DNA from: an uncultured Candidatus Entotheonella sp.
GTDB taxonomy: Bacteria > Tectomicrobia > Entotheonellia > Entotheonellales > Entotheonellaceae
Assembly: GCA_951828535.1 (NCBI GenBank)
Contig: OX639990.1
Span: forward strand, 3,273,300 to 3,337,299
Reading direction: 5' to 3'
Length of the DNA: 64,000 nucleotides
Within the stretch, counting starts at the first letter, position 1. Each line of letters starts with the position of its first letter. This document shows, piece by piece, positions 1 to 64,000 of the stretch. The translations under genes were made by a program, and so were the position numbers. The notes under the pieces were generated by a model. It was not told the DNA's origin. It saw nothing but the letters and a program-made list of their open reading frames with translations, and searched no databases.

Positions 1-118
1 AACCGGCGTCCAGCTCGGCCAACACCGCTTCCCGACCGATGAACGGCACCCGCAGCAGCGGCTTGTGCCGCGTACGGCGGCCTCTTATTAGCAAGCTTTG
101 AAGCCAGGGCAGGCGCAT
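1..118 (-). CDS. Partial CDS, N-terminus only; unidentified, possibly a P-loop ATPase-type protein
   Basis: Only the first 39 codons lie in the window; the gene runs off the left edge. The ATG at 118 has a GAGGTG ribosome-binding site just upstream. The start is basic (MRLPWLQSLLIRGRR), and residues 26-37 read FIGREAVLAELD. That resembles the 'GRE' lead-in found ahead of AAA/STAND ATPase modules, but a dozen residues are too few to name a family. It follows nusB on the same strand by about 60 bases and may be the last gene of that run. Confidence 0.5.
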   Translation of the reverse strand, partial: MRLPWLQSLLIRGRRTRHKPLLRVPFIGREAVLAELDAG

Positions 119-180
119 GGTGGCACCTCGTGGAATGGCGAAAAGTCAACAGGCGAGAAGGCCGCCAACCGGCGCGGGCG

Positions 181-639
181 TTATGCGGGAGGACTGGAAA
201 CGGGATCGGAAGCGGCAACCGGGGCGTCTTCGGACGGCGCCACCTGATTTTTGATGCGATCGAGAATGCCGTTGATGAAGGATGGCGCATCGTCGGCGCC
301 GTAGCGCTTGGCCACCTCGATGGCCTCATTGATGGTCACGTTGGGGGGAATTTCCGGCATGAACAGCAGCTCGTAGATGGCAAACCGCAGAATGTTGCGC
401 TCCACTAGGCCGATGCGCTCGAGGGACCAGTTGGCGCTCCATTCCCGGATGAGGGCGTCGATCTCGTCACGGCTGGCGACCACGCCGCGCAGCAAAACAC
501 CGGTGAATTCCCGCGTACGCGCCGCCGTGAGCGCATGCGCCCATGCACTGGCCAACACAGCCTCCACGTCCCCGTGGGTGATCTCGACCGCGTACAGAAG
601 TTGCAGGGCCGCCTCTCGTCCTCGGCGTCGTGTGGCCAT
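181..639 (-). CDS. nusB: Transcription antitermination factor NusB
   Basis: A 152-residue NusB, the small all-helical protein that binds boxA RNA with NusE (S10) during rRNA antitermination. The N-terminus MATRRRGREAALQLLYAVE is the usual arginine-rich first helix. Later segments matching the family include NWSLERIGLVERNILRFA and the helix TINEAIEVAKRYGADDA, followed by FINGILD. The C-terminal 15 or so residues are a Pro/Ser/Ala-rich tail. ACGGAG precedes the ATG. It follows ribH on the same strand, the standard ribH-nusB pairing. Confidence 0.96.
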   Translation of the reverse strand: MATRRRGREAALQLLYAVEITHGDVEAVLASAWAHALTAARTREFTGVLLRGVVASRDEIDALIREWSANWSLERIGLVERNILRFAIYELLFMPEIPPNVTINEAIEVAKRYGADDAPSFINGILDRIKNQVAPSEDAPVAASDPVSSPPA

Positions 640-654
640 TTCGAGACTCCGTTG

Positions 655-702
655 CTCGCTGCGCTCGCAGCGGATCAGCTAATACGCTAGCTACCGCTCG
701 CT
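655..702 (-). repeat. Short dispersed repeat in the ribH-nusB gap (same family as the copy inside recO)
   Basis: Read on the minus strand this has a GCGAGCG-rich left part, GCGTATTAGC in the middle, and a GCGAGCGCAGCGAG right part. A segment with the same order and nearly the same spacing lies inside recO at about 13126-13173. The right half here is itself nearly palindromic. It overlaps the last few codons of ribH. Confidence 0.5.
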
Positions 703-1175
703 GTGGCGTGCAGCTGGCGATACAGATTCGCCATTTCCATGGCCGAAACGGCTGCCTCCCAGCCTTTATTCCCGGCCTTGCTGCCGGCGCGCTCGATCGC
801 CTGCTCCAGCGTATCGGTGGTCAGCACTCCGAAACTTACCGGCACGCCACTGTTCAGGGCCGTATTGGCGATGCCGTTGGCCGCCGCGGCAGCGATGTAG
901 TCAAAATGCGGCGTGGCTCCCCGAATCAGCGTGCCGAGGCAAATGACGGCGTCACCGGCGCGCCCGCTATCGACCAGTTTGCGCGCCATCAGGGGCACCT
1001 CGAACGAGCCCGGCACCCGGTACACCGTGATCGCCTCGTCGCTGGCGCCGTGCCGAACCAGGGCATCCATGGCGCCGTCGAGCAGGCGCTCGGTAATGAA
1101 CTCGTTAAACCGGCTGACGATAATAGCGAACTCCAGACCGGCGGCGGACAGGTGGCCTTCGACAAAACGGGGCAT
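687..1175 (-). CDS. ribH: 6,7-dimethyl-8-ribityllumazine synthase
   Basis: Lumazine synthase (162 aa) condenses 5-amino-6-ribitylaminouracil with dihydroxybutanone phosphate, the penultimate step to riboflavin. Family segments are [20 protein letters not shown], the PGSFEVPL turn, the phosphate-binding [16 protein letters not shown], and [21 protein letters not shown] chose the ATG at 1175 because AAGGAGAAGG precedes it and [11 protein letters not shown] is a normal start; a frame-open extension to 1208 has no support. It sits between ribBA and nusB. The last codons overlap a short dispersed repeat. Confidence 0.96.
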
Positions 1176-1229
1176 GGCGATTTCCTTCTCCTTGGCTGTC
1201 ACACGCACCCGTACGCGCGGCGTTGGCGG

Positions 1230-2479
<1,250 letters not shown>

Positions 2480-2483
<4 letters not shown>

Positions 2484-3637
2484 CGCGTGCTCTCCTTCAT
2501 CCTGTCAGACTCGAGCGAACGCGCGGCCCACGCCGGATAGGCTTCCAGCATGACATCGTCGCCGATCTGCCGGCTCGTAAGGTCCCGCAATGACAAGACC
2601 TGTTCCATGGTATCGACCCCGCACGGTCCAAAGACGCTGATGCCGTCGCTGCCGATGATCTTCGGCGCCACGAATAACACCATTTTGTCAACCAGGCGTT
2701 GCTTAATCAAGGCCGCCGTCAGCACCGCGCCGCCTTCCACGAGGACGCTGGCGACGCCGCGCTCGCCGAGAACCGTGCACAGGGCGTCCAGATTCACCCG
2801 CCCGTCACCGCAGGCCGGCAGGCGAATTACCTCGACGCCGCGTTCCTGCAAAGCCCGCGCTTTGGCGTCAGTCGCCTGATCGGTGGTGGCGATCAAGCTG
2901 CGTCTGTCTTGCGCCACGTCGGCTACCTGCGCCATTGGGGCAAGCCGAAGGGTGCTGTCAACCACGATGCGTAGCGGGTTGGCGCCGCGTTGGCCCGGCA
3001 GGCGTGTGGTGAGTTGCGGATCGTCCTGCAAGACGGTACCGACGCCCACCAGAATCGCGTCGTTGTTATGTCGCAACCGGTGTCCGGCGGCACGCGCCGC
3101 GGCGCCGGTTATCCAACGCGAGGCACCGCTGCGGGTGGCGATTTTGCCGTCCAGGGTGATGGCGCTCTTGCTGGTGACAAAAGGCCGCCGTGTGGTGATG
3201 TGCTTGATGAAGGCTTCGTTGAGCCGTCGGGCCTCGGCTTCGCAGACGCCAACGGTAACATCAATACCGGCGCTTTCAAGCCGGGAAAGGCCACCACCGT
3301 CAACTCGTGGATTCGGATCCCGCATGGCCACCACCAGCCGTCCGACGCGCGCCTGCAGAATGGCGTCGACACACGGCGGCGTTTTGCCGGTGTGGCAGCA
3401 TGGCTCCAGCGTGACGTAGAGCACCGACCTCCGGGCGCAGTCACCGGCTTCGCGCAGGGCGTGCACCTCGGCGTGTGGGCCGCCAAAACGCTGGTGGTAT
3501 CCCCGGCCGACGACCTCGCCGTCCTGGACGATGACACATCCCACCATCGGGTTGGGGCTGACCCAACCCGTGCCGCCCGCGGCCAATTCCAGGGCGCTCT
3601 GCATATGACGCCTATCGGCGTCCGCATCAATCGTCAT
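2480..3637 (-). CDS. ribD: Bifunctional riboflavin deaminase/reductase RibD
   Basis: A 385-residue RibD that deaminates and then reduces the pyrimidine intermediate of riboflavin synthesis. The N-terminal deaminase (about 8-150) has the zinc motifs HAEVHAL and [11 protein letters not shown]. The C-terminal reductase has [19 protein letters not shown], and the [17 protein letters not shown] segment. The end overlaps ribBA by four bases. Many bacteria place ribE (riboflavin synthase) between ribD and ribBA; here nothing separates them, so ribE must lie elsewhere. Confidence 0.96.
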
Positions 3638-3664
3638 GCGGGACGGGCCCTATGGATTTCCGAC

Positions 3665-3766
3665 GTCACCCCGGCGAAAGCCGGAGTCCACGAGGTTTTC
3701 TGGTAACCAAGAGCTCGCCCCGACCTGCATCCAAGGTCGCTGGATTCTGGCTTGCGCCGACATGAC
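3665..3766. repeat. Inverted pair of 26-bp dispersed repeats between ppdK and ribD
   Basis: The left half (3665-3690) begins GTCACCCCGGCGAAAGCC and the right half (3741-3766) ends GCTTGCGCCGACATGAC. One is the reverse complement of the other at 20 of 26 positions, with about 50 bases between. This is the widespread proteobacterial repeat type with core ATTCCGGCG-AAGC-GGAATCC, and a related half-copy is embedded in murU at 40839-40864. Such pairs can form hairpins in the transcript. Confidence 0.65.
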
Positions 3767-3810
3767 AATATGGAAGCATCGGCGATTCCCATGGAACCTG
3801 TTGGCATCCC

Positions 3811-6454
<2,644 letters not shown>

Positions 6455-6462
<8 letters not shown>

Positions 6463-7705
6463 TACGACTCCCATGTGCATCGGGGCTGTCGAGTTGGAAC
6501 GCCGCGTGCAGAACCCGCACCGCCAACTCGGCGTATTTGTCGTCGATGACACACGAAATTTTGATTTCGGAGGTGCTGATCATCACGATGTTGATGTTCT
6601 CCGCCGCCAAGGCGCGGAACATGCGCGCCGCCACGCCGGCATGGCTCTGCATGCCGACGCCGACGATCGACACCTTGGCGATGCCGCTTTCCAGGGTAAC
6701 GCTGTCGGCGCCGATTTCCGCCAGGCTCTGGCGGGCGATGGCCAGGGTTTGCTGAGCGTCGGCGCGCGCCACCGTGAACGAAATATCCGTCAGGCCGCCC
6801 TCGCTGGCGTTCTGAATGATCATATCCACCACGATACCGGCCTCGGCGATGCGCCCGAACAGGCTGCCGGCGATGCCGGGCCGATCCGGCAGGCGGGTCA
6901 GGGTGATCTTGGCCTGGTTGCTGTCCGCCGTCACGCCGGTAACGACGACGCGTTCCATATCCTGGTCGGGTTTGGTGACCAATGTCCCGTTTCCTTCGGC
7001 AAATGAGGATTTGACTCGCAGAGGCACGTTGTGCGCCTTGGCGAACTCGACGGCGCGGGCTTGCAGCACTTTGGCGCCCAAGCGCGCCATTTCGAGCATT
7101 TCGTCGTAGGAAACGCGGTCCAGGCGGCGGGCCTGCGGCACCAGATTCGGGTCGGCGGTGTAAACCCCGTCCACGTCGGTATAAATTTCGCAACTGTCAG
7201 CCTTGAGGGCCGCGGCCAAGGCCACCGCAGTGAGGTCGGAGCCGCCGCGCCCCAGGGTGGTGAGTTCCTCACTTTCGCTGATGCCCTGAAAACCGGCGAC
7301 TACCGGGATGACACCCGCAGACAGATCCCGCTGCAGGCGTGTAGTGGTGATGCTGCGGATGCGTGCGTGCGTGTGGGCGCCGTCGGTGATGATGCCACCC
7401 TGCATACCGGTGAAGGATCTGGCTATGCAGCCGGCCTCTTGCAGGGCCATGGCGACCAGGGCAATGGACACCATTTCGCCGGTGGCGAGGAGCATATCGA
7501 CTTCGCGTGCCGCCGGCATTGCGGTGACCTCCTGCGCCAAGCCGAGCAGGCGGTCGGTCTCGCCGGCCATGGCCGACACCACCACCACGACGCGGTTACC
7601 GGCTTGCCGCACGCGCCGCACGCGCTCAGCAAGCGCCCGGATGCGGTCCACGTTCCCCACCGAGGTACCGCCGTATTTCTGTATGACCAGTTCCGCCGCC
7701 GCCAT
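6455..7705 (-). CDS. lysC: Aspartate kinase
   Basis: Monofunctional aspartokinase (416 aa), the first step to lysine, threonine and methionine. The N-terminal kinase shows [26 protein letters not shown] and [13 protein letters not shown]. Two C-terminal ACT domains for feedback control follow, around [20 protein letters not shown] and [19 protein letters not shown]. The start at 7705 lies four bases after the hom stop; longer in-frame starts would run back into hom. Its 3' end overlaps ppdK by eight bases, so the two are very likely translationally coupled. Confidence 0.96.
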
Positions 7706-7709
7706 GCCG

Positions 7710-9029
7710 TCACGTTTCCATGGCATCTTCGACGCGGATACGGATGGTCTCGCCCTGCACCGCCGGCAGGCTGGCAATCGCCTGAAGCGCCCGTTGCACG
7801 CTCTGCTCGCGCGCCTCGTGCGTCATCATGACGACGGAAACCGGCGTACCCTGCGCGTGTGCCCGGCCCTTCTGCAGCACCGACTCGATGCTGATGTCGT
7901 GCTGGCCGAGGATGCCGGCGATGGCGGCCAGGGTGCCGGGCTGATCGAGCACCTGAAACCGCAGGTAGTATCGGCACACGACTTCGTCGATCTTTTGCAG
8001 CGGGAGTTGCTGCAGGCTGTTTTCCTGATAGGCACGCGGCGGCACCCGGCCACTGCTGCCCTGCAGAATGTTGCGCGCCACGTCCACCACGTCGCCGACC
8101 ACTGCGCTGCCCGTCGGCATGGCCCCGGCGCCGCGCCCGATCAGCATGCTGCGGCCTACGGCATCGCCCTGGATGGACACCGCGTTGTGGACGCCGTTGA
8201 CGTGCGCCAGCCAACTATCAAGAGCCACGAAGGCCGGATGAACGCGCACGTCAAGGCGCCCGCCGGCCGTTTTGGCGAGCGCCAATAGCTTGATGCGGTA
8301 GCCCAACTCGCGGGCATAGGCGATGTCCCGCCGGCTGAGGCCGTCGATGCCTTCGGTGTAGACCTGTTGGTGCGGGACCCAGGAACCGAAGGCCAGCGAA
8401 GCGAGCAGAGCGATCTTCTGCGCGGCGTCGATCCCCGCGATGTCGAAATGCGGGTCGGCCTCGGCGTACCCCAGGGCTTGCGCCTCCTTTAGGGCCTCGG
8501 CAAAATCGAGATCTTCGTCGCTCATCTGGCTCAGGATGTAATTGCAGGTGCCGTTGATGATGCTGGCGATGGCGCCAAAGCGGTTGGCAACGAAGCCTTC
8601 CTTGATGGTGCGGATTACCGGAATGCCGCCGCCGACGCTGGCCTCGAAGCCGATGTCGCGCCCCGCCGCGGCTGCCGCCTCGAAGAGTTCCTGTCCGTGT
8701 TCGGCCAGGAGCGCCTTGTTGGCCGTCACCACGTGCTTGCCGGCTCGCAGGGCTTCCAGTAGGTACGTGCGTGCCGGTTCGTAGCCGCCCATCAACTCGA
8801 CCACAATGTCGATTTCCGGATCGTGGATGACGGCCAGCGCATCGCCGGTCACCTGACTCGCCGATAAGGACACATCGATTGGATGTTCGGGGTGCCGCCG
8901 CGCGGCGCGTTTCAGCATCAGGCGCGCGCCCAGCCGCTGCGTGATCAACTCGGCCTGCTGCGTCAGGATGGTGGCCACGCCGCCCCCGACGTTGCCCAAG
9001 CCGATGAGTCCTACCTGAATGGTTTGCAT
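7710..9029 (-). CDS. hom: Homoserine dehydrogenase
   Basis: Homoserine dehydrogenase (439 aa) reduces aspartate semialdehyde to homoserine. The Rossmann start is [26 protein letters not shown], the catalytic segment [27 protein letters not shown] and [11 protein letters not shown] follow in order. A C-terminal ACT domain begins near [19 protein letters not shown]. The ATG at 9029 gives the normal family N-terminus; upstream frame-open sequence overlaps the aminotransferase gene and is not coding. It forms a tight unit with alaC upstream and lysC downstream. Confidence 0.97.
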
Positions 9030-9051
9030 GGTTTCCCGTCTCTCGTACCGT

Positions 9052-10233
9052 TCACAGCAGCGTGCGCAGGCCGCGCAGGGCCTGGCGGGTGCGGTGGGCG
9101 TTCTCCACCAGCGCAAAGCGCACGTGACCGTCGCCGCCTTCCCCGAACCCGATGCCGGGGGCCACCGCCACTTTGGCCTGGCGTAGCACGTGTTTGGCGA
9201 ACTCCAGCGAGCCCATGGCTTGATAAGCTTCGGGTATTCTGGCCCACACGAACATCGTGCCCTGGGGCTTCTCCACCGACCAGCCAATGCGCTGCAGCCC
9301 GTCGACTAGCGTGTTGCGCCGCTGGCAATATGTCTCGCAGATGGTTTTGGCCTCTTCCGCCAATTCATTCAACGCCACCGTGCTGGCGATCTGTATCGGC
9401 TGAAAAATTCCGTAGTCCAGATAGCTCTTGATCTTGCGCAGCGCCCCTACCAGTTCCGGGTTGCCCAGGGCAAACCCGACGCGCCAGCCGGGCATGTTGA
9501 AGCTCTTCGACAGCGAGAAAAATTCGATGCCGACTTCCATGGCCCCCGGCGCCTGCAGCAGGCTGGGTGCCTGGTAGCCGTCAAAGACGAGATCGGCGTA
9601 GGCGAAATCGTGTACCACGATCAGCCCCATGTAGCGGGCGAAATCCACCACCTGAGTGAAAAAATCGAGATCGACGCACATCGTCGTCGGGTTGTGCGGG
9701 AAGTTGAGGACCAAAAATTTTGGGCGTGGTTGGTGCCGTTCGCAGACTGTTTTGAGGCTTTCAAGCAGATGCGCCGGGGAAGTAAACGGCACGGGCAGGA
9801 TGTCGCCGTTGGCAAACACGGGGCCGTACATGTGGATCGGGTAGGCCGGGGTCGGCACCAGCACCACGTCGCCGGGATTGACGATGGCCCACATGAGGTG
9901 CGCAAAGCCTTCCTTGACGCCGATGGTCGCCACCACGTTTTCGTCGCTATTGACGTCGACCCCGAAGCGGCGGCGGTAGTAATCCGCGATGGCTAGGCGA
10001 AGCTTGTCGATACCGCGGGAGGCCGAATAGCGGTGGTTGTGGGGCCTGCGGACCGCCTCGCACAGCTTGTCGATGACGGGTTGCGGCGGCGGATCGCTGG
10101 GGTTGCCCATGCCAAAGTCGACGATGTCCTCACCGGCACGGCGGGCGGCGAGCTTGAGTTCGTCCACGATGGCAAAAACGTATGGAGGAAGGCAGTCAAT
10201 GCGTGCGAAGTGCGGGGTGTGCTGCGTTCTCAA
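9052..10233 (-). CDS. alaC: Alanine/aspartate-type PLP aminotransferase (AlaC family)
   Basis: A 393-residue fold-type I aminotransferase closest to AlaC/YfdZ alanine transaminases. It has FGMGNPSDPPPQPVIDKL, the YSASRGIDKLR substrate region, VLVPTPAYPIHMYG, the NFPHNPTT pocket, VVHDFAYADL with the PLP-pairing Asp, and the lysine site SLSKSFNMPGWRVGF. Translation appears to begin at a TTG (10233) with AGGAG upstream. Genes of this type often precede hom, as here (22-base gap). Whether alanine or another amino acid is the true donor cannot be read from sequence. Confidence 0.9.
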   Translation of the reverse strand: MRTQHTPHFARIDCLPPYVFAIVDELKLAARRAGEDIVDFGMGNPSDPPPQPVIDKLCEAVRRPHNHRYSASRGIDKLRLAIADYYRRRFGVDVNSDENVVATIGVKEGFAHLMWAIVNPGDVVLVPTPAYPIHMYGPVFANGDILPVPFTSPAHLLESLKTVCERHQPRPKFLVLNFPHNPTTMCVDLDFFTQVVDFARYMGLIVVHDFAYADLVFDGYQAPSLLQAPGAMEVGIEFFSLSKSFNMPGWRVGFALGNPELVGALRKIKSYLDYGIFQPIQIASTVALNELAEEAKTICETYCQRRNTLVDGLQRIGWSVEKPQGTMFVWARIPEAYQAMGSLEFAKHVLRQAKVAVAPGIGFGEGGDGHVRFALVENAHRTRQALRGLRTLL

Positions 10234-10253
10234 AAACTCAACTCCTGGCCGCC

Positions 10254-10907
10254 TCAGTTCCTCGTGATCATTGCGTCCGGCGTCCCAAGTTTCTTCATCG
10301 TCAGGTTCGCCGTGTCACGGTCGGCGAATTTGCCCACTTTGACCCGATACCACAACGGTTTACCCGGGACCTCAAATGGGTGGAGGTAGGCGTGGTAGCC
10401 TTGTTTGGTTAATTCCTCGATAAGGCGCTCGGCTCGCTCCGGCTTGAGAAAGCTTGCGACTTGGACGCTATAAGTTTCCACGACTGACTCATTGGTACCC
10501 CGAGAGGACGTGCTTGCTGAGTCCGCTGCCAGCGGGTCCAGGTCCGTTCTTTCCGCCACGAGATGCAGAGCCGGCGGAGCTGAAGCTGGGGTCGGTTCTG
10601 GCGCTGGGATCATCTCGGCCGGCTCGTTTCTTATCAATGTATGGTAAAACGTCAGCGATCCTTCTTCCCACCCAGCGCTCGAAACCTTCTCTTGCCCTGG
10701 AGACTCGACGGCCTGCTGCATTTTGGCAACGTAGGGGCTGATCTGCTCGTTGGCCTTGTATCCCATGCCGATGATGAACCCGGCGCCGAACGCCACCGTG
10801 GAGCCGACCAGCGACACGCAAAACACCAACCCAATGTGCTTTGGCTTCATGTAGAACCCGGGACGCCACCCGCTTCGGGGCACCTGCTCGGTCGTACGTT
10901 CTTCCAT
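10254..10907 (-). CDS. Membrane-anchored SPOR-domain protein
   Basis: A 217-residue inner-membrane protein. After a short cytoplasmic N-terminus, residues about 26-48 form one transmembrane helix (IGLVFCVSLVGSTVAFGAGF). A low-complexity Pro/Ala/Ser periplasmic linker follows. The C-terminal SPOR domain begins at YSVQVASFLKPERAERLIEE and ends near the YRVKVGKFADRDTANLTMKK segment. SPOR domains bind denuded septal peptidoglycan, so a division or envelope role is likely. It lies directly after argS, a pairing seen in deltaproteobacterial genomes. Confidence 0.9.
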   Translation of the reverse strand: MEERTTEQVPRSGWRPGFYMKPKHIGLVFCVSLVGSTVAFGAGFIIGMGYKANEQISPYVAKMQQAVESPGQEKVSSAGWEEGSLTFYHTLIRNEPAEMIPAPEPTPASAPPALHLVAERTDLDPLAADSASTSSRGTNESVVETYSVQVASFLKPERAERLIEELTKQGYHAYLHPFEVPGKPLWYRVKVGKFADRDTANLTMKKLGTPDAMITRN

Positions 10908-10931
10908 GACAGTCTCCAGTCAGAGAGAGGG

Positions 10932-12668
10932 TTACATCGCGTCAGGCGTAGGAACACCCAGAAGCTTCAAGCCGTTACAAAGGACCGTTTGCACCGCGGC
11001 GGTCAGGGCTGCCCGAGCCGCCGTCAGGTCCGCGGCGTCCGGCCGCAGAATACGCAGGCCGGGGTCCTTGTTGCCACGCGTCCAATAGCTGTTGAAATCA
11101 GCGGCAATAGCGAGCAGGTGCTGCGCCACTACCGAGGGCTCCCACGTTCGCGCCGCTTCCGCCACGGCGTCGGGATAGGCGGCGAGTTTACGTACCAAGG
11201 CACGTTCTTCCCGCTGTTGCAACAACTCGTACAACGGCTCGACATGGATGGTTTCCGGTGCCGTTGCCAGCACGCTGGCACAGCGCGCTTGCGTGTACTG
11301 CATGTACGGTCCGGTTTCTCCCTGCGGGTTGAGAATGGCTTCCTGATCGAACTTCACGTCGCGTGTCCGGCGGTTCTTGAGGTCGTTGAAGATCACCGCT
11401 CCAACGCCCACCTGCCGCGCCACCAGCTCGGCATCGGCCAGGTCTGGATTGCTTACCGCCATCCTCTCTCGCGCCATTCGGATGGCCGCTTCCAGGACGG
11501 TCTTGAGCAGGGAGGCGTTCCCCTGTCGAGTGGAACCCTTTTCCCACTTGCCGCTCTCCGGGTTGCGTTGCAGAACAAGGCCGAAGGGAATGTGATGGCA
11601 ATTCGCCGCCCATTCGAAACCGGCGAGGTCCAGCACCTTGAACAACTGTGCAAAGTGCAGGCTCTGCCCCATGTCCACGACGTACAGGCAGGTATCAAAG
11701 CGCCACTCGCGCCTGCGGTAGAGCAGCGTCGCCAAGTCGCGAGTGCTGTAAAGGGTAGCGCCATCCTGTTTTTTGAGCAAACACGGTGGCATGTCGTAAG
11801 CCGACAGATCAACCACCAGGGCGCCCTGGCTTTTGGTCACCAGGCCGCGCGCCTGCAATTCGGCAATGGCGTCGTCCATGTACGGTTCGAAAAACGACTC
11901 GCCCAGGGTGTGCTCGAACGACACGCCGAGCAGGTCGTAAACTTTGTCAAACTCGGTCAGCGACACATCGACGAACCAGCGCCAACGCTTGCGTGCCTGC
12001 GGGTCGCCGGCCTCCAGGCGCTGGAACCACCGGCGGCCTGTGGCGGCGAAGTCGGCATCGGCCTTGGCTTCATTACGCGCCCGCACATACAGGGCGTTGA
12101 GCTGCACGATGTCCTCGACATCCGCCGCATCGTCCCAGCCAAAGCGCTCGTAGGCAGCGATGAGCAGCCCAAATGGCGTGCCCCAATCGCCCAGGTGGTT
12201 ATCGCCCTCGACCCTGTAGCCGCGCGCTTCCAGAATTTGTTTCAGGGCGTGTCCGATCATGGTCGAGCGGATGTGATGAAAGGCTAGTTCCTTGGCGACG
12301 TTCGGGCTGGAGTAATCGATCACTGCCTTCCTGCCGCGCCCCTCGTCCCCGCAGCCGTAGCGTTCCCCTTGGCGGGCAATGGCCTCCAGCACCTCGCGGC
12401 TGAGAATGTCGTCATCCAGCGTGAAATTGAGGTAAGGCCCATGGGCAGCTACGGCGGCAACCGGGGCCGCGAGGGTGAGTTCCTGAGCGAGTTGAGCGGC
12501 GATTTGTTGCGGCGCCTGGCGCCAAGCCTTGGCAAGGGTGAAGCACGGAAAGGCGAAATCTCCCCAAGCGGCTTCGGGGGGAGTACGCAGCATGGGGACG
12601 ATGGTCTCGGTGGGCTGCCCTAGGGGCTCGGCAAGACACTCGGCGATGGCTTCCTTATAAGCCTCCAC
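10932..12668 (-). CDS. argS: Arginyl-tRNA synthetase
   Basis: Class I ArgRS (578 aa). An Add-1-type N-terminal domain occupies about 1-110, the catalytic Rossmann domain begins at VIDYSSPNVAKE, and the C-terminal DALR anticodon domain starts near GETGPYMQYTQARCASVL. The HIGH signature is unusual: where most ArgRS read HVGHLRST, this one reads AFHHIRST, losing the first His and the Gly. The KMSK region is likewise non-canonical (ESGKWEKGSTRQGN), which is common in ArgRS. Start is GTG at 12668 with AAGGAG upstream. Confidence 0.95.
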   Translation of the reverse strand: MEAYKEAIAECLAEPLGQPTETIVPMLRTPPEAAWGDFAFPCFTLAKAWRQAPQQIAAQLAQELTLAAPVAAVAAHGPYLNFTLDDDILSREVLEAIARQGERYGCGDEGRGRKAVIDYSSPNVAKELAFHHIRSTMIGHALKQILEARGYRVEGDNHLGDWGTPFGLLIAAYERFGWDDAADVEDIVQLNALYVRARNEAKADADFAATGRRWFQRLEAGDPQARKRWRWFVDVSLTEFDKVYDLLGVSFEHTLGESFFEPYMDDAIAELQARGLVTKSQGALVVDLSAYDMPPCLLKKQDGATLYSTRDLATLLYRRREWRFDTCLYVVDMGQSLHFAQLFKVLDLAGFEWAANCHHIPFGLVLQRNPESGKWEKGSTRQGNASLLKTVLEAAIRMARERMAVSNPDLADAELVARQVGVGAVIFNDLKNRRTRDVKFDQEAILNPQGETGPYMQYTQARCASVLATAPETIHVEPLYELLQQREERALVRKLAAYPDAVAEAARTWEPSVVAQHLLAIAADFNSYWTRGNKDPGLRILRPDAADLTAARAALTAAVQTVLCNGLKLLGVPTPDAM

Positions 12669-12723
12669 AGGGCTCCTTCACAGATCGGCTTGCATGTGGC
12701 TGTCCAATCAAAACTGGCTGCGA

Positions 12724-12752
12724 AATATACAATATAAAGGTGTGGATGAAAA
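12724..12752 (-). promoter_or_regulatory. Candidate sigma70 promoter for argS
   Basis: On the minus strand, TTTTCA (12752-12747) and TATATT (12729-12724) are 17 bases apart in an AT-rich gap between recO and argS. Predicted transcription would start near 12717, about 50 bases ahead of the argS GTG. Confidence 0.45.
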
Positions 12753-12775
12753 GCCAGATATGCGGGCGGTAAGAC

Positions 12776-13573
12776 CTACAGATACAGAAAGGGGTACGAC
12801 TTGATTTCGCGGCCCAGGCAGGTGGTCAGGTGGAGGTGCAACAGCCGTTCCATCTCCTGTTGGGCGGCGGTGTCGGGCAGCATTTCCGGCAAGGGAACGT
12901 GGCCCATCATGCCGCGCAGGTAGCCGCAAGCGGCGTGGCCAATCTTCAGGGTGTGGCGGGTGGCGGCGCAAGTGTCGCAGACCAAGCCGCCGGCCCGCGC
13001 GTTGTAGCCGCAGGCGCCGGGTGGCAACTCCCCGCCGCAGTGGGCGCACTCGCTGAGTTGCAGCGCATAGCCGCTGAGTGTCAACAGGGAGATTTCAAAG
13101 TGACGCAGGACCATCGGCGGCGTCACTCGCTGGCGCTCGTGCTGTCTGGTTGTTAATACGCTCGCTGGCGCTCCCTTTGGCACCTGCCCAGCCCCCGCCA
13201 ATGCCTCCAGAGCCTCGTCAAACAGCGCGAAGAGTTCGGGAGCGGGTTGCCGGTCCTGCGTGCTGATGTCGATGAGCTCGGTCATGTAGAGGCCGCAGCT
13301 CAGCAAGTTGAAATCCTCGTGCAGGACGCGGAACGCCTGCGCGATATCGACACTGTGGGTCTGGTAAAGGGATCGCGTCGGGCGCCCGTAAGCGATGACG
13401 TGCAACCGCGTTAGCGGTTGGTAATAACTAGCGGTGCGGCTGTGGCCGCGGCGATTCCGGTGGGCCACGACGCGCAGCTTGCCGTAATCCCGCGTGAACA
13501 GCACTACAATCTGGTCGGATTCCCCGAGCTTGTACGTGCGCAACACGAAAGCGTCGCTACGGTATAACGCCAC
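12776..13573 (-). CDS. recO: DNA repair protein RecO
   Basis: RecO (265 aa) loads RecA on SSB-coated DNA together with RecR. The N-terminal OB fold begins ALYRSDAFVLRTYKLGESDQ. A helical middle follows, then a C-terminal zinc finger with CAHCGGELPPGACGY and CDTCAA. It lies three bases downstream of era, a common pairing. Odd feature: residues about 134-150 (APASVLTTRQHERQRV) are encoded by a short dispersed repeat flanked by the 13-bp direct repeat GAGCGCCAGCGAG, apparently an in-frame insertion between the helical core and the LRHFEISLL helix. Confidence 0.93.
   Translation of the reverse strand: MALYRSDAFVLRTYKLGESDQIVVLFTRDYGKLRVVAHRNRRGHSRTASYYQPLTRLHVIAYGRPTRSLYQTHSVDIAQAFRVLHEDFNLLSCGLYMTELIDISTQDRQPAPELFALFDEALEALAGAGQVPKGAPASVLTTRQHERQRVTPPMVLRHFEISLLTLSGYALQLSECAHCGGELPPGACGYNARAGGLVCDTCAATRHTLKIGHAACGYLRGMMGHVPLPEMLPDTAAQQEMERLLHLHLTTCLGREIKSYPFLYL
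13126..13173 (-). repeat. Dispersed repeat embedded in recO
   Basis: Two direct copies of GAGCGCCAGCGAG (minus strand; 13161-13173 and 13126-13138) flank a spacer starting CGTATTAAC. Order and spacing match the intergenic repeat at 655-702. It adds about 16 codons to recO without shifting the frame. Confidence 0.55.
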
Positions 13574-13576
13574 CCT

Positions 13577-14467
13577 TCAGCCTCGCATCTCGCCGAATCC
13601 CAGGGTGCGCAGCGTTCCTGCGTGCTCCTTCCAGTTGCGCCGTACACGCACCACCAGATGCAGCCGCACCGGGCAGTGCAGCAGCCCGCCGATCGCCCGG
13701 CGTGCCTGGGTGCCGATGGCCTTGATCATCTGCCCCTGGCGACCCACCAGGATGCCCTTCTGCGATGCCTTTTCCACCATCACGCTGGCCTCGATTTCGA
13801 CACCCCCGTCGCGCCGCTCCCGGAATTCCTCAACCTCGACGGCGACGGCATACGGCACCTCTTCGTGGGTGCGCAGCATCACCTGCTCGCGGATCAGTTC
13901 GGCGATGAGAAAACGTTCGTCCCGGTCCGTCGGCATGTCCGGCGGGAAATGCGCCGGACTCTCGGGCAGGTAGCGCACCAGACAGTCAACCAGCGCCCCC
14001 ACGTTGTCGCCGCGCAAGGCGGACAACGGCAGAACTTCGGCGAAGGCGTCTTTGTCGGGAAAGTCGTCAATCAGCGGCAGGAGCTGCGCCGACGCCATAC
14101 GGTCGGTCTTGTTGAGGAGCCAGAACACCGTCACGTCCGGCTGACGCAGGTGGCGGCGCAGGAACGCCAGGTCGGGATACGGTGAGCGATTGGCATCGGT
14201 CATGTACAGGACGATCTGCGGGTCGATCAGCGCTTCATCGACGGCCTGCATCATGAAACGGCTCAGGCGGGTCTTGCCGCGATGGATACCCGGCGTGTCG
14301 AGGAACACCAGTTGCGCGTCGGGAAGATTTTTAACCCCCAGGATGCGGTGCCGCGTGGTTTGCGGCTTGGGCGTGACGATTGCGAGCTTGGTGCCGATCA
14401 CCGTGTTGAGGAGCGTCGATTTGCCGACGTTGGGCTCGCCGATGATGCTGATGAATCCGCAGCGCAT
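13577..14467 (-). CDS. era: GTPase Era
   Basis: Era (296 aa) is an essential GTPase that checks the 3' end of 16S rRNA during 30S assembly. G1 is GEPNVGKST, switch I has TTRHRILG, G3 is DTPGIHRG, G4 is NKTD and G5 falls at LSALRGDN. The C-terminal KH domain carries GILVGRQGQMIKAIG. I prefer ATG 14467, which has GAGGG upstream and the usual MRCGFISIIG start; a GTG at 14479 overlapping the aspS stop is the alternative. It lies between aspS and recO on one transcript. Confidence 0.96.
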   Translation of the reverse strand: MRCGFISIIGEPNVGKSTLLNTVIGTKLAIVTPKPQTTRHRILGVKNLPDAQLVFLDTPGIHRGKTRLSRFMMQAVDEALIDPQIVLYMTDANRSPYPDLAFLRRHLRQPDVTVFWLLNKTDRMASAQLLPLIDDFPDKDAFAEVLPLSALRGDNVGALVDCLVRYLPESPAHFPPDMPTDRDERFLIAELIREQVMLRTHEEVPYAVAVEVEEFRERRDGGVEIEASVMVEKASQKGILVGRQGQMIKAIGTQARRAIGGLLHCPVRLHLVVRVRRNWKEHAGTLRTLGFGEMRG

Positions 14468-14475
14468 GGCGGCCC

Positions 14476-16230
14476 TCACTGCACCCGCAGGCCGAGCTCG
14501 CGCAATTGCCCGGCGTCCACTCCGGCGGGAGATTGCATGAACAGGTCCTGGGCACGCTGTGTCTTGGGGAAGGCAATGACGTCGCGCAGGCTGTCGCCGC
14601 CGGCGAGCAGCAGGCAGAGGCGGTCGAAGCCGAAGGCGAAGCCGCCGTGCGGCGGCGCCCCGGCGTCGAGGGCATCGAGTAGAAAGCCGAAGCGCCCGCG
14701 GGCCTCGGCCTCATCGTAACCCAGCAGTTCCAGGATTTTGAGCTGCACGTCGCTGCGGTAGTTGCGCAGGCTGCCGGAGCCCATTTCGACGCCGTTAATT
14801 ATCAAGTCGTAATGCGTGGCACGTACCTTCAGGGGGTCGCCGGCGAGCAGGTCGACGTCGTCCTCCAATGGGGCGACGAACGGCATGTGCATGTAGGTCA
14901 ACTGACCGTTGTCGGTTTCCTCGAACAACGGGAAGTCGACGACGAAGAGCGCATCCCAATCGCGTCCGTCACCACGACCCAGGCGGTTACCGAGTTCGAG
15001 GCGCAGGCGGCTCAAAACGTCATTGGCAAGGGCAGGGCGGTCGGCGATGAACAGCAGCAGATGCCCGGGACGCAGGCCGGCGCGCTCGGCAATCTGTTGT
15101 TGCTCGGCATCGTCCAGGTACTTGGCAATGGGGGATTGCCACGTGCCGTCAGCGGCGACACGAATCCATGCCATGCCCTTGGCGCCCCAGTCCTGTACGC
15201 GCTCGATCAGCCGGTCCAGCTCACTGCGCGACACGGCTTCGGCGTTCGGCACCGGCAGCGCCTTGACGATGCCGCCCTTGCGCACGGCCTGCGCGAAAAC
15301 GTTGAAATCGCTGTTGACGAGGATGTCCGACAGGTCGACCAATTCGAGCCCGAAGCGCGTGTCGGGGCGGTCGGTCCCGTAGCGCGCCTGCACGTCGGCG
15401 AAGCCGTAGCGTGGAAACGGGCGCGGCAACTCGAGGCCGCACACGTCGCGAAACGCCCGCACGGTCAATTCTTCGAGCATCTGCAGCACGTCATCGACGC
15501 CCACGAACGACATCTCGATGTCGATCTGCGCGAACTCGAGCTGGCGGTCGGCGCGTTGGTCCTCGTCGCGGAAGCAGCGGGCAATCTGAAAATAGCCGTC
15601 AAACCCGGCGATCATCAAAAGCTGTTTAATGATCTGCGGTGACTGCGGCAAGGCGTAGAAACTGCCCGGATAGATGCGGCTGGGAACCAGAAAATCTCGC
15701 GCGCCCTCCGGCGTCGAGCGGTTCAGGATGGGGGTTTCGATTTCGTACAAGCCCATGTCGCTGCAGGCGGCGCGAACGGATTGCAGCAGGTGGTGCCGGG
15801 TCTTGAGGCGCGCCTGCATGAGCGGCCGCCGCAGGTCGTGCACACGGTGCCGCAGGCGCAACGCCTCGTCCACCGCAGCGTCGTCCTCGATAGGGAAGGG
15901 CGGGGTGGTGGCGATGTTCAGGATGCGCAGGTCGGAAGCGATCAGCTCCACCTCTCCGGTGGGCAATTTGGGGTTGATGGCCTCGTTCTCGCGCCGCTCC
16001 AGCCGCCCGCTAGCGACCATGACGAACTCGGTCCGCAGGCGGCTTGCCTTGTCGTGCGCGACGGGTGCGGCGTCCGGCTTGAACACCACCTGCGCCACGC
16101 CGCTGCGGTCCCGCAGATCGATGAAAACCACGCCCCCATGATCCCGCCGACGGTGTACCCAACCGCACAGGGTAATTTCCTCCCCGACATGCTCCGAGCG
16201 CAGCATGCCGCAGTAGTGGGTACGACGCAT
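14476..16230 (-). CDS. aspS: Aspartyl-tRNA synthetase (bacterial type)
   Basis: Class II AspRS (584 aa with this start). The N-terminal OB anticodon domain has LCGWVHRRRDHGGVVFIDLRD. The catalytic core has motif 2 around FRDEDQRADRQLEFAQIDIE, and motif 3 is GFAFGFDRL near the C-terminus. A bacterial GAD insertion lies between, near NVFAQAVRKGG. MRRTHYCGMLRSEHVG is the normal family N-terminus, hence ATG 16230. In-frame ATGs at 16284 and 16308 would add 18 or 26 residues; none has a strong ribosome-binding site. Era follows with almost no gap. Confidence 0.94.
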   Translation of the reverse strand: MRRTHYCGMLRSEHVGEEITLCGWVHRRRDHGGVVFIDLRDRSGVAQVVFKPDAAPVAHDKASRLRTEFVMVASGRLERRENEAINPKLPTGEVELIASDLRILNIATTPPFPIEDDAAVDEALRLRHRVHDLRRPLMQARLKTRHHLLQSVRAACSDMGLYEIETPILNRSTPEGARDFLVPSRIYPGSFYALPQSPQIIKQLLMIAGFDGYFQIARCFRDEDQRADRQLEFAQIDIEMSFVGVDDVLQMLEELTVRAFRDVCGLELPRPFPRYGFADVQARYGTDRPDTRFGLELVDLSDILVNSDFNVFAQAVRKGGIVKALPVPNAEAVSRSELDRLIERVQDWGAKGMAWIRVAADGTWQSPIAKYLDDAEQQQIAERAGLRPGHLLLFIADRPALANDVLSRLRLELGNRLGRGDGRDWDALFVVDFPLFEETDNGQLTYMHMPFVAPLEDDVDLLAGDPLKVRATHYDLIINGVEMGSGSLRNYRSDVQLKILELLGYDEAEARGRFGFLLDALDAGAPPHGGFAFGFDRLCLLLAGGDSLRDVIAFPKTQRAQDLFMQSPAGVDAGQLRELGLRVQ

Positions 16231-16359
16231 CGAGCCGAGAGGGTCCAACTGCTTCACCACTGCCTCCGTCTGTTGAGATAGCATTTCGGCGGGCGCCAAA
16301 GCACGCATCGTTTCAGGAATGTTCAGAGAGAAAAATCATTGGGTTATGGAAAGCGAGGA

Positions 16360-16388
16360 ATCATATAATGCGTGCCCAAGGCCGTCAA
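16360..16388 (-). promoter_or_regulatory. Sigma70 promoter for aspS-era-recO
   Basis: On the minus strand, TTGACG (16388-16383) and TATGAT (16365-16360) are separated by 17 bases, a near-consensus promoter. Transcription would begin near 16353, leaving about a 120-base leader to ATG 16230. Confidence 0.75.
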
Positions 16389-16490
16389 GATAACCCTTCG
16401 CTCGAGAGCCTCGAGCATGGCTTGTGCCGGGTGAGTGTCAGACCTCTGTGCGCACTCACTTGAGCCAGTAATCGGGTCGGGTGCGAGTCG

Positions 16491-16518
16491 TTGACCCTCG
16501 CAAAACTTTAAGTACACT
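16491..16518 (+). promoter_or_regulatory. Candidate promoter of the three-gene ATPase operon
   Basis: TTGACC (16491-16496) and TACACT (16513-16518) are 16 bases apart, in the gap between the divergent aspS promoter and the first operon gene. Transcription would begin near 16525, giving about a 105-base leader. Apart from these two promoters I see no gene in 16309-16630. Confidence 0.5.
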
Positions 16519-16630
16519 ACCCCAACCCCGGGAACGCCATCCGGGCTACACAGGTGTGTTGCACAGCAGTAAGCCAGACAATTTGGCAGCGCGCGTCCGG
16601 TGTCGCACAGCTAATTATGGAATCCCGTTC

Positions 16631-17053
16631 ATGACGTATCCTGCCGATTTCACCGACGCCCATCGCCGGCATTGGGAGGATGCCGAATTGTTGTTTGCCA
16701 AAGACCGCTGGGCAAATGCGGATCAACTGTATGGGTTCAGCGCGGAGTGCGGATTGAAGGCGGTTATGAAGGCGTTGGGGATGTGGATCGACCCTATAAC
16801 CGGGAGCCCCAAGAATAAGTACCGACAGCATGTGCAGGACCTCTGGCCAGTATTCGCTGGCTTCGCACAAGGCCGACAAGGGGGGCGATACCTCCACTTG
16901 CTTCCAGGCGGCTCACCGTTCGCAAATTGGTCACACCATGATCGCTACGGACATCACAGCAACTTCTCGAAACAGAGCGTTGCACAGCATCGCAAAGCGG
17001 CGTGGGAAATTCGTCGCATGGTGCGACGTGCAATCCAGGATGGTCTGTTATGA
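16631..17053 (+). CDS. Small HEPN-like protein, first gene of a three-gene ATPase operon
   Basis: A 140-residue soluble protein. Residues about 8-50 (from DFTDAHRRHWEDAELLF through RWANADQLYGFSAECGLKA) have the two-helix pattern of HEPN-type proteins, many of which are RNases or RNase-like partners of ATPases. The C-terminal part is His/Arg-rich (SHHDRYGHHSNFS). A classical R-x4-6-H catalytic motif is not clear, so RNase activity is only a possibility. I see no SAM-binding motif. ATG 16631 is preferred over an upstream extension with no protein-like sequence. Its TGA overlaps the next start (ATGA), implying coupled translation. Confidence 0.72.
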   Translation: MTYPADFTDAHRRHWEDAELLFAKDRWANADQLYGFSAECGLKAVMKALGMWIDPITGSPKNKYRQHVQDLWPVFAGFAQGRQGGRYLHLLPGGSPFANWSHHDRYGHHSNFSKQSVAQHRKAAWEIRRMVRRAIQDGLL

Positions 17054-18369
17054 ATGCCAACTTCGTTTCATTCGACGACATGCAGGACCGGGTTGCTGAC
17101 GTGCTTAGGGCCACGGAAGCAATGCCGGGCGCTATCGACCGTTTGTATTTGGTGCGGGATTTGTTCGGCCGCGTACGCATATCCGTTTCGGATGCCGTTG
17201 AAGATGACGAGTCATGCCAGGACGCACTAAAACACTTCGCTAGGAATCTGCACCGGGAGCTCGGCCCACACGGCTACAGCGAGGAAGAAGCAATTCTGTT
17301 CGTGGATGAAGAAATGCTCGAAGAGATCAGTGAAACTGCGCGGCCGCTTGTCTCAAGTGGACAGACAGGGCACACCATGTCCAGGGCGTACTGGGTCGAA
17401 CGTCTGGTAACCGGCCAAAGTTGGTGGTCCATGGCAGCACAGCCAGAAGCCGGGACAAGGCGATTCACACTCTACTCGGTCAAGGGCGGTGTCGGCCGCA
17501 GCACCACCGTAGCTGTGCTCGCGTGGCACTTGGCCCGCAACGGCCAGCGGGTCATGGTCGTCGACCTTGACCTGGAATCACCGGGGTTGTCGTCCGCGAT
17601 GCTCGATGCGCGTCAGCACCCGCGGTTCGGTATTGCCGACTGGTTCGTGGAGGATTTGGTTGAGCAGGGCGACCGCGTTGTTGAGGCGATGACTGCTGCT
17701 GCGCCGGTATGGGCGCAAGATTTTGACGGTGATGTCCGTGTGGTTCCCGCATACGGCAGCAAGCCTGGCGAGTATCTGGCCAAACTTGGCCGCGTTTACA
17801 TGGACACCCACGAGTCTTGGGCAATGCGCCTCAATCGTCTGGTGTCGCGGCTTGAGGATGCGCACAAACCATCAGTTGTCCTGTTGGAAAGCCGCAGCGG
17901 TCTACACGATATCGCGGCGGCGACCGTCACGGGCCTGCATGCCCAGGTATTACTTTTTGCCCTCGACTCGGACAGCCATTGGGCCGACTATACCATCCTG
18001 TTTCGACACTGGCAGGAACAGGAGGTGGCGGCAGCGATCAGGGAACGGCTGTCTATCGTGTCGGCGCTGACTCCAGAACTCGACACGGAATCGTACTTGC
18101 GACGATTCCGGGAACGCGCTTGGAATCTGTTCCGTGACCATCTATATGATGACGTGCCGCCGTTCAACGACGACGGCGACCCCTTCTCGTTTGATCTTCC
18201 CGATGACGATGCCCCCCACGACCCGCTCGCTATCCACTGGACGCGGGGCCTTGCCGCGGGCGCGTCGCTGCGTAACTTGGAGCAGACGACCGTGAGGCAA
18301 GCTTATGAATCATTCCTGGCGCGTTTCGACACCTTGGTGGCGTTCGACAGCAACGGAGAAGCAAGATGA
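17050..18369 (+). CDS. ParA/MinD-like ATPase with KGGVGR Walker A variant
   Basis: A 439-residue protein. The first 135 or so residues are an uncharacterised acidic N-terminal domain. A SIMIBI ATPase then begins with the deviant Walker A YSVKGGVGRSTTVAVLA (K145, with Arg where ParA/MinD have Lys or Thr), followed by VMVVDLDLESPGLSS and later VVLLESRSG and LLFALDSD. This variant matches the family called KGGVGR-motif AAA ATPases. The acidic C-terminal region (DDVPPFNDDGD) is unlike a partition ParA, and no ParB or centromere-like repeat is nearby. It overlaps both neighbours by ATGA, so one complex is likely. A defence role is inference. Confidence 0.82.
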   Translation: MNANFVSFDDMQDRVADVLRATEAMPGAIDRLYLVRDLFGRVRISVSDAVEDDESCQDALKHFARNLHRELGPHGYSEEEAILFVDEEMLEEISETARPLVSSGQTGHTMSRAYWVERLVTGQSWWSMAAQPEAGTRRFTLYSVKGGVGRSTTVAVLAWHLARNGQRVMVVDLDLESPGLSSAMLDARQHPRFGIADWFVEDLVEQGDRVVEAMTAAAPVWAQDFDGDVRVVPAYGSKPGEYLAKLGRVYMDTHESWAMRLNRLVSRLEDAHKPSVVLLESRSGLHDIAAATVTGLHAQVLLFALDSDSHWADYTILFRHWQEQEVAAAIRERLSIVSALTPELDTESYLRRFRERAWNLFRDHLYDDVPPFNDDGDPFSFDLPDDDAPHDPLAIHWTRGLAAGASLRNLEQTTVRQAYESFLARFDTLVAFDSNGEAR

Positions 18370-19820
18370 ACGGCGGGATTGATCGAGACATGGCACGACA
18401 GGCACTCGCCAATATGCCGGAAGGAACGAGCTACGGTGAGAGGCCGACGCTGAAGCAAGTGTACCTGCCACGCTCCCACGCCAAGGCGCTAGACATGAAT
18501 AACCCACTGGTGACCGGCATGCGCGGGGCCGGCAAGACCTTCTGGTGGAGTGCGCTGCAGGAACCATCTGTACGTCAACTCGTAGGCCAGTCCGGCGCCT
18601 CGTCCACCTTGGACGAGAGAACTGAGGTGCGAATCGGGTTCGGGTTGAAACCCGCGATAGACGATTATCCAAGTAAGGACGTCCTGCATCAACTCATGAA
18701 CCAGGGCATCGAACCGAGGATCATCTGGCGAACCGTGCAAGCTCGACAACTTGCTCCAGGCGACCATCCGATCCGTCAACAGATCCAGTGGCCTGAGCGG
18801 ACGGTGTACGTCAAGCAGAATCCAGAGACGATCGACCGTCTGTTTCAACAGCGTGACGAGGAATTCGACCGTCAGGGCACCTACTTCCTTCTTCTGTTCG
18901 ATGCCCTCGACCGCTGTGCCGACGACTGGAAAGAAATGTACCCCGCAATCCGAGGTCTTCTGCAAAACGCCCTTGATTGGCTCTCGTACCGGCGTCTCCG
19001 GGTAAAGGTATTTTTGCGCTCCGACCAGATCGACGAAAACGAGGTTGCCGATTTCCCAGACGCCTCGAAAGTTCTTGCTTCAAGCGTTGAGTTAAACTGG
19101 CCTCGAAACGAGTTGTACGGCCTTTTGTGGCATTACCTGGCAAATGGACAAAACGGTGGGGAATTTCAAACATTTCTTGCCCCTGCCAGCCCCTGGCCTT
19201 CCGTGGAAGTTGGCAGCCAAAATGTCGTAACTGTGCCGCGGCCCCTCAGAGAAGACCGTCAACGCGAGAAGTTCCATGACATGGCTGGTCCATGGATGGG
19301 GCGTGGTCCGAAACGCGGCTTTCCGTACACTTGGATACCCAATCACTTGGGCGACACCGAGGGTAGAGTAAGTCCACGCTCTTTTCTCAAAGCACTCCGA
19401 ATGGCTGCCGAGGATACCGCGGACCAGTACCCCGACCATGACAAAGCTTTGCATTTCGAGAGCATCAAGCGGGGTGTGCAAGAAGCGTCGAGGACGCGGG
19501 TGGCGGAACTCCGAGAGGACTACCCGTGGGTGGATAAGGTCCTACAGTCGCTCCACGGCATGGTCGTTCCCTGTGAGTTTGCCGAGATTGAGGCACGCTG
19601 GAACGCCGAGGGCGTCCTTGATCGTCTTACGGACGAAGTCGACCAAAATGCCGTGAAGTTGCCCCCCAGCCGAATCGACAGGGGCGCCAATGGTGTTCGG
19701 GAAGATCTCGAATCGCTACGCGTCTTCTGGAGGGCGCAGGACGACCGGGTGAACATTCCTGATGTCTTCAGAGTAGGCTATGGCCTTGGACGACGGGGCG
19801 GCGTCAAGCCTGCTAAGTAA
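18366..19820 (+). CDS. P-loop ATPase, third gene of the operon
   Basis: A 484-residue protein with Walker A GMRGAGKTFWW (about 51-61) and Walker B FLLLFDALDRCADDW (about 174-188). VKVFLRSDQIDENE behind them resembles the sensor region of STAND/KAP-like NTPases. The remainder is soluble and helical; I recognise no nuclease, TIR, protease or transmembrane segment. Translation begins in an ATGA overlap with the KGGVGR gene. With the HEPN-like gene this gives a small protein plus two unlike ATPases, a build often seen in anti-phage or abortive systems. Family name and function are not established here. Confidence 0.75.
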   Translation: MNGGIDRDMARQALANMPEGTSYGERPTLKQVYLPRSHAKALDMNNPLVTGMRGAGKTFWWSALQEPSVRQLVGQSGASSTLDERTEVRIGFGLKPAIDDYPSKDVLHQLMNQGIEPRIIWRTVQARQLAPGDHPIRQQIQWPERTVYVKQNPETIDRLFQQRDEEFDRQGTYFLLLFDALDRCADDWKEMYPAIRGLLQNALDWLSYRRLRVKVFLRSDQIDENEVADFPDASKVLASSVELNWPRNELYGLLWHYLANGQNGGEFQTFLAPASPWPSVEVGSQNVVTVPRPLREDRQREKFHDMAGPWMGRGPKRGFPYTWIPNHLGDTEGRVSPRSFLKALRMAAEDTADQYPDHDKALHFESIKRGVQEASRTRVAELREDYPWVDKVLQSLHGMVVPCEFAEIEARWNAEGVLDRLTDEVDQNAVKLPPSRIDRGANGVREDLESLRVFWRAQDDRVNIPDVFRVGYGLGRRGGVKPAK

Positions 19821-20316
19821 AGGCGCTGTAATCCACGCCATGGGCTCTCGGCCAGTCAATGGTTGCCTATCCCCAGGGAACACCGCACCGATACCCGCCG
19901 CACATTTCACAACAAGCGAGTTTTGTTGCAGCGTGTTGCGAGCAATTGCGGACCGGATCTTGCGATTGGAGCATGCCAGTGTTGTCCGGTCGTTTCGGAC
20001 CTGCCCCGCACATTAACGCATCATGCTGAGCCGTCGAACGGTAGCCGCCGCCATGCAGCGCCTGGAAGACTGCGCGGCCCGCGTGTGGGAGCGGCCGCTG
20101 CTCTGCCTGGCGGCGGGACTGCTGGGCGGCAGCGCTGCCAATGCGGTGGCCCATTTTCCCGCCCCGTTGGTCGTCGGCGTGCTGGCAGCGGTGGGGTTGG
20201 GGCTTTTGCCCCGCTGGCCCTGCGTCGCCACGCGGCGGTGTTGTCGCGTGGCGTTTCTCGGGTTGTTATTGACTTCTCTGCATCTCGGCTGGCAAGGCCT
20301 GCCGTTACCGCCTGAG

Positions 20317-21791
20317 CTCGACTTTGTACAAAATGAAGGAGTATTCAGGGACACCGCCGCCCGTATTGTAAGATGGCAGTTTCTACCCAAACCATCTTGC
20401 AGCGAGGTCAGCGATGTCCCCTTCAGCAAACACTAGCACCCTACTGGCGCCCTTTCAAAGTCTCTTCAGCGCACCCACTTGGCGCAAAGTCCAACGCCTG
20501 TTCATCGGAACCCTGTTGGCCCGCGGACGGCGCACCGTGACGGCGGCCTTGAGGCACACGGGGCTGGACGACACCCCGTCGTTCAGTCTCTACCATCAGG
20601 TGTTCAACCGCGCCCGATGGTCCGCCCTCAAAGGCAGTCGCTGTCTGTTGGCCCTGCTGATGCAGACCTTTGATGTTGCTGGTGGCAGCCTCACGTTTGT
20701 CATTGATGAGACGCTAGAGAGGCGCTGGGGCCGACGCATCAACAAGCGCGGTCACTACCGCGACCCGTTGGCTTCCAGCCGCAGGCGTGCCGTGAGCACC
20801 AGTGGGCTGCGCTGGATCGTGCTGACCCTGGTCATCACGCCACCCTGGAACAACCGTTGTTGGGCTTTACCTATCTTGAGCGTGCCGGCGCCAACACCAC
20901 AAGTCAGTGAACGCCTGGGACTGAGACACAAGACCATCGCCCAGTGGGCACGCCAGATGATCCGGGTGGTACGGCGCTGGCTGCCACATGCCGCTATCAC
21001 CGTGCTTGGGGATCAAGCCTACAGTGTCCTTGAACTCGGGCATGCCTGCCGACAGTGTCAGGTGCGCCTGATTGCCCCCTTGCGCCTTGATGCGGTTCTC
21101 CATGAAGCGCCGCCGCCGCGCCAGCCGGGCACGCGGGGACGACCCCGTCGCAAGGGCAAGCGATTGCCCAGCTTGGCCGAGCGCCTGCGCGATGCGGCGA
21201 CTTCTTGGCAGTCTCTGCGTGTGCGCTGGTACGATGGCCGCGTGCGACGCTTGCAAATCAGTAGCGGGACTGCCCTGTGGTACCGCAGTGGCCAGCCGGT
21301 GCTGCCGCTCCGGTGGGTTCTGGTACGTCCCTGCGACGCTCAGCACCCGCCACGGGCCTTCTTCTCGACGTGTCCCGGTGATCGGGCAGGTGATATCGTG
21401 GCATGTTTCATCAAGCGCTGGAGCATTGAGACGACCTTTGAAGAGAGCCGCGCCCACCTGGGCTTCGAGACTCAACGCCAATGGTCAGACTTGGCGATTG
21501 AACGCACGACGCCGTGCCTGCTGAGCTTGTATTCGATCGTGGCGCTGTTGGCTCATGGCCTGTACCTGGAGGGTCGTTTGGCGGTGCGCCGAAGCACTTG
21601 GTATGCCAAGAAGCAGGCGACCTTCAGCGATGCCTTGGCGTCGGTGAGGCGGTGTCTGTGGGAGGCCGAGTATTTTTCAACATCGGCCTCCGACGCCGAT
21701 AGGGTGGAAATTCCTCGGGTTCATTTGCAGCGCTTGATGCAATCGGCCTGTTATTCGCACTGACACCTATCAAAGTTTGTACAAAGTCGAG
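20317..21791 (+). mobile_element. Complete insertion sequence in comEC (1,475 bp)
   Basis: Perfect 16-bp terminal inverted repeats bound the element: CTCGACTTTGTACAAA at 20317-20332 and its reverse complement at 21776-21791. Both sides are flanked by the direct repeat CTGAG (20312-20316 and 21792-21796), a 5-bp target duplication. It encodes one DDE transposase read in the same direction as comEC. Clean ends, perfect repeats and an open transposase frame suggest a recent, possibly still active copy. Confidence 0.93.
20414..21763 (+). CDS. DDE transposase of the comEC insertion sequence
   Basis: A 449-residue transposase of the broad IS4/IS701-like type (DDE_5-like endonuclease). The first acidic residue lies in TFVIDETLERRWGRR, the second in TVLGDQAYSV, and the Glu in RWSIETTFEESRAHLGFETQ, the usual WxxExxFxExRxxLG pattern. 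A helical N-terminal DNA-binding region starts LLAPFQSLFSAPTWRKVQ. GAGGT lies upstream of the ATG. The frame is intact. A 5-bp duplication is atypical for classical IS4 (9-12 bp), so the exact IS family needs a database comparison. Confidence 0.9.
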   Translation: MSPSANTSTLLAPFQSLFSAPTWRKVQRLFIGTLLARGRRTVTAALRHTGLDDTPSFSLYHQVFNRARWSALKGSRCLLALLMQTFDVAGGSLTFVIDETLERRWGRRINKRGHYRDPLASSRRRAVSTSGLRWIVLTLVITPPWNNRCWALPILSVPAPTPQVSERLGLRHKTIAQWARQMIRVVRRWLPHAAITVLGDQAYSVLELGHACRQCQVRLIAPLRLDAVLHEAPPPRQPGTRGRPRRKGKRLPSLAERLRDAATSWQSLRVRWYDGRVRRLQISSGTALWYRSGQPVLPLRWVLVRPCDAQHPPRAFFSTCPGDRAGDIVACFIKRWSIETTFEESRAHLGFETQRQWSDLAIERTTPCLLSLYSIVALLAHGLYLEGRLAVRRSTWYAKKQATFSDALASVRRCLWEAEYFSTSASDADRVEIPRVHLQRLMQSACYSH

Positions 21792-24080
21792 CTGAGCACG
21801 TGTCGCATAAGTTGTCGGAGCGCCCCGAACGGTGGCACATCGAGGGCACCGTGGACCGGGCCGTGGTGCCGCGCGGCGACCGCCAACTCGTGTATCTGCG
21901 CCTGCACCGTTTGCAGCGGCGGGAGCAGCCGTGGGAGGCGGGCAGCGGGGTGATTCGTATCAACGTGCATGCCGACAGCCTGCCGTATCTGCCCGGCGAC
22001 GTCATACGGGTCGACCGGCTGCGGCTGCATCGACCGCGCACCATGGGCAATCCGGGGGCGTTCGACTTCCGGGGCCTGATGCGACGGCGGGGCATTCTTG
22101 CAGTGGGTGGCGTCACGAACCCGGAACGGCTGCATCTGCTGCGCCGGGCAGGCGGTTTCCGTCTGGCGCGCGTCCTGGAAGGCTGGCGGCAAAAACTGCG
22201 CGCTGAGGTGTCCAGGCGTTTGCCGCCGCCGTACGATGCGGTTTTCCTGGCCATCGTACTCGGCCACAAGGGCTCGCTGCCGGCGGACATCCAGACCGAT
22301 TTTCGCGCCGCCGGGGTGGCGCATCTGCTGGTCGTTTCGGGGCTGCACGTGGGCTTCATGGCGGCGGCCACGCTGTTCGGCTGGCGGCAGCTATTGCGCA
22401 CGCTGCGCAGCCGCCTGCCGCGCGCCTGGCTGCCCGGCTGGCGCCCGACGCCCCTCGCCGTCCTACTCAGCCTGCCGCCGGTAATGCTGTACTGTTCCCT
22501 GGTCGGCTGGCGCGTGCCCACCCTGCGCGCCGCGCTGATGGTCGGCAGCTATCTGCTGGCCTTGTGTATCGAACGGCGCAGCGACGCCCGCTACGCCTTG
22601 GTGCTGGCAGCCGTGCTCATCGTCCTTGTCGATCCGTGGGCCTTCGCCGACGTGGGCTTTCGGCTGTCTTTTGCCGCGGTGGCCGCCATCCTGCTGGCGA
22701 CAGCCGCCGTCCTGAAACCGCACCCAACGCCGCCAAGCAGGGGGCAGCGCCTCCGTCGCTACCTGCTGACGTATGGCACGGCAAGCGTGGCGGCCTACCT
22801 CGGCACGCTGCCCATCCTGATGCAGGCGTTCCACACGGTGCCGACCTTCGGCGTTCTGACAAACCTGCTCCTGCTGCCCCTCGCCGGCCTTCTCGTGCCG
22901 GCGGGCATGCTGGCCCTCGGCCTGGTGGCGCTGTGGCCAGCCGCGGCAGCCGTTATCTTCAGCGTCCTTGCCCACCCGATTTCGTGGCTCGTCAGCCTGA
23001 CGACGCTGATCGCCGACCTGCCGAACGCGCAGCTCCATCTTGCCTCGCCCTCGGCCTTGATGATCGTGGCCTATTACGGCGCACTGGCCAGTTTTGTGTT
23101 CGCCGGGCGTTGGCCGAAACGGTTGACGTATGCCGGCGCCTGTGCCCTGGTGGTGCTGCTGGGCGCGACTTGGCAGGTCCTGGAAACCCGCAGCGATCGG
23201 CTACGCGTTACCTTTTTGGACGTCGGTACGGGCGACGCGATTTTGGTGCAGGCGCCTGGTGATCACAATCTGCTGATCGACGGTGGCGGCACTTACGACG
23301 GGCGTTTTGACGTCGGCGCCCGCGTCATCGCCCCGGTGCTCTGGGATCGCCACATCCGGCGCTTCGACCTCGTGGCCCTGACCCACCCGCATCCGAACCA
23401 CGCGCGCGGTTTGGTGAGCGTCCTGCGGCTGTTTCCAACCGAGCACCTGCTTACCAATGGCACCCCGATGCGATACGACTACCTGCGTGACATCCTCGCC
23501 GCCGGCGAGCGCTGGAACACGCGGCACCACACGGCCCCGAGCGGCCGGCGCGAATGGCGCTGGGGCGACCTGCGACTCACGGTGCTGTCGCCACCGAGCG
23601 CCGCCGAACAAGCCCGCAGGACTTGGAACCCCAAGTCGGAAAACGACCGCTCACTCGTCCTGCTGCTACGCTACGGCGAGGTGCGTATCCTGCTCACCGG
23701 GGACATTCAGCACGCCACCGAGCACTGGCTGGCGGCCCATCGCGCCGACCTACGGGCCGACGTCATGCAGGTCCCGCATCACGGTAGCAAAACCTCCACC
23801 CTGCCCGACTTCGTGCGGCACGTGCAGCCCCGCGACGGCATCATTTCGCTCGGCGCCGGTAACCCCTACGGCCATCCTCACCCGCGCGTGCTGGACGCCC
23901 TCGCCGAGCAGCAAGTCAGGGTATGGCGCACCGACATCCATGGCGCCGTCACGGTCAGCACCGACGGCTCGACTTACGAAATTCTCACCCACTATCCTGC
24001 TCTGCACGGCGGTCAAACGTCCCCCGATTGAGGACGGCCCTCGGCGTGTGTGATCCTGAATCCATTTAACGCGATTTTTC

Positions 24081-24109
24081 TTGACCTGATACGAGCAGTC
24101 GTTGTAAGT
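24081..24109 (+). promoter_or_regulatory. Candidate promoter for tRNA-Gln/tRNA-Glu
   Basis: TTGACC (24081-24086) and TGTAAG (24104-24109) are 17 bases apart, and transcription would begin about 16 bases ahead of tRNA-Gln. The -10 match is only fair. Confidence 0.45.
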
Positions 24110-24132
24110 TCTGCAGCCGGTTAAAGACCGGT

Positions 24133-24206
24133 TGGGGAATCGTACAACGGCAGTACTCCAGACTCTGGATCTGGCTATCTAGGTTCGAATCCTAGTTCCC
24201 CAGCCA
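24133..24206 (+). tRNA. tRNA-Gln (CTG)
   Basis: The cloverleaf is complete. Acceptor TGGGGAA pairs with TTCCCCA, the anticodon stem CCAGA/TCTGG encloses loop CTCTGGA (anticodon CTG), and the T-arm is CTAGGTTCGAATCCTAG. The discriminator is G and the 3' CCA is encoded. Confidence 0.95.
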
Positions 24207-24218
24207 ATTCCGGCACGT

Positions 24219-24291
24219 GGCCCTATCGTCTAGCGGTCTAGGATCTCGGCCTCTCACGCCGAAGACACGGGTTCGAGTCCCGTTGGGGCTA
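24219..24291 (+). tRNA. tRNA-Glu (CTC)
   Basis: Acceptor GGCCCTA pairs with TGGGGCT (G-U at the first pair). The anticodon stem TCGGC/GCCGA encloses CTCTCAC (anticodon CTC), and the T-arm is ACGGGTTCGAGTCCCGT. The 3' CCA is not encoded, so it relies on the CCA-adding enzyme at 35887-37305. It lies 12 bases after tRNA-Gln and is probably co-transcribed. Confidence 0.94.
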
Positions 24292-24357
24292 TCCAAACTC
24301 CCGCCCTTTCTGCTCATCCGTCACTCCCCTGAGCGACGCCTCGGCAAGGCTACTCGC

Positions 24358-24666
24358 GTGACTCCAAACCGCATCCCGCAGGCTGTTCGCACCCAGGCCG
24401 CCGAGCAGGGCGGCGCGCCTTACACGACCCCCGAGGGTGAAGCCTGCCTCATCATTCCCACGCCGGCGGGCGACCGCGTATTCGTCAACAGCTGCCCGCA
24501 TCGCCGCCTGCCGCTGGACCGCCGCGGGCGGTTGCAGTTTTCCGGCGAGCAGCGTCTGCTGGTTTGTCCCAACCACGGCGCCAAATTCGAGCCCGAAAGC
24601 GGCCGCTGCGTCGCCGGACCGTGCTTCGGCAAGCACCTGCAACGGGTTCCCGATCTCGAGGCGTAA
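24358..24666 (+). CDS. Small Rieske [2Fe-2S] protein
   Basis: A 102-residue protein built around one Rieske cluster. The first ligand pair is in SCPHRRLPLD (C-P-H) and the second in LLVCPNHGAKF (C-x2-H), separated by a short strand region with Arg and Gly turns. No signal peptide or membrane helix is visible, so it is probably a soluble ferredoxin of the kind used with oxygenases or reductases. GTG 24358 is the first plausible start after the tRNA genes; the ribosome-binding site is weak. Its partner enzyme is not apparent. Confidence 0.78.
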   Translation: MTPNRIPQAVRTQAAEQGGAPYTTPEGEACLIIPTPAGDRVFVNSCPHRRLPLDRRGRLQFSGEQRLLVCPNHGAKFEPESGRCVAGPCFGKHLQRVPDLEA

Positions 24667-24779
24667 TCCACTGGCGCCGGCGCTTTGTGCTATGATCATG
24701 CCGACCCGTAGAAGGAAACCACACCGAGCGTTTTCCCTCTCGACGAACCTTCCCCTACTACACAGGTATCGCAATCATC

Positions 24780-26243
24780 ATGACAACACTACGCATACGA
24801 GGCCTGTACGGGGCCGCGCTGACGTCGCTGTTTCGGCAGCATCACCAGGACTGGGAGATCGTACAGCCCGATGATGAGGTGCGCGCGTGTCTGCCGGGCG
24901 ATTGGCGGATGGATTCACCGGACGTGGCGGTCGACGCGCACGCCGATGCGCAGGGCGTGCGCGACACCCTGCAGCTGTCGGGTTCGGGCGACGGCATTGA
25001 GCGCGTTCTGGGCATCCTGCAGCGGCATTTCACGGACATCATCATTCGCCGCAGCGGCATGCAGGTCGGTTCTATGTACCTGGGCTTGGTCGGGCTGGTC
25101 AGCCGTGAGCGGCGTCAGTCCGTTGTGTATCTCGGCGGCCAGCTGTCCGGGACACTGGCGATGGGCCCGGACGATCGTGGGCCGGAGATCGGCGCCCGTA
25201 TTCCGGTTCGCATCGAGGCCTTGGGCAACGGTCCCGACAAGCGTCCGCAACTCAGCGCCGCGCTCAGCGTGCCGGGCCGCTATGCGGTGCTGAGCATGAC
25301 CCCGGCCGTGCGCATCAGCAAGCAGATTACCTCGGCGGGGGCGCGTGAACGGCTGCAACAACTCGGCCAGGCGCAGGAAACTCACGGCTGGGGCATCATC
25401 TGGCGCACCGCGGCCCAGAACGCCAAAGACGCGGTTCTGAGCGAAGAAATCCAGGATTTGGTGCAGCAGGCCGGCGACCTTCGCGAGCGCTTGTCAGGCG
25501 CCAAGGCCCTCGGTTATCTCTACGGCGGCGACGTGAGCACGCAGGTGGAAATGCCCGGCGACGCCAAGCGTCTCTGTGATCACCTGCGCGCCGAATTCCT
25601 GCCGACGCTGCCGGGGCACCACAAGTACAAAGCCCAGGGCGACGTGTACGGCGCCACCGTCGATGGGTTGGAGAAGGAACTGCCCGCTGAGGTGCTGCGC
25701 AACCGCACGGCGCCGCTCGGCGTGCTGGCCAGCGTGAATGCCATGGAATCGCCGCTGCGCGACACCCTGCGCGTGCGGATGCGCGGCCTCCGGGAGAACG
25801 CCGCCGCGCAGTACGAGGGCCGGCGCGTCGCTTACGACCTCGACGCCGGCTGGGTCGAGATTCGCCAGGAATTACGCAACAAGGACAGCTATCCTGCCGG
25901 CCTGCGACTCGACAAGCAGCCCGGCGATTACACCGTCACCCGCTTTCAGGAAGGCAGTTGGCATTACGTGACGCGGTTTTACGGAAGGCAGGGCGCCTGG
26001 AAGGCGGATTACGTGGGCATCGCCACGCCCACCGCCATTTTTTCGGATCAATTGCACCTTGTCGACCTCGGCGTCAGCGTCTGCCGCAGTCCCGATCAAC
26101 CCGCCGATCTCATCGGCATCGAGTCGCTGCAGGAGCAACAGAAGCAGGGTCTCGTGGGTGCCGCGATGGTGAGCAAGGTTCAGGAAGAAGGCGCCGCGTT
26201 GTTGCAGCAACTGCGCCAGGAAGACCTCCCCGGCGGCGAGTAG
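24780..26243 (+). CDS. FAU-1-like RNA-binding/ribonuclease protein (RNase E/G-like core plus DUF402)
   Basis: A 487-residue protein. The N-terminal region contains an S1/RNase E-like core (YLGLVGLVSRERRQSVVYLG, then YAVLSMTPAVRISKQITSA), and WGIIWRTAAQNAKD is typical of RNase E/G family proteins. The C-terminal third (from VAYDLDAGWVEIRQELRN) resembles DUF402. This order is that of FAU-1, an RNA-binding protein described mainly in archaea and linked to 5S rRNA processing. The gene stands alone, convergent with an aminotransferase. The typical RNase E catalytic acidic pair is not obvious, so activity is uncertain. Confidence 0.75.
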   Translation: MTTLRIRGLYGAALTSLFRQHHQDWEIVQPDDEVRACLPGDWRMDSPDVAVDAHADAQGVRDTLQLSGSGDGIERVLGILQRHFTDIIIRRSGMQVGSMYLGLVGLVSRERRQSVVYLGGQLSGTLAMGPDDRGPEIGARIPVRIEALGNGPDKRPQLSAALSVPGRYAVLSMTPAVRISKQITSAGARERLQQLGQAQETHGWGIIWRTAAQNAKDAVLSEEIQDLVQQAGDLRERLSGAKALGYLYGGDVSTQVEMPGDAKRLCDHLRAEFLPTLPGHHKYKAQGDVYGATVDGLEKELPAEVLRNRTAPLGVLASVNAMESPLRDTLRVRMRGLRENAAAQYEGRRVAYDLDAGWVEIRQELRNKDSYPAGLRLDKQPGDYTVTRFQEGSWHYVTRFYGRQGAWKADYVGIATPTAIFSDQLHLVDLGVSVCRSPDQPADLIGIESLQEQQKQGLVGAAMVSKVQEEGAALLQQLRQEDLPGGE

Positions 26244-26307
26244 GTCCCACCCCCGTACGCACCTCTCCCTCTTTGGATACGCCATGAAACCTGAAGGGGG
26301 AGGTTTC

Positions 26308-27501
26308 TCAATGCAACTGCTGGACGGCTTGATCGAGGCGGTCGAGTCCGGTGCGAAGCGCTTCCATCGACGCGGCGTAGGACAGGCGCATGTGGTCGTC
26401 TGCGCCGAACGCCTCGCCCGGCACCGCTGCCACGCCCGCCGTATCCAGCAGATAATCGATTACGTCCGCCGAGTTTGACAGAGTACGGCCATTGGCGCGG
26501 CGGCCGAACAGGGCGTTGATATTTGGGAAGGTATAGAAGGCGCCTTGCGGCATGGGGCAGGAGATGCCGTCGATGGCATTGAGACGCGCCACCACGAAAT
26601 CGCGCCGCTCGACGAAAGCCGCAGCCATGGCGTGCACGCTGTCCTGCGGGCCGGTAAGAGCTTCGATGGCCGCTATCTGCGCGAACGCCGTCGGGTTGCT
26701 GGTGCTCTGGCTCTGCAAGTGGCCGCAAGCGGCGATAACGTCAGCGGGGCCGGCACAGAAACCCAGACGCCAGCCGGTCATGGAGTAGGACTTGGAGAGG
26801 CCGTTGATCACGATGCAACGTTCCTTCAACTCCGGCGACAGCGTGGCAATGCTGACCTGTCGCAGACCGTCGTACACCATGTGTTCATAAATCTCGTCGG
26901 TGATGACGTAGAGGTCGGTGTTGCACAACACGTCGGCGAGGTCTTGCAGCTCGTCGGGAGTGTACACCGCCCCGGTGGGGTTGCACGGACTGTTGAGGAT
27001 GATGCCCTTCGTCGCCGGCGCCAGGTAGCGCCGCAGCACCTCGCCGGTGATTTTGAAACCTTCCGCCGCCGTCGTCGGAATGATCACCGGCGTGCCGCCG
27101 GCCATCTCCACCTGCGTCGGGTAGGTCACCCAGTACGGCCCGGGAATAATCACCTCGTCGCCCGGATCCACCAGCACCATCGCCAGGTTGTACAGGGCGT
27201 GCTTGGCGCCGCACGACACGATGATCTGGTCCGGCTCGTAATGCAGACCGTTTTCCCGCTGCAATTTATCCGCGATCGCCTGCCGCAGCGCCGGCAGCCC
27301 GCTCGCCTGCGTGTACTTGGTGAAGCCCTCGGCCATGGCGTGCTCGGCGGCCTGGATGACGTTGTCGGGGGTGTTGAAGTCCGGCTCGCCGACGCTGAAG
27401 TCGATCACGTCGCGGCCCTGGGCGCGCAGGGCCTTGGCTTTGGCGCTGATAGCCAGGGTCTCGGAGGGTTTCAGGTGCCGGGTGAACTGTGCAAGCTGCA
27501 T
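26308..27501 (-). CDS. Aspartate/aromatic-type PLP aminotransferase
   Basis: A 397-residue class I aminotransferase of the AspB/AspC-like thermophilic type. It has FSVGEPDFNTPDNVIQAA, YTQASGLPALRQAI, the PYWVTYP segment, NSPCNPTGAVY, the Asp in VITDEIYEHMVYDG, and the PLP lysine in INGLSKSYSMTGWRLGF. The C-terminal Arg lies near HMRLSYAAS. The likely reaction is aspartate + 2-oxoglutarate to oxaloacetate + glutamate, though prephenate activity occurs in this clade. It lies eight bases ahead of coaD on the same strand. Confidence 0.92.
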   Translation of the reverse strand: MQLAQFTRHLKPSETLAISAKAKALRAQGRDVIDFSVGEPDFNTPDNVIQAAEHAMAEGFTKYTQASGLPALRQAIADKLQRENGLHYEPDQIIVSCGAKHALYNLAMVLVDPGDEVIIPGPYWVTYPTQVEMAGGTPVIIPTTAAEGFKITGEVLRRYLAPATKGIILNSPCNPTGAVYTPDELQDLADVLCNTDLYVITDEIYEHMVYDGLRQVSIATLSPELKERCIVINGLSKSYSMTGWRLGFCAGPADVIAACGHLQSQSTSNPTAFAQIAAIEALTGPQDSVHAMAAAFVERRDFVVARLNAIDGISCPMPQGAFYTFPNINALFGRRANGRTLSNSADVIDYLLDTAGVAAVPGEAFGADDHMRLSYAASMEALRTGLDRLDQAVQQLH

Positions 27502-27509
27502 AGGCTCCT

Positions 27510-27998
27510 CTACGCCTGACGTTGGTATTTCTCTTTCAGGGCCAGTGCCACCGGCGGTGGCACCAGCTCGTCCACGTTGCCGCCGAACGCCGCCACCTCT
27601 TTAATCAGGCGCGATGCCACATAAGTATATTCTTCGCGCGGGGTCAGGAAGATGGTTTCGATGTCTTCATCCAGACGCCGGTTCATCAGGGTCATCTGAA
27701 ATTCGTACTCGAAATCGGCAATGGCGCGCAGGCCGCGGACAATCACGTCGGCTTCTTTCTGCTTGGCGTAAAACACCAGCAAGGTACTGGAAAAGTTGTC
27801 GATCTCGATATTTTTCAGGCCCTGAATCGACTCCTCGATCAAGCGGCGGCGCTCCGGCACGGTGAACATCGGCTCCTTCGCCGGGTTGTCGAAGATGGCC
27901 ACGATCAACTTGTCAAACATGCGCACGGAGCGTTTGATGAGGTCCAGGTGGCCGTTCGTGAGCGGATCGAACGTCCCCGGATAAACGGCAGTCGTCAT
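27510..27998 (-). CDS. coaD: Phosphopantetheine adenylyltransferase
   Basis: CoaD (162 aa) makes dephospho-CoA from 4'-phosphopantetheine and ATP. It opens TTAVYPGTFDPLTNGHLDLI, with the T/HxGH-type nucleotide motif. VRGLRAIADFEYEFQM and the ISSTLI-like segment VASRLIKEVAAFGG follow. ATG 27998 is preceded by a strong GGGGGGAG. A longer frame exists but adds only low-quality sequence. Confidence 0.97.
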   Translation of the reverse strand: MTTAVYPGTFDPLTNGHLDLIKRSVRMFDKLIVAIFDNPAKEPMFTVPERRRLIEESIQGLKNIEIDNFSSTLLVFYAKQKEADVIVRGLRAIADFEYEFQMTLMNRRLDEDIETIFLTPREEYTYVASRLIKEVAAFGGNVDELVPPPVALALKEKYQRQA

Positions 27999-28078
27999 TA
28001 CTCCCCCCTTCCGACAACCCCCATGGGCGCGCCGTTCCAAGCCACCGGCGCCCTGTCTAAACTGGCCGGTATCGTAGA

Positions 28079-29143
28079 TTAGCCCTCAGGGGCTGTCAAC
28101 CGCGCGGCGGACTGCTCCGCATACCGCAACTGGCCGCAGGCGGCGGAGATATCGCGCCCGCGGCTCTGGCGCACGGAGGCCGATACGCCGTGCTCGACGA
28201 GCCACGTCCAGAAGCGTTGCACGGTGTCGTCCGCAGGGCGGCGATACGGCGACTCGGGTATCTCGTTGAACGGCAGCAGATTGACCTTGCAGCGCAGGCC
28301 GTGCAGCAGCTTGACCAGGCGTTTGGCGTCGGCCAGGCTGTCGTTGACGTCGCGTAGCAGCACGTACTCGAAGGTAATCCGCTGGCGTACCGCCAGGGGA
28401 AAATCACGACATGCCTGCAGCAGCCTGTCGATGGGATAGGCCTTGTTGATGGGCATAATGCGGCTGCGCACGGCGTCGGTGGTGGCGTTGAGGGAGACGG
28501 CGAGATTCACCTTCAGGTCCGCGCGGCCAAATGCCTCCAGGCGCCGGGCCAGGCCCGACGTTGAGACGGTAATCCGGCGCGGTGAAATGCCCAATCCCCA
28601 GTCGGCCGTCATAATGCGCACCGCTTGCACGGTACCGCGAAAGTTGTCCAGTGGCTCACCCATGCCCATGAACACGATGTTCGTAAAGTCCCGCGCCGGC
28701 TCGCGACCCGGCTCCTGAAAATGCAGCACCTGACCGACAATCTCGGCCGGTCGCAAGCTGCGTACCAAGCCGCCCTGCGCGGTCAGGCAGAACCGGCAGC
28801 CCAGGGCGCAGCCCACCTGTGTGGAGACGCAAATGGTGCGCTTGTCGCCGCGTGGTATCAGCACCGTTTCGATCCGGTTGCCGTCCTCGACGCCAAACAG
28901 CAGCTTCTCGGTGCCGTCTTCGCTGCGCTGTCGCCGCAGGAGGCTCAGGGTGCTGACGTACATCTGCTTTTGCAGGCGTTGCCGCAGCACCTCGGGCAGG
29001 TCCGTCATCTGCTGCACGCTGGTGGCTTGGCGCTTGTACACCCATTGACAGACCTGCCGGGCGCGAAAATCCAACTCTCCCTGAGCCGCCAGGAAGGCCG
29101 CGATCTCATCACGCCGCAGGTCGCGCAGGTCGGTCAGTGACAT
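28079..29143 (-). CDS. rlmN: 23S rRNA / tRNA adenine-C2 methyltransferase RlmN
   Basis: A radical-SAM enzyme (354 aa) that methylates A2503 of 23S rRNA and A37 of some tRNAs. The iron-sulfur motif is CALGCRFC in STQVGCALGCRFCLTAQGG. GMGEPLDNF is the SAM segment, ISPRRITVSTSG follows, and the second catalytic Cys lies at ISAACGQL near the C-terminus. The N-terminal helix bundle (LRDLRRDEIAAFLAAQ) binds RNA. It is divergent from the cyclase gene that follows. Confidence 0.97.
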   Translation of the reverse strand: MSLTDLRDLRRDEIAAFLAAQGELDFRARQVCQWVYKRQATSVQQMTDLPEVLRQRLQKQMYVSTLSLLRRQRSEDGTEKLLFGVEDGNRIETVLIPRGDKRTICVSTQVGCALGCRFCLTAQGGLVRSLRPAEIVGQVLHFQEPGREPARDFTNIVFMGMGEPLDNFRGTVQAVRIMTADWGLGISPRRITVSTSGLARRLEAFGRADLKVNLAVSLNATTDAVRSRIMPINKAYPIDRLLQACRDFPLAVRQRITFEYVLLRDVNDSLADAKRLVKLLHGLRCKVNLLPFNEIPESPYRRPADDTVQRFWTWLVEHGVSASVRQSRGRDISAACGQLRYAEQSAARLTAPEG

Positions 29144-29256
29144 CCCTTTCGGCTCCTTTTATAATACCGCCCACGCAGCAATTGTAGTCTCCCGAGACGG
29201 TGCCAAGTGTAGCATATCCCGCCGTCAGCCCGGCCCGCCCCACGAGGAGCGCTTCG

Positions 29257-30756
29257 ATGCTCATTGCCTACCTTCACGAACACAAAGCCGGCATCGTCGA
29301 GAGGCTGTATCAAAGCATTCTGCAGACCATCAGTGGCGACCCTGCTTTCGATGCCGAATTCCTGCGCGGCAGCGTGGCCGAGACGGCCGACGCCTTCCTC
29401 AGCGCTCTGGAGGCGAACGACTCCCAGCCGCTGGACGACTGCCTGGCCCGGTTCTTGGCAGGCAGCACGGTGGCGGATTTCCCGCTGACCGTTTTGCATC
29501 GCAATTTCACTGTCTTCGCCGCCATGCTCCCGCCCCTGCTGCGCGAGTGCTACGGCGACGACACCGGCAGCATCCTCGGAGCCCTGCACCGCATGCACTT
29601 GCTCATCGACACCACGCTCAACAAGCTGGTAGGGGAGTATGAGAAACGCTCCAAGCTCCTCGTGCAGCAGCAGTACGAGCAGTTGGAAGTGCACAACCGG
29701 GGTCTGGAGACCCAGCTCATTCGCGTGGGCGAGGCGTATCAGACGCTGCAGGATTTCAATGAGAATATCCTGCAGAGCATGACCAGCGGCCTGCTAGTTG
29801 CGGATAAGGACAGCCATCGCATCCTCAAGGTCAACCAAGCCATGGAACGCCTGAGCCGCCGCGGCGCTGACGAGATGGTCGGGCGGACCGTAGAGGACGT
29901 CTTTGCCGGCATGCAAGGTCTGCCTATCACCGCCTTCGCAGAGGAGGTGCAGCGGCAGGGCAGCATCACGCTTCGCAAGCACCGCCTGGTGGACCCCGAG
30001 GGCCGCGTCGGTCACGGCACGATCAAGGGTCAGGTGTTTTACGACAGCCAGGGCCGCGAGCAGGGCGTGTTGGTCCTCGTTGATGATATTTCGGAGCGGG
30101 AAATCCTGCGCGATACCTTCAGCCGCTACCTGAGCCAGCCGGTCATGGAACAGGTGCTCAGCGACAAGGCGTCACGCTCCCTCCGCACCTTACGCCGCGA
30201 GGTGAGCGTGCTGTTCGCCGATATTCGCGGTTTCACCACCTTCGCCGAGCGCCACCAACCGGAGGAGGTCGTGACCGCCCTGAACCAATATTTCGACCGC
30301 ATGGTGCGCGTGGTCTTCGCGCATCACGGCACGCTGGACAAGTACCTCGGCGACGGCCTCATGGCGTTGTTCGGCACACCCCTGGAACAGCCCGATCATC
30401 CCCGGCACGCCGTGCAGGCCGCGTTGGAAATGCAGGCGGCGGTTGCGGACCTCAACGCTGCCCGACGCGACGCCGACTTAGCCCCCCTCAATATCGGCAT
30501 CGGCATCAACAGCGGCGAGGCCATCGTTGGGAATATCGGCACGGAAGAGCGTATGGAGTACACCGTCATCGGCGATATGGTCAACGTCGCCCAACGCCTG
30601 CAAACGGAGGCCGCCGGCGGCGACATCGTGATCAGCGACAATGTCCTCGCCCATATCCGGGGACACCTCACGGTCCGCCAAACCATCGAAACCCGGCTCA
30701 AAGGCCGCCGCCAGCCCATCCGCGCCCACCGTATCGGCCCGCCCAGCGCTTCCTGA
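29257..30756 (+). CDS. Class III adenylate cyclase with RsbRD-like and PAS sensory domains
   Basis: A 499-residue soluble cyclase. Residues 1-135 resemble the helical RsbR N-terminal (haem- or ligand-sensing globin-like) domain. A short coiled coil (YEQLEVHNRGLETQL) precedes a PAS domain at about 165-285 (SGLLVADKDSHRILKVNQAM). The cyclase domain has both metal aspartates (VLFADIRGFTTF and YLGDGLMALFG), a purine-binding Lys in TLDKYLGDG, and YTVIGDMVNVAQRL; Lys and Asp favour ATP over GTP. GAGGAG precedes ATG 29257. The input signal is unknown; a gas or redox ligand is inference. Confidence 0.9.
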   Translation: MLIAYLHEHKAGIVERLYQSILQTISGDPAFDAEFLRGSVAETADAFLSALEANDSQPLDDCLARFLAGSTVADFPLTVLHRNFTVFAAMLPPLLRECYGDDTGSILGALHRMHLLIDTTLNKLVGEYEKRSKLLVQQQYEQLEVHNRGLETQLIRVGEAYQTLQDFNENILQSMTSGLLVADKDSHRILKVNQAMERLSRRGADEMVGRTVEDVFAGMQGLPITAFAEEVQRQGSITLRKHRLVDPEGRVGHGTIKGQVFYDSQGREQGVLVLVDDISEREILRDTFSRYLSQPVMEQVLSDKASRSLRTLRREVSVLFADIRGFTTFAERHQPEEVVTALNQYFDRMVRVVFAHHGTLDKYLGDGLMALFGTPLEQPDHPRHAVQAALEMQAAVADLNAARRDADLAPLNIGIGINSGEAIVGNIGTEERMEYTVIGDMVNVAQRLQTEAAGGDIVISDNVLAHIRGHLTVRQTIETRLKGRRQPIRAHRIGPPSAS

Positions 30757-30785
30757 TTCATGGACGGCGGGGTTCAAGTTGGCAA

Positions 30786-30814
30786 TTGCAAGGCAAGGCG
30801 GAAAACTTTATAGT
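30786..30814 (+). promoter_or_regulatory. Promoter for tRNA-Leu
   Basis: TTGCAA (30786-30791) and TATAGT (30809-30814) are separated by 17 bases. Predicted transcription starts near 30821, about 13 bases before the mature tRNA. Confidence 0.65.
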
Positions 30815-30833
30815 GTCTCTCCTTACCCCTTAT

Positions 30834-30917
30834 GCCGAAGTGGCGGAATTGGTAGACGCGCATGATTCAGGGTCATGTGGGGGTCACCTCGTGGGAGTTC
30901 GAGTCTCCCCTTCGGCA
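30834..30917 (+). tRNA. tRNA-Leu (CAG)
   Basis: A class II tRNA with a long variable arm. Acceptor GCCGAAG pairs with CTTCGGC, the anticodon stem CATGA/TCATG encloses TTCAGGG (anticodon CAG), and the T-arm is GGGAGTTCGAGTCTCCC. The discriminator is A and CCA is not encoded. Confidence 0.95.
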
Positions 30918-31006
30918 TTTTAACGGCCTCTCCCTCTTTGTTTCCCACGCGACATTCTGCAGATGGCCCTCACGAACCAACGTCCAGAGCACGTCCGCAT
31001 CAAGCT

Positions 31007-31042
31007 GCAGGTCGGATTACGCCTGCGGCTAATCCGACCTGC
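31007..31042. repeat. Palindromic dispersed repeat
   Basis: A perfect 13-bp inverted repeat, GCAGGTCGGATTA (31007-31019) and TAATCCGACCTGC (31030-31042), with a 10-base loop. A related partial copy with the same right arm lies at 45082-45112. This GTCGGATTA/TAATCCGAC type is common between genes in Proteobacteria. Confidence 0.7.
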
Positions 31043-31097
31043 GTGAAGCCGCCATTCCCTTTTCGGTTATATACGGTCATGATCTGTGGCTCGGTCG

Positions 31098-31520
31098 CTA
31101 TGCCGACGTCTGCCAAGGATCGTAAGAACCAATGTTCCAGACGTGGCCTTCGGGGTCGCGGCAGGCGAAGAAGGCGCCCCCGTATTCCGGATGGTGAAGG
31201 GGTGTGACGACATCGGCGCCCGCTGCAAGGACGCGGTCGTGAATGGCCTGGGGGTTGTCCACGACGAGGTAGACGGACTGGGTGTTGGTTCCCTGCGGAC
31301 CCGGCACGGCCATCAACTGGCCGTGCGCGTCGTCACGCTCGCTGCCAAGCATGATCATGCCGTCGCCCAAGGCAAGCTGGGCGTGGGTGATGGTGCCGGC
31401 TTCACCCGGTACGACCAAGTGCCTGGAGAAACCAAGCACGCGGCACAGCCAGTCAAGAGCGGTTGCGGCGTCGCGGTAGCGCATCGAAGGGATCACGGGG
31501 GATTTGCCTGAGACGGGCAT
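31098..31520 (-). CDS. VOC-superfamily (glyoxalase/bleomycin-resistance-like) protein
   Basis: A 140-residue beta-alpha-beta-beta-beta repeat protein. The first module is SMRYRDAATALDWLCRVLGF, typical of the 'uncharacterised glyoxalase' subgroup. The second ends AFFACRDPEGHVWNIGSYDPW, where the DPEG-W-I pattern is characteristic of the fold. Metal ligands of true glyoxalase I are not clearly conserved, so the substrate is unknown. AGGAGG lies at ideal distance from ATG 31520. Sequence upstream of that ATG in the same frame is a transposase remnant, not part of this protein. Confidence 0.85.
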   Translation of the reverse strand: MPVSGKSPVIPSMRYRDAATALDWLCRVLGFSRHLVVPGEAGTITHAQLALGDGMIMLGSERDDAHGQLMAVPGPQGTNTQSVYLVVDNPQAIHDRVLAAGADVVTPLHHPEYGGAFFACRDPEGHVWNIGSYDPWQTSA

Positions 31521-31557
31521 GGAAGGGCCTCCTGACGGGTTCGTTAAATCGGCAGGC

Positions 31558-31700
31558 TCAGGATCGTAATCGGTAGATAACCGCGGCAGCAACACAGATG
31601 GCGCTGTAGACGGTGTGCGCGCAGCGATCATGCCGCGTGGCGATGCGGCGCCAATCTTTGAGCCTGCCGATTCTGAGCCGCTGACCAGGCGACGTGCGAG
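31558..31700 (-). pseudogene. Transposase C-terminal remnant (IS5-like)
   Basis: Read on the minus strand, this encodes a degenerate end of an IS5-family transposase. RLRIGRLKDWRRIATRHDR matches the conserved 'NRLK-FRRIATRYDK' helix, followed by AHTVYSAICVAAAVIYRLRS and a stop at 31558. Nothing recognisable as the rest of the element remains upstream. A 14-bp inverted repeat, AATCGGCAGGCTCA (31547-31560) and its reverse complement (31659-31672), brackets most of it. It lies directly ahead of the VOC gene. Confidence 0.7.
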
Positions 31701-31755
31701 AAGCACCGTCAGGCAACCCCTCCAGGTTATCCCGCAGGGGTTCTTACGTACCCCC

Positions 31756-32085
31756 TCACCGGTGCCGGCCGCTTACCAGGTGCATGTGCACGTGGTCCAC
31801 AATCTGACCGCCGCCCCGCCCGACGTTCACCGTCAGGCGATACCCCTGCCCGACAATATCCCACTGCGCCGCCAGCTTCTTGGCAACCACGAACAGCCGA
31901 CCCATCAACCCGACGTGCTGCGCCTCGTCAACGTCGTTGACGGTGGCGACATGCGCCTTGGGCACCAGCAGGACGTGAATCGGCGCGGTGGGATTGATGT
32001 CCTTGAAGACGAGTATGTCGTCGTCCTCGTAAACCACGTCAGCGGGCTGACGCTTGGCGATAATTTCACAGAAAATGCAAGCCAT
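31756..32085 (-). CDS. HIT-family nucleotide hydrolase/transferase (HinT-like)
   Basis: A 109-residue histidine-triad protein. It opens MACIFCEIIAKRQPADVVYE, contains LVFKDINPTAPIHVLLVPKAH, and ends with the catalytic HVHMHLVSGR. Proteins of this type hydrolyse adenosine phosphoramidates. Two N-terminal Cys (C3, C6) with a His further on suggest a structural zinc. ATG 32085 matches the family start; upstream frame-open sequence overlaps the UGSC gene. It may share that gene's transcript (17-base gap). Confidence 0.93.
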   Translation of the reverse strand: MACIFCEIIAKRQPADVVYEDDDILVFKDINPTAPIHVLLVPKAHVATVNDVDEAQHVGLMGRLFVVAKKLAAQWDIVGQGYRLTVNVGRGGGQIVDHVHMHLVSGRHR

Positions 32086-32102
32086 GATCGCTGGTGAGTC
32101 CC

Positions 32103-32642
32103 CTACGAATCCTGACCTTCGAGCAGCAGGCTGACCACCTGCGGCACGATCTCCCGCGCGCGCTGGTCCAATTGCTCGTCGGTGAGGTTGGCGATCGGGT
32201 GCGGCATGCGCAGGAATTTGTAATCGGGAACGCCCCACGCCTGCGCCATGGCCTGGCCGGTAGCCTCGAACACGTCGGTAACGATGGAGGCGGCGGGAAC
32301 ACCGAGTTTCTCAAAGAGAATGCCGTCGAGCACACTGCCCGAGCTGCACGAGCCTCAATCGCCCACCCCGGCGACCACCACGTCGCAGTCGGTGCCGAAC
32401 TCGGCGAGAATCTCCTGGTGCGCCGGCACGCTGGAGTTGTGCTTGCTGCGCATGATCGAACTCTTGGCGCCGTATTCCTGCTCCAGAATTGTGCCGATGC
32501 GGCGCAACAGCTGATCCGAGTTGAACTTGGTATTTTCCACCAGGCCGATGCGCACGTTGCGCAGCGAATCGGGCCTCGGCACGTAGGTCAGCGCCTGCTC
32601 CTCGGCTTCGGTGGTGGGATCGAACACCTGGAAGGTTCCCAT
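32103..32642 (-). CDS. UGSC-family selenoprotein; in-frame TGA (32357-32355) read as selenocysteine
   Basis: Reading through one TGA gives a single 179-residue frame. Residues 1-95 (MGTFQVFDPTTEAEEQALTY, ending DCDVVVAGVGD) are followed by TGA-Gly-Ser-Cys and then SSGSVLDGILFEKLGVPAAS to the true stop at 32103. Sec-Gly-Ser-Cys is the signature that names the UGSC family, and homology continues on both sides, so this is recoding rather than a nonsense mutation. Bases 32345-32329 downstream of the TGA can form a small stem with a GGG-containing loop and a U-U mismatch, possibly a SECIS element, but the stem is weak. AAAGGAG precedes the ATG. Function unknown; a thiol/selenol redox role is inferred. 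No sel genes lie in the window. Confidence 0.9.
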
Positions 32643-32673
32643 CGTCGTCTCCTTTTTTGGATGGCCGCCGTCC

Positions 32674-33723
32674 CTACGGCCGGCGGATTTCTCGCGTCAC
32701 GCTCCGTGACGTGCTCTTGCTGCCCCAGCCGGGGATGTAGCCCGAAAACGCGCCCGCCCGGCTGCCAGCCGCAACGATCAGAAAATCCTCTGGGGTCGGC
32801 ACCAGCGGCACCAGCGCCGTTTTGTCCACCTCGCTGATTTCGCCTGGCATGACGTGGATGCGCTTGAGCTCGGCCTGCGAGCTGTGCGTGTGTTCGAAGC
32901 AGAAGCGCCGGATGTCGTCCTTGGACCAGCCGTCCTGGCCGATCACCTGCATGTGCTCGCCGGCGATCACCAGGACGTATTGCGGGTGGCTCCGCACCCC
33001 TGCCGAGATGCGCATGTGGGCGCAGGCGGTGGTGAGGATGCCCTCGGCGGTGTTGCTGAGCTGGTTGTAGAACTGCTGCGGCGCCAGGGCCGCCAGAATG
33101 GTGACGGCGTTTTGCTCCGGGCGGAAGCCGCGCTCGACGTGCAGCGCCGACCAGGGGCTTTCCGCCTCGTTCTCGGCGATGCAGAAGCTGTACTTGCCGC
33201 TGTGGCCCAGGGTGCTGCGGTCGAGCCGCCCCGGCAGGGTGCCGATGACGTTGCGCATCACCAGCCGCAGGGCCCGCCCGATCGCCGCGTTGGCACGCCA
33301 GCCGGGGCCGAAGAGGTTGTCACCGTGGTTGAGGTCTAATTCCTGCGCGATGGGACCGTTCACCACCGCCAGCACCGCCGAGCCGCCGGTGCTCGTCGCC
33401 GGGCCGTGATAGCTCCATAACGGGTCGCCCATGGCCTCCACCGCGGCCACCAGCACGGGCATGTACTCCGGCTTGCAGCCGGCCATGACGCCGTTGATCG
33501 CCACCTTCTCGGCGGTCACCGACACTTGGCGATTGTCGATGAAGGTGATCTCCGCCTGCGGCTCCAAGCCCGCCGATTCCAGCATCCCCCAGATGGCATT
33601 CTCCGTCGGCGGTACGACCGGCAGGCCGTCCGTCCATCCCTTGTCGAAGTAGAAGTCCACCGCCTGAGCCATGTCCGCCACGTCGTATCGCGTGGATTGC
33701 AACTCTGCTGCCATTCCGCACAC
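32674..33723 (-). CDS. Conserved protein paired with the UGSC selenoprotein; function unknown
   Basis: A 349-residue soluble protein immediately upstream of the UGSC gene (31-base gap), almost certainly its operon partner. It opens around VADMAQAVDFYFDKGWTDGL. It contains AINGVMAGCKPEYMPVLVAA, a glycine-rich HGPATSTGGSAVLAVVNG, LPGRLDRSTLGHSGKYSFCI, and a C-terminal SGYIPGWGSKSTSRSVTREI. I see no membrane helices or signal peptide. Several conserved-looking Cys (in AGCKP, SFCIAE, TTACAHM, RRFCFEH) could bind metal or exchange disulfides with the Sec partner. I cannot assign a reaction. Confidence 0.8.
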   Translation of the reverse strand: MCGMAAELQSTRYDVADMAQAVDFYFDKGWTDGLPVVPPTENAIWGMLESAGLEPQAEITFIDNRQVSVTAEKVAINGVMAGCKPEYMPVLVAAVEAMGDPLWSYHGPATSTGGSAVLAVVNGPIAQELDLNHGDNLFGPGWRANAAIGRALRLVMRNVIGTLPGRLDRSTLGHSGKYSFCIAENEAESPWSALHVERGFRPEQNAVTILAALAPQQFYNQLSNTAEGILTTACAHMRISAGVRSHPQYVLVIAGEHMQVIGQDGWSKDDIRRFCFEHTHSSQAELKRIHVMPGEISEVDKTALVPLVPTPEDFLIVAAGSRAGAFSGYIPGWGSKSTSRSVTREIRRP

Positions 33724-33841
33724 ACCTTTGCTTGTCGCGTCCTATTGTTGTCATTGCATCGTGCCGCTCGGGGCACGCGAAACCGTAGGAATACTAGAGT
33801 CCCGCCAGGGTTGTCAAGCCACTGGAACCCGCGGGGGTTAC

Positions 33842-33886
33842 CGGCTCACCCCATCTCCCGCCAGGGCAGAGGGGGTGAGGGGGAAA
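33842..33886. repeat. Dispersed CTCACCCC/GGGGTGAGGG-type repeat
   Basis: GGCTCACCCCATCTCCCGCC followed by AGGGCAGAGGGGGTGAGGGGG forms an imperfect hairpin. It is the same intergenic repeat class as at 42484-42520 and 55723-55840. It lies between the TRAP receptor and the UGSC partner gene. Confidence 0.5.
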
Positions 33887-33908
33887 GGATGGTGGCCGTT
33901 GTCCGCAG

Positions 33909-35030
33909 CTACTCCGACGTCTTGCCGAACACCGCGTCCTTCCAGTAGTAATTGCCGGCAAAGTTATAGGGCGGCCAGGTCGACAGCCGGTAGGGGACGA
34001 TCAGTGAGGCGTATTCCCGCTGCGATTCCATCACCTTCTTGAAGAAGGGGTCCCTGGCTGCCTCATCAGCCGCGATCTTGTCCCACGACTGCAGCAGGGT
34101 GAGCATGATGTCGTCTGGCGTCTTGTAGACCTGCACGCCGTGTTTTTGCGTCAGTTCTTGATAGGCCTCGGCGTTGTGCCGATGGAACCAGACGAACCAG
34201 CGGGTGGCGGTATCCAGTGCCGCCACTTTGATGATCGCTTGCAGATCCTCCGGTAAACCATCCCATACTTCCTTGTTGATCAGCAATTCCCCCATCGGGG
34301 CGGGTTCGTGCATGCTGGGCGTATAGTGGATTTTCCACACGTTATGGAAGCCCAGCTTCATATCCTCGAGGCCGCCGACCCACTCCGCTGCATCAATGAC
34401 GCCGCGCTCGGCCGCCGGCAGGATCTCGGCGCCCGGGAGGGTGACGACGCTGACGCCCGCCGCTTTGAAGACTTCCGCCGCGACGCCGGGGATGCGGTAC
34501 TTCAAACCCTTGAAGTCGTCCCAACTGCGGATGACTTCCTTGAACCACCCCAAGGCCTGCGGACCGATCGGCAGAATCGGAAAGACCACGACCTGCATGT
34601 TGAGCACGTCCTGGTAGAATTCCTGGTACATTTCCAAGCCGCCGCCTTCGTACATCCAGCCCAGGAAGTCGTGATAATCCATCCCGAACGGGCCGCCGGG
34701 CGCACAGCAAAAGAGGCCGGCGGCAAAATGTTTGCCCACCCAATAGGCCGCTGCCGTGTGTCCGCCGTCGATGACGCCGCGGTTCGTGGCATCCAAAACC
34801 TCAAAGGCGCCTACGATCGCGCCAGCAGGAAGATGCTCAATCTTGAGCCGGCCGGCGGAGACCTTCTCCACGGTTTCGGCCAGCATCTTGAGGTTCTCGT
34901 AGGCCATCAGCCCGGACGGCCAACTGGCCTGTACTTTCAGCGTAAACTCCTGGGCCTGTGCTAGAGAACCGAAGAGTCCCAGATAAATAACGGCAGTTAT
35001 CGCGATCGTTAACGCAACCCATTTCCTCAT
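33909..35030 (-). CDS. TRAP-transporter solute receptor (DctP family)
   Basis: A 373-residue periplasmic binding protein. Residues 1-26 form a Sec signal peptide (basic start, hydrophobic core, AQAQ cleavage region). The mature protein has FTLKVQASWPSGLMAYENLK, the conserved RIPGVAAEVFKAAGVSVVTL, and AAERGVIDAAEWVGGLEDM, where the Arg and the 'D-AEW' segment match receptors for carboxylates. AGGAGGTG precedes the ATG. No DctQ/DctM membrane subunits are adjacent, so it works with a distant transporter or belongs to a split locus. It could be co-transcribed with the UGSC pair. Confidence 0.9.
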   Translation of the reverse strand: MRKWVALTIAITAVIYLGLFGSLAQAQEFTLKVQASWPSGLMAYENLKMLAETVEKVSAGRLKIEHLPAGAIVGAFEVLDATNRGVIDGGHTAAAYWVGKHFAAGLFCCAPGGPFGMDYHDFLGWMYEGGGLEMYQEFYQDVLNMQVVVFPILPIGPQALGWFKEVIRSWDDFKGLKYRIPGVAAEVFKAAGVSVVTLPGAEILPAAERGVIDAAEWVGGLEDMKLGFHNVWKIHYTPSMHEPAPMGELLINKEVWDGLPEDLQAIIKVAALDTATRWFVWFHRHNAEAYQELTQKHGVQVYKTPDDIMLTLLQSWDKIAADEAARDPFFKKVMESQREYASLIVPYRLSTWPPYNFAGNYYWKDAVFGKTSE

Positions 35031-35654
35031 GGCCACACCTCCTGGATGTGCAAGTAGTAACGTCGTCTCCACAGCTTCAACGCGTGCCTACTATGCCATG
35101 AGATAACATTTATAGGAAGTTGTCTTGTCTGGTTCGATACGCGAGGGACGGGAAGCGATAGCGACGGCGAAAAGAACGGAATTGACAACGGTTGAAACGG
35201 GCGGTGCCCTGGTAGACGGGCACAAGGCGCAGGTGACCGATAACCTGGTGTCGTCGGCATCATCAAGGAACCTCCGGCCATGGCAGGTGGTCAGGAACGG
35301 ATGGAAGCCGCAGTAAAATCCCGGCGGTGTATTTGGCTTGCGCTGTTCTGCAGACAGGGGTATAGTCCCCCGTCTTTCAAACGGGTACCGATTGGAGTCG
35401 GCACAAGCCGATGCGCGCTGCCCACACATCATTCCAGTTAAGAAAGAGGTTTATGGAATCGGGCGACCCTGTTCGATCATGTCGATTGCCTGGAATCGCC
35501 ACCAACTCTCTGTGCCGCGTGGGAAATCAGGAGGTGAAGCGTCCCTGACCGTTTGCCTCAATAAGGGTGCATAGCAGCCGGATGCCTTCCCCAAGGTTCG
35601 AGATGAGGGAGGCGATTCGGTTTTTTTGTGTCCACAGCACGAAGGAGATACGCT
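35031..35654. other. 624-base gap with no recognised gene
   Basis: The reading frames crossing this stretch do not resemble any family I know and lack good ribosome-binding sites. The left 60 bases must hold the TRAP-receptor promoter on the minus strand. The only structure I see is a group of small hairpins at 35335-35409, listed separately. Base composition is less GC-rich than the flanking genes. Confidence 0.5.
35335..35409 (+). other. tRNA-like cluster of hairpins; possible decayed tRNA or small structured RNA
   Basis: GGCTTG (35335-35340) can pair with CAAGCC (35404-35409). Inside lie GGGG-TATAGT-CCCC, a perfect five-pair stem CCCGT/ACGGG around CTTTCAA, and CCGA-TTGGAG-TCGG. The second resembles a Glu (TTC) anticodon arm, but the first and second stems compete for the same C run, there are 16 bases before the first arm, and the T-loop TTC signature is missing. 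It is not a functional canonical tRNA. Confidence 0.25.
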
Positions 35655-35858
35655 ATGACCCTGACGCCTCCGCAAGGAGTCCTCAAATTTACCGGCCGCA
35701 GTCGCCTGGAAGCCAAGCGCAAGGCGCTGCGCTTCTGGCGCTCCCACCAGGGGCTGTTGCACGAGAGCATGCAGGACTTCGTGAAGCGCTGCACGCTGAG
35801 CCCCGACGAAAAAGAGATCACGTACCGCCGCTATCCCGTGCTCGACCCATCTCGCTGA
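35655..35858 (+). CDS. Small hypothetical protein
   Basis: A 67-residue basic soluble protein (MTLTPPQGVLKFTGRSRLEA at the start). AAGGAGA lies at good distance from ATG 35655, which makes translation likely. The middle is a charged helix (AKRKALRFWRSHQGLLHES) with many Arg/Lys/His, which could contact nucleic acid. It lies 28 bases ahead of the CCA-adding enzyme gene on the same strand. No family recognised. Confidence 0.6.
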   Translation: MTLTPPQGVLKFTGRSRLEAKRKALRFWRSHQGLLHESMQDFVKRCTLSPDEKEITYRRYPVLDPSR

Positions 35859-35886
35859 ATACCCCTCACAGGACTGCCGCCACACC

Positions 35887-37305
35887 ATGGACTTACACCC
35901 CGCCGTACTGTCGCTCGTAGACGCCGTCAGTGAAGCCGGCGGGCGCGTCTACATGGTGGGCGGCACGCTGCGGGATTTCCTGCTGGGCAAGGCATACAAA
36001 GACCTCGATCTGCTGGTCACCGGGTTGCCCCAGAACGATCTGATGCGACTATTGCGGCGGCGCGGGCGGGTGCAGCGCGTCGGCCAGGCTTTCGGAGTGC
36101 TCAAATTTCTGCCGCGCGAGTGGGACGGCTCGCCCATCGACATCGCCCTGCCTCGGGTTGAAACCTCCACCGGCGTCGGCCACCGGGATTTCGAGGTGGC
36201 CTTCGATCATACTCTGCCCATTGAAACCGACCTCGAGCGCCGCGACTTCACGATCAACGCCATGGCGCTTGACCTGCTTGCAGAACGCCTCATCGACCCG
36301 TTCGGTGGGCACGCCGATCTGGAGCAGCGTCTGCTGCGGCAGGTCAGCCCGCTGGCCTTTCCCGAGGATCCCCTGCGCATGCTGCGCGGGGTGCAATTTG
36401 CCAGCCGCTTCGGACTTCGGGTCGAGCCGGAAACACGGTCGGCGATGTCGGCGCACGCCGCCTCGATCAGCACCGTGGCACCTGAGCGGATTGCCATGGA
36501 ATTGCAAAAACTTTTCCAGGCGCCCGAGCCGTCGCACGGCTTTGTTCTGATGCACGAGGTGGGCTTGCTGCCGCATCTGTTTCCCGAGATCGACCGCCTG
36601 ACAGCCATTCACGACGCCCCGTCGGCGGCGGTGTCGCAGGGCGATTCGCCGCTAGATATCAGCCTGTTCGGGCGCAGTATGCGGCGGCTCGACGCTGTGC
36701 AGCAAGGAGGCGACCTGGTCAGCCGTGGCGACCTGCACCTATCGCTGGCGGCTTTGTGGCTCGATTGCCAGCCAGCCGAGAAAGAACCCGCGGATGCACG
36801 GCCAGCGCCGTTGCGGTGGGCCGCCGGTCTGGCGCAAGATCGCCTGGAAGCATTGCGCGCCACCACCATTGGCGTTCGGCCGGCTTTGGTCGCCGCCTTG
36901 ATCACCGGGAGCGATTTTGAGGTCGATGCTCTGGCTCAGGCGGGGGACCTGCGCCATTTCGCCCACAGGCTGGGCTGCAACGAGGCGTTCGTGGTGATCG
37001 ATCTTCGTGTGGCCGATCGCCTTGCCAACCACCCGCCTCAAGGGATAGATGACCTGCTGAACGTGCGCCGTCGCCTTCACGCCGAAATCGAGCGGGGTTC
37101 GCCCTTGGGACTCAAAGACCTCGCGGTTAACGGCAACGACCTGCGGCAAATTGGCGTTGCACCCGGTTCAGGCATGGGACGGATTCTGAACGATCTGTTG
37201 CAGAAGGTGCTCGACGACCCCACCCGCAACACCCGCGAGGAACTTCTGGCCGCGGCCGCTAAAGCCGCGTCGATAACACCACGATCACGACCAGAAGGGC
37301 AATGA
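35887..37305 (+). CDS. CCA-adding enzyme / poly(A) polymerase family nucleotidyltransferase
   Basis: A 472-residue class II nucleotidyltransferase. The catalytic head has GGRVYMVGGTLRDFLLG with KDLDLLV carrying the metal aspartates, followed by ERRDFTINAMALDL, IDPFGGHADL and the DPLRMLRGVQFASRFGL motif. The longer C-terminal part is helical with a degenerate HD-like region. It most likely adds or repairs tRNA CCA ends; two of the three tRNA genes in this window lack an encoded CCA. A poly(A) polymerase role cannot be excluded. Its 3' end overlaps the convergent membrane gene by 47 bases. Confidence 0.9.
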   Translation: MDLHPAVLSLVDAVSEAGGRVYMVGGTLRDFLLGKAYKDLDLLVTGLPQNDLMRLLRRRGRVQRVGQAFGVLKFLPREWDGSPIDIALPRVETSTGVGHRDFEVAFDHTLPIETDLERRDFTINAMALDLLAERLIDPFGGHADLEQRLLRQVSPLAFPEDPLRMLRGVQFASRFGLRVEPETRSAMSAHAASISTVAPERIAMELQKLFQAPEPSHGFVLMHEVGLLPHLFPEIDRLTAIHDAPSAAVSQGDSPLDISLFGRSMRRLDAVQQGGDLVSRGDLHLSLAALWLDCQPAEKEPADARPAPLRWAAGLAQDRLEALRATTIGVRPALVAALITGSDFEVDALAQAGDLRHFAHRLGCNEAFVVIDLRVADRLANHPPQGIDDLLNVRRRLHAEIERGSPLGLKDLAVNGNDLRQIGVAPGSGMGRILNDLLQKVLDDPTRNTREELLAAAAKAASITPRSRPEGQ

Positions 37306-37753
37306 TGAGGTAGGAAACGACCTGCATGCGCCCGGTAACGCGGTCAACCACCTCGGCATCCAGGGGATAGATGCCGGCGTCCATGCGGGTCAGGCGGAAG
37401 GCCATGCTGAAGAGTTGCATAGGCACGAGAAAGGCCACCACGAAGACGGACGCCAGCTTGAGGATCAGGACAAGATGAAACGATGCCAGGGCCAACTCGT
37501 CGCCGGCGCCAAAAGCCCGGTAGGCCGGCGGCAGCAGGTACAGACCACCCGTCATGATCAGCAGCATCAGGGCAAGCACGACGGCGGTAAAGAAAGGCCG
37601 CAGGGTACGCGCCAGGAAGTGCACCCGGATGCGTACGTCCTCGGTGCTGCGCCGGATTACCGGCAGCCAGAACGCGGTGAGGAAGATGTAGCCGCCCAGG
37701 ACGACGATCATGGACAGGATGTGGATCCAGCGCATGAGGTTGAAAAATACCAT
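37259..37753 (-). CDS. CopD-like four-helix membrane protein
   Basis: A 164-residue inner-membrane protein with about four transmembrane helices: LMRWIHILSMIVVLGGYIFL, then FFTAVVLALMLLIMTGGLYL, LVLILKLASVFVVAFLV and VSYLIIALLVVIVVLS. The first helix with WIHI and the overall layout resemble the CopD/DUF2269-like family, some of which bind haem or copper through histidines; here few helix histidines remain (H-I-L-S, F-H-L-V). ATG 37753 has GGAG upstream. Tail-to-tail overlap with the CCA-adding enzyme gene. Confidence 0.75.
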   Translation of the reverse strand: MVFFNLMRWIHILSMIVVLGGYIFLTAFWLPVIRRSTEDVRIRVHFLARTLRPFFTAVVLALMLLIMTGGLYLLPPAYRAFGAGDELALASFHLVLILKLASVFVVAFLVPMQLFSMAFRLTRMDAGIYPLDAEVVDRVTGRMQVVSYLIIALLVVIVVLSTRL

Positions 37754-37949
37754 GCCATCTCCAGGGCGTGAGGAGCCGGTACGTACGGTCCGGCAGCGGG
37801 CGGCAAGCCTACACGACGGCACGCGGAATCGTCAAATTCCCGCATGCCGCGCGGGTTTGAGGGGCCGCGGGAAGTGTGGTACATTTCGCCTCTCCCCATG
37901 TATGGTAGGAACCGGAATTTTTGAATGATGGGCCAAAGGAGTGGCAGGG

Positions 37950-38294
37950 ATGACATTACAGGAACTGCAAAAGATGACCGTCGTCAAGTTGCGTCAGGAA
38001 GCGATGCAGCACGGCGGCATCAGCGGTGTCAGCAGCATGGTCAAAGCCGAATTGGTCGAGGCGCTGGCCGGACTTTTGGGCATCGACGAGACGACGCCGG
38101 CGCGGGCGACACGGGTGAAGATTTCCGGCGACAAATCGGTCCTCAAAAGGGAGATTCGCTCCTTGAAGGGCACGCGCGATGAGGCTTTGGAGGCCGGCGA
38201 TGCGAACGGCTTGGACCGCGCCCGGCTGGACATCAAACGGCGCAAGCGCGCGCTGCGGCGCCTGGCCGAAGAAACTCAAGCCGTCACGGCTTAA
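37950..38294 (+). CDS. Small Rho-N/SAP-like domain protein
   Basis: A 114-residue protein. Residues 1-45 (TLQELQKMTVVKLRQEAMQH, then ISGVSSMVKAELVEALAGLL) match the Rho N-terminal/SAP-like helix-extended-loop-helix that binds nucleic acid. The rest is a highly charged helix (LKREIRSLKGTRDEALEAGD, then RLDIKRRKRALRRLAEE). ATG 37950 has GGAG eight bases upstream; an earlier GTG sits too close to it. It is followed by a tiny basic protein gene on the same strand. A ribosome- or RNA-associated role is inference. Confidence 0.8.
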   Translation: MTLQELQKMTVVKLRQEAMQHGGISGVSSMVKAELVEALAGLLGIDETTPARATRVKISGDKSVLKREIRSLKGTRDEALEAGDANGLDRARLDIKRRKRALRRLAEETQAVTA

Positions 38295-38332
38295 GCGGCA
38301 TTAAACGCCGTCAGGATGTGGGAGAACAAGAT

Positions 38333-38449
38333 ATGAAAACGCCGACGAAGAAACGCAACAAAACAGCCCGCCTGAAAGCCATGCTGAAAGCCAAGCTGCG
38401 GCGCGCCCGCCTGCGGGTCAGCAAGGGCCAGCGCAAGTACAGCCGCTGA
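38333..38449 (+). CDS. Very small, strongly basic protein (38 aa)
   Basis: A 38-residue peptide beginning MKTPTKKRNKTARLKAMLKA and ending in a run of Arg/Lys and GQRKYSR. About half of all residues are Lys or Arg, as in small ribosomal or nucleoid peptides. GGGAG lies at good distance from the ATG, and the gene follows the Rho-N-like gene by 38 bases. I recognise no named family, but the setting and base composition support a real gene. Confidence 0.6.
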   Translation: MKTPTKKRNKTARLKAMLKAKLRRARLRVSKGQRKYSR

Positions 38450-38503
38450 CGGCCCGATGGACCCGCCCGGCACCAGCATCCACCCAACCCTGCCTCTCGC
38501 AGT

Positions 38504-39235
38504 TCACCCGACACGGGCAACGGTGTACACGTCGACACGCGCTGCCCCGGCTCGCCTCAACACGCGGGCACACTCCTGCGCCGTTGCCCCCGTGGTGTAA
38601 ACGTCATCGATCAGCAACAGGGACCTGCCCCGGCAGGACCCTTCCGGCTGCAGCCGGAAGGCCCCGCGAATGTTGCGGCGGCGCTCGGTGGCGCTCAGGC
38701 CGATCTGTGACCGGGTGTGCGCGTGCCGGATCAGCGTTTCGCCCCACACGGGGACCCCGACCTCTTGCCCCAGGACGTTGGCCAGATCCAGCGCCTGATC
38801 GAACTCGCGCTGGCGCAACCGCAGCCGGTGCAACGGCACGGGCACCAGGGCATCGGGCATCCGTCCGCCCCAATGGACCGCGAATTGCCCACTCAACAAA
38901 TCGGCCAGGGGCCGGACGAGACCGGATACGGGCCGGTATTTCATGGCGTGGATGACCTCCCGCAACGTGCCCTCATATAACCCCACGGCCCGCGCCCGCT
39001 CATAGGACGGCGGACTAAGCAAGCACTTGCCGCAGCGATGCGTTGTGCTGCCGATGCCTTCCACCGGGGCCGCAAACGGCGCCCCGCACTGCGCGCAGAC
39101 CGGCGGCCGCACGAATTCGACTGTGGTCCAACAGCCCATGCACACCCACGGATCACTTGTTCCAGACGTACTCGCCTCGCACACCACACAGCGCGGCGGC
39201 AGGATGAAATCGCACAAGGTGCGCAGGATTCGCAC
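38504..39235 (-). CDS. ComF family phosphoribosyltransferase-like protein
   Basis: ComF-type protein (243 aa with a GTG start at 39235, preceded by GGGAG). The N-terminal zinc ribbon has FILPPRCVVCEAST, CMGCW, CAQCGAPF and CGKCL. The C-terminal PRTase domain has ALVPVPLHRLRLRQREFDQA and the PRPP loop LLLIDDVYTTGATAQEC. ComF-like proteins are needed for DNA uptake in some bacteria. It is notable here because comEC in the same window is disrupted. A longer frame to 39727 overlaps amgK and is not coding. Confidence 0.88.
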   Translation of the reverse strand: MRILRTLCDFILPPRCVVCEASTSGTSDPWVCMGCWTTVEFVRPPVCAQCGAPFAAPVEGIGSTTHRCGKCLLSPPSYERARAVGLYEGTLREVIHAMKYRPVSGLVRPLADLLSGQFAVHWGGRMPDALVPVPLHRLRLRQREFDQALDLANVLGQEVGVPVWGETLIRHAHTRSQIGLSATERRRNIRGAFRLQPEGSCRGRSLLLIDDVYTTGATAQECARVLRRAGAARVDVYTVARVG

Positions 39236-39267
39236 GGCAGGCTCCCGCGGGCGCCGCGACCCGCTCT

Positions 39268-40314
39268 CTACAGGGGCGTAAATCGCCTCATCAGGTCGGC
39301 GAGGGGTCGCAAACGCTCGTAGCGTCGCATCAAGGGTCGCAGATAGATCAGCGTCGGAGGGATGTAGGGCAGGTACTGCGGACGGTCGTGGACGACGTGC
39401 ATGGCGGCAAAGGTGCCGATGGCCTTGAGGCAGCGCTGCACGGCAGCCATGTCGAACAACCACGCGAACTCGTCCTTGTCCACCGTCTGGCCGCTTTCGG
39501 CCTGCCACCTGTCCAGGTAGTGAGCAACCAATGCCGCCGTGCCATCGGCAGTGAGCACGTCGGCGGTGCCGCGGTCGGTGAGCAGCGATACCAAATCGTA
39601 AGGTTGCGGCCCCATGCGGGCGTCCTGGAAGTCGAGCACGCCGAGGGAGCCGTCGTGCACCATGATGTTCCAGCCGTGGTAGTCGCGGTGACAGAAGAAC
39701 CGCGTCGCTGCCGCGAGCGGGGCGCACAGGGCATGGAAGGCGTTGTCCCAGGTTTGGCAGTCGCTTGGGCCGAGCGCCTGTTGCCAGAGCTCGACGACGG
39801 CATGCGTTTGGAAGAAATGCAGTTCACTCGTCAGCTTGTCCACGTCGAACGCCAGATGAAAAGCCGGGCATGCGGGATCGAGCGTTTGCGTTGCCAGGGT
39901 ATGCATCTTGACGAGCTCATCCATGGCTTGCCGGCCCCAGCGCAAGCGGTCTTCCAGATCGCCGTGCTGCCATTGCGCCGCCAGGCTTCGATCGCCGTAA
40001 TCCTCCAGGCACATCAGCCCGGCTTCGGGTTGCGCGCCGTAAACCTCCGGTACACGCACGCCGCAGGCCCGCAAATGCCGCCCGACGGTCAGAAAGTCCG
40101 CCGATTCCTCGGCCGGCCACGGGTCGCAATGCATCACCACACAGGTGGCTGGGTAACCGGTGTCGGGCGCCGCCCAGCGCAGCCGATAGTAGCGGCGCAT
40201 CGAGGCGTCGGCCGTCAGGGGCGTGAAAGAAGGGTTCTCGGAAGCACCGGGCAGGAGGGTGGACAGGAACGGCTGTAAACGTTCAAACGTCAACTTCCGA
40301 TTGCCGGTGGTCAT
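39268..40314 (-). CDS. amgK: Anomeric MurNAc/GlcNAc kinase-like phosphotransferase (AmgK)
   Basis: A 348-residue aminoglycoside-phosphotransferase-fold kinase. It has FTPLTADASMRRYYRL near the N-terminus, the Brenner-type catalytic loop FCHRDYHGWNIMVH, and the metal motif VLDFQDARMGPQPYDLVSLL. In peptidoglycan recycling AmgK phosphorylates MurNAc at C1, and MurU then makes UDP-MurNAc. The ATG at 40314 overlaps the murU stop (ATGA) and has AAGGAG upstream. Pairing with murU fixes the likely role. Confidence 0.9.
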   Translation of the reverse strand: MTTGNRKLTFERLQPFLSTLLPGASENPSFTPLTADASMRRYYRLRWAAPDTGYPATCVVMHCDPWPAEESADFLTVGRHLRACGVRVPEVYGAQPEAGLMCLEDYGDRSLAAQWQHGDLEDRLRWGRQAMDELVKMHTLATQTLDPACPAFHLAFDVDKLTSELHFFQTHAVVELWQQALGPSDCQTWDNAFHALCAPLAAATRFFCHRDYHGWNIMVHDGSLGVLDFQDARMGPQPYDLVSLLTDRGTADVLTADGTAALVAHYLDRWQAESGQTVDKDEFAWLFDMAAVQRCLKAIGTFAAMHVVHDRPQYLPYIPPTLIYLRPLMRRYERLRPLADLMRRFTPL

Positions 40315-41360
40315 ACGAGGCACTCCTTTTGAAGAGATTGCCCGCTCGGAACCCGCGCGCCCGGTCCCAGAATGCAGCGTCGCAGGGCCGCTCCGGCCCC
40401 AATGATTGCGTTACTGCCCACGACGCTTTCCCGCACCTCGGCGTTCGATTCGAGACGGCACCCGGAACCGAGCACGGCGTATGGGCCAACCCGCACACCA
40501 GCAGCCAGCGTCATGCCGGCGCCCAGCACAACGGGCGGGCTAAGAATGGCACCGTCCATACGCTGTTCACCTGCGCCGCGTACCACCCGGCTGCCGGTTG
40601 GCAAACGGCCCTCCCATGACGTGCCCAGCGCGCCGTCCAGCAGGTCCCAATGCGCTTGCAGATAGCGTTCCGGCACGCCTACGTCCAGCCAGTAGCCGTG
40701 GTGGCGATAAGCAAAAACCGACTGACCGTCCTGCAGCAATCGCGGATAGGTGTCGGCGGTCGTGCTCACGAAACGGTTGGCGGGGATGGCATCAAGCACT
40801 TGCGGCTCGACGATCTGAATGCCGGTGAAAATCGTCTCGTCATTCCGGCGCCAGCGGGGATCCAGTGACCTTTCTTTTTCTTTCGGGCGCCCGTTTATCC
40901 GCCGCACCCGGTCGCGCTCATCAACTACCACGGGCCCAAAGAGGCGAGCCGCCGGGTCAGGTCTGACGACCATGGTCACCAGCGCCCCGCGGGCACGATG
41001 CCACGCCCACAGCGCCTGTAGGTCGAAATCGGCCAACACGTCGGCGTTGATGACCAGAAACGGCGCCCCGCGCAAAAGCGATTCTGCGTTCTTGAGCGCG
41101 CCGGCGGTTCCCAGAATTTCCGGCTCAGGAGCAAAGCTGAGGCGTACCCCCCACCGGCTGCCATCTCCAAGCCATGCGGCCAATTGGTCCGCCAGATGGT
41201 GTCCGTTGATCACCACCTCGCGCACGCCCTGGCAGCGTAGTTGCGCCAGCAGGTGTCCCACCATCGGGACCAGCATGAGCGGCAATAGCGGCTTCGGCGA
41301 CCGGTCGGTCAGCGGCCGCAGGCGCGTACCCAGGCCCGCCGCCAGAATCATCGCCTTCAT
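40311..41360 (-). CDS. murU: MurU-like sugar-1-phosphate nucleotidyltransferase with in-frame repeat insertion
   Basis: A 349-residue nucleotidyltransferase. The signature MILAAGLGTRLRPLT with SPKPLLP lies at the N-terminus, GTAGALKNAESLL and FLVINADVLADFD follow, and YWLDVGVPERYLQAHWDLL ends the core. The C-terminal 90 or so residues carry left-handed beta-helix hexapeptides (VVLGAGMTLAAGVRVGPYAV), more than MurU usually has. Residues about 155-175 (RPKEKERSLDPRWRRNDE) interrupt the normal 'ING...FTGIQ' junction and are encoded by a dispersed 26-bp repeat. With amgK it should make UDP-MurNAc for wall recycling. Confidence 0.85.
   Translation of the reverse strand: MKAMILAAGLGTRLRPLTDRSPKPLLPLMLVPMVGHLLAQLRCQGVREVVINGHHLADQLAAWLGDGSRWGVRLSFAPEPEILGTAGALKNAESLLRGAPFLVINADVLADFDLQALWAWHRARGALVTMVVRPDPAARLFGPVVVDERDRVRRINGRPKEKERSLDPRWRRNDETIFTGIQIVEPQVLDAIPANRFVSTTADTYPRLLQDGQSVFAYRHHGYWLDVGVPERYLQAHWDLLDGALGTSWEGRLPTGSRVVRGAGEQRMDGAILSPPVVLGAGMTLAAGVRVGPYAVLGSGCRLESNAEVRESVVGSNAIIGAGAALRRCILGPGARVPSGQSLQKECLV
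40839..40864 (-). repeat. Dispersed 26-bp repeat inside murU
   Basis: Plus-strand sequence GTCATTCCGGCGCCAGCG, continuing GGGATCCA, matches the half-sites at 3665-3690 and 3741-3766 and the general ATTCC-GGAATCC repeat class. It is read in frame as DPRWRRNDE. Confidence 0.7.
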
Positions 41361-41476
41361 AGCGCTGGCGCCGCCCGCCTTGCGGGGCTGTTGATGCTGG
41401 GTGGCTCGGCAAGTATACTCGCCCGAATCATTGTTTCCCCCGCAGTTCTCACTGGCCCAATACAGCCGAGGACATC

Positions 41477-42424
41477 ATGGACATTGGTCTGGTCTACCAT
41501 CCCGATTATCTGAAGCACGACCCCGGCGGGCATCATCCCGAACACGCCGGACGGCTCGAGGCGGTCATGCAGGCCCTGGAGGCCAGCGGCCAGTCGCGGC
41601 AACTCGTGCATCTCGACTGGGACGACGATCCGCAAGCCTGGGTGGCCGAGGTGCACGAGGCCGAGGTGATGCAGCGGGTGCAGGCGGCCAGTCAACGGGG
41701 CCGTGCCGCGCTCGATCCCGACACCATCGTCAGCCGCGATTCCTACGACGTCGCGCTGCAAGCGGTTGCCGGCACCCTGGCGGCTGCCGACGCCGTGGTG
41801 AGCGGCGAGGTGTCACAGGCGTTTTGCGCCGTGCGGCCGCCCGGCCACCATGCCGAGGCGCATCGCTCCATGGGGTTCTGCCTGTTCAACAACGTCGCCA
41901 TCCTGGCGCGCTACCTGCAGAAACGGCACGGGCTGGACAACATCCTGATCATTGACTGGGACGTGCATCACGGCAACGGCACGCAACATATTTTCGAGGC
42001 CGATGCGAGCGTCATGTACGTCAGCACGCATCAGTACCCGTTCTATCCCGGCACCGGCGCCAGCAACGAAACCGGCACCGGCAGCGGCGCGGGCTACACC
42101 TTGAATTTCCCCCTGCCTGCCGGCACCGGCGACGACGCCTACCTGACGGTCTTCGAGCAGGCTATCCTGCCGCGCGCCCTGGCATACCGTCCCGACTGCG
42201 TACTCGTGTCCGCCGGTTTTGATGCCCACTATGACGACCCCCTGGCCCACATGCAAGTGAGCGAGGCAGGATATCGGCGCATGACCGAGGTGGTCAAGGA
42301 AATCGCCGCCGTCTGCTCCGGGAACCGTCTCATTTCGGTTCTCGAAGGCGGCTACAACGTGGAGGCCCTGGGGCGCAGCGTGACCACCCATGTGGCGACC
42401 TTGCGGCAGGACCACGGCGGCTGA
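41477..42424 (+). CDS. Histone-deacetylase-family (arginase-fold) amidohydrolase
   Basis: A 315-residue zinc amidohydrolase of the HDAC/AcuC/acetylpolyamine family. It has PGGHHPEHAGRLEAV, the catalytic RPPGHHAEAHRSMGFCLFNN, IDWDVHHGNGTQHIF with the zinc ligands, and VSAGFDAHYDDPLA. All active-site His/Asp are present. It closely resembles bacterial class II HDAC-like enzymes; the natural substrate may be an acetylpolyamine or acetyl-lysine. It is divergent from murU. Confidence 0.92.
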   Translation: MDIGLVYHPDYLKHDPGGHHPEHAGRLEAVMQALEASGQSRQLVHLDWDDDPQAWVAEVHEAEVMQRVQAASQRGRAALDPDTIVSRDSYDVALQAVAGTLAAADAVVSGEVSQAFCAVRPPGHHAEAHRSMGFCLFNNVAILARYLQKRHGLDNILIIDWDVHHGNGTQHIFEADASVMYVSTHQYPFYPGTGASNETGTGSGAGYTLNFPLPAGTGDDAYLTVFEQAILPRALAYRPDCVLVSAGFDAHYDDPLAHMQVSEAGYRRMTEVVKEIAAVCSGNRLISVLEGGYNVEALGRSVTTHVATLRQDHGG

Positions 42425-42483
42425 GACGGGATTAGCAAAGTTCCCTTCCCCCAGGGGAGGGCGGCCGGGAGGCGTTTGAAAAT

Positions 42484-42520
42484 TCCCTCTCCCTCCTGGG
42501 AGAGGGCTAGGGTGAGGGCC
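42484..42520. repeat. Dispersed CCCTCTCCC/GGGAGAGGG repeat
   Basis: CCCTCTCCCTCCTGGGAGAG followed by GGCTAGGGTGAGGG forms a hairpin just ahead of the cysteine desulfurase gene. It is the same class as 33842-33886 and 55723-55840. It may also place a G-rich stretch near that gene's ribosome-binding site. Confidence 0.6.
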
Positions 42521-42522
42521 GA

Positions 42523-43665
42523 ATGCGTTACGTTTACTTCGATCACAACGCTACAACACCCGTGCTGCCCGACGTGCTCGAGGCGATGCTGCCCTATCAG
42601 CGCGAGGCTTTCGGCAATCCGTCGAGCGTGCACCATTACGGCCGGCGCGCGCGGGTGGCCGTCGATGACGCCCGCGACGCGGTTGCCGAGGTGTTGGGGG
42701 CGCCCGCGTCGTCGATCATTTTCAGCAGCGGCGGCACCGAGGCCAACAACACCATCATCAAGGGCGTTGCGGCAGCCCGCCGCGAACACGGCCGCCACTT
42801 GGTCACCTCGCAAATCGAGCACCCCGCGGTCCTCGACGCCTGCGCCGCTCTCGAACGGCAAGGCTATGAGGTCACTTACGTGCCGGTGGACGAACGCGGG
42901 CTTGTCGATCCGCAGGCGGTGCGCGACAGCCTGCGCGATCAGACCATTTTGGTGTCCATCATGGCCGCCAACAACGAAGTCGGCACGCTACAGCCCATCG
43001 CCGACATTGCCAAGCTGGCGCACGACCGCGGCATCCTGGTGCACACCGACGCGGTTCAGGCATTCGGCAAGGTGCCCCTGGCAATCGACGATCTGGGGGC
43101 GGATTTTCTTTCCTTTTCCGGACACAAAATCTATGCCCCGAAGGGGATTGGCGGCTGGTACGAGCGTTCGCCGGCCGTGTTGCAACCGCTCCTGCACGGC
43201 GGGCATCAAGAGCGAGGGCGGCGCTCCGGCACCGAGAACGTCCCCGGCATCGCCGCGCTGGGCAAGGCTTGCGCCATTGCCACTGGCGACATGGCAGCCG
43301 AGGGCGAACGCCAGCGGCAGCTTCAGCAGCGCTTTGAACACGGCATCCGGGAACGCATTGGCGAGGTGCGCATTCAGGGTGGGGAGGCGCCGCGGCTGCC
43401 GGGCACCACGAACGTCGCCTTTGCCGGGGCGGAAGGCGAGGCGCTGATGATGAGCCTCGATCTGCAAGGGGTGGCCATCTCGACCGGTTCGGCGTGCAGT
43501 TCCGGATCCCTGGAGCCGTCACACGTGCTGCGGGCCATGCGTGTGCCGCGACGCTATCTGCACGGGGCGTTGCGGTTCAGTCTGGGGCGCTCCACCACGG
43601 CGGACGACGTCGATTACGTGCTCGACATCCTGCCGGACATCGTAGCGCAAGCCCGCAGCGTGTGA
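42523..43665 (+). CDS. Cysteine desulfurase (NifS/IscS family)
   Basis: A 380-residue PLP enzyme that mobilises sulfur from cysteine. It starts RYVYFDHNATTPVLPDVLEA, has FSSGGTEANNTIIKG, the Asp in HTDAVQAFGKVPL, the PLP lysine in SFSGHKIYAPKGIGG, and the sulfur-carrying Cys in STGSACSSGSLEPSHVL. The IscU-like gene follows 26 bases later, so the pair should assemble Fe-S clusters. No iscR, iscA, hscBA or fdx lie nearby, unlike the classical isc operon. A hairpin repeat abuts the start. Confidence 0.95.
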   Translation: MRYVYFDHNATTPVLPDVLEAMLPYQREAFGNPSSVHHYGRRARVAVDDARDAVAEVLGAPASSIIFSSGGTEANNTIIKGVAAARREHGRHLVTSQIEHPAVLDACAALERQGYEVTYVPVDERGLVDPQAVRDSLRDQTILVSIMAANNEVGTLQPIADIAKLAHDRGILVHTDAVQAFGKVPLAIDDLGADFLSFSGHKIYAPKGIGGWYERSPAVLQPLLHGGHQERGRRSGTENVPGIAALGKACAIATGDMAAEGERQRQLQQRFEHGIRERIGEVRIQGGEAPRLPGTTNVAFAGAEGEALMMSLDLQGVAISTGSACSSGSLEPSHVLRAMRVPRRYLHGALRFSLGRSTTADDVDYVLDILPDIVAQARSV

Positions 43666-43691
43666 GGCGGGACGAGCGGAGAAAACACAGC

Positions 43692-44066
43692 ATGCAATAC
43701 TCGGATGCGGTTCACGAGCACTTCGACAATCCCCGCAATGTCGGTGTCATCGAACATCCCGACGCGGCGGCGGAAGTCTCCAACCCGGCCTGCGGCGACA
43801 TCATGCACCTCACCTTGCGTATCGTCGACATGCGCATCACCGAGGCCAAGTTCAAAACGATGGGCTGTCCGGCGGCCATTGCCGCCGGGTCGGTGACCAC
43901 CGAAATGCTCATCGGGCGCACCGCCGATGAATCCACCCCCCTGACCCGCGCCGAGGTGAATGAGGCGCTTGGCGGTTTGAGCCCGCAGAAGGTGCACACG
44001 TCCGTCCTCGCCGAGGACGCCGTGAAGGCTGCTGTCAGGGACTACCGGCGGCGGCAGGCGACATAG
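43692..44066 (+). CDS. IscU/NifU-N-like scaffold lacking the third cysteine
   Basis: A 124-residue Fe-S scaffold. YSDAVHEHFDNPRNVG opens it, and the first two cluster cysteines are C34 (NPACGD) and C59 (KTMGCPAAIA). The third ligand position, which reads H-C-S in typical IscU, is KVHTSVLAEDA here with Thr103; the ACG codon is clear. The Asp of NPACGD and His102 remain. A scaffold with two Cys and one His could hold a labile cluster or have changed role. Operon position next to the desulfurase supports Fe-S work. Confidence 0.9.
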   Translation: MQYSDAVHEHFDNPRNVGVIEHPDAAAEVSNPACGDIMHLTLRIVDMRITEAKFKTMGCPAAIAAGSVTTEMLIGRTADESTPLTRAEVNEALGGLSPQKVHTSVLAEDAVKAAVRDYRRRQAT

Positions 44067-44078
44067 CCCCTGCCAATA

Positions 44079-44459
44079 TCACCGGACCACAATGACCTCA
44101 ACACCCAGGTCCAAAGCCATCCAGGCGCGGTCTGCCGTCATCACAGGAAGCCCCAGCGATATCGCCAATGCCAGACAGGTGCGGTCACCGAGCGACAGGC
44201 CGCGTTCGCGCGTCTGACGCCGCAACAATCCCGCCTGCCGGGCTTGGGTGATGTCGACGTCATGAACCGTTAGCGGCAGCGCATCAAGGATGCCGATTGT
44301 ATCGGCATCCTTGATGCCGTTATCCACCAGCTTCGCAATGACCTCTGAATAATTGACCGCGCTGATCGAGCCATCCGTCCAGACATCTTGGACCATTTCT
44401 GCACCGGGCTCGCTATTGACCACCGCAAGCACAGCCGAGGCATCAAGGACGACGGTCAT
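44079..44459 (-). CDS. PIN-domain toxin (VapC-like)
   Basis: A 126-residue PIN-domain ribonuclease. Acidic active-site residues are visible in VLDASAVLAVVNSEPG (Asp), AVNYSEVIAKL (Glu), LSLGDRTCLALA (Asp) and VMTADRAW (Asp). VapC toxins cut tRNA or rRNA and are neutralised by the adjacent antitoxin. Its ATG overlaps the antitoxin stop by four bases, the usual arrangement. Confidence 0.9.
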   Translation of the reverse strand: MTVVLDASAVLAVVNSEPGAEMVQDVWTDGSISAVNYSEVIAKLVDNGIKDADTIGILDALPLTVHDVDITQARQAGLLRRQTRERGLSLGDRTCLALAISLGLPVMTADRAWMALDLGVEVIVVR

Positions 44460-44929
44460 TTGCCACCCTCACGACGTGCCTCGGTGCGCCTTTCGGCGAT
44501 CAATTCGTCAACAACGGATACACCCTCTGGCACCTGTTCCCGTAGCCTTCTTTGCAGCCTAAAGACCGCTGCCTTGGGTGTCAGCACCCGCAATTCGCCT
44601 TCAACCACGCGAGCGGTCAGATAGCCGCCCTCATCAATCAGCATGGCCGACCGCATTTTGGCAGGAATCACCATGCGTCCGTCTGCAAGAATGCGAATCT
44701 TCTGCGATTCGACGTCTCCAGGTTCATCGCGTATAGAGCCTTGGAACTGAGTGGCTTCGGATTTCGGTCGGCCTCGCACCAAAACGTTCCGCACGTGCTG
44801 GTAGCGTTTTCCCAGAAATCTGGCGATGTCGGCCCGCATGAAACCAGCAGCATCAAGGGCGCGAATCTTCGCGGATATCGTGGGTAGACCTTCGGCGATA
44901 CGTTTCATCTCGACGGGATTCGCTTGCAT
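44456..44929 (-). CDS. Antitoxin with HTH-like and AbrB/SpoVT domains
   Basis: A 157-residue antitoxin. An N-terminal helical segment (ISAKIRALDAAGFMRADIAR) looks like a helix-turn-helix, and a swapped-hairpin AbrB domain follows (KIRILADGRMVIPAKMRSAM). The C-terminal tail (VPEGVSVVDELIAERR) probably wraps the PIN toxin. ATG 44929 has GGGGAGAG upstream; the longer frame lacks support. Two direct repeats upstream (45004-45035) may be its operator. The long N-terminal HTH is larger than most VapB proteins. Confidence 0.85.
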   Translation of the reverse strand: MQANPVEMKRIAEGLPTISAKIRALDAAGFMRADIARFLGKRYQHVRNVLVRGRPKSEATQFQGSIRDEPGDVESQKIRILADGRMVIPAKMRSAMLIDEGGYLTARVVEGELRVLTPKAAVFRLQRRLREQVPEGVSVVDELIAERRTEARREGGK

Positions 44930-45003
44930 GCGTCTCTCCCCGAACCGTCTGATGTACTTTCTGCTCTTACAAGGTAGGACAACAGAGTTGCGGCAATTAT
45001 CAA

Positions 45004-45035
45004 TAGATATTGTCACATAAAGGTAGATATGTCAC
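45004..45035. promoter_or_regulatory. Tandem direct repeats upstream of the vapBC-like pair
   Basis: TAGATATTGTCAC (45004-45016) and TAGATATGTCAC (45024-45035) repeat with a 20-base period in AT-rich DNA about 75 bases upstream of the antitoxin start. This suits an autoregulatory operator, but no promoter hexamers are convincing. Confidence 0.4.
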
Positions 45036-45081
45036 CTGTATCAGTTTATGACAGGCCACTACCCCTGACGGGTAGCAGAAT

Positions 45082-45112
45082 GTCGGATGACGCTTGGATA
45101 ATCCGACCTGCA
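45082..45112. repeat. Partial copy of the GTCGGATTA palindrome
   Basis: GTCGGAT (45082-45088) and ATCCGAC (45101-45107) face each other, and the right arm extends to match the repeat at 31007-31042. Confidence 0.5.
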
Positions 45113-45168
45113 ACTGCTGTCATCGCGACAGCAGGGAAAATAGCGCGGCAGGCGACCGGCGGGAACAA

Positions 45169-45208
45169 AAAAAGGCCCGGGAAGGGAATTCCCCCTCCCG
45201 GGCCTTTT
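45169..45208 (-). terminator. Rho-independent terminator of the nuoBCID operon
   Basis: A long GC-rich hairpin (AAAAGGCCCGGGAAGGG paired with CCCTCCCGGGCCTTTT) is followed on the minus strand by a run of seven T. It lies about 20 bases after the nuoD stop. The A and T runs flank both sides, so it could act in both directions. Confidence 0.92.
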
Positions 45209-45228
45209 GCAGTTGCAAGTTTATCGCT

Positions 45229-46398
45229 CTACCGATCGATCTCGCCCAGTACGATGTCCAGGCTGCCAACCACTGCAACGGCGTCGGCAATCAGCAGGCC
45301 GCCGTGGTTCATGGCGTTCAGCGCGCTGATGGCGGTGAAACACGGCGAGCGCGCCTTGCAGCGGAATGGTTTCTCGGTGCCGTCGCTGACCAGGTAGAAG
45401 CCCAACTCGCCGCGTGGCGATTCGGTGCGCAGGTACGCCTCACCCTTCGCCGGGCGAATGCGTCGCGGCATGGCCTCGTTGGGGTCGCCACCCGGCATTT
45501 GATCGACAACCTGCCGGATGATTTTCAACGATTCCAACATCTCGCGCACGCGCACGATGTAGCGATCCCAGGCCGACCCCAGTACCCCGAACTCGCCCGT
45601 ACCCACCGGCACGTCGAAATCGAAGCGCTCATAAATTCCGTAGGGTTCTTCCTTGCGCAGGTCCCACTTGACACCGCTGCCGCGCAGGTTCGGTCCGCCG
45701 ATGCCGTAACTGATGGCGTCCTCCGCGGTCAGGATGCCGATCGAAGCCACCCGCTCGATGAAGATCTTGTTCGACGACAGCAGGCTGTTCAACTCCTGCA
45801 CGCGCGGCTCGAAATAGGCGACGAATTCCATCACCCGGTCGGTGTATCCCGCCGGCAGGTCGTGCGCTACACCGCCGACCCACAGGTAGTTGTAGAGCAA
45901 GCGCGCGCCGCTCACCCACTCGAACAGGTCGAGAATTTTTTCGCGGTCGCGGAAGCACCAGAAGAAGGGCGTCATGGCGCCGATGTCCAGACCGTACGTG
46001 CCGATGGCCAGCAAATGGCTGGCGATGCGCTGCAGTTCGGCCATGAGCACACGGATGTATTCCAGGCGGTCGGGGAACGCCTTGAGTCCCATGAGCTTTT
46101 CCACCGCCAGCACGTAGGCCAATTCCTGATTCATGGCGCTCAGGTAATCCATGCGGTCGGCGTAGGGAATCACCTGCGGATACGTCATCGCCTCGGCGTG
46201 CTTCTCGAAGCAGCGGTGCAGATAGCCGAGATGCGGCGTGATGTGCTTTACCAACTCCCCGTCGGTGACGATTTCGAGCCGCAGCACCCCGTGCGTACTG
46301 GGATGCTGCGGTCCCATCTGCAGGACCAGGTCGTCGCCCTGCCGCTCGTAACTGATGCCCAGCTCATCCCCGGCGGTTTGCCGCGCCATTGCACACAT
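45229..46398 (-). CDS. nuoD: NADH-quinone oxidoreductase subunit D
   Basis: The 49-kDa subunit of Complex I (389 aa), forming the quinone site with NuoB. It has GPQHPSTHGVLRLEI, PHLGYLHRCFEKHAEAM, YVLAVEKLMGL, and the C-terminal ESPRGELGFYLVSDGTEKP region. ATG 46398 has GGAAA upstream. It is the last gene before a strong terminator. The usual order is A-B-C-D; here nuoI has been placed between C and D. Confidence 0.96.
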   Translation of the reverse strand: MCAMARQTAGDELGISYERQGDDLVLQMGPQHPSTHGVLRLEIVTDGELVKHITPHLGYLHRCFEKHAEAMTYPQVIPYADRMDYLSAMNQELAYVLAVEKLMGLKAFPDRLEYIRVLMAELQRIASHLLAIGTYGLDIGAMTPFFWCFRDREKILDLFEWVSGARLLYNYLWVGGVAHDLPAGYTDRVMEFVAYFEPRVQELNSLLSSNKIFIERVASIGILTAEDAISYGIGGPNLRGSGVKWDLRKEEPYGIYERFDFDVPVGTGEFGVLGSAWDRYIVRVREMLESLKIIRQVVDQMPGGDPNEAMPRRIRPAKGEAYLRTESPRGELGFYLVSDGTEKPFRCKARSPCFTAISALNAMNHGGLLIADAVAVVGSLDIVLGEIDR

Positions 46399-46417
46399 GT
46401 CGGTTTCCTACTCGCAA

Positions 46418-46963
46418 TCAAGCCGTTGCCGTAGCGGATGCTTCGGCCGCCTTCGCGCTCTTCTTGGCCGCTTCCGCCTCGTCGAATTGGCGGGCTTTCT
46501 CTTCCAGCTCGGCGGCATGTTGCGGCGTCATGTTGACGAAGTGATAAACCAGACCATAGCGGTCCGGCGATGAATCCTCGAAACTCGGGGTCATGTAGAT
46601 ACACTCGGTGGGGCAGGGGAAGGTGCACAGGTCGCAATAGCAGCACTTGACCATGTCGATGTCGAACTTGGTAACGTGCAGGCGCTTCTTGTGGCCGGTG
46701 GTGGCCTCCTCGACCTCGCCAGGCACGGCCTTGACGGTGTCGATGCTGATGCATTGTACCGGGCAGACGCGCTCGCACTGCAAACAGCCGATACAGTCGT
46801 CCATGTTCACGAAGAGCTGCATGCGGGAGTTGATCGGTAATTCCCAGCGTTCCTCCGGGTATTGCATGGTGACGGCCGGGGTGAACAGCTTGCGCCACGT
46901 CAGGCTCAGCCCCACCAAAGGCGTCCAGAAACCTTCCCAGATGTTCCGAAAGTATTGCAGCAC
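46418..46963 (-). CDS. nuoI: NADH-quinone oxidoreductase subunit I
   Basis: A 181-residue 2x[4Fe-4S] subunit carrying electrons toward NuoB. The two cluster motifs are CIGCLQCERVCPVQC and CCYCDLCTFPCPTEC. The N-terminal helix (YFRNIWEGFWTPLVGLSLTW) docks on the membrane arm. SRMQLFVNMDDC and TPSFEDSSPDRYGLVY are also typical. The C-terminal tail is Ala/Lys-rich (EAEAAKKSAKAAEASATATA), a milder version of the tail on NuoB. It lies between nuoC and nuoD. Confidence 0.95.
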   Translation of the reverse strand: MLQYFRNIWEGFWTPLVGLSLTWRKLFTPAVTMQYPEERWELPINSRMQLFVNMDDCIGCLQCERVCPVQCISIDTVKAVPGEVEEATTGHKKRLHVTKFDIDMVKCCYCDLCTFPCPTECIYMTPSFEDSSPDRYGLVYHFVNMTPQHAAELEEKARQFDEAEAAKKSAKAAEASATATA

Positions 46964-46978
46964 GATGTAATCCTTCGC

Positions 46979-47524
46979 CTAGACGGGGTCCTCGCGATCC
47001 TGAAAACGGTAAACATCCATGCCGATCTCCGGCGGGTCGCCCTCGTAGGGAACGCGGATACCCTGGTAAAACTCCTGAACCTGATAATCCTTGAGCAGCG
47101 GGTGCCCCTCCCAATCGTCCGGCAACAGGATGCGGCGGTGATCGGGGTGGCGGTCGAAGCGCATGCCGAAGAGATCGAACGCCTCCCGTTCGTGCCATTC
47201 GGCGGTGCGCCAGATGTCGCAAACCGTCGGCACGACACCGTCTTGCCGCGGCACCTCCACTCTCAGGGTGATCGTGTGGCGGAGCGAAGTCGAGTGGAGA
47301 TGATAGACGACGCCGAGGCTGCTCGTCTCCTCGCCATAATCCATGCCGCTCAGACACATGAGCGAATCGAACAGCAGACCCGGCTCGCTGCGCAGAAAGG
47401 CGCCAACGTCGTGGATAGCGGACGCCTCGACCGTTACCGTCGGGTCGATAGCGTCGGCTTCAAACGCCGTAACAGCCTGTCCAAAGCGCTGCTGAAGGGC
47501 GCCGTGGATCGCCTCAGGGGTCAT
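46979..47524 (-). CDS. nuoC: NADH-quinone oxidoreductase subunit C
   Basis: The 30-kDa subunit (181 aa) of the Complex I connecting module. Family segments are LCLSGMDYGE, the strand pair VVYHLHSTSLRHTITLRVEV, the motif WRTAEWHEREAFDLFGMRFD, and HPDHRRILLPDDWEGHPLLKDY. It is not fused to NuoD. It lies 60 bases after the extended nuoB. Confidence 0.95.
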   Translation of the reverse strand: MTPEAIHGALQQRFGQAVTAFEADAIDPTVTVEASAIHDVGAFLRSEPGLLFDSLMCLSGMDYGEETSSLGVVYHLHSTSLRHTITLRVEVPRQDGVVPTVCDIWRTAEWHEREAFDLFGMRFDRHPDHRRILLPDDWEGHPLLKDYQVQEFYQGIRVPYEGDPPEIGMDVYRFQDREDPV

Positions 47525-47584
47525 GATGACGGGTCCTTATGTGCGTTGTTCTGGCGCAACGCCAGGAAGGGCAAGGGGGTCTAG

Positions 47585-48886
47585 CTAGGATTTTCCGGCC
47601 TTGGCGCGCACGGCCCGCGAACGGGCGCGTGCCACGATAACTCTCTCTTCCTTGCTGAGTTCCTTGAACGGACGGCTGAGCAGTTCCGGCGGCACCTCCG
47701 CCATGGGATCGTCGGCGTCGCCGTCGGCGTCCGCACTGGCGGTGGCCACGGCAGCGGTAGCCTCTTCCACCGCCGCGGGTTCGGGCGCTGCCGCGGCCGG
47801 GGCGGCCTCGGCCGGCTCGGACACAAGCAGGCCGGACTTGGCCCGTACGGCCCGCGAGCGCGCCCGTGCGACGATGACCTTCTCTTCCTTGTTCAGGTCC
47901 TTGAACGGCTTTTGCAGAAGTTCGGGGGGAACTTCCGCCATCGGATCGGCCACGACCTCAGGGGCCGCAGCAACGGTTTCTTCCTCAACCGGCGCCGGGG
48001 CAGCGGCAACGGGTTCGGCGGGGCTTTCAGCCGGGCCGGCGACCGGCACACCGGCCTTGGCCCGCATGGCCCGTGATCGGGCGCGCGCCACCAATACCCG
48101 TTCTTCCTTGCTGAGTTCCTTAAAGGGCCGGTTCATCAGCTCAGCGGGGACCTCGGCCTCCTCCACGGCGGCTGGCGCCGCTGCCGGGGCGGCAGCCGTT
48201 GCGGGTGCGGCTTTTTTCGGAGCGGCCTTATTGGGCGCGGCTTTGGCTGCCTTGGCGGCAAGCTGCGGAGCGGGGCGGATCAACTTCTCGGGGTCTTTGG
48301 GGATTTGGTACATGGCGCCGTGGCGGATTTTGTCTTGCAGCTTGACGAATGCTTCCAGCAGCGCCTCGGGGCGCGGCGGGCATCCGGGTATGTACACGTC
48401 CACCGGCACCACCTTGTCAACCCCCTTGAGCACGTGATAGCCGTGATCCCAGTAGGGGCCGCCGGCACTGGCGCAGGCGCCCATGGAGATGACGAATTTG
48501 GGTTCCGGCATCTGCGCGTACAGGCGTTTGATGCGGCTGGCCATCTTCAGCGTCACGGTGCCCGCAACGATCATCACGTCCGACTGTCGGGGCGAGGCCC
48601 GGAAGGCTCCAGCGCCGAGGCGGTCCAGATCGTACCGCGGCGCGCTGGTCGCCATCATTTCGATGGCACAGCAAGCGAGGCCAAAGGTCATGGGCCACAG
48701 GGAGGAGAGCCGCGCCCAACTGAACAGCCAGGTTACCCCCAAGAGCTTCATCAAGCGGGCCACCCGGTAGCTTCGCGCCCACTTGGTGAGTTCATCGGCT
48801 TTGGTGAGGAAGATCTGGTCGTCGATCTTCGTCCCCGCGAGCGCGCCTTTTTGTTGCGACCCGGGCAGTGTGAAGGCTTTCACCAT
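47585..48886 (-). CDS. nuoB: NADH-quinone oxidoreductase subunit B with a long repeat-bearing C-terminal tail
   Basis: Residues 1-205 are a normal NuoB (PSST): C72-C73 in [11 protein letters not shown]138 in MGACASAGG and C169 in [11 protein letters not shown] bind cluster N2 next to the quinone site. Usual NuoB proteins end about here, but this one runs to 433 residues. The tail is Ala/Pro/Glu-rich and contains three copies of a 34-residue unit (246-279, 319-352, 398-431), each of the form VPxELxxxPFKxLxKEExV then a basic ARARSRAxRAK segment. Linkers of about 40-45 residues separate them. The repeats are well conserved, suggesting selected function such as docking. GGAGAG precedes the ATG. 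Confidence 0.93.
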
Positions 48887-49141
48887 CGTGCTCTCTCCGT
48901 CAAACGCGCTTGATTCTGTAACAGGAGCCTAGCCTGCGCAGCGTGTAAAACATCGTAACCATAGCGTAGCAAGATGCGCCGGTCAACCGTGGGCTGCTCA
49001 ACGCCACTGCGCCAAAGGAGAAGTCCTGTCATCAAAGCTTGCTAGCCAGAAGCTGACGGGTATCTGACTGATGCAGAAGGCATTGCGGGCGCTTCCGGGC
49101 TGTCCGCACGTGACCCCCTTCACGCCCGCTTGGGTGGGCAC

Positions 49142-50263
49142 TTACTTGACGTAATCGTAGGAGCCGTTGCTCCAGACGTAGAAGACGTACCCGGGCGCGG
49201 TCACGTCGCCCTTGGCGTCGAAACCGATGCCGCCGAGCACGGTCGAGAACTGGCCGGTATTGAGCGCTTCAACAATCGGGTCGAAGTCAGTCGAAGCGGC
49301 CTTTTCAGCCGCCTGCGCCCACGCCTGGATGGCGCCATACGTGTAGAGCACATACCCTTCCGGCTCGATGCCGGCATCGCGGAAACGCTTCACGATCGGG
49401 GCGGCGTCGGGGTTCTTGCGCGGGTCGGGGCTGAAGGTCATCAGCGTGCCCTCGCCGATGCTGCCGGTGATCTGCCAGTACTCCTGGGTGACCAGGGCAT
49501 CGCCGGAGATCAACTGCGCTTCCAGCCCGCGGTCACGCGCCTGGCGTACAATCAGCCCGGCTTCGGTGTGGTAGCCGCCGATGTAGATGACGTCGATGCC
49601 GTTGGCCTTCATCTTGGACACCAGGGCCGCGTAGTCCTTCTCCCCGGCGGTGTAGGCTTCGTACATGGCTTCCTGCGCGCCGCGCTTGTTCAGCTGCTTC
49701 AGGGTTTCGTCGGCCAGGCCCTTGCCGTACGCGGTCTTGTCGTGCAGGATAGCGATCTTGGCATCGGGATAGTTGTCCACGATGTAATTCCCCGCCACGA
49801 TGCCCTGCTGATCGTCCCGCCCGCAGACGCGGTAGACGCCCGGGCCGCCCTCGTCGGTGAGCTTCGGATTGGTCGACGCCGGCGAAATCTGCACGATGCC
49901 TTCCTCGTCATAGACGGCGGAAGCCGGGATGGACGAGCCGGAGCAGAAATGCCCGGCCATGAACACCACGCCCTTGTTCACCATCTGATTAGCCACGGCC
50001 ACGGCCTGCTTGGGGTCGCAGGCGTCGTCGCCGAGCTCCAGCCGCAATTGCTGCCCCAACACGCCGCCCGCGGCGTTGAGGTCTTGGACGGCCATCTCGG
50101 CGCCCGCCTTCATCTGCTCGCCGAACGAAGCATACTGGCCGGTCAGGGGGCCAGCGGTGGCGATCACAATTTCCGCCTGGGCCGTCGAGGCGCCCAGAGC
50201 CAAAGCCGTTACGATGGCCAATAGGGTTACGGTAAGTCCGCGCATCAGCATCCTCTCCTTCAT
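49142..50263 (-). CDS. livK: Branched-chain amino acid ABC transporter, periplasmic binding protein
   Basis: A 373-residue LIV-type receptor. The first 30 residues are a Sec signal peptide (LTVTLLAIVTALALGASTAQA). The mature protein has IVIATAGPLTGQYASFGEQM, VMAGHFCSGSSIPAS-like ligand contacts (read FMAGHFCSGSSIPAS), SPASTNPKLT, and GGYHTEAGLIVRQARDRG. Two Cys pairs resemble LivK/LivJ. It is the most distal gene of a plus-subunits cluster transcribed livH-M-G-F-DUF6867-K. Confidence 0.94.
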   Translation of the reverse strand: MKERMLMRGLTVTLLAIVTALALGASTAQAEIVIATAGPLTGQYASFGEQMKAGAEMAVQDLNAAGGVLGQQLRLELGDDACDPKQAVAVANQMVNKGVVFMAGHFCSGSSIPASAVYDEEGIVQISPASTNPKLTDEGGPGVYRVCGRDDQQGIVAGNYIVDNYPDAKIAILHDKTAYGKGLADETLKQLNKRGAQEAMYEAYTAGEKDYAALVSKMKANGIDVIYIGGYHTEAGLIVRQARDRGLEAQLISGDALVTQEYWQITGSIGEGTLMTFSPDPRKNPDAAPIVKRFRDAGIEPEGYVLYTYGAIQAWAQAAEKAASTDFDPIVEALNTGQFSTVLGGIGFDAKGDVTAPGYVFYVWSNGSYDYVK

Positions 50264-50296
50264 TCATAATGGGTAATGGGAGCCGCCCCACAAGCA

Positions 50297-50650
50297 TCAG
50301 GCTGCGTCCGGCGTTTTCGCTCGCCAGGCAAACAGCCAGCGGCGTTCGTACATCCAGGGATATTGCTGAACCATCAGCCGCGCCCGATTGAGTCGGTAGG
50401 CGATGAACATGATGAACCACAACACAACGCCCGAGACTACATACCCGCTCGCCGCCAGAAACTCGCCATCGAAGAGTGCATAGGTGAGAAAACGCGACCC
50501 GAGGCTCAGCAGGAGGCTGTAAGGCAGGGCCAGCCAGAGCGATTTCCAACTCTCGGCGAGGGCCCCTCCGGTCATCCACGAAGCGATGCCGAACAATATA
50601 ACATTTAGACCGACAAAAACACCAAGCGATGATCCCAGGATGCCTTCCAA
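50297..50650 (-). CDS. Small membrane protein of the liv cluster (DUF6867-like)
   Basis: A 117-residue integral membrane protein with about three helices: GSSLGVFVGLNVILFGIASW, SLWLALPYSLLLSLGSRFLT and GYVVSGVVLWFIMFIAYRL. It ends with MVQQYPWMYERRWLFAWR. Proteins like this occur in liv operons between livF and livK, but their job is unknown. A TTG at 50650 with GGGAG upstream is the best start; it begins five bases after the livF stop. Confidence 0.72.
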   Translation of the reverse strand: MEGILGSSLGVFVGLNVILFGIASWMTGGALAESWKSLWLALPYSLLLSLGSRFLTYALFDGEFLAASGYVVSGVVLWFIMFIAYRLNRARLMVQQYPWMYERRWLFAWRAKTPDAA

Positions 50651-50654
50651 CGCT

Positions 50655-51373
<719 letters not shown>

Positions 51374-51377
<4 letters not shown>

Positions 51378-52260
51378 GCCGTTCCTGCGTTGTCGTCGGT
51401 TCCTTCCGGCTGCACCTCCATGGTGTCGCTGACCATGGGCGGCAGGTCGCCCTCCTCATCCTCCCCGAGATAGGCCCGGATGACCGCCGGGTCGTGGCGC
51501 ACCTCGGTCGGCGTGCCGTCGGCGATCTTGCGCCCGTAATCCAGCACCACGATGTGGTCCGAGATGCCCATGACCACGTTCATGTCGTGCTCGATGAGCA
51601 GCAGGCCGATACCCTGCTCGTCGCGGATGCTGCGCAGCATCTCATTCAGTTCCGCGGATTCGCGCAGATTCAAGCCGGCGGCGGGCTCGTCGAGGCAGAG
51701 CAGCAGCGGGTCGTTGCACATGCAGCGAGCAATTTCGAGCTTGCGCTGGGCGCCGTAGGGAAGGTTGCCCGCCTCCCAATCAGCGAAATCCAGAAGCTGC
51801 ACCTTGTCCAGCCAATCGCGCGCCTTGTCGACAGCGCGCCGCTCGGCGCGGCGGTAGCGCGGCAGCCCCAGCAGCCCGGCAACGGTGAACGCCGAGGCCC
51901 GCATCAGGGCGTTGTGCTGCGCCACGATCAGGTTCTCCAGGACGGTCATGCGGCCGAACAGCCGGATGTTCTGAAACGTCCGCGCCACGCCGCCGCGGTG
52001 CGCGATGCGAAACCCTTCCATGCGTTCCAGCAGCATCATGCCGCTGGGGTGATGCAGGGCGATGCGCCCGACGGTGGGCTTGTAGAAACCGGTCAGGCAG
52101 TTGAAGACGGTTGTTTTGCCGGCGCCGTTCGGGCCGATGATGGCGGTGATTTCCCCCTTCCTGGCCTCGAAGGACAGGTCGTCGATGGCCACAATGCCGC
52201 CGAAGCGCATCGTCATGTGCTCAACGGTCAGCAACACGCTGTTATCGCTCGCCGCTTGCG

Positions 52261-52264
<4 letters not shown>
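51374..52264 (-). CDS. livG: Branched-chain amino acid ABC transporter, ATPase LivG
   Basis: A 296-residue ABC ATPase with Walker A GPNGAGKTTVFNCLTGFY, the LivG-specific RTFQNIRLFGRMTVLENLIV, signature YGAQRKLEIARCM, and Walker B LLCLDEPAAGLN. The signature reads LPYGAQ rather than LSGGQ, which is normal for LivG. An acidic C-terminal extension (GEDEEGDLPPMVSD) is longer than usual. ATGA overlaps join it to livM and livF. Confidence 0.95.
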
Positions 52265-53613
<1,349 letters not shown>

Positions 53614-53617
53614 CGTC

Positions 53618-54532
<915 letters not shown>

Positions 54533-54665
54533 AAGGTGTGCGGTGGGCCTGTTGTTGGGATGGAAACCTCAATGCCAACGTCCAAAGCCGGCATGGTATC
54601 GCAAAACCGGAGGCGGTTCCAATAAACCGCGAATGGGTCACAGGCTCGCCGCGAAACCCCTCGCC

Positions 54666-55688
54666 CTACGGCTTGTCGGCGAGCACCAGGGCCAGATGCG
54701 TGGGCAGCGGGATTTGCCGGGTGTTGGTGAAGCCCTCGTCGGACAGCCAACCCGCCACTTCGTCGCCAAAGCGGTCGCCGGCGCCGGGGTCGAAGGCCAC
54801 CACCACGTACATGTCCATCATGGTGTCCAGGAAGCTGCGCGCAGCGCTGTGGTCGACGCGCATGAAGTCCTGCACGATGACCAGGCCGCCCGGCTGCAGG
54901 GCGCCGAGGGCGCGGCGGAACACCGCTCGGCAATCCGCTTCGGATTTGATCAGCACCACCCCGGAAATCAGCACCACGTCGTAATCGCTCGCCAGCTCCA
55001 GCGTGTTGAAATCACCCGGCACGAGGGTGATACGGTCCTGCAGCCCCGCTGCTTCGACCAACGGCCGGGCGACCTCCAGCGGCTCCACCTGGTCGACGAC
55101 GTCGGCGCACAACACCGGATTGGCGGCGCACAGGGCGATGCTGTAGCTGGCCGCGCCGCCTCCGAGGTCGAGCATCTTGCGCCTGCCGTCGAGCGCCACG
55201 CTCTGCACCAGATAGGCGCCCTGGCCGGCGGTGGCGCGGTTGTGCTGGCCGAGCATGTAGTCGGTCCAGTACGTCGGCGTGTCGACGAAACCGTTCTCGA
55301 ACGGCAGCTCCGTGCGCCCCTCCTTGATGAGTTGGTCGAGCTTGCCCCAGGTGTGCCAGTAATTGGTGATGTGCAACACCAGATCGCCCACGTAGGTCGG
55401 CTTGTCCGGCACCAGGAACGCCGCCGCCTGCGCCGAGTCGGTATAGCGCCCGTCCTGTTTGTCCAGCAGCCCCAGCGCCGTGCACGCCTCCAGAAAGGCC
55501 TCCATGAAGCGCCGGTTGGCGCCGCACCCCTGCGCCACGTCGTCGCACGACAGGGCCTGATGCTGCAGCAGGGAAAAGACGTTCAGCTTGATCCCCGCGC
55601 GCAGCACTGCCGAGTTCCAGAAGTTGCGGCTCATCTCGTTGATGCGCTCGGCGGCAAGGTTCTCTACCGGGGGGCGATGGTCGGTCAT
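54666..55688 (-). CDS. SAM-dependent O-methyltransferase (acetylserotonin-type)
   Basis: A 340-residue two-domain methyltransferase. Residues 1-100 form a winged-helix dimerisation domain (RNFWNSAVLRAGIKLNVFSL). The catalytic domain has motif I KMLDLGGGAASYSIALCAA, an acidic residue in CADVVDQVE, and GLVIVQDFMRVDHSAARSFL. The fold is that of small-molecule O-methyltransferases used on phenols or polyketides; the substrate is unknown. GAAGGGAAG precedes ATG 55688. It is a lone gene behind the liv cluster. Confidence 0.87.
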   Translation of the reverse strand: MTDHRPPVENLAAERINEMSRNFWNSAVLRAGIKLNVFSLLQHQALSCDDVAQGCGANRRFMEAFLEACTALGLLDKQDGRYTDSAQAAAFLVPDKPTYVGDLVLHITNYWHTWGKLDQLIKEGRTELPFENGFVDTPTYWTDYMLGQHNRATAGQGAYLVQSVALDGRRKMLDLGGGAASYSIALCAANPVLCADVVDQVEPLEVARPLVEAAGLQDRITLVPGDFNTLELASDYDVVLISGVVLIKSEADCRAVFRRALGALQPGGLVIVQDFMRVDHSAARSFLDTMMDMYVVVAFDPGAGDRFGDEVAGWLSDEGFTNTRQIPLPTHLALVLADKP

Positions 55689-55722
55689 GGCTTCCCTTCT
55701 CAGTTCAAAATGAGGGCACCTC

Positions 55723-55840
55723 AACTTACCCCCTCTCCCTAACCCTCCCCCGCGAAGGGGGCAGGGAATGCCTGCTCCCTGACGTCGCACGGCGAATTGG
55801 ATGCTCCCTCTCCCCTGGTGAGAGAAGGCTGGGGTGATGG
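55723..55840. repeat. Dispersed CCCTCTCCC-type repeats between methyltransferase and quinone oxidoreductase
   Basis: CCCCCTCTCCCTAACCCTCC near the left end and CTCCCTCTCCCCTGGTGAGA near the right belong to the same repeat class as those at 33842 and 42484. They occupy the region upstream of the methyltransferase gene. Confidence 0.5.
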
Positions 55841-56072
55841 GGAACTCCCGGTGAGGCACTCTCTAATGTAGACAGTTGTCGCAAAAACGGGTGCGGTTGT
55901 AGCACGACTCGCCCGGAAGCGTCAAACGACGGCCGCGCATGGATCGGGGGCCAAATTGACACCCCGCGAGCCTGCGTGCTAGCTTCGTGGCCCACGAACT
56001 TGCCGGTTGCGGCAGACACTTATGTGACCCCACGAATCCGACCCCATTTGCCGTCTGGAGACAGCCATCATC

Positions 56073-57053
56073 ATGAAAGCGATTACCTTCGCAACCTATG
56101 GAGGACCCGACGTGCTGCGCCTGGAAGACGTCGCCGAGCCCACCCCCACCGCCGATGAGTTGCTGGTGCGCGTGCGGGCCAGCGCCCTCAACCGCGCCGA
56201 TACGATGCAGCGGCGCGGCCACTACCCGCCGCCGCCGGGCGAGTCGGACATCCTCGGCCTGGAACTCGCCGGCGAGGTTGAGGCGGTGGGCGCCAACGCC
56301 GGGGGCTTCAAGCCGGGCGACCGCGTCTTCGGCCTGGTCGGCGGCGGCGCCTACGCCGAGAAAGCCTGCATCGACCACCGCCTGGCCATGGCCATTCCAG
56401 ACGAATGGGACTTCGTTAAGGCAGCGGCGGTGCCCGAGGTCTTTTTCACCGCCAACGAGACCCTGTTCACCCTGGGGCGGCTGGACAAGGGGGAAACGGT
56501 GCTCATTCACGCCGGCGCCAGCGGGGTGGGAACCGCCGGCATTCAGATGGCGCGGCAAGCGGGGGCGCGGGTGCTGGTTACGGTGGGATCGGAGGAAAAG
56601 GTGGCACGCACCGTGGCGCTGGGCGCCGAGGCGGCCATCAATTACAAGACGACCGATTTCGCGGCGCGAGTGCTGGCCTTGACCGACGGCGCCGGCGTCG
56701 ATCTGGTGCAGGACTTCATCGGCGCCGCGTACTGGCAGAACAACCTCAAATGCCTGAAAACGGCCGGTCGGCTGGTGTTGGTCGGCCTCATGGGCGGCGC
56801 CAAGGTGGAAGCCGATCTCGGCCTCATCATGCGCAAGCGCCTGCAGGTCATCGGCTCGGTGATGCGCAGCCAGCCATTGGAGAACAAAATCGCCATCACC
56901 GAGCGCTTCCGCAGCCGCTGGCTCCCCGAGCTCGAAAGCGGCCGCCTTCAGCCCCTCATCGACACCTCATTCCCGCTCGCCGAGGCCGCCGCGGCGCACC
57001 AGTATATGGAAGACAACCGCAACGTCGGCAAGATCATGCTGGTGATAGATTAG
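56073..57053 (+). CDS. NADPH:quinone oxidoreductase-like protein (PIG3/QOR2 type)
   Basis: A 326-residue zinc-free medium-chain reductase. It opens MKAITFATYGGPDVLRLEDV, has the catalytic-fold segments ALNRADTMQRRGHYPPPPGE and GLELAGEVEAVG, the nucleotide loop LIHAGASGVGTAGIQMARQA, and ends in the signature HQYMEDNRNVGKIMLVID, typical of the PIG3-like subgroup. It uses NADPH to reduce quinones singly. It stands alone. Confidence 0.93.
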   Translation: MKAITFATYGGPDVLRLEDVAEPTPTADELLVRVRASALNRADTMQRRGHYPPPPGESDILGLELAGEVEAVGANAGGFKPGDRVFGLVGGGAYAEKACIDHRLAMAIPDEWDFVKAAAVPEVFFTANETLFTLGRLDKGETVLIHAGASGVGTAGIQMARQAGARVLVTVGSEEKVARTVALGAEAAINYKTTDFAARVLALTDGAGVDLVQDFIGAAYWQNNLKCLKTAGRLVLVGLMGGAKVEADLGLIMRKRLQVIGSVMRSQPLENKIAITERFRSRWLPELESGRLQPLIDTSFPLAEAAAAHQYMEDNRNVGKIMLVID

Positions 57054-57054
57054 C

Positions 57055-57245
57055 GCGCTTTCGGAGCTCAGCGGCATAGCGGACGAAGGCGCGCCGGGAC
57101 CTGCCGCGCCACTGAGCGCAGAGGGCCAGGGTGAGGACCTCACTGTCGGACAAGTCGGGACGTCTGCCGGGACGCCGGGGTTTGAGAGGCGCGCCATGTT
57201 GCGGATAGAGGTTGGCGGATATCTTCCTGATGCCATCAGATACGA
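57055..57245 (-). pseudogene. Transposase N-terminal remnant
   Basis: Read on the minus strand this gives ISANLYPQHGAPLKPRRPGR, then RPDLSDSEVLTLALCAQW and RAFVRYAAELRKRAN, followed by a stop. 'PGRxPxLSDSEVLTLAL' is the hallmark start of IS982/IS4-like transposases. No start codon, catalytic domain or terminal repeats remain. It fills the gap between the quinone oxidoreductase and archease genes. Confidence 0.75.
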
Positions 57246-57272
57246 AAATGCTCGAGCGGGGAGGTAGCGGAC

Positions 57273-57704
57273 GTGTCCGGCGCCGGCAAGCCCATTTATC
57301 AAGCGATCGACCACACCGGCGACCTCGGCATGCTGGTATTCGGCGCCGACCTGCGCGAATTGTTTGTCCACGCCGCCTGGGGCCTGTTCGACCTGATGAC
57401 CGACGCCGAGCGCATCGAGCCGCGTCTCAACCGGGACCTGACCGTGGAAGCTATCGACTTGGAGGACCTCATGGTGCGTTGGCTCGGCGAGTTGCTCTAC
57501 GCCTACGACACACATCGATTCCTAGCTGTGAACGCAGCCTTCCACACCCTGGAGCCGACCCGCCTGCGAGCCACCCTGCGTGGGGAAACATTCGACGCCG
57601 AGCGCCATCCCATCGACACCGAAATCAAGGCCGTCACCTACCACCAGATCGCCGTCGAGCGGCTTGGCGCCGGCTGGCAGGCACGGGTCATATTCGACAT
57701 CTGA
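57273..57704 (+). CDS. Archease-like protein
   Basis: A 143-residue archease, the activator of the RNA ligase RtcB in tRNA and RNA repair. YQAIDHTGDLGMLVFGADLR carries the conserved His and Asp metal residues, EDLMVRWLGELLYAYDTHRF matches the helix, and AVTYHQIAVERLGAGWQARV leads to the C-terminal DI. The GTG at 57273 is the likely start. No rtcB lies nearby in the window. Confidence 0.92.
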   Translation: MSGAGKPIYQAIDHTGDLGMLVFGADLRELFVHAAWGLFDLMTDAERIEPRLNRDLTVEAIDLEDLMVRWLGELLYAYDTHRFLAVNAAFHTLEPTRLRATLRGETFDAERHPIDTEIKAVTYHQIAVERLGAGWQARVIFDI

Positions 57705-57855
57705 TCCGTCAGGCCGGCGGCTGTCTTCAGCCCCGCGGGGTTGACTTGCGGCCCTATGTCGTCAAGAATTGCCGTGTCCTCAGACAGTTTCGTGCCTTGA
57801 AAATTGGCGTGCAGACCGCATATCGGGTTGAGGAAGAGGGCTGAAAGCGCAGGCG

Positions 57856-58080
57856 ATGAATCGTTCGGGAAGGCGCTTTGGGATCGTGGCCGCTGCCGCA
57901 GCGATGGTACTGGTCGTCACCTCCGGCACGGCGCTGGCCGCCTGCCAAATCGGCATGATCACCTTTATCGGAAGTCAGGGACTCTTTGAATACTTATCAA
58001 CATGCCAGTTGATCGCTGCCATTTTGGTAGATACAAGTAACGGAAACTGCCTCTGTCACCGGGCGCTTTCGGTTTCGTAA
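57856..58080 (+). pseudogene. proX signal-peptide duplicate (truncated gene fragment)
   Basis: The first 35 codons (MNRSGRRFGIVAAAAAMVLV through ALAAC) repeat, with a few changes, the signal peptide and start of proX at 59360. Upstream bases also match (AGGC/AAGCGATGAATCGTTC). After ALAAC the similarity ends and the frame continues for 39 unrelated residues with four Cys. This looks like a partial duplication of proX that lost the mature domain. A small secreted peptide is possible but unsupported. Confidence 0.7.
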
Positions 58081-58119
58081 CAATCCTGTTTTCACCCTCA
58101 CATAGGAGTTGATGGAACG

Positions 58120-59280
58120 ATGAACCATCAGAGAAATGCACAGGGCTTTATCCTCGTGATCGCCTGTTTGCTGGTCACGGCTTCGGTCGTGATGGCGCAG
58201 GAGCCTGAGAAAAGTCCGATCAAAATCGGCGGGGCGATCGGGGTGAACCTTTTATACGGGGACTACGATGGTCTCCGAGGCGAAGGCGTCGGCGACGTTC
58301 GCCTTGACGTTTTCCGCTTGAATGCCGATCTGGACTATCAGAACGTCATCGGCAGGGTCGAGTATCGCTGGTACGAGGGGTACAACATGTTTCATACGGC
58401 ATGGCTGGGGTACGATTGGGGCAGTTCGGGCACCCTCAAGGCCGGCATCGTGCGGGTACCTTTCGGACCGACGGCGTATGGTGTCTCCAGCAGTTATTTT
58501 TTCGATCAGCATTATTATGTCGGGCTCGTTGACGACATGGATCTGGGATTCAGATGGAGCGGCGTCTTTGACAAGCTGGCGCTCGACGCCGCCTACTACC
58601 CGAGCAGCGAATTCCAGACGTATGGGGGCAGTCTTGAGAGTTCGCGATATGCCTATGATGTGGTTAGAAGGACAACGGACGACGAAAACGGGTTCGAGGA
58701 GCAGCACCAGTTCAACCTGCGTGCAATCTATGCGCTGGAAGGCGGGACGGAGGTAGGCGCGTCGCTGCAATACGGATTGTTACAGGGAACGAACGTAGGG
58801 GACGACGACAGCAACGACCACTACGCCCTTTCGGGCCACATGAAAAACGCCTTCGGGAAGTTCACCCTTTACTCACAGTTGACATATTACGTGTACAACA
58901 TTACGGACGACACGCCCTGGGGGAATGGCGACTTGATTCCCATGGGGGCGTATGATTACGCGGCGCTGACTGCATCCGAGGGAGTCGTTCCGGCGTTGTC
59001 TTTGCGCTATAACGGGGTCGATGCGTCGGGTGTCTCATGGTTGGACAGCGTGACGCCGTATGTCGAGTGGAGTTCTATCCTGAAGTCGGCGGACGGGTTT
59101 AATGACAGCACGCTGGTGATGGTGGGAGCCGCCTGGACGATCTACGGCGCCCTGTACATGTACAGCGATCTGGCGTTTTCGGACGGCAACTACTGGATAG
59201 GCAGTGACGGGGATTTTGGCGCCAACGCCAATAACGATTGGAATTGGCGGATTAATTTCAATTTCCGCTATTACTTCTAG
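58120..59280 (+). CDS. Outer-membrane beta-barrel porin
   Basis: A 386-residue secreted protein. The signal peptide (about 1-27) ends VTASVVMAQEP. The rest alternates aromatic-rich strands such as IGGAIGVNLLYGDYDG, GRVEYRWYEGYNMFHTAWLG and LYSQLTYYVYNITDDTPWG, and ends in NWRINFNFRYYF, a terminal Phe as in BAM-folded barrels. It resembles porins that accompany solute importers. AGGAG precedes the start; it sits between the proX fragment and proX, so a shared substrate (betaine or a related osmolyte) is a reasonable guess. Confidence 0.85.
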   Translation: MNHQRNAQGFILVIACLLVTASVVMAQEPEKSPIKIGGAIGVNLLYGDYDGLRGEGVGDVRLDVFRLNADLDYQNVIGRVEYRWYEGYNMFHTAWLGYDWGSSGTLKAGIVRVPFGPTAYGVSSSYFFDQHYYVGLVDDMDLGFRWSGVFDKLALDAAYYPSSEFQTYGGSLESSRYAYDVVRRTTDDENGFEEQHQFNLRAIYALEGGTEVGASLQYGLLQGTNVGDDDSNDHYALSGHMKNAFGKFTLYSQLTYYVYNITDDTPWGNGDLIPMGAYDYAALTASEGVVPALSLRYNGVDASGVSWLDSVTPYVEWSSILKSADGFNDSTLVMVGAAWTIYGALYMYSDLAFSDGNYWIGSDGDFGANANNDWNWRINFNFRYYF

Positions 59281-59359
59281 CGTATCTCAATACGCTGGTA
59301 ATTGGTCACAGTTGCTACGAATGACTTCTAACTTCGCAAAACCGAAAAAGGGGCAAGCG

Positions 59360-60364
59360 ATGAATCGTTCAGGAAGACGCTTTGGGATCGTAATAGCCGT
59401 CGCGGTGATGGCGTTGGTCGTCACCTCCGGCATGGCGCTGGCCGCTTGCGGCAAGGTGACCGTGGGCGAGATGAATTGGAATTCGGCGCGCGTGATCGCC
59501 AACCTCGAGAAGTTCATCCTGGAGGTTGGATACGGCTGCGAGGTCGAGTTGTTGCAGACTTCTACCGTGCCGGCCATGACCTCGATGGTCGAGAAAGGCG
59601 AGCCCGACATCGCTTCGGAAATCTGGATCAATTCGGTCCGGGAGACCTTTGAACAAGGCGTCGCCGAGGGCCGCATCGTGTCGGCCGGCAACGTATTGGC
59701 GGATGGCGGCGTGGAGGCGTGGTGGATTCCCGCGTACTTGGCCGAGGCGCATCCCGACATCCGCACCCTGCAGCAGGTGATGGCCAACGCGCAGTTGTTC
59801 CAGGACCCGGAGGACTCGTCCAAGGGGCGTTTTTACAACTGTCCGTCCGGCTGGGGCTGCAAGATCATCAACAACAATCTCTTCCGCGCCTATGGTATGG
59901 GCGAGAGCTTCAACAACTTCGATCCAGGGTCGGGCGAGGGGCTGTCAGGTGCCATCGCCAAGGCGTACGAGCGGCAGGAGCCATGGTTCGGCTACTACTG
60001 GGCGCCGACCTCCATTCTTGGCAAATACCCCATGGTGATGATCGAATTGGCCGGCTTCGACGCCGAGGGGCACACGTGTAATACCAGGGAGAACTGCGAT
60101 GCGCCGCACGCCGGCCGCTACCCCCCCTCCCAGGTGCTAGCAATGACGACGAAGGCCTTCGCCGACAGCCACCCCGATGAGTTCGCCTTCCTCGGCAGCA
60201 TCTCTATTCCCAACGACGTGATGAACGCCGTGCTGGCCTGGGGCGAGGACAATCAGGCCGAGGGCAACGAAATGGCCGGCTATTTCATCGTGAAGCACGA
60301 GGAATTGTGGTCGTCCTGGCTGCCGGCGGACGTGGCGGCCAAGGTGAAAGCGGCCCTCAAATAA
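59360..60364 (+). CDS. proX: Glycine betaine/proline-type ABC transporter, periplasmic binding protein
   Basis: A 334-residue OpuAC/ProX-like receptor. The signal peptide MNRSGRRFGIVIAVAVMALV ends at ALAAC; an LxxC-like ALAAC could make it a lipoprotein, though Cys here may be mature residue 1 by chance. The mature domain has VTVGEMNWNSARVIANLEKF, SEIWINSVRETFEQGVAEGR and FYNCPSGWGCKIINNNLFRA. AAGGGG precedes the ATG. proW and proV follow. Confidence 0.9.
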   Translation: MNRSGRRFGIVIAVAVMALVVTSGMALAACGKVTVGEMNWNSARVIANLEKFILEVGYGCEVELLQTSTVPAMTSMVEKGEPDIASEIWINSVRETFEQGVAEGRIVSAGNVLADGGVEAWWIPAYLAEAHPDIRTLQQVMANAQLFQDPEDSSKGRFYNCPSGWGCKIINNNLFRAYGMGESFNNFDPGSGEGLSGAIAKAYERQEPWFGYYWAPTSILGKYPMVMIELAGFDAEGHTCNTRENCDAPHAGRYPPSQVLAMTTKAFADSHPDEFAFLGSISIPNDVMNAVLAWGEDNQAEGNEMAGYFIVKHEELWSSWLPADVAAKVKAALK

Positions 60365-60450
60365 GCGACAACGGGTGGCGCACCGCGCGTGCGCCGCCCA
60401 CGGGTACGCCAATTCCCGGCGGCGTCGCCGGTTTGCGGAGGCCAGGAATC

Positions 60451-61443
60451 GTGCCGTTGCTGGAAGACATCCTCGCCATGCTTGGCCTGCACGCCGCCTG
60501 CAACCCGGAAGACGGCGGCAGCGAGCAACTCTTCGCGCTCAATCGCGAGGTGCCGAATTTCCCGTCTCTGGATCAATTCAGCGCCGCCTGCCCCGCCCTG
60601 CCGCGCATCCGCGACCTGCAAAAGGCCGTTGACACCGGTTATAAGAACTTCACCCGCTCGTGGGGCGACCTCATCGAGTCTTTCTTCAACCCCTTCCTCG
60701 ATTTCCTCATCTGGACTGAAAACCTGCTGGTCAGCGCGCCGTGGTGGCTGACCCTCGTCATCATCACCGCTATCGTCTATCTGATGACCCGGCAGCGGCT
60801 GCACACTGTGGCGGTCCTCGTGGTGCTAGCGGTCATCGGGTTTTTCGGCATGTGGGACGATGCCATGCGGACACTGTCGTTCATCCTCGTCTGCACCCTC
60901 ATCTGCATCCTTTTCGGCATCCCCATCGGCGTGCTGATGGCGCGCCACAGCGGCATGCGCTCCACCGTCACGCCGATTCTGGACGTCATGCAGACGATGC
61001 CGAGCTTCGTGTATCTGATCCCGGTCGTCATGCTGTTCGGGGTCGGCAAGGTGCCCGGCGCCATCGCGGTGATCGCCTACGCCATTCCGCCTGTCATTCG
61101 TCTCACCGACCTGGGCATCCGCCTGGTTGACCAGGAAGTGCTGGAGGCGAGCGAGGCGTTCGGCGCCAGCAATTGGCAGAAGCTGATCGACGTTCAGATA
61201 CCGCTGGCGCTGCCGAACATCCTGGCGGGGGTCAATCAGACGATCATGATGGCGCTCGCCATGGTCGTCATCGCCTCGATGGTTTCGGTACGCGGCCTGG
61301 GGATCGAGGTGCTGGAAGCAGTGACCAACCAGTATCTCGCCAAGGGCCTGTTCAACGGCCTGGCCGTCGTGGCGTTCGCCATCATGTTCGACCGCGTGAC
61401 GCGGCAGACGATTTTGCAGAGCCAGAAGCACGTGCAGGAGTAA
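60451..61443 (+). CDS. proW: Glycine betaine/proline-type ABC transporter, permease
   Basis: A 330-residue permease with about seven membrane helices. A GTG at 60451 with GGAGG nine bases upstream is the best start. Hydrophobic segments include WWLTLVIITAIVYLM and FILVCTLICILFGIPIGVLM. The ProW-type core has DVMQTMPSFVYLIPVVMLFG, and the EAA loop is EVLEASEAFGASNWQKLIDV. The soluble N-terminus of about 85 residues is longer than most OpuAB proteins. Confidence 0.92.
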   Translation: MPLLEDILAMLGLHAACNPEDGGSEQLFALNREVPNFPSLDQFSAACPALPRIRDLQKAVDTGYKNFTRSWGDLIESFFNPFLDFLIWTENLLVSAPWWLTLVIITAIVYLMTRQRLHTVAVLVVLAVIGFFGMWDDAMRTLSFILVCTLICILFGIPIGVLMARHSGMRSTVTPILDVMQTMPSFVYLIPVVMLFGVGKVPGAIAVIAYAIPPVIRLTDLGIRLVDQEVLEASEAFGASNWQKLIDVQIPLALPNILAGVNQTIMMALAMVVIASMVSVRGLGIEVLEAVTNQYLAKGLFNGLAVVAFAIMFDRVTRQTILQSQKHVQE

Positions 61444-61450
61444 CGACAGC

Positions 61451-62479
61451 ATGCCGGAAGCCAAGATCGTCGTCGAGCAGCTTTACAAAATCTTCGGGCC
61501 AACGCCCGCCGAGGCGCTGGCGCGCGTCAAAGCGGGCGTCAGCAAGCAGAGCCTGCTCACCGAGTACGGGCACGTTCTCGGCTTGGCGGACATCAACCTG
61601 GCTATTGCGGACCAGGAAATCTTCGTGGTCATGGGGCTGTCGGGCTCCGGCAAGTCGACGCTCATCCGCCATTTCAACCGCCTGATCGAGCCCACCCAAG
61701 GCGCCATCAGCATCGACGGGCAGGACGTGCTGGGGCTGTCGCGCCGCGAACTGGAAGTGTTCCGGCGCCGCAAGATGAGCATGGTCTTCCAACGCTTCGG
61801 GCTGCTGCCGCACCGTACCGTGCTGCAAAACGTCGGGTACGGCCTGGCGGTGCAGAACGTCGGCAAGACGGACGTCGATCACCGGGCCATGCACTGGATC
61901 GAGCAGGTGGGGCTGGAGGGGTTCGAGGATCACTATCCGGGACAGCTTTCCGGCGGTATGCAGCAGCGGGTCGGCTTGGCGCGCGCCCTGGCTACCGACC
62001 CCGAAATTCTCCTCATGGACGAGGCCTTCAGCGCCCTTGATCCGCTCATCCGCAGTAGCATGCAGGACCGCCTTCTGGAACTGCAGGCCAAGCTCAACAA
62101 GACCATCGTCTTCATCACGCACGATCTCGATGAAGCCCTGAAGCTGGGCGACACCATCGCCATTCTCAACGACGGCATGGTGGTGCAGGCGGGCGATCCG
62201 CAGGACATCATCATGCATCCGGCGAACGACTACATCCAGAATTTCGTGCAGGACATTAACCGCGCGCGGGTGATCCGGGCGCGTTCGGTCATGGAGCCCG
62301 TTGCGGCAGCCAACGGCGCCAACCTGCAGGCCGAGGTGACCGCAAACGACACTCTGGAAACCGTGCTCGCCGCCATGCAGGGCAATCCCGACGGCTGCGT
62401 CGGCGTGACCCAGGACGGGCTGACGGTGGGCACCATCACGGCCCGCAGAATGCTGGAAGTGCTGCCGCCGCAGCGATGA
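61451..62479 (+). CDS. proV: Glycine betaine/proline-type ABC transporter, ATPase
   Basis: A 342-residue ABC ATPase. Walker A is MGLSGSGKSTLIRHFNRLIE, the signature LSGGMQQRVGLARALATDPE, and Walker B ILLMDEAFSALDPLIR. The FVQDIN segment and one CBS-like tail follow the core. GPTPAEALARVKAGVSK in the N-terminal region is typical of ProV/OpuAA. It lies eight bases behind proW. The 62480-62800 stretch after it holds no gene I can see. Confidence 0.94.
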   Translation: MPEAKIVVEQLYKIFGPTPAEALARVKAGVSKQSLLTEYGHVLGLADINLAIADQEIFVVMGLSGSGKSTLIRHFNRLIEPTQGAISIDGQDVLGLSRRELEVFRRRKMSMVFQRFGLLPHRTVLQNVGYGLAVQNVGKTDVDHRAMHWIEQVGLEGFEDHYPGQLSGGMQQRVGLARALATDPEILLMDEAFSALDPLIRSSMQDRLLELQAKLNKTIVFITHDLDEALKLGDTIAILNDGMVVQAGDPQDIIMHPANDYIQNFVQDINRARVIRARSVMEPVAAANGANLQAEVTANDTLETVLAAMQGNPDGCVGVTQDGLTVGTITARRMLEVLPPQR

Positions 62480-62800
62480 AACCCGGCGGGCCGCCTGACG
62501 GTCAGCATCGTTGAACGGGTTACGACCCTTTTCTCCTTTCTGGACGTCATTCTGCTCCTGTTTTTAGGGGCCGGCGACTGTTGTCGCCTTTACGTAGAAC
62601 GACATGATCAATCCACCGGCAGTTGAGCCAGTTCGGAACTGGCTGAAGGCGCACGATACCGAGTTGTCGTGAAGCCCCCAGCAAGCAGAACACGCTGCAC
62701 GGTGAAACCTCGCCTCAGGTACGGCCCAACACACCCGCCGCAACGACAGCAAAATTCATTCGCTGATCTTAACTGCCAAACCCCCAAAAGATCCGGCCTA

Positions 62801-62829
62801 TTGATACATATAACTTCCAGGGTTATAAT
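62801..62829 (+). promoter_or_regulatory. Strong promoter of the HigBA-like pair, implying a leaderless transcript
   Basis: TTGATA (62801-62806) and consensus TATAAT (62824-62829) are 17 bases apart. The toxin ATG at 62835 is only five bases past the -10, so transcription should start at or within a base or two of the ATG. Confidence 0.85.
62809..62827. promoter_or_regulatory. Candidate operator: inverted repeat within the promoter
   Basis: TATAAC (62809-62814) and GTTATA (62822-62827) face each other around TTCCAGG, between the -35 and -10. An HTH antitoxin bound here would block RNA polymerase, as in other HigA-type autoregulation. Confidence 0.55.
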
Positions 62830-62834
62830 TAGCA

Positions 62835-63192
62835 ATGTACGCAATAATCTCTCATGAGCGGCCTGACGGATCTTGCCCATATGAAGAGTATGTGAAGGAC
62901 GTTTATTACTCGGGGAGGAAACGTGACGCTGCGAAAATTAGAGCTTTCGTAGAACGTCTTGGGCAATCAGGCTCTCAACGGCTCACTACAATGCAGTGGG
63001 CGGAAAAGATGAATGACGTGTGGCAACTCCGACCCGGTCATCATCGCATTTTTTTTCTGGCACGCCCAGGCCGGGCAATATGTCCTGCTGAATGGTTTCC
63101 GGAAAAAGTCGAACAAGACCCCACGTAAAGAGCTGACCAGAGCTGAAACTCTACGAGGTGAACATCTTGACACATCAGGAGATGGCTCATGA
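62835..63192 (+). pseudogene. HigB/RelE-like toxin with a frameshift in a T8 run
   Basis: The frame begins MYAIISHERPDGSCPYEEYV, passes AEKMNDVWQLRPGHHRIF, then hits eight T (63049-63056). In frame it continues into 30 or so unrelated residues and stops at 63128. With seven T the sequence reads FFWHAQAGQYVLLNGFRKKS, then NKTPRKELTRAETLRGEHLD, and stops at TGA 63190-63192, overlapping the antitoxin ATG (ATGA). That restored end matches the RelE/HigB (Gp49-like) toxin family, so a one-base insertion has truncated the toxin. Sequencing error in the homopolymer or slippage are alternatives. Confidence 0.85.
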
Positions 63193-63647
63193 AGCGCCAC
63201 TACCTTCAGGACAGTCACACTTTGTGGCTACAAGACATCGAGTATCGGGGAGAGTTCGGGTCTGAGAGCGCCAAGCTAGAGGTCGCAGCGGCGCTGGCTG
63301 CTGCACGGGAAACTGCCGGTATCACTCAGGCCGCACTGGCGGAGCAAGCTGGCGTGTCTCAGGCGTACATCGCAAAGCTGGAGAAAGGCGACGCAAATCC
63401 CACTGTGGGGAACGTCGGCCGATTGCTCGCATACATGTGGTATAGACCCTCTATCAGTCTGACCCCCATGGAGGCACCTAGTCCTTTCGAATCGGTTTTC
63501 ATAGAGAATCAAAGCGCCTCGGATTTTTCGGACTTTGACATGACCCACTCTCACTCTGACAACTTACGGACTACCTTTTCAAGTTCATTGGTCGAGAGGC
63601 CGGCGTCAGAGGAAGCCGTCGAATATGGGGAACCAGCATGGAGGTAG
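63189..63647 (+). CDS. XRE-family HTH antitoxin (HigA-like)
   Basis: A 152-residue protein. The Cro/C1-type HTH is at about 33-90, LEVAAALAAARETAGITQAA then QAGVSQAYIAKLEKGDANPT, followed by VGNVGRLLAYM. The N-terminal 30 residues and the Ser-rich C-terminal tail are not recognisable. Its ATG overlaps the restored toxin stop. It should repress the operon and neutralise the toxin if one is made. Confidence 0.9.
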   Translation: MKRHYLQDSHTLWLQDIEYRGEFGSESAKLEVAAALAAARETAGITQAALAEQAGVSQAYIAKLEKGDANPTVGNVGRLLAYMWYRPSISLTPMEAPSPFESVFIENQSASDFSDFDMTHSHSDNLRTTFSSSLVERPASEEAVEYGEPAWR

Positions 63648-64000
63648 AATGGCTGATTCTGGCAGATGCTGCGCAAGTGACCTCGAACAAACTTTATCTC
63701 CTCGGGGGTGGCTGGGACCGGCTTGTTATTGCAAGAACATTTCCTGTCACACATCAGATGGCTGTTGCGACAGCATTTCGAGTTTCGTGGAATGAGACCA
63801 ACCAGGAGCATGATTTCGAGATTGAAGTCATCAATGCCGATGGTGCTGGAGTTGCCAAGCTGGCTGGCCAATTTGAAGTCGGCAGACCGCCTGGAATTCC
63901 ACCGGGACAGGATCAACGGACGCAGATCGCGGTGAACTTAGGACTACCACTTAAACATCCCGGTACGTACGAGGTGGTAGCACGGCTCAATGGCGAGGAG
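63638..64000 (+). CDS. Partial CDS, DUF6941-like conserved protein
   Basis: The first 121 codons of a gene running off the right edge. It begins MEVEWLILADAAQVTSNKLY with LLGGGWDRLV, followed by FEIEVINADGAG and LPLKHPGTYEVVARLNGEE. 'WLILADAAQV..NKLYLLGGGWD' is the pattern of DUF6941, a beta-rich protein of unknown function often next to toxin-antitoxin genes. The ATG overlaps the antitoxin end by ten bases; no other start fits. Confidence 0.65.
   Translation, partial: MEVEWLILADAAQVTSNKLYLLGGGWDRLVIARTFPVTHQMAVATAFRVSWNETNQEHDFEIEVINADGAGVAKLAGQFEVGRPPGIPPGQDQRTQIAVNLGLPLKHPGTYEVVARLNGEE

Follow-up and report, generated by a model that had tools for sequence, protein, structure and literature searches.

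A three-gene HEPN and ATPase cassette of the catalogued candidate PDC-M28, a probable defence locus and possible NTPase-gated immune module

The three-gene cassette between aspS and comEC in the window (the whole stretch of DNA analysed, 64,000 nucleotides) is, with near certainty, a member of PDC-M28, the phage-defence candidate, multi-gene 28, of PADLOC-DB. A defence role of PDC-M28 is probable. With a probability of roughly 0.6, the cassette is a self-contained, NTPase-gated abortive-infection immune module in which C would be the sensor, B the switch and A the effector; under this reading C would sense, B would gate, A would be a toxic RNase and the whole would act against phages.

Identity and layout of the cassette

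All three proteins matched the PDC-M28 profiles of PADLOC-DB 2.0.0 over nearly their full length (A: PDLC04558, E 6.4e-48; B: PDLC04559, E 2.1e-141; C: PDLC04561, E 6.9e-173), and the genes are adjacent, on a common strand and in the order A-B-C. The combination, which the first-pass annotation had put forward as a candidate undescribed system, is already catalogued as PDC-M28 and hence not unnamed. Such candidates were found by 'guilt by embedding', and experimental validation is pending for most of those discussed in a 2026 survey (PMC12988326). Among open papers and a minority of preprints, no paper naming PDC-M28 or testing any of its members was found, and a search on KGGVGR among open papers gave nothing relevant. 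The cassette lies on the plus strand and its genes are coupled via two ATGA overlaps. The features are as follows:

16491..16518, + strand: promoter-like TTGACC-N16-TACACT 5' of A, weak, 9/12 consensus matches
16631..17053, + strand: gene A (PDC-M28A), 140-aa protein with a modelled HEPN fold, PF05168-like
17050..17053, + strand: ATGA overlap, stop of A and start of B
17050..18369, + strand: gene B (PDC-M28B), 439-aa predicted KGGVGR-variant ParA/MinD-fold ATPase with an N-terminal domain of about 130 aa without recognised fold
18366..18369, + strand: ATGA overlap, stop of B and start of C
18366..19820, + strand: gene C (PDC-M28C), 484-aa protein modelled as a STAND/ORC-Cdc6-like AAA+ ATPase
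16309..19913, no strand: apparently acquired segment from aspS to comEC; the junction is empty in genome G001 and holds a TnpB-like gene in genome G003

Both overlaps and the motifs KGGVGRST, GMRGAGKT and LLLFDALDR were present as originally described, as were the divergent orientation of aspS (start at 16308) and the IS element that splits comEC downstream of the trio. A promoter belonging to the cassette itself, also claimed by the first-pass annotation, is weakly suggested: the TTGACC-16-TACACT site does lie 113 nt ahead of A, in a region that holds 4 such sites compared with 1.2 ± 1.0 in shuffles.

The IS element in comEC (20317-21791 of the window) encodes a 449-aa transposase and is bounded by terminal inverted repeats CTCGACTTTGTACAAA and a 5-bp duplication, CTGAG. 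Intact comEC (842 aa) is found in the sister genome, L002. Since three identical full copies of the element are present in the genome to which the window belongs, the disruption looks recent. Two tRNA genes lie 3' of comEC (24133-24291), the segment with the first of them being conserved in G001 and G003; a search for RNA families between 13 and 25 kb of the window returned these two tRNAs and nothing else.

The three predicted proteins

Following structure prediction by AlphaFold (pLDDT 91), the model of A was compared with known structures by structural alignment. The top seven were all HEPN proteins or HEPN homologues (Z 13.2-10.3), among them 1ufb (13.2), the sacsin HEPN domain (12.6), 2hsb (12.4), 1wol (12.0) and 1o3u (11.5), and for helical folds unrelated to these Z dropped to about 7. 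Foldseek gave no significant E-value, yet its top ranks were filled by HEPN structures. A single comparison of profiles aligned 49 A proteins along their full length with nine PF05168 proteins (E 2.7e-7); in this alignment E39, K43, H67 and R105-Y106 of A correspond to the E, K, H and RY that PF05168 conserves. Pfam and PDB sequence searches with A and C alone were uninformative: A of the window stayed below the PF05168 cut-off, without a match. Some of its relatives did match PF05168 (best E 4.9e-5) or AbiV, and no other Pfam HEPN family was matched by them; the HEPN-like gene of locus L066 exceeds the PF05168 cut-off. By modelled fold and by profile, A is a HEPN protein, as initially proposed, and the idea of an enzyme unrelated to HEPN was rejected on the basis of the model.

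G35, E39, K43, R105 and Y106 are invariant in 49/49 A proteins, and H67 is conserved. The canonical HEPN motif Rx4-6H occurs in 17 of the 49; the active-site pair looked for in A of the window is absent, the corresponding stretch reading RYGHHSNF. RNase activity of A is uncertain for this reason. An alternative conserved histidine was described for some PF05168 proteins and AbiV in the 2013 HEPN survey (PMC3710099), and H67 is a candidate for this role in A.

C carries the Walker A motif GMRGAGKT and the Walker B motif LLLFDALDR. Its model (pLDDT 90) had BrxC of BREX as best Foldseek match (7e-6), and structural alignment returned an archaeal STAND-type ATPase (2qen, Z 13.9), CED-4 (Z 13.4), NRC4 and ORC/Cdc6 (about 12), with further resemblance to MuB and TnsC; at rmsd 5-6 Å these alignments assign a class, not a family. 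C thus models as a STAND/ORC-Cdc6-like AAA+ ATPase, which bears out its earlier description as a P-loop ATPase.

The range of folds resembling C, together with the lack of Rx4-6H in most A proteins, leaves some room for A being a catalytically dead HEPN adaptor, with any defence exerted by the ATPases: for example, C would load on DNA like MuB or ORC, and B, a positioning switch of the ParA kind, would stop replication or conjugation. The E..K, H and RY motifs are moreover common to PF05168-type HEPN proteins, whose catalytic status varies (PMC3710099). The invariance of R105-Y106, E39 and K43 is however unusual for a mere adaptor, and of the three genes A is most often the one disrupted with the other two still open (see below); we regard a dead adaptor as decidedly unlikely.

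The KGGVGRST motif occupies residues 145-152 of B. Against NCBIfam NF047398 (AAA_KGGVGR), B scored 175 bits, above the curated cut-off of 90, in agreement with the first reading of this protein, and it lies far below the cut-offs of the ParA/MinD equivalogs. K145, G146, G147, G149 and R150 are invariant in 26/26 relatives; in all 26 the Walker lysine is replaced by R150, so that the sequence departs from the deviant Walker A motif, KGGxGK, of ParA/MinD partition ATPases. Based on these profile and motif data, B is classified as a ParA/MinD-fold ATPase of the KGGVGR-variant type. The fold of B could suit an accessory operon that serves partition or stress and has no link to defence. As had been noted at the outset, no ParB, parS or partition gene was seen beside the trio, either among its neighbours in the window or at annotated plasmid loci; this, the arginine in the P-loop, the HEPN and STAND partners and the position of relatives inside DISARM and BREX-2 make such an operon highly improbable. 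A partition operon as such was rejected in view of the missing partners and the altered P-loop.

Co-inheritance, decay and mobility

The order A-B-C on one strand was found in 28/29 genome-contig loci, some with decayed copies, the exception being L010, which lacks A. These loci span Acidobacteria, Gammaproteobacteria, Spirochaetes, Latescibacteria, Rhodothermales, Anaerolineae and others. The same order was present in 10/11 plasmid loci and in 17/17 further genome regions, so the question of whether it is kept across unrelated genomes is answered by dozens of cases, well above what chance would give. The distance matrices of the three proteins correlated with one another (Mantel r 0.931, 0.932 and 0.959), none of 999 permutations reaching values as high. 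The outcomes that the first-pass annotation had named as speaking against it, namely constant parB/parS neighbours, a lack of co-conservation or a non-HEPN A, were not encountered.

Two loci carry fusions. In L016 a single open reading frame encodes both B (6-422) and C (440-917). In L066 (3185-6318; G003:C229), from the same taxonomic family as the window, a HEPN (PF05168) gene is followed by a 922-aa divergent fusion of KGGVGR-ATPase and C-like domains. These fusions suggest that B and C work together as a single machine. About 6 kb ahead of its fused B-C gene, L016 has another KGGVGR-type ATPase gene (631 aa; 612-2504), distinct from the fused one. On a plasmid of Streptomyces NBC_01216, a C gene without recognisable A or B lies about 8 kb from dndC (L042:8902-10392); it may be an orphan, or part of a variant that uses different partners.

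Nine loci have lost A or carry it in broken form (L004, L008, L010, L012, L013, L014, L023, L027 and L030); the same is true of B in three loci and of C in two. As the loci had been found via C, decay was tested for A against B: A was the affected gene in 5/5 loci where exactly one of the two is broken, and B never the sole loss (P about 0.0009 by gene length). In L008 an internal deletion takes out the RY motif of A, in L010 A is absent, in L013 it is interrupted by an insertion bearing terminal inverted repeats, and the frameshifts in L012 and L014 are possibly assembly errors. Decay starting with A would be expected if A were a costly effector; A may instead be dispensable. The place of the missing A in L010 (6848-8502) is taken by two genes that overlap, encode 233 and 317 aa and match nothing in PADLOC; they might stand in for A.

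The GC content of the cassette is 0.58 compared with 0.64-0.66 in its flanks, its 3.2-kb GC ranking third from lowest of 305 in the window, and GC3 is 0.62-0.67 compared with 0.75-0.83 for neighbouring genes. The comparison of base composition proposed earlier thus points to acquired DNA. In the same-family genome G001, aspS and comEC are 69 bp apart with nothing in between. G003, of the same family, has its own trio elsewhere and a TnpB-like gene at this junction (L062:9746-10933), which, set against the trio in the window, suggests that the junction is an insertion hot spot. C is only 43-45% identical to its counterpart in G003 and reaches 60-66% identity to counterparts in other phyla, the identity of aspS to that of G003 being 75%. 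Taken together, the identities of C, the drop in GC and the empty site indicate that the trio is horizontally mobile and was probably acquired here by insertion. Its distribution is patchy: 10/386 broadly drawn genomes (some matches weak), and 4/396 and 17/195 in two phyla. No copy was found in 50,697 phage records and viral contigs, and a search of E. coli genomes with an Enterobacter homologue gave no match.

Defence neighbourhoods, proposed mechanism and known systems

The BREX-2 operons of Thiodictyon pTs417, Streptomyces NBC_01334, Sphaerotilus and G248 contain the trio, placed between pglW/pglX and the genes that come later, and the DISARM operons of L010, L019, L021 and L030 contain it between drmMI and drmA; DISARM genes adjoin it in L006 and L027. 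HmaA-like helicases are located beside it in L012 and L018, HsdR in L025, and a type III-like helicase or a TIR gene near other copies. A DISARM or BREX-2 setting was recorded for at least 10 of 58 examined loci, a raw count without background rate and a lower bound, as the search was limited to selected marker proteins. Many relatives have no recognised defence neighbour. Localization in defence islands, which had been proposed as a check, therefore holds for relatives inside DISARM and BREX-2 and not for the copy in the window, which is flanked by aspS and comEC outside any defence island; DrmA was looked for in its own genome and not found. The DISARM operons of L019 and L021 include, next to the trio, an IetS (IetAS) gene, and L021 also has PDC-S64; a single host system can thus accumulate several add-on modules.

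A toxin-antitoxin or addiction module would have HEPN toxin A silenced by B (and C) and would stabilise a cassette or plasmid without specific sensing of an invader. A HEPN of the MAE_18760 family with a ParA/Soj ATPase has been predicted as a toxin-antitoxin dyad (PMC3710099), the trio occurs on plasmids, and loss of A with B and C kept is what is expected if the toxin decays first. Against this, two large conserved ATPases would be costly for a plain antitoxin, A matches no Pfam HEPN families except PF05168 and AbiV, and the repeated position inside DISARM and BREX-2 points to immunity. An addiction module is accordingly considered rather unlikely, if the strongest of the alternatives.

As an immune module, the trio would work as follows. 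C, as judged by its modelled fold alone, would sense a nucleic acid or phage protein as the sign of an invader and respond by a change in nucleotide state or by oligomerisation. B, with its altered P-loop, would form a complex with C and serve as the switch that restrains and then releases A. The HEPN effector A would probably cut RNA, leading to a growth stop and abortive infection. More tentatively, the mechanism of this tripartite switch may be new: a ParA-fold ATPase without P-loop lysine, physically coupled to a STAND/ORC-type sensor, would gate a HEPN effector devoid of the canonical active site, the whole being a plug-in back-up effector inside DISARM and BREX-2. With the folds, the invariant residues, the B-C fusions, the decay of A first and the repeated insertion into two unrelated host systems, PDC-M28, one of many candidates defined only by profiles, becomes a concrete, testable mechanism. 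The insertion of the trio into DISARM as well as BREX-2 suggests that suicide modules are interchangeable parts, recruited by large DNA-targeting systems.

The dyad of MAE_18760 HEPN and ParA/Soj ATPase (Anantharaman et al. 2013, PMC3710099) likewise pairs a HEPN protein with a ParA-fold ATPase; the trio differs in its PF05168/AbiV-like HEPN, its KGGVGR-variant ATPase and its third, STAND-type ATPase. The STAND-ORC ATPases BrxC and DUF499 (HmaC) of BREX and Hma have an ATPase fold of the same kind as C, and the ATPase of Hma/BR type 1 frequently carries a fused HEPN (PMC12839542). C, however, is 484 aa long, the PDB sequence search showed no match between it and BrxC, and the module lacks a methylase and a helicase. 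To the P-loop ATPase Sll1717 family (NF047389, ATPase_Sll1717), C is only weakly alike, residues 151-425 scoring 55 bits where the curated cut-off is 75. The PDC-M28 catalogue entry agrees with the locus in all three proteins, their order and their sizes; it comes without described mechanism or experiment in open papers, and the folds, the motif state, the host systems and the decay pattern are what is added here.
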